From contig JAQUNC010000028.1 of assembly GCA_028717805.1 (NCBI GenBank), forward strand, positions 1-32,669: a stretch of DNA of 32,669 nt, written 5' to 3'. The notes under the pieces are model-generated. The model ran no database searches and had not been told where the DNA came from. It saw nothing but the letters and a program-made list of their open reading frames with translations. The position numbers and the translations under genes were made by a program. Shown one piece after another: positions 1-32,669 of this stretch (positions are counted from its first letter, which is position 1; each line of letters starts with the position of its first letter). Source of the stretch: Atribacterota bacterium. GTDB lineage: Bacteria; Atribacterota; Phoenicimicrobiia; Phoenicimicrobiales; Stramentimicrobiaceae.

Positions 1-2
1 TA

Positions 3-551
3 GACGACCTGTCAATTTTTTATGATAAAAGGCAGATATGTAAAGATGTTCGCTTCACTGTTAACAGGGGTGACAGGGTTGCTTTAATGGGGAAAAACGG
101 AACCGGAAAATCCAGTATTTTAAAGTTGCTTCTTGGTCAAAGACATGTTTATAGCGGTCAGGTGAGAATAGGCGCTGGATTGAATATTTCCTATATACCG
201 CAGGATACATCTTTTTTAGAAGGTACCCTCAGAGAATTTACACAAAAAAATTCCCTGGAAGAACCATTATTTAAAGCAGTTCTTGACAGGTTAGGGTTTA
301 CAGAATCCCAGCATGAAATGAACATGAAGGAATTTAGTGACGGACAGAAGAAAAAAGTTTGTTTAGCTGGAAGTCTTTGCCAGGAAGCACATCTCTATAT
401 TTGGGATGAACCATTAAATTATATTGATGTTATTTCCCGTATTCAGATTGAAGATTTAATCCTTAAGCATCAGCCGACTATGCTGTTTGTAGAGCATGAC
501 TATTCTTTTGTCAAAGCAATAGCAACAAAGCAAGTCAAACTGGATAATTGA
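3..551 (+). CDS. ABC-F ATPase, C-terminal part (partial, cut by window start)
   Basis: This is the C-terminal nucleotide-binding domain of a soluble ABC-F protein. The reading frame is open to the window edge, so the start lies upstream. Visible motifs are Walker A GKNGTGKSS (about residues 31-39 of the visible part), a signature variant FSDGQ, Walker B with LYIWDEPLN, and the switch histidine in VEHD. There are no membrane segments. ABC-F proteins act at the ribosomal E site; the WDEPLN and LLFVEHD-like stretches resemble the Lsa/CplR-type antibiotic-resistance branch, but the missing half and its linker prevent a subfamily call. It ends about 110 bases before the sensor kinase gene and no clear terminator separates them. 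Confidence 0.85.
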   Translation, partial: DDLSIFYDKRQICKDVRFTVNRGDRVALMGKNGTGKSSILKLLLGQRHVYSGQVRIGAGLNISYIPQDTSFLEGTLREFTQKNSLEEPLFKAVLDRLGFTESQHEMNMKEFSDGQKKKVCLAGSLCQEAHLYIWDEPLNYIDVISRIQIEDLILKHQPTMLFVEHDYSFVKAIATKQVKLDN

Positions 552-610
552 AGGGAAAGCCACTAAAAACTTATTCCAATTAAAAAAATTACATAAAATT
601 ATATATTTAG

Positions 611-619
611 TGTTACAAT
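611..619 (+). promoter_or_regulatory. Possible extended -10 for the sensor kinase gene
   Basis: TGTTACAAT matches an extended -10 element (TGn then TACAAT). No convincing -35 hexamer lies 17 bases upstream. It sits about 40 bases before the TTG start at 660, which has a GAAGG ribosome site at 646-650. Confidence 0.4.
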
Positions 620-659
620 ATTACATATAAGAACCTTACCTAATAGAAGGGAACATTTT

Positions 660-3221
660 TTGAGAAGAATTCATTATTTGTTGCTCCTATTTATTACAAT
701 TATCACATTCCTGATAATTCCCTGTGTAGCCATCTGTTATACAGCAGAAAACACTATGGATTGGACAGAAGCTGAGATTAATTTTATTACTGCACATCCT
801 GTCATTCATCTTGCTGTAGATCCGAAGTTTATACCATTTGAATTTTTTGATGAGGATGAAGAATATAAGGGTATCGCTGCTGATTATCTTTCGTTAATCA
901 GTGAGAGAACCGGTTTAAAATTTGATATTGCTAAAGGATTAACCTGGCCGGAAGCCTATGATATGGCTCTATCCAGAAAGGTTGATGCCTTGCCAGCAAT
1001 ATCAAAGACAGAAGAAAGAAAAGTGCATTTTCTTTTTTCTAAACCCTATTTCTATTTCAAACGTGTTATTGTGATCCGTGATACGGATAGTAGCATTGCA
1101 GATATTGATGATTTGGCAGGATTAACGGTTGCAGTGCAAAGAAATAGTTCACATCACAGCTATCTGTTATCTTATCCAAATATAAATTTAAGTTTATATG
1201 ATTCTGTTGAAGCAGCATTAGCATCAGTGGCAAGTGGTACAGAAAAAGCCTTCGTGGGCAATCTTGCTACTACAAGCTATCTGGTGCGCTTACATGCTCT
1301 GACCAATTTGAAATTTATCGTATTCGAAGCAGAAAAAGAACAAGCTCTGTATTTTGCTGTTCGTAAAGATTAGCCAGAACTGATTAGTATTATCAATAAA
1401 ACACTTAATAACATCACCGAAGAAGAAAAAATTGCCATTAGTAATAAGTGGATTGAATTTGAACCAGAGATCGATTATGGTCCAATTCTGCGAATTATTC
1501 TATTGGTCGGCTCTATCCTGGCTGTTGTTATGGCAGTTTCTTTTTTCTGGATTATTCGCTTAAAGAAAGAAATTAAGAAGCGACAGCAGATTCAAATTGA
1601 TCTGGAAAAGGCGAAAAGAGAAGCCGATGAGGCGAATGAATTCAAAACCAGCTTTATGGCAAGGATGTCTCATGAAATCCGGACACCGCTTAACGCAATC
1701 ACTGGAATGGCCTACCTTCTTAAAAAAACTGATATCTCTTTAACACAAAGCATGTATATTGATCGTATTACTCAGGCTTCCAACAATATGTTGAGTATAA
1801 TAAATGATATTCTAGATTTTTCTAAAATCGAGGCTGGAAAAGTAGAACTTGAAATTGCCTCTTTCAGTTTGGATCAGGTGATTCAGGATGTAATTAACAT
1901 AGTATCCTATAAAATTGAAGAACAGGAAATAGGATTGAAACTATCCAAGGATCCCCAAATTCCCAATTGGTTTTTTGGGGATGTCAAGAGAATTGAACAG
2001 ATTCTTCTTAATCTCTTGAACAATGCCGCAAAATTTACCACTTCCGGTGAAGTCTCGCTGGATATTAGACTTATAGCTAAAGAAAATGAAAAATATCACC
2101 TGTCCTTCTCTATCGAAGATACTGGTATAGGCATGACCGAAGAGCAAATAAATAAGCTATTTATGCCCTTTATTCAGGGAGATAGCAGTATTAACCGTCG
2201 TTTCGGAGGTTCCGGACTGGGACTCTCCATTGTTAAAAATCTGGTCGAGATGATGGGAGGGCAAATAAAGGTTTTTAGTACGCCGGGAGAAGGCTCCACC
2301 TTTATCGTTCATTTGTCATTAAGTATAGATAAAAAGAAGGAAGAGATGTATAAAAAAACCTTGTCAGTATCAGCTAAACATTTCAAGGATGTCAGGACAC
2401 TGGTACTGGAAAAAACAGGGGCCAGTATGAATTTAATAGACAGCTATCTGGGTGCTTTTGGTATGCATTGCGAGCTTACCAGCTCACAAGACAGTGCATT
2501 GAGCTTGCTGGAAGCTGCTGATGGTAAATTTAGTAAACCCTTTGATTTATTTATTCTTGATTATGACACTCCTCTGGAAGGAGGTTTTGAATTTATAGAG
2601 TCGCTTCGGAATAATGAAAAAATTGTTAAAATGCCAAAGCTTATTATGCTGTTGCCGATGATGAGAGAAGATTTATTCGACAAACTCGATGAACACGGAA
2701 TTAATCTCGGTATCGGCAAACCAATCATTCCCTCTATTCTTTTAAATGGAATTCTGGATATGTTCAAGTTGAAGGCTATATCGGCATCCCAACCTGCTAT
2801 AAATAAAGATGATAACATGACAAAGCTTGATAAAGACCACACTGTATTGCTGGTAGAAGATAATAAAACAAATCAATTGATTGCGAAGTCCCTTCTCCAA
2901 CGAGTTGGCATCAAATCGATTATAGCTAATGATGGGAAAGAAGCTGTTGCTCTTTATCAGCAACATAAGGATGGCATTGATTTGATTTTAATGGATTTAC
3001 ATATGCCTGTTATGAATGGTTATGAGGCAGCTTGGGAAATTAGAAAAATATCACCTGACGTTCCCATTGTAGCCATGACGGCAGATGTTATTTTGGGAGT
3101 TCGGGAAAAGTGCGAGCAAAGCGGGATTCACCATTACATTAGTAAACCTTTTGAACCTGATCATTTCATTCAAACGATTAAAGATATTATTGCAGAGGAG
3201 GAGGATAACAAAGATAATTAA
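660..3221 (+). pseudogene. BvgS-like hybrid sensor histidine kinase, interrupted by in-frame TAG
   Basis: One frame runs from a TTG start at 660 to TAA at 3219-3221, broken only by TAG at 1371-1373 (codon 238). Read through, it gives 853 residues: an N-terminal membrane helix (about 6-28), a periplasmic SBP_bac_3 solute-binding domain (about 45-270), a second helix (about 278-300), HisKA with the phospho-acceptor H338 in SHEIRTP, HATPase with N box, DTGIGM and GGSGLGLS, then two receiver domains (aspartates about D634 and D779). Family proteins usually have Trp in the position after AVRKD, so TGG to TAG is the likely lesion. As written, translation would yield only the sensor domain, unless re-initiation produces a soluble kinase part. 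It heads a phosphorelay with the HPt and EAL genes downstream. Confidence 0.85.
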
Positions 3222-3222
3222 T

Positions 3223-3558
3223 ATGCGTGTCTTAGATCAATCCGCGGGATTAAAGAATGTAGGGAATGACCCGGAAATTTATCAGTTGGTTTTAAATGAA
3301 TATTTCAAGGAAAACAAGGATACTATAGATAATCTTTCTTTAGCCATAAACGAAAAGAAATATGAGGATGCTGCTCAAATTGTTCATAAGGTTAAGGGAA
3401 GTTCTGGAAGTATCGGTGCCAGAGCTTTGTATGACGTTTCCGTAATATTACAGAGAGTATTGAAAGAAGAAAAAGAAGATGAGATAATGCCACTTCAGGA
3501 AAAGTTTTCTTACCTATTACAACACTTACTTGAAGAAATTATGGAATTTTTGGTTTAA
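3223..3558 (+). CDS. HPt phosphotransfer protein
   Basis: The product is a 111-residue histidine phosphotransfer domain with the H-box HKVKGSSGS and phospho-acceptor H55. It should shuttle phosphate between the second receiver of the kinase and the downstream receiver protein. The ATG lies one base after the kinase stop, in another frame. The AGGAGG at 3199-3204 is 18 bases away, too far for a normal ribosome site, so it is either translationally coupled or the detached C-terminal domain of the kinase produced by an indel in the GGA-repeat stretch at 3195-3205. Many BvgS-like kinases carry HPt at this place. The domain itself looks complete. Confidence 0.75.
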   Translation: MRVLDQSAGLKNVGNDPEIYQLVLNEYFKENKDTIDNLSLAINEKKYEDAAQIVHKVKGSSGSIGARALYDVSVILQRVLKEEKEDEIMPLQEKFSYLLQHLLEEIMEFLV

Positions 3559-3602
3559 AAAAGCGATCAGTGCGAGTTTGTTCTTTAGAAGGAGGATGGA
3601 TG

Positions 3603-6095
3603 ATGTCAATAAAAATATTAGTTGTTGATGATTCAGCATCAGATCGTTTAATCATCAAAAATATGCTGAGAGAATATAATGTACTAGTTGCCAGCGATGG
3701 TTTAGAAGCCCTGCGTCAGATTGAGGAACATGAGGATATTAACCTGGTTATACTTGATTTGAATATGCCTAATATGGATGGTTTTCAGGTTCTTACAAAA
3801 CTGAAAACTGAGGATCGTTACAAAAGAATACATACCATCATATTAACAAACTATGATGAGCTAGAGAATGAAATAAAGGGCTTAAAACTAGGTGCAGTGG
3901 ACTATATCAGGAAACCGATTAATATGGAATCCTTGAAAGTCAGAATTGAGATTCATGTTGAGTTGTTTCGGATTCAACAAGCGCTAGAGAAAAAACTGCA
4001 TGAACAAGGACTGACCTTTGATTTGGTCTTCCATCAAGCTCCTATTGGTATAGCAATCTCATATGGGAGTGATTCGATAACAAATGAAAGAAATAGCTAT
4101 TTCAGTATAAATCCGATGTATGAGCAGATTACCGGAAGAACAAAAACCGAGCTAAAAAAGTTGGGCTGGGCAGCTATTACCCATCCTGATGATTTAGAAG
4201 AGGACTTAAAGAGCTACAATAAACTTCAATCAGGGGAAATCGAAAGCTATACAATGGAGAAGAGATTGATTAAACCGGACGGTTCAATTGTTTGGGTATA
4301 TTTGGTTATGGCTTCGCTTAATTTATCCAATAGCCGTCAATATAACCATATTGCTTTGCTTCAGGATATTACCAAGCGAAAAAAAATAGAAGCCGATTTA
4401 ATGGAGAGCGAGCGTAGCAAATCCGTACTTCTTTCCCATCTCCCAGGAATGGCTTATAGGTGCAATTACGATAGAAACTGGACAATGCAATATGTTTCTG
4501 CAGGTTGTTTGGAATTAACCGGTTACCCGCCGGAAAGCCTTATATCTAATAGAGAATTGCCTTATAAAGATTTAGTTGCACCGGAATACCAGGAACCACT
4601 CTGGAATGAATGGGAACGTACCCTTGCTAGAAGGCGGACTTTTAATTATGAATATGAAATTATAACTGCTAAAGGAGATCGGAAATGGGTTCTGGAACTG
4701 GGGCAAGGCATCTATAATGAACATGACGAAGTAGAGGCTCTGGAAGGAATCATCCTTGATATAACAGATAGAAAAGCAATGGAACATAGTCTCAAGTATA
4801 GTAGTGAACATGACATATGGACTGGCTTATATAACCGATACCATTTAGAAAACATTCTGACGGAAGATGCTGAGAAAAAAATAGTGGAGAAAAGGGCTGT
4901 TGTAAACATAAATCTGAGTGCTGTACAATCATTAACTATGACCTATGGATTTCATTACACTCAGGATTTGATAAGAAATACAGTAGACATCTTGATTACA
5001 CATATTACAGATAAACGAGAATTATTTTATACATATGAAAATCAATTTGTTTTTTATTTGAAAGACTACCAAGATAAGAAAGAACTCCTTGATTTCTGTG
5101 AAGTCATTGCCGATTCATTGGAATCCTTGCTTGCAGCTGAAAGAGTTAGTGGCGGAATAGGGATTGTGGAAATAAATCGAGATAATGGGCGTGATGTCGA
5201 TCAACTTTTAAAAAACCTTCTAATTGCCTCGGAACGAGCATTTGATATCGATGATAGAGACTTAGGAATTTGTTTTTATGATGCAAAATTAGAAGCACAG
5301 ATAATCCGTGAACAAGAAATAAAACTGGAACTTACCCAAGTGGCATCAGATAAAAATGACAATAGGCTGTTTTTGCAGTATCAACCAATTCTGGATCTTA
5401 AATCAAATAAGATAAGCGGTTTTGAAGCTTTAGCCAGATTAAAAAGTGACAAGCTTGGCTTGATATCACCTTTGGAATTCATACCTATTGCTGAGGAAAC
5501 AAAGCTCATTATTCCGATTGGTGAAAAGGTTATTCGGGAAGCTCTCCGCTTACTAAATAAATTGAAGGAACATAAATATGGTGATATTAGCGTTTCGATT
5601 AATATCTCTGTTATTCAACTGTTGAGAAATGATTTCTGTAAAAATCTGTTTGAGATAATAAATGAAATGCAGGTAAGTCCAGCAAATATCTGTATCGAGC
5701 TAACAGAGTCGGTATTTGAATCAGACTATGAGAAAATAAATCATATTCTTGGTGAGTTGAAAAGAGCGGGACTTCACATCGCTATTGATGACTTTGGAAC
5801 AGGATATTCCTCACTTGCACGGGAAAGGGAGTTAAATATCAACTGTATTAAAATTGATAAATCTTTTATTGATAAACTAATGCATATTGAACTTGAGAAA
5901 TCTATTACCGATGATATTATCTTAATGGCGCATAACTTAGATCACTATGTCATTGCAGAAGGGGTAGAACATGAAAAGCAGCGACAGTATTTGCTCGCTT
6001 GCGGATGTGATAAAATACAGGGATTCTTGATTAGCAAATCCCTTGATGAAGATGCGGCAATTAAATTGCTCAAAAACAAAGGTGGTCAGAGTTAG
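3603..6095 (+). CDS. Response regulator with PAS-PAS-GGDEF(degenerate)-EAL, c-di-GMP phosphodiesterase
   Basis: The 830-residue protein starts at the ATG at 3603, seven bases after AAGGAGG; an adjacent ATG at 3600 is possible. Order: receiver domain (1-125, phospho-aspartate D52 in LDLNMP), PAS (about 140-260), PAS/PAC (about 270-390), a GGDEF-like domain whose signature has decayed to ENQFV, and an EAL domain from about 590. The EAL part keeps E608 of FEALARL, the Asn of INIS, Glu of ELTES, the DDFGTGYSS loop (D729/D730), Lys of IKIDKS and the Glu of AEGVE, so hydrolysis of c-di-GMP is likely while synthesis is not. Its position after kinase and HPt genes makes it the probable output of that phosphorelay. 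The frame is intact over 2.5 kb. Confidence 0.9.
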   Translation: MSIKILVVDDSASDRLIIKNMLREYNVLVASDGLEALRQIEEHEDINLVILDLNMPNMDGFQVLTKLKTEDRYKRIHTIILTNYDELENEIKGLKLGAVDYIRKPINMESLKVRIEIHVELFRIQQALEKKLHEQGLTFDLVFHQAPIGIAISYGSDSITNERNSYFSINPMYEQITGRTKTELKKLGWAAITHPDDLEEDLKSYNKLQSGEIESYTMEKRLIKPDGSIVWVYLVMASLNLSNSRQYNHIALLQDITKRKKIEADLMESERSKSVLLSHLPGMAYRCNYDRNWTMQYVSAGCLELTGYPPESLISNRELPYKDLVAPEYQEPLWNEWERTLARRRTFNYEYEIITAKGDRKWVLELGQGIYNEHDEVEALEGIILDITDRKAMEHSLKYSSEHDIWTGLYNRYHLENILTEDAEKKIVEKRAVVNINLSAVQSLTMTYGFHYTQDLIRNTVDILITHITDKRELFYTYENQFVFYLKDYQDKKELLDFCEVIADSLESLLAAERVSGGIGIVEINRDNGRDVDQLLKNLLIASERAFDIDDRDLGICFYDAKLEAQIIREQEIKLELTQVASDKNDNRLFLQYQPILDLKSNKISGFEALARLKSDKLGLISPLEFIPIAEETKLIIPIGEKVIREALRLLNKLKEHKYGDISVSINISVIQLLRNDFCKNLFEIINEMQVSPANICIELTESVFESDYEKINHILGELKRAGLHIAIDDFGTGYSSLARERELNINCIKIDKSFIDKLMHIELEKSITDDIILMAHNLDHYVIAEGVEHEKQRQYLLACGCDKIQGFLISKSLDEDAAIKLLKNKGGQS

Positions 6096-6494
6096 GAATT
6101 AAGCCCCTATATTAGGTATATTAACTACAAATCCTAACATTAATTCATTATTAGATTACGGAAAATCCACCTTAAGAATCCGCCTATTGTATTATCGTCA
6201 CTTTTAGCTTACTCAATAAGATTTTGAAGAATATCTTTAAAATTCCTGTATTAAGTACCATAAAAAAAGAAGGATCCTGGTCAGTCTGATTTAATATTAA
6301 TGATGATTATGGAATAAATATTAGCAAAGAGAATAATATTCAAACTGTTGCTATCTACATTAAGCTGCTTTCATACCGCACAAGTCATTTTTAAGTCATC
6401 TGACTATCTGTCATAACTCATTTATTAACTGTAACATCTAGTCAAGGTGTTTAACAGGTTACATTATCATAAAAGTATTCGCATAGAAAAAGTA
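6096..6494. other. Intergenic region, no gene seen
   Basis: About 400 AT-rich bases lie between the EAL gene and the IclR promoter. I see no clear terminator after the EAL gene, no open frame with a ribosome site, and only short fragments without recognisable protein similarity. Decay of a former gene is possible but not demonstrable. Confidence 0.5.
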
Positions 6495-6523
6495 TTGACT
6501 GTTTTTCATATTAGATGTATAAT
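6495..6523 (+). promoter_or_regulatory. Sigma-A/70-type promoter of the IclR gene
   Basis: TTGACT (6495-6500), a 17-base spacer and TATAAT (6518-6523) form a near-consensus promoter. Transcription should begin near 6530, giving a leader of only about 30 bases before the ATG at 6563. Confidence 0.8.
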
Positions 6524-6537
6524 ATTATTGTGAAAAA
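6502..6537. promoter_or_regulatory. Inverted repeat spanning the IclR promoter (possible operator)
   Basis: TTTTTCA (6502-6508) and TGAAAAA (6531-6537) are perfect inverted 7-mers flanking the -10 box. The same TTTCA/TGAAA words recur upstream of kduD, and KdgR-type IclR proteins recognise TGAAA/TTTCA palindromes, so autoregulation is a reasonable inference. Confidence 0.45.
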
Positions 6538-6562
6538 AATTTTATATATATGAATAATATAT

Positions 6563-7368
6563 ATGAAAAACAATTCCAAAACAAGGAAAAAACAGGAAAA
6601 TAGAATATCCACCCTAGAAAGAGCTATTAAGCTTTTAGAATATATGGAGACTGCCAGGATAAAGTCCACATTATCAGACATTACAGCCATCCTACCTATT
6701 CCCAGTGGCACTGCATTTAATATCTTAAAGACACTGGAAGCCTATGGATTAATCGAACGGGAAACCTCCTCCAGACAGTATAAATTGGGTTTTAGGATGT
6801 TTCAATTGGGGAATAACGTGGAATATATTCGGAATCTACGCGAAGTCTCCTTGCCATTTATGAGAGAGTTGACCAGGGAAATCAAAGAAACCTCTAATCT
6901 GGGTATCCTCTTTGCAGAAACACTCTATTTTTTAGCCATCATTGAAAGTCCATTTACTACTAAAACAAGATCTGCAGTAGGTTCAAGCTTACCCTTACAC
7001 GCACCTGCAGTGGGAAAGGCATTGTTAGCCTATCAGAAAGAGGAAGACAGAAAGAAATTGCTTGATCTCATAGCCCTCCCCAAATTTACTCCTAATACCT
7101 TGACCGAAAAGGAAGAGTTATGGGATGAATTGGATATGATAAAAAAACAGGGATATGCGGTAGATAGCGAGGAGGTTTTTCTGGGAACAACCTGCATTGC
7201 AGCCCCGGTTTTTGATTCAGCGCAAAAAATCACTGCTGCACTTGGAATTACCGGTGATACAGTGAGGATTAAAAAAATATATCCTCACTGATTAATATTG
7301 TGCAGCATGAAGCCTTAAATATTTCATTTAAATTAGGATATCAATCCACCAAAGTTGCTTTGAATTAA
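6563..7368 (+). pseudogene. IclR-family regulator (KdgR-like role), frameshifted near the C-terminus
   Basis: The N-terminal winged helix (about residues 15-80) and most of the IclR effector domain, including the ALGIT strand, are present. The frame as written stops at TGA 7289-7291 after 242 residues. Restoring one A in the A-run at 7270-7276 continues through ISSLINIVQHEAL and FKLGY to TAA at 7366-7368, giving 268 residues, the usual family length and ending. The gene has no Shine-Dalgarno sequence before its ATG. It lies upstream of kduD and the TRAP genes, so it probably controlled uronate use. The truncated product keeps its DNA-binding domain and might retain partial function. A sequencing error in the homopolymer is an alternative. 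Confidence 0.75.
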
Positions 7369-7384
7369 TGAAAAAACGATATTT

Positions 7385-7436
7385 CACAAATTAATTGTGC
7401 CAAATAAAATGAAATAATTTTCAATTATATGAAAAT
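7385..7436. promoter_or_regulatory. Cluster of palindromic sites upstream of kduD (candidate IclR/KdgR-type operators)
   Basis: Three dyads are packed here: CACAA-attaa-TTGTG (7385-7399), TGAAA-taat-TTTCA (7410-7423) and ATTTTCA-N6-TGAAAAT (7417-7436). The TGAAA/TTTCA words resemble the KdgR box known for pectin and uronate genes, with a four-base rather than five-base centre. Binding by the neighbouring IclR protein is inference. Confidence 0.4.
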
Positions 7437-7479
7437 ATAAATCATATGGAAGGATGGAAGGAGTTGAGAAAAAAATCAA

Positions 7480-7550
7480 CCTGATAAGCAGTCATTTCTC
7501 CCAGATATGCTATTCTCTCAAATATGAATAGGGGAGCTATGTTTATCAGG
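7480..7550 (+). other. Nested dyad in the kduD leader
   Basis: CCTGATAA (7480-7487) pairs with TTATCAGG (7543-7550), and inside it CTCCC (7498-7502) pairs with GGGAG (7532-7536). The element lies in the probable 5' leader of kduD, 82 bases before its start. No T-tract follows, so it is not a simple terminator. I do not recognise it as a known riboswitch. Confidence 0.35.
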
Positions 7551-7632
7551 AGGATGGTTAGTTGGAATTAAGCTCTCTATAATAGGGATAGTACCGGAAT
7601 GGATATTTTAAATAATAAAAAGGAGGAATAAA

Positions 7633-8397
7633 ATGATTCTTGATGGTTTTATATTGAAAAATAAAGTTGCACTGGTTACCGGATGTACAACCGGTCTCGG
7701 TCAGGGTATGTCCATAGGATTGGCTGAAGCTGGAGCAGATATTGTGGGCATCGATTTTCAGGCTGATCCGACACAAACAAAGACTGCTATAAAAAAAATT
7801 GGTGGTAATTTTCTTTTTCTGGAAGAAAACCTGCTTTCAATTGAGCCTATTAATAGCATTATAGGTAGAGTTGTACAGGAATTTGGGAGACTGGATATTC
7901 TGGTTAATAATGCGGGAATTATTCGTAGAGCTGATGCTCTGGATTTTGCTGTAAAGGATTGGGATGAGGTAATGGATATTAACCTGAAAACAGTTTTCTT
8001 TCTTTGTCAGTCTGCCGGTAGGCAATTTATTAAGCAGAAATCAAAAGGTAAAATAATAAACATTGCTTCTATGTTATCCTTCCAGGGAGGAATCAGGGTT
8101 CCATCTTATACCGCCAGTAAAAGCGGTGTTATGGGCATAACTCGATTACTGGCAAATGAATGGGCACAGTATCATATTAATGTTAATGCTATTGCTCCCG
8201 GGTATATGGCAACTAACAATACGGCACCATTAAGGAAGGATAAGGGAAGAAGTGCTGAAATATTAAAGCGAATACCGGCTGGAAGATGGGGAACTCCTGA
8301 AGATTTAAAAGGAATTGCTGTTTTTTTAGCATCCTCTGCTTCTGATTATATCAATGGAGCAATTATACCAGTTGATGGAGGATGGTTGGCCAGATAG
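7633..8397 (+). CDS. kduD: KduD, 2-dehydro-3-deoxy-D-gluconate 5-dehydrogenase (SDR family)
   Basis: This 254-residue short-chain dehydrogenase matches KduD in motif and length. It has the NAD-binding TGxxxGLG (T16-G23), NNAG (92-95), catalytic S146, Y159 and K163 (YTASK), and the KduD-type segments SMLSFQGGIRVPSYTAS, IAPGYMATNN and the C-terminal PVDGGWLAR. KduD interconverts 2,5-diketo-3-deoxygluconate and 2-keto-3-deoxygluconate in pectin and uronate breakdown, in the cytoplasm. A strong AAGGAGG site precedes the ATG. It is the only intact gene in a locus where the regulator and TRAP transporter are broken, so its substrate supply and control are uncertain. 2-deoxy-D-gluconate 3-dehydrogenase is the alternative annotation of the same family. 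Confidence 0.88.
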   Translation: MILDGFILKNKVALVTGCTTGLGQGMSIGLAEAGADIVGIDFQADPTQTKTAIKKIGGNFLFLEENLLSIEPINSIIGRVVQEFGRLDILVNNAGIIRRADALDFAVKDWDEVMDINLKTVFFLCQSAGRQFIKQKSKGKIINIASMLSFQGGIRVPSYTASKSGVMGITRLLANEWAQYHINVNAIAPGYMATNNTAPLRKDKGRSAEILKRIPAGRWGTPEDLKGIAVFLASSASDYINGAIIPVDGGWLAR

Positions 8398-8462
8398 AAA
8401 AATAAAGAATATGAATAAAAGATAGGGGATTAATAAAAACGTTTAAGGAGGTAAATGTTTTT

Positions 8463-9439
8463 ATGAAGAAGTTAAGTATATTTATCACTGTTGTTTTAGT
8501 ATTTGCTTTTTTAGTAATTCAACCTGTTTCGGCGGTAGAGGTAATCAGATGCGGGCATGGTCATAGTACTACACATCCAGTACATCTGGGATTTGAGTAT
8601 TCAAAGAATTAATAGAGCTAAAAACTGATAAATATAAAGTCGAAATATTTCCGACTTCCCAATTGGGAAGTGAAGCCGAAATGGCTGAAATGACTAAATT
8701 GGGAACAATGGAAGCTTTTATGTTTGGTCGAATGGAATCCCAGGGTAAACAACTTTATACACTTGCCGTTCCTTTTGTATTTAAGGATTATGAACATGTA
8801 AACAGGGTGTTAAGCGGTTCTATCGGGGATTATCTGGCTTCTTTTACTGAAGATAATGGTTTAAAATTATTAGGCTGGACTCATTCGGGTTTTAGATAAA
8901 TTACCAATAATGTTCGACCAATAAAAACTCCCGCTGATTTTAAAGGTCTAAAGATGAGAACACCACCATTGGAAAACATTCTACAAACTATGCAAGCTTT
9001 TGGTGCCAGTGCAACCTCTATTGCTTACAGTGAACTTTATATGGCTCTTAAGACTGGTGTAGTGGATGGACAGGAAAATCCCTATGTAAATATTGTATCT
9101 GAAAAATTTTATGAAGCACAAAAATATCTCACCGAGGTCAATTACATATACAATCCAGGACCATTCTGCGTAGGTCTTGATTGGTGGAATAGCCTTCCCG
9201 CTGAAGATCAAAGAATTATTGCTGAAGCTGCCAAGGTAGCATCTATGTATACAAACTATGTTACCGAATCAACTGAAGAAGGGTATAAGCAGGAATGCAT
9301 TAAACAGGGAATGGAGGTTTATATACCGACTGATGAAGAAAGACAGGCATTTATCGAAATGGCTCAGCCAGTCTATGACTACTTCATTCAAGATGATGCT
9401 ACTATCCAAAGATTAATTGAATTAATTCAAAACAGCTAA
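8463..9439 (+). pseudogene. dctP: TRAP transporter solute-binding protein DctP (frameshift and nonsense)
   Basis: A signal peptide (about 1-24, ending PVSA) is followed by a DctP-type periplasmic binding protein. Two lesions are visible. A single T is missing in FEYFKE near 8597-8602, giving immediate stops in the original frame. A TAA at 8897-8899 sits where the family has Gln in HSGFRQITN. The remainder, including LKMRTPP, GVVDGQENP and PGPF, is well preserved to TAA at 9437-9439. An AAGGAGGT site lies 10 bases before the ATG. The protein would have captured an organic acid, probably an uronate or sugar acid given kduD next door. The high remaining similarity suggests recent inactivation. 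Confidence 0.88.
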
Positions 9440-9546
9440 AAATGAAAAGAAATTATTTACCATTTCCTGATATTACTGATTAAATATTAAGAATTCCCCT
9501 GTCTTTTAGAATAATATGGTGGATAAAATAATGGAGAGAATAATTT

Positions 9547-10041
9547 ATGAAGAATAAATTTAATGAAACATTAAAATGATTAATGATGTGGTGGTTAGTA
9601 TATTTTTCAGTGCGATGTTCATAACTGTTTTTACCTCAGTAATACTATGTTATTTTTGGTTTTTCTTTTCGCTGGACAGAAGAATTAATCCGATATTTAT
9701 TTATATATATGGTCTTTTTTGGAATACCCATTGCCTTTAGACAGAATGTTCATGCAGCTATTGAATATTTTAAATCAACGTTTTTTAAAAGATTCAATTC
9801 AGTATTACAAATTTTTTGTGAACTGGTATTAGGCATAATGGTTGTTTATATAAGTTATTACACCATTATTATGATTAGAGGCAGGTTAGGAAGAACCCTC
9901 TCTTCAGGTCTAAAACTCCCTTTTGCTTATCTCTACAGTTCAGTTCTCTTTTGTTTTGGTCTGCTATTAATTGAAATCATACAACGTTTTTTCATAAAAG
10001 GCTATCGTCAACAACAAATGAAGAGTGATAAGGATAAATAA
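9547..10041 (+). pseudogene. dctQ: TRAP transporter small membrane subunit DctQ (two frameshifts)
   Basis: The protein can be read as a four-helix DctQ subunit only by changing frame twice. One A is missing at 9573-9576, where the first frame hits TGA after ETLK and the correct frame continues MINDVVVSIF. A second indel is in the T-run at 9653-9657, before the conserved W-x-E-E-L segment (GFSFRWTEEL). From 9709 the frame is clean, with YLFIYMVFFGIPIAFRQ and two further helices. DctQ couples the binding protein to the DctM permease. It follows dctP by 107 bases and precedes dctM by 25. Confidence 0.85.
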
Positions 10042-10066
10042 GTATTGATGAGGTGTTAAGGTTAAA

Positions 10067-11313
10067 ATGAGTGCAGGGTTCATATTAGCGATTGTTTTAG
10101 CATTTATGGCTTTGTTGTTAATTATAGGTTGTCCCATTGGTTTTTCTATTTTAATTAGTACTACACTGGGAGTCTTTATACAGGATCTTCCTTCCTCTAT
10201 GGCTACCTTGAGAATGATTGCCAGAGCAGATTCTTTCTTGCTAACAGCAATACCATTTTTTATATTTGCTGGAGTGTTGATGAGGGAAGGAGGAATAACA
10301 AAAAGAATTTTAAATTTTTCGGTTGTTCTTCTGGGACATTTACCAGGTGCTTTAGGTCATGTTAATATTTTTGCCAGCATGGTAAGTATTCTGATTCCCG
10401 AGATGATAGAAAAAAAATATCCTCGAAGCGTGAGTGCAGCAATCACTGCAACATCGTCTACCATAGGAATTATTATACCACCAAGTATACCAATGATCCT
10501 GTATGCAATGGCTTCAGAAACTTCCATCGGTCGTCTATTTCTGGGTGGAGCCATACCTGGTATTCTAGTTGGTTTAATCATGATGGTAATTACTGCCTAT
10601 ATGTCTGTAAAAGAGGGATATGGAAAAGAAAGAGATAATCCCCCAACTTTTAAAGAAGTTGTTGTTGGTTTCAAAGATGGAATATTTGCCTTAACCATGC
10701 CTTTAATCATTATTGGTAGTATTGTTGGCGGGATAGTAACTGCGACCGAAGCTTCTGTTTTAGCTGTTTTCTGTGCTTTGATATTAGGATTTTTTGTATT
10801 CAAAGAATTAAAATTAAAGATATTTACCCCGCTATTAAAGAAACTATTCGCTCGACAGCTGTAGTTATGTTAATTGTAGTTATAGCTACTTTTTTAGGTT
10901 GGTTGCTGGCTTATGGTCAATTGCCCCAGCGAATATCTCTTGCTCTGCTATCGATTTCTAATAATCCTGTAGTTATTTTATTAATCATCAATTTAATCTT
11001 GCTCATTATTGGTACTTTTTCAGATGTTGCTCCTAATATCTTGATTTTAACACCCATTTTTTTACCGGTAGTTGTAAATTTAGGAATAGATCCGGTACAT
11101 TTTGGTGTTGTTATGATTGTGAATCAAGCAATTGCTCTGGTAACTCCACCGGTTGGTAACTGTTTATATATTTGCGCCAATCTTTCTAAATGTAGTGTAG
11201 AAAAGGTTTTTGGAGCATCTATTCCTTATTTATTAGCTAATCTGCTTGTACTGATTTTGGTCACTTTATGGCCAGCAATGGTATTATGGCTACCAAAAAT
11301 GTTGATGCCTTAG
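10067..11313 (+). pseudogene. dctM: TRAP transporter large permease DctM (frameshift plus internal deletion)
   Basis: This is the 12-helix class permease of a TRAP uptake system. Two lesions are visible. First, after FASMV (near 10383) the sequence jumps directly to SILIPEM, so the conserved block with the GxSGSAxADxxxxG motif, roughly 16 residues in the family, is missing. Second, one A is missing near 10817-10819: the first frame ends at 10864, while the other frame continues DIYPAIKETIRSTAVVML through DVAPNILILTPIF and ALVTPPVGNCL to TAG at 11311-11313. The in-frame deletion of a core motif cannot be explained as a homopolymer read error, so this gene is very probably dead. Confidence 0.85.
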
Positions 11314-11335
11314 ATTAATTTTGGAAGGCATCTTT
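11304..11335 (+). terminator. Hairpin at the end of dctM
   Basis: GATGCCTT (11304-11311) and AAGGCATC (11325-11332) form a perfect 8-bp stem with a 13-base loop, followed by a short TTTA tract. It overlaps the dctM stop codon and probably terminates the TRAP transcript, although the T-tract is weak. Confidence 0.55.
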
Positions 11336-11401
11336 ATACGTTGCTCGATAATTCAATTTCTTTTCTTATCCAAATCAATTTTAGATAATTTAGTAGATGT
11401 T

Positions 11402-11493
11402 CTATTTCAGGGAGATAATAAAGAGAAAAGATAAAACAGTCACGCCGGGGTATTGCAACCCCTTTATGTCGAAATAGACTAACAAATAGTTAG
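11402..11493 (+). other. Nested RNA-like dyad between TRAP locus and hydrogenase operon
   Basis: CTATTTC (11402-11408) pairs with GAAATAG (11471-11477), enclosing a GGGGT/ACCCC hairpin (11447-11462). A further hairpin CTAAC/GTTAG follows at 11479-11493. This resembles a P1-closed structured RNA ahead of a ribosome site at 11572-11579, but it matches no riboswitch class that I recognise. The rest of 11336-11571 holds no gene. Confidence 0.35.
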
Positions 11494-11571
11494 CATAAAC
11501 CATAAGACTTTTTATTGTTAATAGTAGAGAGATTTCAAGAGAAAGATAGGGTATGTGAGAGAAACCTGAAT

Positions 11572-11651
11572 AAAGGAGGAATAAAATATTATTAATTTCA
11601 GAACCTGGATTATATGTAAAACCGGTAATCTATTTTAATATTATTGTTTAA
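11572..11651 (+). pseudogene. Orphan ribosome site with start-less short frame (gene remnant)
   Basis: A strong AAAGGAGG (11572-11579) is followed six bases later by ATA (11586) and 20 further sense codons (LLISEPGLYVKPVIYF...) before TAA at 11649-11651. The spacing fits a former ATG changed to ATA. The tail runs to the very edge of the convergent membrane protein gene, so the rest of the gene appears to have been lost. I do not recognise the product. Confidence 0.3.
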
Positions 11652-11652
11652 C

Positions 11653-12132
11653 TTAAAGATGGATATTCTTTAAGAAATATAAAATTAAAATGGCAATTAA
11701 ACCACCTGTACAGGCAGTAACGAATTGGGGAAAACTCATCATTTGAGCAATGGGAGCTGGAACCTGTACCAATAAATTTACTGCCGTTACCAGTATAATG
11801 AATTTAACTATAGATGCGATGATAATTCCTAAAAATTTATTGCTAGATTTTAATAAGAAAAATGAAATTACTAATACACTATTTCCAAGTGCTATAAAGG
11901 GAATTAAAGGAATAAGGGGAGGAGGCAAGATTCCCCATATTGCTGCTATAATTGGAGTTAAAATACCTATTAAAATTCCTCCTTGCCATCCGACTATCAT
12001 TGATGCCAGATACAGCACTGCGTTTACTAATGGACCAGTTATAAATTGAGGGAAAGCTCCCATTTGGAATAGTAAGGCAATAGCTAATAAAATTGAAGTC
12101 CTCGTTAGCCATTTAATATTGGTTTGGTGCAT
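11653..12132 (-). CDS. ECF-transporter S-component-like membrane protein
   Basis: This 159-residue, very hydrophobic protein has about five membrane helices. It shows features typical of small substrate-binding S components of ECF transporters: FITGPLVNAVL near the start, a glycine-rich GGILIGILTPIIA segment, PPLIPLIPFIALGN, and a closing TGGLIAILI helix. The substrate cannot be read from the sequence, and no ECF ATPase or T component is nearby. It has a GGGGAG ribosome site and starts 51 bases after the hydrogenase stop on the same strand, so the two are probably co-transcribed. It might serve cofactor or metabolite uptake, or have a role linked to hydrogenase; both are inference. Confidence 0.6.
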   Translation of the reverse strand: MHQTNIKWLTRTSILLAIALLFQMGAFPQFITGPLVNAVLYLASMIVGWQGGILIGILTPIIAAIWGILPPPLIPLIPFIALGNSVLVISFFLLKSSNKFLGIIIASIVKFIILVTAVNLLVQVPAPIAQMMSFPQFVTACTGGLIAILILYFLKNIHL

Positions 12133-12183
12133 CTTTCTCCCCTTATTTAATATATTTCTTTAACCCTAAATTGTTTTATAATT

Positions 12184-13980
12184 TCATAAGATTTCAACTA
12201 TTTTTTTATTTTTCTTATTAAAGTAGTTAGTATGAAGAAGATGGTGGGATTTTTCGCCCAATGGTTTTTTTAAAAATTCAGCATACAATTGTTTAATGGC
12301 TGAATTTTCATGGGATTTTCTAAATTCTCGTCCCTCATCTTCTTTATAGATTGCCTGAATTCTGGCTTTTCTTACTTCATCATTGGTCATACGTGGTTGA
12401 CCGCCTCCGCCTATACAACCACCTGGACAAGTCATTATTTCAATAAAATGATATTCTTTTTCTCCTTTTAAGATTGCCTCGATAACTTTATTTGCATGTC
12501 CAAGTCCGTGAGCAACTGCAACTTTCAAGGTCACTCCTTCTAAGAACTTCCATTCCGGTAATACACCTTTTATAGTTAGCTGAGCCTCTTTTACTCCCTC
12601 CAATCCTTGAATAGAGGTTACATGGAGTTTATCAAAGGGCAGAGGTCTGCCGGTAACAATTTCATAGGCAGTACGAAGGGCGGCTTCCATAACCCCGCCG
12701 GTATTGGCAAAAATATCTGCTGCTCCGGTAGAAATACCTAATGGAGCATCCATTTCTCCATCTGGTAGGTTAACGAAGTCAATGCCGGCTTGTTTAATCA
12801 TCTTTCCTAATTCCCGAGTGGTCAGGACATAATCCACATCCTGAACTCCGCTGTCGGTCATTTCATCGCGATTACATTCAAATTTTTTGGCAGTACAGGG
12901 CATAATTGATACTACTACCATATCTTCCTTCTTTATACCGATTTTATCAGCAAAATAGGTCTTGGCAACAGCTCCAAACATCTGCTGTGGTGATTTACAG
13001 GTAGAAACATTATCCATCAATTCAGGATAGAAATGCTCCATGTAATTAATCCAACCGGGAGAGCAGGAAGTAAACATGGGCAATTTTACCTTTTCATCTT
13101 TATCTACTAACTTCTTCTTGAGGCGGGTCAACAATTCATTTCCTTCTTCTATGATAGTAAGATCAGCAGCAAAATTAGTATCAAACACCTGTTTAAATCC
13201 TAATCTCCTCAAAGCATTAACCATGCGACCTTTAACCAGGGTACCTGGCGGTAAGTCAAAACATTCGCCCAATGCTGCGCGAATAGCCGGAGCAGTTTGC
13301 ACTATGACATATTTGTTCGGATCTTCCAGAGCTTCCCAGATTTTATCAGTATCATCATGTTCTATAATGGCACCTACAGGGCAAACGACAGCACATTGTC
13401 CACATTGGACACAAACAGCATCTGATAATAAATCAACTTGTCCAGGACCAATAATGGTGTTGAATCCACGGTAACGGGGAGCCAAGGTTGCCACCTTTTG
13501 TACTTCCTGACAGGCAGAAACACATCGACGGCATAAAATACATTTATTTGGGTCTCTAACTATACCTGGGGTGCTGGTATCAAGAGGAAGTTTTTCTTTG
13601 TCAGATTGAAATCTTACCTCTCTAATTCCATATTCTTCAGCTAATGCTTGTAATTCACAATTCTGATTTCGGTCACAGGTATTACATTCCCAGGGATGTG
13701 AACTTAAAAGTAGTTCTAATAGAACCTTCCTAGCATTTCTTACTCTTTTACTGTTTGTTTTGATTTTCATACCTTCCGTTACTTCAGTTATACAAGAGGG
13801 TGGCAAAGTAGCCATACCTTCTACTTCTACAACACACATACGACAAGAACCAGGATTCTGGAGTCCTTCTAAATAACAAAGAGTTGAGATCTTAATGCCT
13901 ATCTTTTGAGCAGCTTTTAAAATGGTTGTTCCTTCCTCAACTTCTAAAGGTATATTATTTATTTCAACTTTTACTGCCAT
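12184..13980 (-). CDS. [FeFe] hydrogenase, multi-cluster catalytic subunit (HydA/HndD type)
   Basis: The 598-residue protein begins with a 2Fe-2S ferredoxin domain (C35, C46, C49, C63), then a His-Cys3 4Fe-4S site (H95, C99, C102, C108), two 4Fe-4S clusters (C147/150/153/157 and C190/193/196/200) and the H-cluster domain. The three signatures are TSCSPGW (C306), MPCTAKK (C362) and MTCPGGCIGGGGQP (C518, C522). It reduces protons or oxidises H2 in the cytoplasm, probably with ferredoxin or as part of an NADH-linked bifurcating complex; no NuoE/F-type partners are in the window. The length and domain order match HndD-like subunits. AGGAG precedes the ATG. All cluster ligands are present, so it should be functional and oxygen sensitive. 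Confidence 0.95.
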   Translation of the reverse strand: MAVKVEINNIPLEVEEGTTILKAAQKIGIKISTLCYLEGLQNPGSCRMCVVEVEGMATLPPSCITEVTEGMKIKTNSKRVRNARKVLLELLLSSHPWECNTCDRNQNCELQALAEEYGIREVRFQSDKEKLPLDTSTPGIVRDPNKCILCRRCVSACQEVQKVATLAPRYRGFNTIIGPGQVDLLSDAVCVQCGQCAVVCPVGAIIEHDDTDKIWEALEDPNKYVIVQTAPAIRAALGECFDLPPGTLVKGRMVNALRRLGFKQVFDTNFAADLTIIEEGNELLTRLKKKLVDKDEKVKLPMFTSCSPGWINYMEHFYPELMDNVSTCKSPQQMFGAVAKTYFADKIGIKKEDMVVVSIMPCTAKKFECNRDEMTDSGVQDVDYVLTTRELGKMIKQAGIDFVNLPDGEMDAPLGISTGAADIFANTGGVMEAALRTAYEIVTGRPLPFDKLHVTSIQGLEGVKEAQLTIKGVLPEWKFLEGVTLKVAVAHGLGHANKVIEAILKGEKEYHFIEIMTCPGGCIGGGGQPRMTNDEVRKARIQAIYKEDEGREFRKSHENSAIKQLYAEFLKKPLGEKSHHLLHTNYFNKKNKKIVEIL

Positions 13981-14593
13981 TTTATTCTCCTAGTTTTCTG
14001 TTTTTAATATTCAAGATAAAATAATATTTTATTTTTTATATAAATTTTAATGATATTTATTCTAAAGATAGTATTAGATAGCATTTGGAATTCTAGGGAG
14101 AAGGTAAAGAAGAGTGACAATAATGAGTTATATGAAATGGTGCAATAAACGAGCTAATAATGCCCATATTCCCTCCTTTCCAAAGATGGGAGGCATGGCA
14201 ATTTCTAACCATACCCTCGAGATTTTTATATCTGCCGGTTGTTTTCCATGGATTACTCTTTAGGTAAAACAACTCGGAGAGATAGTAAATATTTTAATTT
14301 CATTTTTTGTTAATATAACATAAGAGCAAAAGCAAATCAAGTGATTTATAAAGATAGGGATAATATTGCGGTAAGAGGGGTAATCGAGTCTTGGAATGAT
14401 GTTATATACTAACCAGGTATATTTTGAAGATTTGATCCAACCTGAATTTTTTCGATTAACTTTTCTGTTTATCCTTTCCTTTTTATAAATGCAATAAACA
14501 AATATCTACTTGTTTTCTATTTTACATTATAATATGATGATGTGAAAAGAAGCATATATGTTTAATATTAAATTATTGAAGGAGACAGAAAAA
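13981..14593. other. Intergenic region between hydrogenase and DUF488 genes
   Basis: About 600 bases separate the divergent genes. A 46-codon ATG frame at 14123-14263 has no ribosome site or recognisable similarity. Fragments around 14340-14410 read YKDRDNIAVRGVIESW before a stop and could be a gene relic, but this is weak. TATAAT-like words lie near 14528-14533, just upstream of the DUF488 gene. Confidence 0.4.
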
Positions 14594-14962
14594 ATGCCTA
14601 TTGCATTAAAGCGTATCTATGAAGCACCTGTACCACAGGACGGATATCGTGTTCTTGTTGATCGGCTTTGGCCCCGTGGACTTTCTAAAGAACGGACAAA
14701 AATAGACCAATGGCTTAAAGAAGCCGCTCCTTCGGATTGGTTACGAAAGTCTTTCCATTCAGGTGAATTAAGCTGGGATGATTTTGAAAGAAGTTATTTA
14801 TTGGAGTTGGAGAAACACGAGAAAATACTGAAGACTTTGGTAGAACATTCCAGGAAAGATCAGGTTACCTTACTCTTTAGTTCTAAGAATGAAGAAAAAA
14901 ATAATGCCTCAGTTTTAAAACATTATCTGATAAAATTAGAATCCAGAAAAGAATTATTTTAG
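14594..14962 (+). CDS. DUF488 family protein
   Basis: The 122-residue protein shows the hallmark DUF488 segments KRIYEAP, GYRVLVDRLWPRGLSKE, IDQWLKEAAPS, LRKSFH and a C-terminal TLLFSSKNEEKNNASVLKHYL. The biochemical function of the family is not established. I place the start at 14594 because AAGGAG (14579-14584) lies nine bases upstream; an in-frame ATG at 14558 lacks a ribosome site. It is followed by the DUF72 gene after 15 bases, probably in one transcript. The protein is soluble and appears complete. Confidence 0.85.
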   Translation: MPIALKRIYEAPVPQDGYRVLVDRLWPRGLSKERTKIDQWLKEAAPSDWLRKSFHSGELSWDDFERSYLLELEKHEKILKTLVEHSRKDQVTLLFSSKNEEKNNASVLKHYLIKLESRKELF

Positions 14963-14977
14963 ACAAAGGATATTATT

Positions 14978-15844
14978 ATGAGGCAAATTTCTGATCTGGT
15001 TAGAATAGGAACCTGAAACTGGAAATATCCTTCCTGGAAAGGGATTGTCTATTCAGAAGAGGTTGGTAATAAGTATCTATCAGAATATGCTAAGCATTAT
15101 GATACAGCTGAAATTGACCAGTTGTTCTGGTCGTTGTTTCCGGGTAACAAAGTTGTTTTACCCAGACCGGAAGTTATCAGGGAATATGTGTCCTCTGTCT
15201 CCCAACAATTTCAGTTTAGTGTAAAAGTCCAGAATTCCATTACTCTGACTCATTATTATTCGCAAAACAAAAAAATGCCCTTAACTGACCCCCCCCTTTT
15301 TCTCTCTAATGAACTTTTTGCTGAATTTTACCATTTACTGCATCCCATGAAAGATCATCTAACTGCATTTATCTTTCAGTTTGAATATCTGAATAACAAG
15401 AAGATGCCAGGTCAAAAAATTTTTCAGGACAAAATTTCCAGGTTTATGAGCAGGTGTCCATCTGATATAAATTATTGTATAGAGATTAGAAATCTCAATT
15501 ACCTGAATAAAGAATATTTTTCTTTTTTAAAATCCTCTAATCTGAGTCATGTATTTTTGCAAGGATATTACATGCCTCCTATCTTTAACCTGTATAAAAA
15601 ATATCATGATCTCATTGAAAAATTTACTGTAATTAGACTTATGGGTGGTGATCGAAAGGTAATGGAAGAGAAAAGCCAGGGTAATTGGAATTAGTTATGG
15701 GAATCCAGAGAAGAAGAACTTAATCGATTGGCAGATATGATACGTGCTTTGATCATAAAAAATATACGCCTGTTTATTAATGTCAATAATCACTATGAAG
15801 GCTCTGCCCCCTTAACTATTGAACGTATTGTCAGCCGTTTGTAG
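14978..15844 (+). pseudogene. DUF72 family protein, two in-frame stops
   Basis: A single frame from ATG 14978 to TAG 15842-15844 contains TGA at 15014-15016 and TAG at 15692-15694. It starts LVRIGT(stop)NWKYPSWKG, where DUF72 proteins have IGTCxWKYxSW or IGTSGWSY, so the TGA stands at the usual Cys/Ser. The middle (TAEIDQLFWSLF, PRPEVIREY, FSVKVQ) and the end (LWESREEELNRLADMI, FINVNNHYEGSAPLTIERI) fit the TIM-barrel DUF72 family at normal length. The second stop follows GNWN, where Gln (CAG) is a one-base change away. Function of the family is unknown. No selenocysteine interpretation is needed given the second stop. Confidence 0.8.
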
Positions 15845-16344
15845 CCAGCGGGGTTCTATCTGTACTGATTTTAACTTGTCGGCAAGAAATTCTATTGTTT
15901 CTGAACAAATAGCCTGAAGGAAAAGAAATCAATCCCTACAAATAGAAGACTTCATCCAGTTATTAATACTGATTTGATTTCAGAAAGTTGCGAACTTCTT
16001 TATTAAACATATCGGTGGCTCTATAGAATATTTATACTTAATCAATTAAATGTAAATCAAATTATGGCTATATTAATTATCCCAGGGGTATGGATGTATC
16101 GTGAAAAAAATTATCAAATATCCTGGGGAATATTTATAACACTGAACAAGGTAAATAGAGAGGAAAAGAAGACAAAATGCAAAATAGTTTTGGGTGTTAG
16201 TAGAATAAAAAAAGTGTATAATAATATAGTATAAGTGTTTGTTCGTTCTATGATAAATGATCTTTAACTTAAAGATAGAAGGGAGGAGGATAATTTTATT
16301 GTTACTTTTGCCAAGAAAAATAGATTTCTTAAGGAGGTATCACT
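15845..16344. other. Intergenic region upstream of the PEGA gene
   Basis: No convincing gene is visible. A 56-codon frame at 16064-16234 lacks a ribosome site and overlaps the promoter region. CCCAGG (16081-16086) and CCTGGG (16122-16127) form a 6-bp dyad of unknown meaning. TATAAT at 16217-16222 could be the -10 box of the PEGA gene, but no good -35 is at the right distance. Confidence 0.45.
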
Positions 16345-17337
16345 ATGAGGCAAAGTCTTTTTTTCGATAAATGTATAAAAATATTGTCACTAACATTTGT
16401 AATAACTTTTCTTTGTTTAACAATAGGTCTTTCCGGCTATGCTCAGCAGTTAAGATATGGTACCCTCTCCATAAATTCAAATCCATCAGGTGCTGGGGTA
16501 TTTTTAGACAACCAATATAAAGGCGACACACCATTAAATTTAAAAGATGTTCCCGTAGGTCAATACAGCATAAAATTAGTACTGTCTGGTTATGAAGATT
16601 GGAATAGCTCTGTAGCAGTTTTACCTATTCTAACGGTGAAAATTGCTGCTGATTTAGTTCCCCTGGCTAAACCAGCCGTTGGTTCTATTGCGGTTAACTC
16701 CAATCCCCAGGGTGCCCGGGTATATCTGGATAATGCCTATAAAGGCCAAACTCCCCTTAATTTAAGGGATATCACTGTTGGCAGGCATACACTTAAATTA
16801 GTATTAGCTGATTATCAAGAATGGAATAGTGAAATTACTATAACTTCTTCTCAAACAGCTCGTATTTTTGCTGATTTAGAATATCAAAGGGCAACTGGTT
16901 CCATTGCGGTTAATTCTAATCCCAAGGGAGCAGATATTTATTTAGATGATAACTATGAGGGATTGACACCATTGAATTTAACTCAAATTTCTGTCGGTTC
17001 CCATATCATTAAATTAATACTTCCAGGTTATCGTGAATGGATAAGCGAAATAACAGTATCATCTGAACAAGTTTCAAGAATCTCTGTTGATTTAGAGTCT
17101 CAACCGAAATATGGCTCAATCTCCATTAAGAGCAATCAAGGTGAAGCAAAAATATTTTTAAACGGTACTTATATTACCACAACATCTATTTATCCTAAAA
17201 CATTGCAAGATATAAAAACAGGCTATTATGAAATGGTAATAATTAAAGATGGTTTTAGAGCCTGGATAGGAGAATTAGAAGTATTCCCGGGGGAAGTAAC
17301 TTCAATAGAGGTCACCATGACTGAAATATTTAAGTAA
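16345..17337 (+). CDS. Secreted PEGA-repeat protein
   Basis: The 330-residue protein has a signal peptide (about 1-34, ending SGYAQ) and four tandem PEGA domains (about 38-107, 111-180, 184-250, 255-327). Repeats 1-3 share SINSNPxGAxVFLD, a G-x-TPLNL turn, VGxHxxKLxLxGYxEW and a closing ITV-x-x-x-x-x-xIxxDL strand. The fourth is diverged and longer. PEGA domains are small beta folds found in cell-surface proteins and are thought to bind envelope components or proteins; no enzyme domain is present. AAGGAGGT lies six bases before the ATG. The gene is monocistronic, ending before a strong terminator. Confidence 0.88.
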   Translation: MRQSLFFDKCIKILSLTFVITFLCLTIGLSGYAQQLRYGTLSINSNPSGAGVFLDNQYKGDTPLNLKDVPVGQYSIKLVLSGYEDWNSSVAVLPILTVKIAADLVPLAKPAVGSIAVNSNPQGARVYLDNAYKGQTPLNLRDITVGRHTLKLVLADYQEWNSEITITSSQTARIFADLEYQRATGSIAVNSNPKGADIYLDDNYEGLTPLNLTQISVGSHIIKLILPGYREWISEITVSSEQVSRISVDLESQPKYGSISIKSNQGEAKIFLNGTYITTTSIYPKTLQDIKTGYYEMVIIKDGFRAWIGELEVFPGEVTSIEVTMTEIFK

Positions 17338-17516
17338 GTTTACTATTGCCTCTATTATTGAAAGATGAAAATATTGTTAGCTTGATAATAGAAAATCCTT
17401 ATTCACCATTATAGTTGTAATTAAGCAACTCTCTTTATACCAGAATAAGAAGCTATTCACCTGGAGATAATGCTAAATGCCAGTTAGGTCTATGACTATA
17501 ACAGGTAAGGAAACAG

Positions 17517-17577
17517 AAAAAGGCATTTCTTCCAGGATCGCTATAAAAGCGTATCCACAGAAGATGGTGCCTTTTTT
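17517..17577. terminator. Bidirectional intrinsic terminator
   Basis: AAAAAGGCA (17517-17525) pairs with TGCCTTTTT (17568-17576). An inner stem GGAT-CGCT / AGCG-T-ATCC extends the hairpin. A T-tract on the plus strand and an A-tract at the other side let it serve both the PEGA gene and the convergent membrane protein gene. Confidence 0.8.
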
Positions 17578-17623
17578 CTTACCTTTTACACTATATCCCT
17601 TAATTTTTTAAAAGACTACATTG

Positions 17624-18088
17624 TTATTGTTTATTGATAAAGTTAATTTCCCTGATTAATGAGATACCTGCTAGGCCAATATTTATAATAGCTAGGGTAT
17701 AAAGGGCAATACAGGTCAAGGCTATTGCCCAGATCCAACCGACAGGCTTAATGGAATCTGAAGCAAGGCCACTGAGCACAGCAATCGTTTGAGCACTGAT
17801 CAGGAAGAATATAGCTGCACCTAATCCCCAAGCGATGTTTTTTTGCTTTAAATGCACACTTAATGCTGCCCAGATCAGCAGTGCTGTACCTATAAAGGCA
17901 ATTGGGAAAAGTTCTGCTGGCATTAGGTAGTCAAATCGCAGCATATGGTTTGATATTGTTCCTGTGATTGTGGACAATACTGTCAATAAAATAGGTATCC
18001 ATACCAGTATGGTTCCTGCTGTAGCTATTATTTTGGTTAGAATTATCTTGTTTTGAGTTTCGGATAACACTTTATAACTATGCCTCAT
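17624..18088 (-). CDS. Four-helix membrane protein of unknown function
   Basis: The 154-residue protein has four predicted membrane helices (about 18-42, 58-78, 87-110, 120-145) with a short basic N-terminus. I do not recognise a family; the layout resembles DUF-type small integral membrane proteins. The start has no Shine-Dalgarno sequence, but a TATAAT (plus-strand 18106-18111, reversed) lies about 17 bases upstream, so the transcript may be nearly leaderless. It converges on the PEGA gene and shares its terminator. Confidence 0.65.
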   Translation of the reverse strand: MRHSYKVLSETQNKIILTKIIATAGTILVWIPILLTVLSTITGTISNHMLRFDYLMPAELFPIAFIGTALLIWAALSVHLKQKNIAWGLGAAIFFLISAQTIAVLSGLASDSIKPVGWIWAIALTCIALYTLAIINIGLAGISLIREINFINKQ

Positions 18089-18105
18089 CGCTAAGTGTAT
18101 GTTTT

Positions 18106-18111
18106 ATTATA
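18106..18111 (-). promoter_or_regulatory. Possible -10 box of the four-helix membrane protein gene
   Basis: TATAAT on the minus strand lies 17 bases before the ATG at 18088. No consensus -35 is present at 16-18 bases. If used, the leader would be only about ten bases and would lack a ribosome site. Confidence 0.35.
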
Positions 18112-18290
18112 GTACTATTCCTTTTGAAAATTGAAAACCAGGAACAGAAATTTAATAAATGCTATCATTGTTGAAGTTTCACAAATTTTACTTAAATAAG
18201 TTCTCTTAATGTCAATTTTATCTTTTAAATATCAGTCTTTATAAAATATTAACATATACCTTTACATTCTCAAAATATTTTTAGGGCCTG

Positions 18291-18331
18291 TTGCCTCACC
18301 TAAAAACCTAATTGAAAGCTGATACGGTGCC
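18291..18331 (+). repeat. Left terminal inverted repeat of the IS
   Basis: It starts TTGCCTCACCTAAAAA and continues through TTGAAAGCTGATACGGTGCC. It aligns with the reverse complement of the right end over about 40 bases with small gaps. It abuts the transposase stop codon. Confidence 0.7.
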
Positions 18332-19582
18332 TCATGTAGAAATATAATCGAAACTGTTTTGAGTTTTTTTACTTAAAACAGTTTCTTGATCCCTATTCTG
18401 CTTTAAGATATTTGATTTATAAAGTTGATTCTGTAGTTTACTAATCTCTCTTTTGAGTTCTGCTGGATTCAGCATAGCATATTGTCTTTGTAATTGCATC
18501 TTGATTTCCTCTGGAATACCTGGTGAGGTCAAGATCCTGCGGTAAGGAGTTTGAGCTACATCATGTTTCTTTTTGATTTTACTTCCGACTCTCGTTTTCT
18601 CCATTAATTTTCTGACTGGCTGGAAGAAGTTCACATAAAGCCTGAGGTAGACATATAGTTGGTTGAGCAGTTGAAGTACTTCTTCGGTATCATACCGTCC
18701 ATAACCCACCGTCCTTCTAATGACCGACCAGTTCTTCTGCTCAATATAGCAGGAATCATTTTTACGGTAGGGTCTGGCCCGGGTAAAGGTAATGTGTTCT
18801 TCTTCGCAATAGCGGATGAGATGACAGTTGATGAATTCAATGCCGTTATCTGAATCCAAGCCTAAGATGGGAAAGGGAAGCCTTTTTCTGATCTCCTTGA
18901 TTCCGGCAAAGACCCAGCATTGCGTCTTATTCTTGACGGCTGTCATCTCCATCCAGCAGGTCGCAATATCCGTGAAATTTAAACTCTGGATAAAGTCTCC
19001 TTTGGTGTTTCCCCCATCATGGCTGACCAGATCCACCTCGAAGAAGCCGGGTCTGTTATCATCCCAATTACTGAAGGTACTAATAGGAATCTTCTTCTTC
19101 AATAAGCTTACCGGACGAGTAGTAGACCTGCCTTTAAACTGTTGTTTCTTTCTGACAGGAGCCAACAGACGGTCGATGGTGGCGGGGCTAATCGTCAAGA
19201 TCTTTTCCCTGACTTTCGGATCCAGTGTAATTTTCCCGTACCTCTCCAGTACCGGGATGAATTCACCCAAGAAGGGGGCCAGTCTCTTGGAACAGATGTA
19301 GTCAGCTTCTTGCCAGAGTTTCTTTAAAGCCAGTAGAACATTCTGGTCATAGTATCTGTTCCTTTTTCTCCTGGATTGATGATGATCTCGTACCTATTTA
19401 ATCGTTTGTCCAGCCAGCTGCGTATAACCCAGTATCTTGCTTTGGCTGAGTATCTGACTGGCATAACACCGATGGTAACCAGTCAGTCGGGTAAACTCGT
19501 TCAGTATGATGGTCTTCTCCTTCTTTCTGGCTTTCTGGTATCGATCCTTTAATTCCCTGGTGACAGCCTTCTTTTGACTCAT
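18332..19582 (-). pseudogene. IS transposase (DDE integrase core), in-frame TAG
   Basis: The frame starts at the ATG at 19582 (MSQKK), nine bases after AAGGAG, and ends at 18332. It is interrupted by TAG at 19394-19396. Read through it gives about 416 residues: an N-terminal helix-turn-helix (FTRLTGYHRCYASQILS), a basic linker, and an rve-type catalytic core with D in FFEVDLVSHDGG, D in LGLDSDNGIEF and E in CYIEQKN, followed by a helical tail. The stop replaces the residue after GQTIK, where related transposases usually have Tyr, so TAT/TAC to TAG is likely. The element is probably inactive unless supplied in trans. Confidence 0.82.
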
Positions 19583-19687
19583 GGTTAACATCTCCTTACC
19601 CTCCCCTCTATTGGTAAGAACTTTGCTCTTCCAATATAGGGGAGATTGACCTATAATGAAAATGATTTCATTTAGACTTTTATCTGG

Positions 19688-19726
19688 GGCATCGATACTT
19701 TTTCATATATATTTTTGATGAGGCAA
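19688..19726 (-). repeat. Right terminal inverted repeat of the IS
   Basis: On the minus strand it reads TTGCCTCATCAAAAAT, then ATGAAAAAGTATCGATGCC, matching the left end in the first eight bases exactly and in most of the TGAAA and ATGCC/GTGCC blocks. Confidence 0.7.
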
Positions 19727-19790
19727 TTTGTAGGGTTTACTTTTTTTCAAAAAAATAGTATGATTAGCAGACATCATAAGGAGGAGTAGA

Positions 19791-20039
19791 ATGATAAAAA
19801 AATTATTTTACCTTATTTTTTTACTGATATTTTCTCTGTTGATATACGGCTGTAGCTGAGGATAAGAAGATTGGATTTCTACCAGGTTGGTAGAAAACAT
19901 TTTCTCAAATGTCAAAAAATAGGTTGTAGATGAAATCCATTCATTTGCCACCTGTTTTTTTAAAGTGGTGGCCCAGCTGGAGCTCATGCCAGGTTTGTGT
20001 TAAAAGCTCTAGAAAATTATAAAAAAGAGAAAAAATAAT
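19791..20039 (+). pseudogene. Decayed small lipoprotein gene
   Basis: A strong AAGGAGG site precedes ATG 19791 and a clear lipoprotein signal peptide, MIKKLFYLIF followed by a hydrophobic run and the lipobox IYGC (Cys at codon 21). The frame then meets TGA (19857), TAA (19863) and TAG (19920), yet the residues between read like protein (EDWISTRLVENIFSNVKK, VVDEIHSFATCFFKVVA). Near 19970 a frame change gives GPAGAHARFVLKALENYKKEKK and a stop at 20037-20039. Three stops and one frameshift in 83 codons show advanced decay. The product is not recognised. Confidence 0.55.
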
Positions 20040-20073
20040 AATTTAAAAAGTAAACGGGATGATCGGGCAAGTG

Positions 20074-20392
20074 TTACAATTTATTATAGCTTCTAATTTC
20101 ATCCACGTTTTTATGTTTCTTTGGGCGGATTTCTGTAGAAGCCTGGTATCCCATAGTAAGGATAAGTTCAACCTTCTTCTCTTCTGGAATATCCATAAAT
20201 CTTTGATACCTCTTTGGTCAAACCATCCCAGAATACAGGTACCCAGAACTTGAACCGCCATGGTTGAACATTTAAAGCAGAGGGATCAAGTCTCGCTGCT
20301 TCAAGACATTTATCTGTTTTTTCCCGTTCTACAGATTTTTCCAGGTAGGCTCTTACGCTCTGCCTTCTTCTTACTAATTCTAAAAAGCCAAT
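20074..20392 (-). pseudogene. Nitroreductase-family relic with internal deletion
   Basis: On the minus strand the frame starting at 20392 reads GFLELVRRRQSVRAYLEKSV, then EREKTDKCLEAARLDPSALN and VQPWRF, the FMN-binding N-terminus of a nitroreductase. It then joins directly to the family's C-terminus LGTCILGWFDQRGIKDL, skipping roughly 100 residues. A missing T later shifts the frame; the restored end is IPEEKKVELILTMGYQAS and IRPKKHKNVDEIRSYNKL to TAA at 20074. The start codon is ATT after a good AGAGGAG site, so ATG was probably lost as well. The gene is certainly non-functional. Confidence 0.75.
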
Positions 20393-20526
20393 TTACTCCT
20401 CTTATTTTAATTATTTTTCAGAACATTTATCATTTACCTGATTTTAGATACAGGGAGTATTTCTATTTATTAAAGTCATCATTCAAGGATGAGCTACACA
20501 ATATTTATTATAGTGTAAGTAAAATT

Positions 20527-20569
20527 AAAATAGGAGCAGGCTAGAAAGAACCGCACCTGCTCCTATTTT
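20527..20569. terminator. Strong bidirectional intrinsic terminator
   Basis: AAAATAGGAGCAGG (20527-20540) and CCTGCTCCTATTTT (20556-20569) form a perfect 14-bp stem with a 15-base loop and T-tracts on both strands. It lies 26 bases past the dodecin stop and also faces the decayed region on the plus strand. Confidence 0.85.
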
Positions 20570-20594
20570 TATATTGAGAAAAATACAATTAAGT

Positions 20595-20798
20595 TTATTC
20601 TTCAACAATGAATGAAATTTTAGCATCAACACGGTATCTGACCACTTCATGATTTTCTACCACTGCCTGAAAACTTTTAATATAAACAGACTGTATATTC
20701 CTTACAGTCTTTGCTGCTTCTGCAACTGCTGCTTTAGTGGCATCCTCCCAACTTTTGGTTGATTCTGCCAAAATTTCAATTACTTTTACTACTGCCAT
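20595..20798 (-). CDS. Dodecin, flavin-binding storage protein
   Basis: The 67-residue protein matches dodecin in size and pattern: VVKVIEILAESTKSWEDATK, an AVAEAAKTVRNI helix, and the closing strands VVRYRVDAKISFIVE. The conserved tryptophan (W17) that stacks on bound flavin is present. Dodecins assemble as hollow dodecamers that sequester flavins such as riboflavin or FMN in the cytoplasm. AGGAGGG lies just before the ATG. The gene is monocistronic, between its own promoter and a strong terminator. Confidence 0.92.
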   Translation of the reverse strand: MAVVKVIEILAESTKSWEDATKAAVAEAAKTVRNIQSVYIKSFQAVVENHEVVRYRVDAKISFIVEE

Positions 20799-20878
20799 TT
20801 TTATCCCTCCTTTTTTAACCTATTTTTCTTAGCCATAATAATGAAATGAATTTGTATTTGGCATTATTTTAAGAAAAC

Positions 20879-20907
20879 ATAGTACTTGTTCATCTAGTAT
20901 ATCACAA
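20879..20907 (-). promoter_or_regulatory. Possible dodecin promoter
   Basis: On the minus strand TTGTGA (20902-20907) and TACTAT (20879-20884) are separated by 17 bases, each matching four of six consensus positions. Start of transcription would be near 20872, leaving a leader of about 75 bases. The surrounding 20908-21100 is AT-rich with no gene seen. Confidence 0.35.
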
Positions 20908-21123
20908 AGGTTATTAGCTAGTAAAAAATTTAGAATAATTAAGATTAGTAAATTATTGTTATTTTTAGATAATAAAAAGTAGAAGGTAAAAACATGATAA
21001 TTCAAGATCTTGATTAATTTAATGACATAGAACTGAAAGAACACTATAATAGATTATAAAATTATTAGCAATAATGGATTTATTTCCTGAAATTAATTAA
21101 TGAAAGGAGGTCAAAAAATCTTT

Positions 21124-21504
21124 ATGAAATATATCTGCCCACTGATTGTGGTAGAAGATATTAATCGTTCCAGATATTTATACGAAGAGATATTAAAACA
21201 AAAAGTAAAAGAAGATCATGGAGCAAATATAGTATTTGAAGGAGATTTTGCTATCCATCAGAAAGAACACTTTCAGTCATTAATAAAAAATTATCCTATA
21301 AAAAGATATGCTAATAGCTTTGAATTGTACTTCGAAGAAGAACATCTGGAAGAAATTGAGAGAACCTTAGGAGAGCATAATTTTGAATTTATTCACCAAA
21401 TAAAGGAACAGCCCTGGAAGCAGAGGGTTTTGAGATTTTATGATTATGATAAAAATATAGTAGAAATTGGCGAACCGATAAATTTAGAGAAAAAACAAGG
21501 TTGA
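21124..21504 (+). CDS. VOC (glyoxalase/bleomycin-resistance) family protein
   Basis: The 126-residue protein has the paired beta-alpha-beta-beta-beta layout of the VOC fold: KYICPLIVVEDINRSRYLYE at the start, NIVFEGDFAIHQ, ELYFEE and the closing RFYDYDKNIVEIGEP. The His of FAIHQ, Glu of ELYFE and Glu of NIVEIGE are candidates for metal ligands. The substrate is unknown. I chose ATG 21124 because the homologous N-terminus begins there; AAAGGAGGT lies 12 bases upstream, a little far. An in-frame ATG at 21100 would place the ribosome site inside the gene. Confidence 0.8.
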   Translation: MKYICPLIVVEDINRSRYLYEEILKQKVKEDHGANIVFEGDFAIHQKEHFQSLIKNYPIKRYANSFELYFEEEHLEEIERTLGEHNFEFIHQIKEQPWKQRVLRFYDYDKNIVEIGEPINLEKKQG

Positions 21505-21575
21505 TTGATTTAGTGATGATGCTTTTGTAGATTTCAGAAAATAAAATGGTGAAAGGTTGGAGGGCGGTGTTTTTT

Positions 21576-22022
21576 ATGAAAGAAAATCTAATTGCTCCCT
21601 GTGGAATGAACTGTAGTTTATGTATTGCCTATCAATTTAGAAAAAAAGACCTGAACAAACAGGGATTTCATAAGACCTATTGTACTGGCTGTATACCAAG
21701 AGGGAAAAACTGTACTTGGATGGGGGACCAGTGTGAATTGCTTAAAAAAGGAAGTATCCGATTTTGCTATGAGTGTCAGTCTTTCCCCTGTAAACGGTTG
21801 AAACCATTGGATAAGCGCTATCGCACAAAATATCATATGAGTATGATAGAAAATCTCAAATTTTTAAGAGATAGTGGCATGAAGAGTTTTCTGAAAAAGG
21901 AAGAAGAAAAGTGGAAGTGTCCTACGTGTGGTGATGTGATATGCTGCCATAACGGTCTATGCTTAAATTGTAACATCGATACATTGCTACAGAACAAAAA
22001 ATATCGTTGGAACGAGGAGTAG
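21576..22022 (+). CDS. DUF3795 cysteine-rich protein
   Basis: The 148-residue protein has the DUF3795 arrangement: APCGMNCSLCIAY at the N-terminus, CTGCIPRGKNC, RFCYECQSFPCKRLKPLDKRY, then a helical segment and a C-terminal CPTCGDVICC...CLNCN knuckle. The many CxxC pairs suggest zinc or iron-sulfur binding; the cellular role of the family is not established. GGAGGG (21559-21564) lies 11 bases before ATG 21576. An upstream in-frame ATG at 21546 would encode an unconserved extension. It ends four bases before the next gene, so the two are an operon. Confidence 0.82.
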   Translation: MKENLIAPCGMNCSLCIAYQFRKKDLNKQGFHKTYCTGCIPRGKNCTWMGDQCELLKKGSIRFCYECQSFPCKRLKPLDKRYRTKYHMSMIENLKFLRDSGMKSFLKKEEEKWKCPTCGDVICCHNGLCLNCNIDTLLQNKKYRWNEE

Positions 22023-22026
22023 GCTT

Positions 22027-22512
22027 ATGAACTCACTAAATGAACAAATTAGAGAATATAAGAATCAATTAAATAGAGGTTATATCCAAAAAGCTTATAA
22101 GGGAATAATGAACTTTATGTCTGATTTAAAAATTTATCTGGAAAAAAATTATCCGGATTATATCGTGAGTTCCTTATATTTTGGCTATATGGATATGACC
22201 TATTTCGCATTTACCCCTTCCCATTTGAAAAATAGAAAGCTAAAAATTGCTATTGTATTCTTACATGAACAGGGAAGATTTGAAGCTTGGTTAGGGGGGA
22301 GTAATAGAAAGATTCAGGCTGATTATATTGAAAGAATGAGTCATAAAGATATTGAAAAATATAAGCTCTCGAAGGTACTTCCAGGAGTGGATTCCATCAT
22401 TGAATCAATACTGGTAGAAAAACCAGATTTTAACAATCCTGATAACTTGAAACTGCAGATAAAAAAAAGGGCTATTAAATTCATTGCTGATATTACTTCT
22501 TTGTTGAGTTAA
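22027..22512 (+). CDS. Conserved soluble protein (DUF7000-like)
   Basis: The 161-residue protein contains IREYKNQLNRGYIQKAYKGI, a SSLYFGYMDMTYFAFTP strand block, LKIAIVFLHEQGRFEAWLGG and NRKIQ. I recall this pattern from a family annotated as DUF7000 in Firmicutes; the assignment is from memory. There is no signal or membrane segment. The FGYMDMTYF and RFEAWL motifs suggest a compact alpha/beta fold, but no function is known. It follows the DUF3795 gene by four bases with a GAGGAG site overlapping that gene's end. Confidence 0.65.
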   Translation: MNSLNEQIREYKNQLNRGYIQKAYKGIMNFMSDLKIYLEKNYPDYIVSSLYFGYMDMTYFAFTPSHLKNRKLKIAIVFLHEQGRFEAWLGGSNRKIQADYIERMSHKDIEKYKLSKVLPGVDSIIESILVEKPDFNNPDNLKLQIKKRAIKFIADITSLLS

Positions 22513-22622
22513 TAAGATAGGATATGCTCTTAGTATAAACAAAACCTTCAAGTACAATTTAATAGTGAATATATTCCTGGAATTCTCCTTCATTTTAAAA
22601 AAGCCAAGATTTTTTAATCTTA

Positions 22623-23445
22623 TTACTGTTCATTCATCCCGGTATAGAAAAGAACAGCATCTTTTAAAAATTGTGCTGTTCCAGGTTGATTTTTATCATA
22701 ATAATGGGAAAATCTTTCATCTACTACATACATTCGGACAAGACTGGCAGGAGCTTCTTTGTTATAACTCCCCCAATAAAGGGAAAGCCATTGATGGTGT
22801 AAATCTGCTGCTTTTTGTGCTAATTTCCCTGCAGGATTGTCAGTCCGCATAGCTTTCTTTAAGCTCTCCATTAGCTCTTGTTCAATTTTAGTCATTTCTT
22901 CATGTTTAATCTTGATCATATTCTTTATCCTTTCATTGGATTGTTCAATTATTTCCTCTTCATAAAGTTCTCGTATTTCTTGGCTGTATTTTGCTTTATT
23001 TTCTTCTATTAATTTTTTTAAATCCTGCAAATTTTTCTCTATCATTCATTGTGGTGCCCCTTTCTATAGATATTATTGTTTTTCTAACATTATTAATTAG
23101 GATTTCCAATTGCTCTTTTTGTTTTGAAAGCTTTATAAAATAGTCTTTCAGGGCTTTAAGTTCGTCAAAATATGGAGAAGTGATTATTTTTTGAATAGCT
23201 TTAAGGCCCACTCCTAATACCTTATAAAAAAGAATCTGCTGTAGCTTGTTTACTTCTTTTTGAGTATAGATTCGATAACCAGAAGAATTTAGCAGAGCCG
23301 GTTTGAGTAATCCTATTTCGTCACAATAGCGTAGCGTTCTTTTACTTACTCCTGATAATTCAGCTAGTTGTTTAATTGTGTAATTTATTAGCTTAAAATC
23401 CTTGTGTTTTTGAGAATTTGATTGCTTCCCTTTTTCATAGTTCAT
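22623..23445 (-). pseudogene. MerR-family regulator with TipAS drug-binding domain, one frameshift
   Basis: Residues 1-149 give a MerR winged helix (YTIKQLAELSGVSKRTLRYC, GYRIYTQKEVNKLQ) and a dimerisation helix; this frame ends soon after EKFAGFKK. The other frame continues LIEENKAKYSQEIRELYEEE through LAQKAADLHHQWLSLYWGSY to FLKDAVLFYTGMN, a complete TipAS domain. The fault is one extra A in a run of seven (plus-strand T-run 23013-23019); six would join both parts into about 273 residues, the normal TipA-like length. TipA-type proteins bind multiple drugs and activate their target promoter. As written only a DNA-binding protein would be made, unless a separate TipAS protein is translated from ATG 23045, similar to TipAS expression in TipA systems. 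A homopolymer read error is possible. Confidence 0.8.
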
Positions 23446-23688
23446 ATTATAAATCTTTACGTAATGTTAATATCAAGAAATATATTTTAATGATCATGCC
23501 ATAAAATATCATTGGAAATATTAGCTATTATCATAACAAAGCCTTAAAAAATTAGAAAGATTTATGATTTACTAATTTATTAAAAATATTGTTTGAGTTT
23601 TATCATTAAGTTGATTACAATATATTAGTTTTACTACTTTTTCTTACTCAAACATTTTATAGAAATCAATAGAGTCAACAGAGACAGA
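23446..23688. other. Divergent intergenic region, left part
   Basis: About 240 AT-rich bases between the regulator and the promoter of the CPBP gene. I see no gene and no clear promoter for the regulator; its ATG at 23445 lacks a ribosome site. Confidence 0.4.
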
Positions 23689-23720
23689 TTGACAAGATCC
23701 AATCTTGTTTTTTCTAAAAG
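23689..23720 (+). promoter_or_regulatory. MerR-type promoter with dyad in the spacer, upstream of the CPBP gene
   Basis: TTGACA (23689-23694) is followed after 18 bases by TCTAAA (23713-23718), or after 20 bases by TAAAAG. The spacer region carries the perfect dyad ACAAGAT-CCA-ATCTTGT (23692-23708). MerR-family activators bind such a dyad between -35 and -10 of promoters with long spacers, and a MerR gene is divergent 245 bases away. The hairpin is followed by six T residues, so a terminator or attenuator is an alternative, although no plus-strand gene precedes it. Confidence 0.5.
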
Positions 23721-23776
23721 ATAGAAAATGATTTTTTATTAAGAGAAAAGAGAAAAAAATTCTCATCATAAATAAT

Positions 23777-24520
23777 ATGGAAAAATACAAGTTTAATAAA
23801 CTTTATAGATTATTTTCTGGTAGTATAGCAATTATTGTCCTATTTCTTATCCAAATATTCTCCGGTAAGGGTGGATGGACTGTCGCTAATATATTTTCCT
23901 ATAAATTACTTGATCCCTATGACATCTTTGCCAGTATTTCTGTACACCATTTTGTTCAGATGTTTATTGCATTAACTATCATTGCAGTATTAAGTAAGCT
24001 ATTTAAAATAGACTTTGGTTTTTCCTTTGGAGAAAGCAAAATAGGAATAAAATATTTAATAATATTTACTGCTGCCTATGCAACAATTGCCATTGCCAGC
24101 CATATTTTTATGTATATTTTCCATCAGTTACCAACCTATGACTTCCCTTTAAATAAAAATAATATTATTGGAACATTGGGATTTCAACTTTTTTTAAGCG
24201 GACCATCAGAAGAGATATTGTATCGGGCGTTACCGATAACAGTATTGTCATCTATTTTTAGGAATAATATTAAGATACAGCAGGAGATAACAATAGAGGT
24301 AATTATTGCATCTCTCTTGTTTTCTATAGCACATATAAATTGGAATTTATCACCATTTACCATCAAAGTAGACTATTTTCAATTATTTTATGCTTTTATA
24401 TTAGGAGTTATTCAAGGCATAGTATATCAGAAGAGCCGAAGTATTGTATATCCTGCACTAATGCATAGTGTAAGTAATTTTCTGATGGTCGGGTCTGGAT
24501 ATCTACTTGCTTTGTTTTAA
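23777..24520 (+). CDS. CPBP-family intramembrane metalloprotease
   Basis: The 247-residue membrane protein has about seven helices and the three CPBP (CAAX protease/bacteriocin-processing) motifs: EEILYR (E145, E146, R150), FSIAH (H186) and HSVSN (H230, N234). These residues form the zinc/glutamate active site of Rce1-like proteases. In bacteria the family includes immunity and peptide-processing enzymes, but the substrate here is unknown. There is no Shine-Dalgarno sequence before the ATG. It lies downstream of the MerR-type promoter and 170 bases before another membrane protein gene, so both may respond to the TipA-like regulator. Confidence 0.85.
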   Translation: MEKYKFNKLYRLFSGSIAIIVLFLIQIFSGKGGWTVANIFSYKLLDPYDIFASISVHHFVQMFIALTIIAVLSKLFKIDFGFSFGESKIGIKYLIIFTAAYATIAIASHIFMYIFHQLPTYDFPLNKNNIIGTLGFQLFLSGPSEEILYRALPITVLSSIFRNNIKIQQEITIEVIIASLLFSIAHINWNLSPFTIKVDYFQLFYAFILGVIQGIVYQKSRSIVYPALMHSVSNFLMVGSGYLLALF

Positions 24521-24690
24521 TGCAAACATTGTTTTAAATATATGAAAATTCAGTAAAAATATAAGAAGTATTATTGGGCATTTCTGAATAAATATAACGT
24601 TGCCTATAATATTTCTTGATAATCATAAGAGTAGCCTGTGAAAATATATTGATAAGAAACTATTCGAAGAAGATAGAGGAAGATTTGTAT

Positions 24691-25569
24691 ATGAAGGAAA
24701 AAGATCTAAGTTCAAAACGAGTAATAATAATTAGCACTTTAGCCATTTTATTTTCTACATTTTTTGCCATAATTATTCATGCAATGCTGCCAGTCTCCTT
24801 AGATGTTAAGCAATTTAACAGTATTTGGGTTAAATGGTTTGGCTTTCCAGTTATATCTACATTCTATTTTCTTTTCCTTTTTACTCACTGTGTCATTATG
24901 GTGAGATATATTGGATTAAGAGTAATGGCATCACAGCTGCAAATAGGTATCCGACTTGGAATAGTATATGCCATGATGTATATCCTAGGAATGCAGGAGG
25001 TAATAGTTAAGTATTCTCCTTTTTCAAGATGGAACTTAGAATTTGTAAAATATCAATTTTTAATCGGCATTGGAGATGGTATACCAGCATTATTGCTATG
25101 TCTGGTTATTTCTTATTTTACCTTAAATAGTCATGTTCAAGTTAAAGAAATAAAAACACTGGGATTAATAAAAAGTATTAAGATAATATCCATTACTGCT
25201 ATTGCTTTTTTTATAGGGAGAGTAATCTTTTATCAAATTGGTCTTATTGATAGCGAATGTGCTAAATACCCGATACCTTGCTATGTTTGGACAGCCTTAT
25301 TTGGAATATTGATGGGTTGTATTTATGTCATTCTGTATCCTTTGTGGTCGTATGGGAATGCCTTGAAGTTATGGTCTTTACCATTGAGGTTTGCCTTATC
25401 TGTTGGACTTAACTGGATTATCTTTAATAGTTTTATAGGGCTTATTATTAAAGGCACCATGTTTCAAATGTTTTTACGAAGCGGATTAGATATTTTGGTT
25501 CTATTTTTAATATCAATGGCATTGGGAATTAATGAGGTGAGTTCTCCTCATATGATATCCAGAATATAA
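24691..25569 (+). CDS. Polytopic membrane protein of unknown function
   Basis: The 292-residue protein has about eight membrane helices and no motif that I recognise. Notable segments are the N-terminal SSKRVIIISTLAILFSTFFA helix, a conserved-looking WVKWFGFPVIST, and FLIGIGDGIPALLL in the middle. I set the start at ATG 24691, preceded by GAGGAAG (about 24676-24682); an in-frame start at 24616 would add an unlikely polar extension. It follows the CPBP protease gene on the same strand and may share its promoter. It could be a substrate, partner or transporter linked to that protease; this is only context. Confidence 0.7.
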   Translation: MKEKDLSSKRVIIISTLAILFSTFFAIIIHAMLPVSLDVKQFNSIWVKWFGFPVISTFYFLFLFTHCVIMVRYIGLRVMASQLQIGIRLGIVYAMMYILGMQEVIVKYSPFSRWNLEFVKYQFLIGIGDGIPALLLCLVISYFTLNSHVQVKEIKTLGLIKSIKIISITAIAFFIGRVIFYQIGLIDSECAKYPIPCYVWTALFGILMGCIYVILYPLWSYGNALKLWSLPLRFALSVGLNWIIFNSFIGLIIKGTMFQMFLRSGLDILVLFLISMALGINEVSSPHMISRI

Positions 25570-25841
25570 TACCTACACTTAATATTGCTAACTAGTTTTA
25601 GACCACTTAGCATCAAAGACTTTTTAACTCATCAAAAAGTATCATCTTTATCCTGAAAATAATTAAAGGCAATGTTCTCTATGCATTTTGCTGTTGTGTT
25701 ATAAACAATAGTCAAATTGAAGAATGAATATATTAAGATAAAAAGTTAAGAAAAAAAGCGGAGTGCTTTGAGAAAAAAATAAATTTAGATATAATCAATG
25801 TGGATTTAACTACAAGATAGAGAAGAAGGATATACTCATTA
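25570..25841. other. Intergenic region upstream of the C11 protease gene
   Basis: No gene is seen. A small dyad AAAGC-GGAGT-GCTTT at about 25756-25770, followed on the minus strand by T residues, could be a weak minus-strand terminator, but no minus-strand gene precedes it. Confidence 0.4.
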
Positions 25842-25850
25842 TGCTATAAT
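25842..25850 (+). promoter_or_regulatory. Extended -10 promoter of the C11 protease gene
   Basis: TGCTATAAT is a full extended -10 element. No -35 consensus is needed or seen. The start of transcription would lie about 55 bases before the ATG at 25914. Confidence 0.6.
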
Positions 25851-25913
25851 ATAGTAAGTTAAATTGGCATTTTAAACTTAGTAATTAATTTGCAAAATGG
25901 AGGAAAGAATCCT

Positions 25914-28340
25914 ATGGAGAAACGTAATCGTCCTGTGGGAAGGCAAAAACGGGTAGGTGAGGGTACAGGTAGTGTAAAGAAGAGGGGAAGCGGACTTAAA
26001 GGTAAAACAGGTGGTCCTGTTGGCATGCCTTCCGGTGGTTATTCTGGTAGACTTGGAAGACCAACGGGAAGTACTGGAGGCACAAGTTATCCACCGACTG
26101 GTGGTAGCACCTCTTCAAGCGGGGGTTGCCTTAAATACATTGGAATTATAGTTTTTATTTTATTAGTTGCTTACTATCTGTTTAGCAATATGGGGGGTGA
26201 ACCGGGTAATATAACTGACCTTTTGACTGATTCTGATAGTATTAGTACTACCAGCTACCAGACCCAGGTCCCAGTTAGTGATTCTTTCAATGCTAGTTCA
26301 GGTGCCTATCTAGTTGATACCTCAGTATCGGAACTAGCACGTGCCAAACGTGTCTTTCTGAGGGGTAAGGGTGAAGATACGGTTACCGTGATGGTTTATA
26401 TGTGCGGAACTGATCTGGAAGCACAAGCTGGAATGGCTACCTCCGATTTACAGGAAATGCTTAATGCAGAGATTTCAGATAAAGTGAATATTATTATTGA
26501 GACTGGTGGCACATCAAGATGGCAAAATAATGTGATTGATAGCAGAACCAATCAACGCTACCGCTTGATAAATGAAGGACTTGTATTGCTGGAAGAAGAT
26601 CTGGGAAAAAGTTCAATGGTTAATCCAGCCACACTGTCAGATTTTATTAGGTACTGTAAAGCTAATTATCCGGCCAACCGCTATCTGTTAGTTATGTGGG
26701 ACCATGGCGGTGGTTCTTTAAGCGGTTATGGTCATGACCAGTATTATCCTAACGATAGCATGACTCTGGATGAAATTGCTAGAGCTGTTCAAGAAAGCAG
26801 TTGCACTTTTGATTTGATAGGTTTCGATGCATGCCTGATGGCAACTTTAGAAACAGCAATAGCTCTGGAACCTTATGCCGATTATATGATTGCCTCGGAG
26901 GAGGTAGAACCAGGTATTGGTTGGTATTACACTGGTTGGATAACTGCTCTTTCCGAGAATACATCTATTCCCACAATTGAATTAGGGAAAAGACTGATTG
27001 ATGATTATATCAGAGATGTTAGGTCAAAAGTGCCCCAGAGCCAGGGTACGCTTTCCCTGGTTGATTTAGCTGAGCTCAAAGGTACTATACCCTCAGTATT
27101 GGCCGAATTTGCTAATGCAACCAATAAGATGATTGTGGAAGAAAAAGATTATAAAGCTGTTTCCGATGCCCGTGCAGGCACCAAGGAATTTGCACGTTCT
27201 TCTAGGATAAGCCAGATTGACCTGATACATTTTGCCGAAAATCTGAGAACGGAAGAAGCAGAGTCTTTTGCGGAAGCTCTGCGTGGATGCATCAAATATA
27301 ATCGCACGACCAATAATATCACAAATGCCAACGGACTTTCGGTTTTCTTCCCTTACGGTAGACTTACCAGGCTCAATTCTATGTTGGAAACTTATGAAGA
27401 AATTAATATGAGTGAAGAGTATAGTGAATGCATTAAAAGTTTTGCCAGTGTCATGGCTGGTGGACAAGTCATTTCAACCGGAAGCGGAAATCTGTTAGAA
27501 ACATTGTTGACAGGATTTTCTAATAGCAGTCAAACCCAGTCAGCACCTGCCGGTGGAATTTCTGGGGCAGATGTTGTGGGCACTCTACTCAACTCTTTTT
27601 TATCTGGTGGTGATTACAGCAATATTACCGGTCTGGTTGGGGATGCACTGGGATGGCTAGATGTAGATTTGATGAAAGAATCTGTTGATGTTTATAAAGA
27701 GAACCAATTTGATGCATCAGCATTAGTTATTACTGAAAAAGGGGATCAGCGTGTTCTATCTCTTTCTGAAAAACAGTGGGATCTGGTACAATACATGGAG
27801 ATGAACGTTTTTGTTGATGATGGCGAGGGATTTATTGATCTTGGTCTTGATAATATTTATGAATACAATGAAGATGGTGATTTAATCATGGATTATGATG
27901 GAACCTGGTTAGCTCTAAACGGTAATATTGTTAGTTATTACCTGGTGAGTGATGACCGTTCTAGGGATACCTATTCCATCAAGGGAAGAATTCCAGCATT
28001 ATTAAATGATCAGCTTGTTGATATTATTGTCGTGTTTGATAATGAAGAACCCTATGGCTTGATATTAGGCGCTCAGATCAAGTATGACCAGGAACCGGAA
28101 ACAGAGACTATTGCCAAAGGCTTACTGGGGATTGTCGAAGGAGACAGGATTGATTTCCTCTGTGACTACTATACTTATGAAGGTGAGTATGATGATACCT
28201 ATTATCTGGGAAATCAATATACTGCCACCGGAGAGTGGGAAATAGAGAACTTATCTATTGGGATTAATGACTATCAGATGACCTATCGCATAACCGATAT
28301 TTATGGCAACCAATACTGGACACCGTCTATTACCAATTGA
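25914..28340 (+). CDS. Membrane-anchored clostripain-family (C11) cysteine protease
   Basis: The 808-residue protein starts at ATG 25914 after a GGAGGAAAG site. Residues 1-70 are basic and rich in Gly, Ser, Pro and Thr. One membrane helix follows (about 75-97, GIIVFILLVAYYLF), so the rest is extracellular. The C11 catalytic domain shows VTVMVYMCGTDLEAQ, the histidine H264 in WDHGGG and the cysteine C307 in GFDACLM, followed by ASEEVEPGIGW. Clostripain-type enzymes cleave after Arg or Lys and need calcium. Beyond about residue 530 is a Ser/Gly-rich linker and a C-terminal beta-rich region (about 620-808) of unknown role. The frame is intact and the gene appears monocistronic. Confidence 0.9.
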   Translation: MEKRNRPVGRQKRVGEGTGSVKKRGSGLKGKTGGPVGMPSGGYSGRLGRPTGSTGGTSYPPTGGSTSSSGGCLKYIGIIVFILLVAYYLFSNMGGEPGNITDLLTDSDSISTTSYQTQVPVSDSFNASSGAYLVDTSVSELARAKRVFLRGKGEDTVTVMVYMCGTDLEAQAGMATSDLQEMLNAEISDKVNIIIETGGTSRWQNNVIDSRTNQRYRLINEGLVLLEEDLGKSSMVNPATLSDFIRYCKANYPANRYLLVMWDHGGGSLSGYGHDQYYPNDSMTLDEIARAVQESSCTFDLIGFDACLMATLETAIALEPYADYMIASEEVEPGIGWYYTGWITALSENTSIPTIELGKRLIDDYIRDVRSKVPQSQGTLSLVDLAELKGTIPSVLAEFANATNKMIVEEKDYKAVSDARAGTKEFARSSRISQIDLIHFAENLRTEEAESFAEALRGCIKYNRTTNNITNANGLSVFFPYGRLTRLNSMLETYEEINMSEEYSECIKSFASVMAGGQVISTGSGNLLETLLTGFSNSSQTQSAPAGGISGADVVGTLLNSFLSGGDYSNITGLVGDALGWLDVDLMKESVDVYKENQFDASALVITEKGDQRVLSLSEKQWDLVQYMEMNVFVDDGEGFIDLGLDNIYEYNEDGDLIMDYDGTWLALNGNIVSYYLVSDDRSRDTYSIKGRIPALLNDQLVDIIVVFDNEEPYGLILGAQIKYDQEPETETIAKGLLGIVEGDRIDFLCDYYTYEGEYDDTYYLGNQYTATGEWEIENLSIGINDYQMTYRITDIYGNQYWTPSITN

Positions 28341-28409
28341 TATCTATAATCAAGAGCAGTCCACTTTTCAATTAATACAGTGGTGCAGTTTTAGAGTAAC
28401 ATAAGCATT

Positions 28410-28598
28410 TATCCAAAACATATTAAGAAAGAAGATGACTTATTTTTCCCTGAATCGGAGAAATACTTCTCTAAGGCTGAATAAGATACAATGCTAAATG
28501 AATGCTGGAAATTTGACCAAAAGATGATACATGAAAAGTATCAGTCCTTATTACAGAAATTTGAGCAACTCCAAAATATAATTCTTATATCAGATTAA
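28410..28598 (+). pseudogene. Hemerythrin-like (HHE) gene remnant
   Basis: In one frame the region reads YPKHIKKEDDLFFPESEKYF, SKAE, a TAA stop (28482-28484), then DTMLNECWKFDQKMIHEKYQ and SLLQKFEQL to TAA at 28596-28598. The H-x-x-K-E-D-x-L-F-F-P block and the later HEKY block resemble the C-terminal half of HHE hemerythrin domains, which bind a di-iron site and oxygen or NO. The TAA probably replaced Gln. The N-terminal half is not found upstream, where the frame hits stops, so the gene is truncated as well as interrupted. Confidence 0.6.
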
Positions 28599-28678
28599 AT
28601 TGTACCACTATTGGAGTTTAATACGCAGTTCATTTGCTTCTATCCCAAATCTCATTTATAATTGAGGAGACTTCTTAT

Positions 28679-28892
28679 ATGATTATAACCACTCAAGAAG
28701 AAATGAAGATATTATCTAACTTCCTACGAGAAGCTGGAATAATTTTGCTTTGTTCATAAACTGGTATCACAGTTCCCTGTAACATAATTTATTACATTTA
28801 TATTTAAACCAGATGAAGGATCTATTGTGTAAATTGTTATGATAGATACTTTAGGAGAAATAATAATTAAAGAAAAGAAAAAAGCAAAATAA
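28679..28892 (+). pseudogene. Unidentified gene remnant
   Basis: A TGAGGAG ribosome site (28663-28669) precedes ATG 28679 and a 26-codon frame (MIITTQEEMKILSNFLREAG...) ending in TAA at 28757-28759. In another frame, FIFKPDEGSIV, a TAA (28830-28832), then IVMIDTLGEIIIKEKKKAK ends at TAA 28890-28892. Both pieces look protein-like, so this may be one small decayed gene with a frameshift and stops. I do not recognise the family. Confidence 0.35.
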
Positions 28893-28915
28893 TGTAGAAA
28901 AAGTGAGTGAAATGC

Positions 28916-30073
28916 ATGTCATCAAAACGAAAAAATCAGGTTTTCTTAGGAGCAAGAACAATAAAGACTGGTATAGCGGTTACTTTGTCTCTCTTTTTAT
29001 CCCATTATGTACCCTATTCTTTACCGCTTTTAGCTGGAGTGGCTGCAATTATCTGTATGCAGCCCAGTATTACAGTAGGAATTCAGAAGGGATTAATTAG
29101 AATAAAAGCAACTATTGTAGGCGGTTTATTCGGATTGCTGTTGCATTATATATTTGGGAACAATTTGTTTGCAATTGGTGCTGGAGTAATTATAGTTCTT
29201 TGGATTTGTCACCGTTTGAAGTGGGAAGAGGGCATATCATTAGCATCTTTAACAGTTATAGCCGTTATGGTGCAGGTCTCCGGTGAAGCTTTGTATTATA
29301 CTGCAGGACGGGTAATAAGCACTTTAATCGGAATTATGGTCGCAACCTTAACTAATATTGTGATTGCCCCCCCAAGGTATCGCATTACCTTTCGTGAAGA
29401 GATGCACTTATTAACAAAAATATTTCCTGAGCTTTATAAAAAAATAGTTGAAGCCTATGTCCACAATAAGCCAGAGCTTGCCAAACAGGTTAGAGAGGAA
29501 TTAAAAGATATCCAAAAGGGGATAGCAAGTTTGCACCAGAAACTTAATCATTTACAAGCTGGAGCAAAGACACCACTAGGTACTTTTTTAGAAGGTATAG
29601 AATTAGAAGAATATCTTTTATTTAACCGTGGCGTCCATTTTTTAGTTGATATTGTTGCCAAGCTTGAGGACTTAGTTATGGTTACCCAAAGGTGTTATGA
29701 AATGAGCCAGGAACTGAAAAAGAAAAAAATAATTAGTGATTCATATTATTTGTCAAAAGAATTTACTAATCTGATGTCCGTTCTGCAAGATTTAGCCCGG
29801 ACATTAGGTCATTTGCATGTGTGTGTATTTGATGCCATGGGAGAGCAGAGGGCAGTTTTAATGCCACAGATATGTCAGTATACTGATAATATAAATAAGC
29901 TGAAAGAATTATCACGTCAATGTCTTAAATATTGGGGAATTAAATATATTGAGAAAATGGATATCTATTATTTTATGTCAACACATAGGATTATATTTGA
30001 TTTGGAAGAGATAACCACTGCCCTTACTGATCTGGCTCAAGCTATAGTTGGGAATATTGAGTCTAATAATTAA
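28916..30073 (+). CDS. FUSC/ArAE-type aromatic acid exporter family protein
   Basis: The 385-residue protein has an N-terminal block of about five or six membrane helices (roughly 10-160) with GARTIKTGIAVTLSLFLSHY, ICMQPSITVGIQKGLIRIKA and GRVISTLIGIMVATLTNIVI, followed by a helical cytoplasmic C-terminus of about 220 residues. This matches the ArAE_1 (formerly DUF939) family and its C-terminal domain, relatives of aromatic acid exporters; the substrate is unknown. The ATG at 28916 follows only a weak purine tract; GTG at 28907 in the same frame is possible. The frame is intact and the gene seems monocistronic. Confidence 0.82.
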   Translation: MSSKRKNQVFLGARTIKTGIAVTLSLFLSHYVPYSLPLLAGVAAIICMQPSITVGIQKGLIRIKATIVGGLFGLLLHYIFGNNLFAIGAGVIIVLWICHRLKWEEGISLASLTVIAVMVQVSGEALYYTAGRVISTLIGIMVATLTNIVIAPPRYRITFREEMHLLTKIFPELYKKIVEAYVHNKPELAKQVREELKDIQKGIASLHQKLNHLQAGAKTPLGTFLEGIELEEYLLFNRGVHFLVDIVAKLEDLVMVTQRCYEMSQELKKKKIISDSYYLSKEFTNLMSVLQDLARTLGHLHVCVFDAMGEQRAVLMPQICQYTDNINKLKELSRQCLKYWGIKYIEKMDIYYFMSTHRIIFDLEEITTALTDLAQAIVGNIESNN

Positions 30074-30399
30074 AAAATTTTTACCATTGGTCTGGCTATT
30101 TTAAAGTAGCCCATGATTGCCAAAAAAGCAGAGACAATGATTTCTACCTTGGATTCACTGTGCTATTCTTTTCCGATTTTGATCATAACCTATGACAAGA
30201 ATCAACAAAAGATAAGAAGGAAGAAGCAAAGAACATTCAATTGACAAGAATGAGATAAAAATATCCTGACTATAGGCAAATGAGATGATTGTAAACCACA
30301 AAATCCAAAGCTTGTTTAATAATGAATGGCTTTTTGATATAATTATGGAACATAAAATATTCAGATAGATCGCTATCGATAAAGAAGGCTGTAATAAAA
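30074..30399. other. Intergenic region upstream of the methyltransferase gene
   Basis: No convincing gene is seen. GGCTA/TAGCC (about 30092-30109) is a small dyad after the exporter gene without a T-tract. TATAAT at 30338-30343 probably serves as the -10 box of the methyltransferase gene; the best -35-like word (TTGTTT, 30312-30317) is 20 bases away. Confidence 0.45.
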
Positions 30400-31188
30400 A
30401 TGAAATGGAAAGCATATAATGAACTTGCCTGGACTGATACAATCTTAGCTCCCCCTGATATCTACCGGGAAGAGACATCATTTTATATCAAGATTTTGAA
30501 TAAAATATTATCAAAAGAAATGAGCAAACAACCTACCACAATGCTCCATCTAGGTTGCGGTGCAGGAGCGCATGACTATCATTTTAAAAGATACTTTCAA
30601 ATTACCGGAGTAGATATAAGTGAGGGAATGCTGAAAATAGCCAGAGAGAGGAATCCGCAAGTGAAATATATCAAAGGAGATATGCGAGTGGTTAGTCTCA
30701 ACCGGAAATTTGATATAGTCATTATCCCGGATTCTATTATGTATATGGTAACCCTTGCTGACCTGAAAGAGGTTATCAGTAATACAGTCTATCATTTAAA
30801 AACCGATGGCGCCTTTCTGGTAACCACTCATATTAAAGAAGATTTTCAGAACAATAATTTTGCCTATTCTGGTGAGAAGGAAGATATCCATGTTACGGTA
30901 TTTGAAAATAATTATATTGTGTCAGAAACAACCTATGAGGCAGCAATAATTTACCTGATTCGTCAGAATGGTAAACTGAAAATTTACAACGAGGTTCATA
31001 CTCTTGGACTGTATCCCTATAACACCTGGCTGAATATTTTTAAAGAAAATAACTTAACTATAAACCAGGTAGATATGAATAATCTTTATGACCAATATCT
31101 GTTAGAAGAGGGGCAGTATAAATTGAAAATATTTTCCGGTATTCTGAAGAAGCAAATTAAGGTCAATAAAAAAATCAGCAAGAAATAA
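30400..31188 (+). CDS. Class I SAM-dependent methyltransferase
   Basis: The 262-residue protein has the Rossmann-type methyltransferase core: motif I HLGCGAGAHD (50-59), the acidic end of strand 2 in GVDIS (70-74), GDM (93-95) and the motif IV region FDIVIIPDSIMYM (104-116). The C-terminal half carries extra beta strands, as in small-molecule methyltransferases. The methyl acceptor cannot be deduced. It starts with AAGAAGG upstream of ATG 30400. Its neighbour downstream is a broken gene and then an immunity-like gene, which gives no functional hint. Confidence 0.85.
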   Translation: MKWKAYNELAWTDTILAPPDIYREETSFYIKILNKILSKEMSKQPTTMLHLGCGAGAHDYHFKRYFQITGVDISEGMLKIARERNPQVKYIKGDMRVVSLNRKFDIVIIPDSIMYMVTLADLKEVISNTVYHLKTDGAFLVTTHIKEDFQNNNFAYSGEKEDIHVTVFENNYIVSETTYEAAIIYLIRQNGKLKIYNEVHTLGLYPYNTWLNIFKENNLTINQVDMNNLYDQYLLEEGQYKLKIFSGILKKQIKVNKKISKK

Positions 31189-31223
31189 TATTGAAAATAT
31201 TCTGATTTATTGAAGGATTAACT

Positions 31224-31430
31224 ATGATTAACTGGGAATCTTATTTAGAGAAAAAGATAGTTTCCTGGCTTGTAGTAGAAGATAATCCATAAGTTCGGTT
31301 AATCAGATATGGATTACTGAGGACAACATTCCTGTTATATGAAAGCCAGGAAGGCTTTAAAGGTTTTGACGGTGTTGAAAAGATGTCTTATGTGAGTAAA
31401 GGAATTGTATGCGGGATAATAGATTTATAA
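31224..31430 (+). pseudogene. Short broken gene of unknown identity
   Basis: From ATG 31224, preceded by GAAGGA, the frame reads MINWESYLEKKIVSWLVVED followed by NP and TAA (31290-31292), then continues VRLIRYGLLRTTFLLYESQE and KMSYVSKGI to TAA at 31428-31430. WLxxEDNPxVR resembles openings of HEAT-like or alkylation-repair-type proteins with Ser at the stop position, but this is only suggestive. Its end overlaps the start of the immunity gene by 22 bases in another frame. Confidence 0.4.
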
Positions 31431-31876
31431 CGTTAGATAGAGGAGGGATGCTTACTGAAGACCAGCATCGAAAAATAATTGAATGGGCTAGCACATGTTC
31501 GGAACATGTCTTATCACTTATTAAAGGAAATATTGATCAGAGATTGATTCAGGCTTTGTTTGTTGCTAAAGAATGGGAAGAAGGTAAAGCAACAACAGGT
31601 GATGCTAGAAAAGCTTCCGCAAATGCGCATACTGTAGCACGGGAATCTTCTGATCCGGTTGCAAGAGCAGTAGCCCGTTCTATTGGACATGCAGTTGCAA
31701 CTGCACATATGGCTGACCATTCAATAGGGGCAGCATTATATGCCCGAAGGGCTATAAAATTCACGGGCAAATTGGTAGATGTTGAGCGCCAATGGCAAAT
31801 TGAACAAATACCAAGGGAAATGAAAAGTTTTATTCTTACAGTGCTGGAAGAAAAAGAGAAGCATTTTAAAATATGA
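31409..31876 (+). CDS. Putative immunity protein (Imm5-like)
   Basis: The 155-residue, all-helical protein carries the hallmark segments of the family annotated as putative immunity protein/Imm5-like: RFITLDRGGMLTEDQHRKII, WASTCSEHVL, ALFVAKEWEEGKATTGDARK, ARAVARSIGHAVATAHMADH and ALYARRAIKF. Such proteins are predicted to neutralise polymorphic toxins, although many occur alone and their biochemistry is unproved. No toxin gene is visible within the window. AAAGGA lies six bases before ATG 31409. It overlaps a broken upstream gene, so it may have lost its original operon partner. Confidence 0.75.
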   Translation: MRDNRFITLDRGGMLTEDQHRKIIEWASTCSEHVLSLIKGNIDQRLIQALFVAKEWEEGKATTGDARKASANAHTVARESSDPVARAVARSIGHAVATAHMADHSIGAALYARRAIKFTGKLVDVERQWQIEQIPREMKSFILTVLEEKEKHFKI

Positions 31877-32068
31877 ATTGTCTCTAGAAATTAAATTAAA
31901 TTGTTTAGAAAATATACTATAAATGTTGATAATATTTTACCAGCAGATATATAAACAACATATTCATCACAGATTATGTTTACTGAATCTGAATTATAAC
32001 CTGCCAAACAAAGAGCAAACATAACTCTATCTTGAAGGAAATTCCATAACCTAAAAAAGATTTAATAC

Positions 32069-32097
32069 TTGACACAGATTATGGTATGTAGTAAACT
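32069..32097 (+). promoter_or_regulatory. Promoter of the DUF6530-like gene
   Basis: TTGACA (32069-32074), a 17-base spacer and TAAACT (32092-32097, four of six consensus positions) form a good promoter. Transcription should start near 32104, about 33 bases before the ATG. Confidence 0.65.
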
Positions 32098-32104
32098 ACT
32101 ACAT
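32086..32104. promoter_or_regulatory. 19-bp palindrome overlapping the -10 box (candidate operator)
   Basis: ATGTAGT-aaact-ACTACAT has perfect 7-base arms and covers the -10 box to the expected start of transcription. The position suits a repressor. The word ACTACA/TGTAGT recalls BlaI/MecI/CopY-type half sites, but in the opposite arrangement, so the regulator cannot be named. Confidence 0.55.
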
Positions 32105-32136
32105 TAGTCTTTTACTAAAAAATGGGAGGAAATATT

Positions 32137-32619
32137 ATGAAGATACCGACTGAATTAAAGCACAAACCAGTTATTGTTTCAGAAGAATATGACATGATAG
32201 ATGGAAGAAGAGCAAATAATTCTGATACCAAGGGATTATCCCTGGGACTGGCTCAATGGAATGATAGGGGAAATCTGGAAATATCTGCTAAAATATGGCG
32301 GCATACAGGAGAAAAGTGGTCCAGACAATCAGAAGAGATGCCCTTACATAGGGTGCTTGATTTAGCAATCTTGATTTGCAAAACAAGAAAAATCTTTCTG
32401 GAAAGATATCGTAAAAACGAAAAAAGTTATTCTAACTATCCTTTACTGGATAGAATAGGTTTACAGGGAGGCGCTATGAATGTTGCCGTATGCACCGATA
32501 ATGAGTATATTGAAACTGACCTAAATTTATTTGACGATTGCCTGCATAAAGATGATGAGATAATCAGTGAAAGGCTGAATGTATTATATGATTTATTAAA
32601 GGAAATAAAGGAAATATAA
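32137..32619 (+). CDS. DUF6530-like conserved protein
   Basis: The 160-residue soluble protein contains IPTELKHKPVIVSEEYDMID, KGLSLGLAQWNDRG, ISAKIWRHTGEKWSRQSEEM, LHRVLDLAILICKTR, DRIGLQG and NVAVCTDN, a pattern I recall from the DUF6530 family; the number is from memory. No catalytic motif is recognised. The WRHTGEKWSRQSEE and HRVLDLA segments resemble proteins with a conserved polar surface. GGGAGGA (32124-32130) lies six bases before ATG 32137. Expression appears to be controlled by the palindrome over its promoter. Confidence 0.65.
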   Translation: MKIPTELKHKPVIVSEEYDMIDGRRANNSDTKGLSLGLAQWNDRGNLEISAKIWRHTGEKWSRQSEEMPLHRVLDLAILICKTRKIFLERYRKNEKSYSNYPLLDRIGLQGGAMNVAVCTDNEYIETDLNLFDDCLHKDDEIISERLNVLYDLLKEIKEI

Positions 32620-32659
32620 ACTAACCAATAACACTATTAATAATAATACTTGACATTCA

Positions 32660-32668
32660 TGTTATAAT
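32660..32668 (+). promoter_or_regulatory. Extended -10 at the window edge
   Basis: TGTTATAAT is an extended -10 element, presumably for a gene beyond the window. The TTGACA at 32650-32655 is only seven bases from TATAAT, too close to act as its -35. Confidence 0.4.
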
Positions 32669-32669
32669 T

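Follow-up and report, generated by a model that had tools for sequence, protein, structure and literature searches.

Genes of the locus

The window (the whole stretch of 32,669 nucleotides of DNA that was analysed) carries a tipA-class regulator gene on the minus strand and, facing away from it, genes for a CPBP/Rce1-like protease and for a polytopic membrane protein (Table 1). An earlier note on this DNA had proposed these identities from the sequence alone, and searches with Pfam and NCBIfam confirmed them. A MerR helix-turn-helix (HTH) domain was found in the N-terminal tipA ORF (PF13411, 6.6e-16), a TipAS domain in ORF 22623-23045 (PF07739, 7.9e-31) and a CPBP/Rce1-like domain in ORF 23777-24520 (PF02517, 8.6e-15; 55.2 bits against a cut-off of 22.4). 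The membrane protein (24691-25569) matched no Pfam or NCBIfam family. The locus is largely an ordinary one, made of known kinds of gene.

Five window proteins were compared with the PADLOC models. The HTH part alone gave a match (mad1, residues 22-69); TipAS, the CPBP protease, the membrane protein and a C11 peptidase gave none. With nothing matched beyond the HTH, PADLOC assigned the locus to no known or candidate anti-phage defence system.

Table 1. Features of the tipA-CPBP region, in window positions
Feature	Position	Strand	Basis
TipA N-terminal part (MerR HTH and coiled coil)	22996..23445	-	PF13411; comparison with L005 and L006
TipAS drug-binding part, other frame, no cysteine	22623..23045	-	PF07739
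A-run, changeover from HTH frame to TipAS frame	23013..23019	-	sequence; L005, L006 and L007 single-frame
Internal ribosome-binding site GAAAGGGG (23064-23057) and starts	23043..23064	-	sequence; relatives
Putative MerR-type autoregulatory promoter/operator of tipA	23446..23476	-	TTGATA - 19 bp (TTAACATTACGTAAAGATT) - TATAAT
Perfect dyad of the earlier note	23692..23708	.	chance-level, no matching -10
CPBP/Rce1-like glutamic intramembrane protease (predicted), 247 aa	23777..24520	+	PF02517; alignment with L003
Polytopic membrane protein, no known family, 292 aa	24691..25569	+	sequence; relatives in L047, L049 and L010

A MerR-type promoter directly before tipA

The hexamers TTGATA and TATAAT, 19 bp apart, immediately precede tipA on the minus strand (23476-23446). 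This is the best promoter with a 19- or 20-bp spacer within positions 22500-25900, and an autoregulatory promoter of this kind, directly before the gene, is a mark of the TipA class. The same element occupies the same place before tipA in L005 and L006. The -35 element of the window operator is a variant, TTGATA, where other tipA operators have TTGAC.

Five whole genomes were searched with the operator pattern, allowing up to three mismatches. One site was returned in each of G000, G001, G005 and G006, always before tipA, and the site in the window is the sole match in its whole genome. There was no match in G002 (83% complete), where tipA was also searched for and not found, and the reversed pattern, used as a control, matched in none of the five genomes. 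Since the pattern was drawn from these tipA genes, its matches at tipA arise partly by construction; the lack of other matches does not. A wider set comprised 42 tipA loci, 11 of which (L012, L014, L021, L027, L028, L030, L031, L090, L092, L098 and L105) were not read because the HTH expression did not fit. The operator element, with up to six mismatches at 24 scored positions, was present at all 31 loci read, compared with none for the reversed control. An earlier run with another HTH expression revealed no operator at L012. In L027, L030 and L031, which represent a MerR-TipAS subtype, the promoter stands before the preceding gene.

We also derived a matrix from 27 distinct tipA operators, all taken from other genomes and none from the window. 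The tipA site of the window scored +23.5 bits and the next best window site -4.7. The 26-bp promoter oligonucleotides used for Streptomyces lividans tipA, Bacillus subtilis mta and Caulobacter crescentus skgA, as given in PMC7762955, scored -1.5, 21.4 and 17.1, respectively; because the experimentally used S. lividans tipA oligonucleotide scored poorly, the matrix is not general for all TipA proteins. Compared base by base with the same three oligonucleotides, the window operator is alike at 14, 17 and 13 of 26 positions and the site proposed in the earlier note at 8, 14 and 9 (PMC7762955). With a tipA-type operator directly before it, tipA looks like an ordinary autoregulated gene. The MerR-type promoter therefore belongs on the strand opposite to that previously proposed, and faces tipA, not the CPBP gene.

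The dyad upstream of the CPBP gene

The earlier note had placed a MerR-type promoter at 23689-23720, through which a drug-sensing TipA would activate the CPBP and membrane-protein genes as a drug- or peptide-induced membrane defence or processing module. The divergent gene order agrees with such a module, and so does the recurrence of the CPBP and membrane-protein pair elsewhere. The two elements on which the promoter was based, TTGACA (23689-23694) and a perfect 7-bp dyad (ACAAGAT-CCA-ATCTTGT, 23692-23708), are indeed present in the intergenic region, but the MerR activator layout is not, for no -10 hexamer lies 19 or 20 bp downstream. The hexamers at these two spacings are CTAAAA and TAAAAG, and no spacing from 15 to 21 bp yields a hexamer that combines A at its second position with T at its sixth. 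Thus, no 19/20-bp-spaced promoter with the dyad between its -35 and -10 elements precedes the CPBP gene.

The dyad itself is expected by chance. When the 331-bp spacer, which has 20% GC, was shuffled 1000 times with dinucleotides preserved, 657 shuffles contained perfect 7-bp dyads with loops of 0-10 bp and 416 contained ones with loops of 1-5 bp; two of the former kind were observed in the spacer itself and 62 in the window. Allowing up to two mismatches, the letters of this particular dyad are found once in the window, and they were found in 26 of 100 shuffles of it. The DNA upstream of homologous CPBP genes was compared with the dyad in 38 stretches (L003 and L041 being one contig and L065 counted twice; four too-short loci and L055, for which no CPBP frame was obtained, were left out), and none matched it with fewer than 4 mismatches of 14. 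The best match thus had 4 mismatches, compared with a mean best of 5.0 in 300 shuffles of one stretch. When scored with the tipA operator matrix, the dyad/TTGACA site received -39 bits and rank 9474 of 65278. We conclude that the dyad is at chance level and does not look like a MerR operator. A terminator reading is neither supported nor required, as the dyad was absent from the terminator scan and its RNA fold is weak (z -1.38; equalled or exceeded in stability by 17 of 200 shuffles).

Together with an operator that faces the other way, a regulator that is broken and CPBP relatives with no TipA match beside them (see below), these results make activation of the CPBP and membrane-protein genes by TipA very unlikely. 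The false regulatory link from TipA to CPBP is hereby removed, and the MerR-type promoter reassigned.

Internal start of TipAS

TipA is described as a minimal autoregulated multidrug-resistance system in which two start codons give rise to TipAL and TipAS (PMC7762955); the short TipAS form was described for S. lividans and is assumed for AlbA in PMC6078987. In the window, the internal ribosome site of Table 1 and ATG 23049 (23064-23047) lie in the HTH frame and correspond to the conserved TipAS start. A second codon, ATG 23045, overlaps the first (ATGAATG) and starts the TipAS frame. The window thus has the internal start, with its ribosome site, that typifies the TipA class.

In all 31 tipA genes read out of the 42 loci, a Shine-Dalgarno sequence and ATG were found 97-100 codons past the HTH motif; among the remaining in-frame start codons of the same genes, 15 of 313 were preceded by a Shine-Dalgarno sequence. 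The earlier run with the other HTH expression revealed the internal start in 32 of 33 loci read (control, 18 of 338); it was present in L012, L014, L090, L092, L098 and L105 and absent in L021. The MerR-TipAS subtype (L027, L030 and L031) is without it. Given these counts, the short TipAS form seems to be a conserved product in the wider set, and the earlier note was right to suppose that the drug-binding part could come from its own start. The operator matrix and the internal-start signature together provide a means to recognise tipA genes in uncultured phyla.

The frame break in tipA

As had been noticed before, the two parts of the regulator lie in different, overlapping frames, with the A-run at the changeover. 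The HTH frame is lost about 10 codons beyond ATG 23049. In relatives L005, L006 and L007 tipA is read in one frame; the TipAS part of the window is 66% identical to the single-frame tipA of G006 and 59% identical to that of G005. The TipAS cut-off was passed at 17 places in 386 genomes. Thirteen of these are in frames of at least 253 aa, and the other four are the window (140 aa), L020 (153 aa) and two short fragments, of which one is at the end of a contig. Because the HTH is not followed by TipAS in one protein, the gene was filed as a broken homologue and not as a working member of the TipA class. Like TipA, Mta and SkgA, it has a MerR HTH, a coiled coil, a TipAS domain, a putative 19-bp-spaced autoregulatory promoter and an internal TipAS start; unlike them, it is frame-broken and has ATA at the position of the start codon.

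This ATA (23388-23386) is aligned with the start of tipA in L005 and L006. The upstream ATG 23445 abuts the -10 box and is therefore unlikely to be in a transcript from that promoter. The HTH motif contains RYC in the window and RYY in L005, L006 and L007. With the frame broken and no standard start codon at the usual place, tipA has most likely decayed or was mis-assembled, and both real decay and assembly error are possible. We infer that TipA function has been lost in the window.

If the break were a sequencing or assembly error at the homopolymer, the organism would have an intact, working autoregulated tipA. The break does fall within a run of seven A, the gene is in a single frame in its relatives of G001, G005 and G006, the TipAS frame is fully kept and the operator is nearly intact. 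However, rpoB of this genome reads through as a single 1210-aa frame, other window genes have not only frame breaks but also in-frame stops, and the ATA codon and the RYC variant stand against an intact gene. An error of this kind is plausible, though on balance we doubt it.

We also considered a gene that is split but functional, in which the HTH and coiled coil alone would activate permanently, in the way of TipAN or MtaN, and TipAS would be made from 23045. The strong internal ribosome site with its overlapping ATGAATG would suit this arrangement, and TipAN binds its promoter better than TipAL, 44 versus 380 nM (PMC7762955). Among the matches listed in two larger surveys, six tipA genes have an open frame shorter than 200 aa. 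Four of them are cut between HTH and TipAS, as in the window: in the linker (L113 and L115), by a stop 7 codons before the internal start (L114) or in the coiled coil (L141). In L143, however, the cut falls within TipAS, and L142 contains just a remnant, whose TipAS has a TAA and which shows no HTH over the 316 bp left before the contig ends. The predicted transcript of the window gene contains no ATG, GTG or TTG for the HTH part. Finding such cuts required that TipAS was kept, so the sample is biased and does not show selection for splitting. A functional split is thus improbable, and equally so the more general notion that splitting is a recurrent state in which an always-on HTH activator and separate TipAS sequester drug constitutively while the sensor is no longer inducible. 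A programmed recurrent split site was rejected, since among the six genes from the matches listed the breaks are at different places. The cut tipA genes look like rare ordinary decay (or assembly error).

The CPBP protease and its neighbourhoods

The CPBP motif set consists of E-E-x3-R, H and H-x3-N. In an alignment with L003 the window protein, which is polytopic, keeps all of these residues (E145-E146-x3-R150, H186, H230 and N234), as CPBP/Rce1-like proteases (PF02517) do, and is a predicted protease. A profile search against PDB gave no match.

Two of 50 genomes from the phylum, a set to which the window genome also belongs, contain CPBP relatives. The other copy, L003, comes from G002, a genome of the same genus, and is 60% identical; it is on the same contig, with the same genes, as L041 from Candidatus Atribacteria USDE_maxbin.108. 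A pattern-based scan of a species-genome collection gave 41 CPBP loci, mostly from Bacillota. The relatives, from Bacillota, Chloroflexota, Spirochaetota and Atribacterota, are 33-62% identical over at least 120 aa. In a CPBP tree of 37 rows the window copy is apart from the same-genus L041, with low supports near the window copy, and the three copies with a membrane-protein neighbour are not one group. With CPBP and membrane-protein profiles, no relatives were detected in viral contigs, and plasmids yielded one remote CPBP piece and no membrane protein.

In 12 of the 41 loci, one of the three ORFs preceding CPBP is a TetR-type gene (L035, L038, L040, L042, L043, L045, L046, L050, L051, L052, L053 and L056; the call covers two clusters, one member of each having been scanned and found over the TetR_N cut-off). 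A MarR-like gene, below the Pfam cut-off, is upstream in L047 and L049. In total, 14 of 41 loci have a TetR- or MarR-like regulator close upstream, whereas the neighbour of the window CPBP gene is tipA. The remaining 27 loci, some cut by contig ends, have neither within three ORFs upstream. DUF6544 and a second CPBP were among the other partners. A further partner family was found near CPBP in L044, L050 and L053, its members in L050 and L053 matching ICMT/PEMT methyltransferases. In these two loci (L050, 4611-6113; L053, 4572-6101) the CPBP (Rce1-like) gene is followed directly by the ICMT/PEMT-like gene, an order that resembles the eukaryotic CAAX-processing pair.

No match to the window HTH, the window TipAS or intact TipA was detected at any of the 41 CPBP loci (tblastn, E <= 1e-3). 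Conversely, none of the 42 tipA loci had a CPBP or membrane-protein match in their flanks, which measure about 1.5 kb or less, so that more distant CPBP genes would be missed. The trio of regulator, protease and membrane protein, which the earlier note had suggested looking for elsewhere, was thus not encountered. Among the papers listed in a literature search none was on a TipA-CPBP pair, which is no proof of absence.

A recurrent pair of CPBP and membrane protein

A first scan of genome contigs with the membrane protein gave no relatives. A relative 65% identical was found in G032 (L010); it has no CPBP neighbour, and there is no CPBP match in that genome. Two others adjoin CPBP genes, in L047 (Peptococcaceae UBA4068, 26% identical) and L049 (Anaerolineales, 25% identical). 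Here a MarR-like gene, the membrane gene and CPBP follow each other in tight order (L047, 3209-5369; L049, 3234-5378), separated by 12 to 72 bp as measured between the ends of the ORFs. These clusters share with the window two membrane-gene families side by side; in the window, however, the order is reversed, the gap is 170 bp and no MarR-like gene is present. Of 40 CPBP-bearing genomes, those of L047 and L049 alone have clear copies of the membrane protein, and G539 has weak pieces.

Although the L047 and L049 copies came to light because the surroundings of CPBP genes were inspected, chance is an unlikely cause of the pairing, since out of 386 genomes a narrower membrane-protein profile matched two, G032 and that of the window. 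A CPBP protease and an uncharacterised membrane protein thus form a recurrent pair in Bacillota, Chloroflexota and Atribacterota. AlphaFold2 applied to the window, L047 and L049 membrane proteins gave a mean pLDDT of 47, and a profile search of the membrane protein against PDB gave no match.

Two probable back-to-back units

Computation established the operator and the lack of a second one in the genome, the conservation of the internal start, the break in the frame and the gene neighbourhoods. Very probably, the locus consists of two back-to-back units: a broken or mis-assembled autoregulated tipA gene, and a separate pair of CPBP and membrane-protein genes that is not controlled by TipA. We infer that the two units are independent of each other. 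Transcription of the first, on the minus strand, would start from a MerR-type promoter of its own (23476-23446). By analogy with studied TipA proteins, a drug bound to the TipAS domain of the intact form would free the HTH dimer to switch on tipA by distorting its over-long spacer of 19 bp, while the second product, TipAS from the internal start, would soak up the drug. The window copy is frame-broken just beyond the internal start and has no standard start codon where one is normally found. The second unit, on the plus strand, would comprise the intramembrane protease and the membrane protein, which elsewhere are also neighbours, beside a MarR-like gene. A broken regulator beside a separate protease pair gives no support to a drug- or peptide-induced membrane module.

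S. lividans TipAS is a covalent thiopeptide trap (PMC7762955). Unlike it, the TipAS part of the window (22623-23045) is without a cysteine for covalent thiopeptide binding, which leaves the thiopeptide guess of the earlier note weak.

Other features of the window

Genes with DUF3795 and DUF7000 adjoin at 21546-22512 and converge on the regulator. A hybrid histidine kinase gene at 660-3558 (SBP_bac_3, HisKA, HATPase, receiver and Hpt) has an in-frame TAG at 1371-1373, and its Hpt part is in another frame. In the TRAP transporter genes at 8463-11313 both DctP and DctM are broken, DctP by a frame break near 8606 and TAA at 8897, DctM by being split over two frames. A molybdenum/tungsten cofactor riboswitch (RF01055, 84.2 bits) was detected on the minus strand at 14157-14291, upstream of a 598-aa minus-strand ORF (12184-13980) whose product, by eye, resembles an iron-sulfur hydrogenase/dehydrogenase-type protein.
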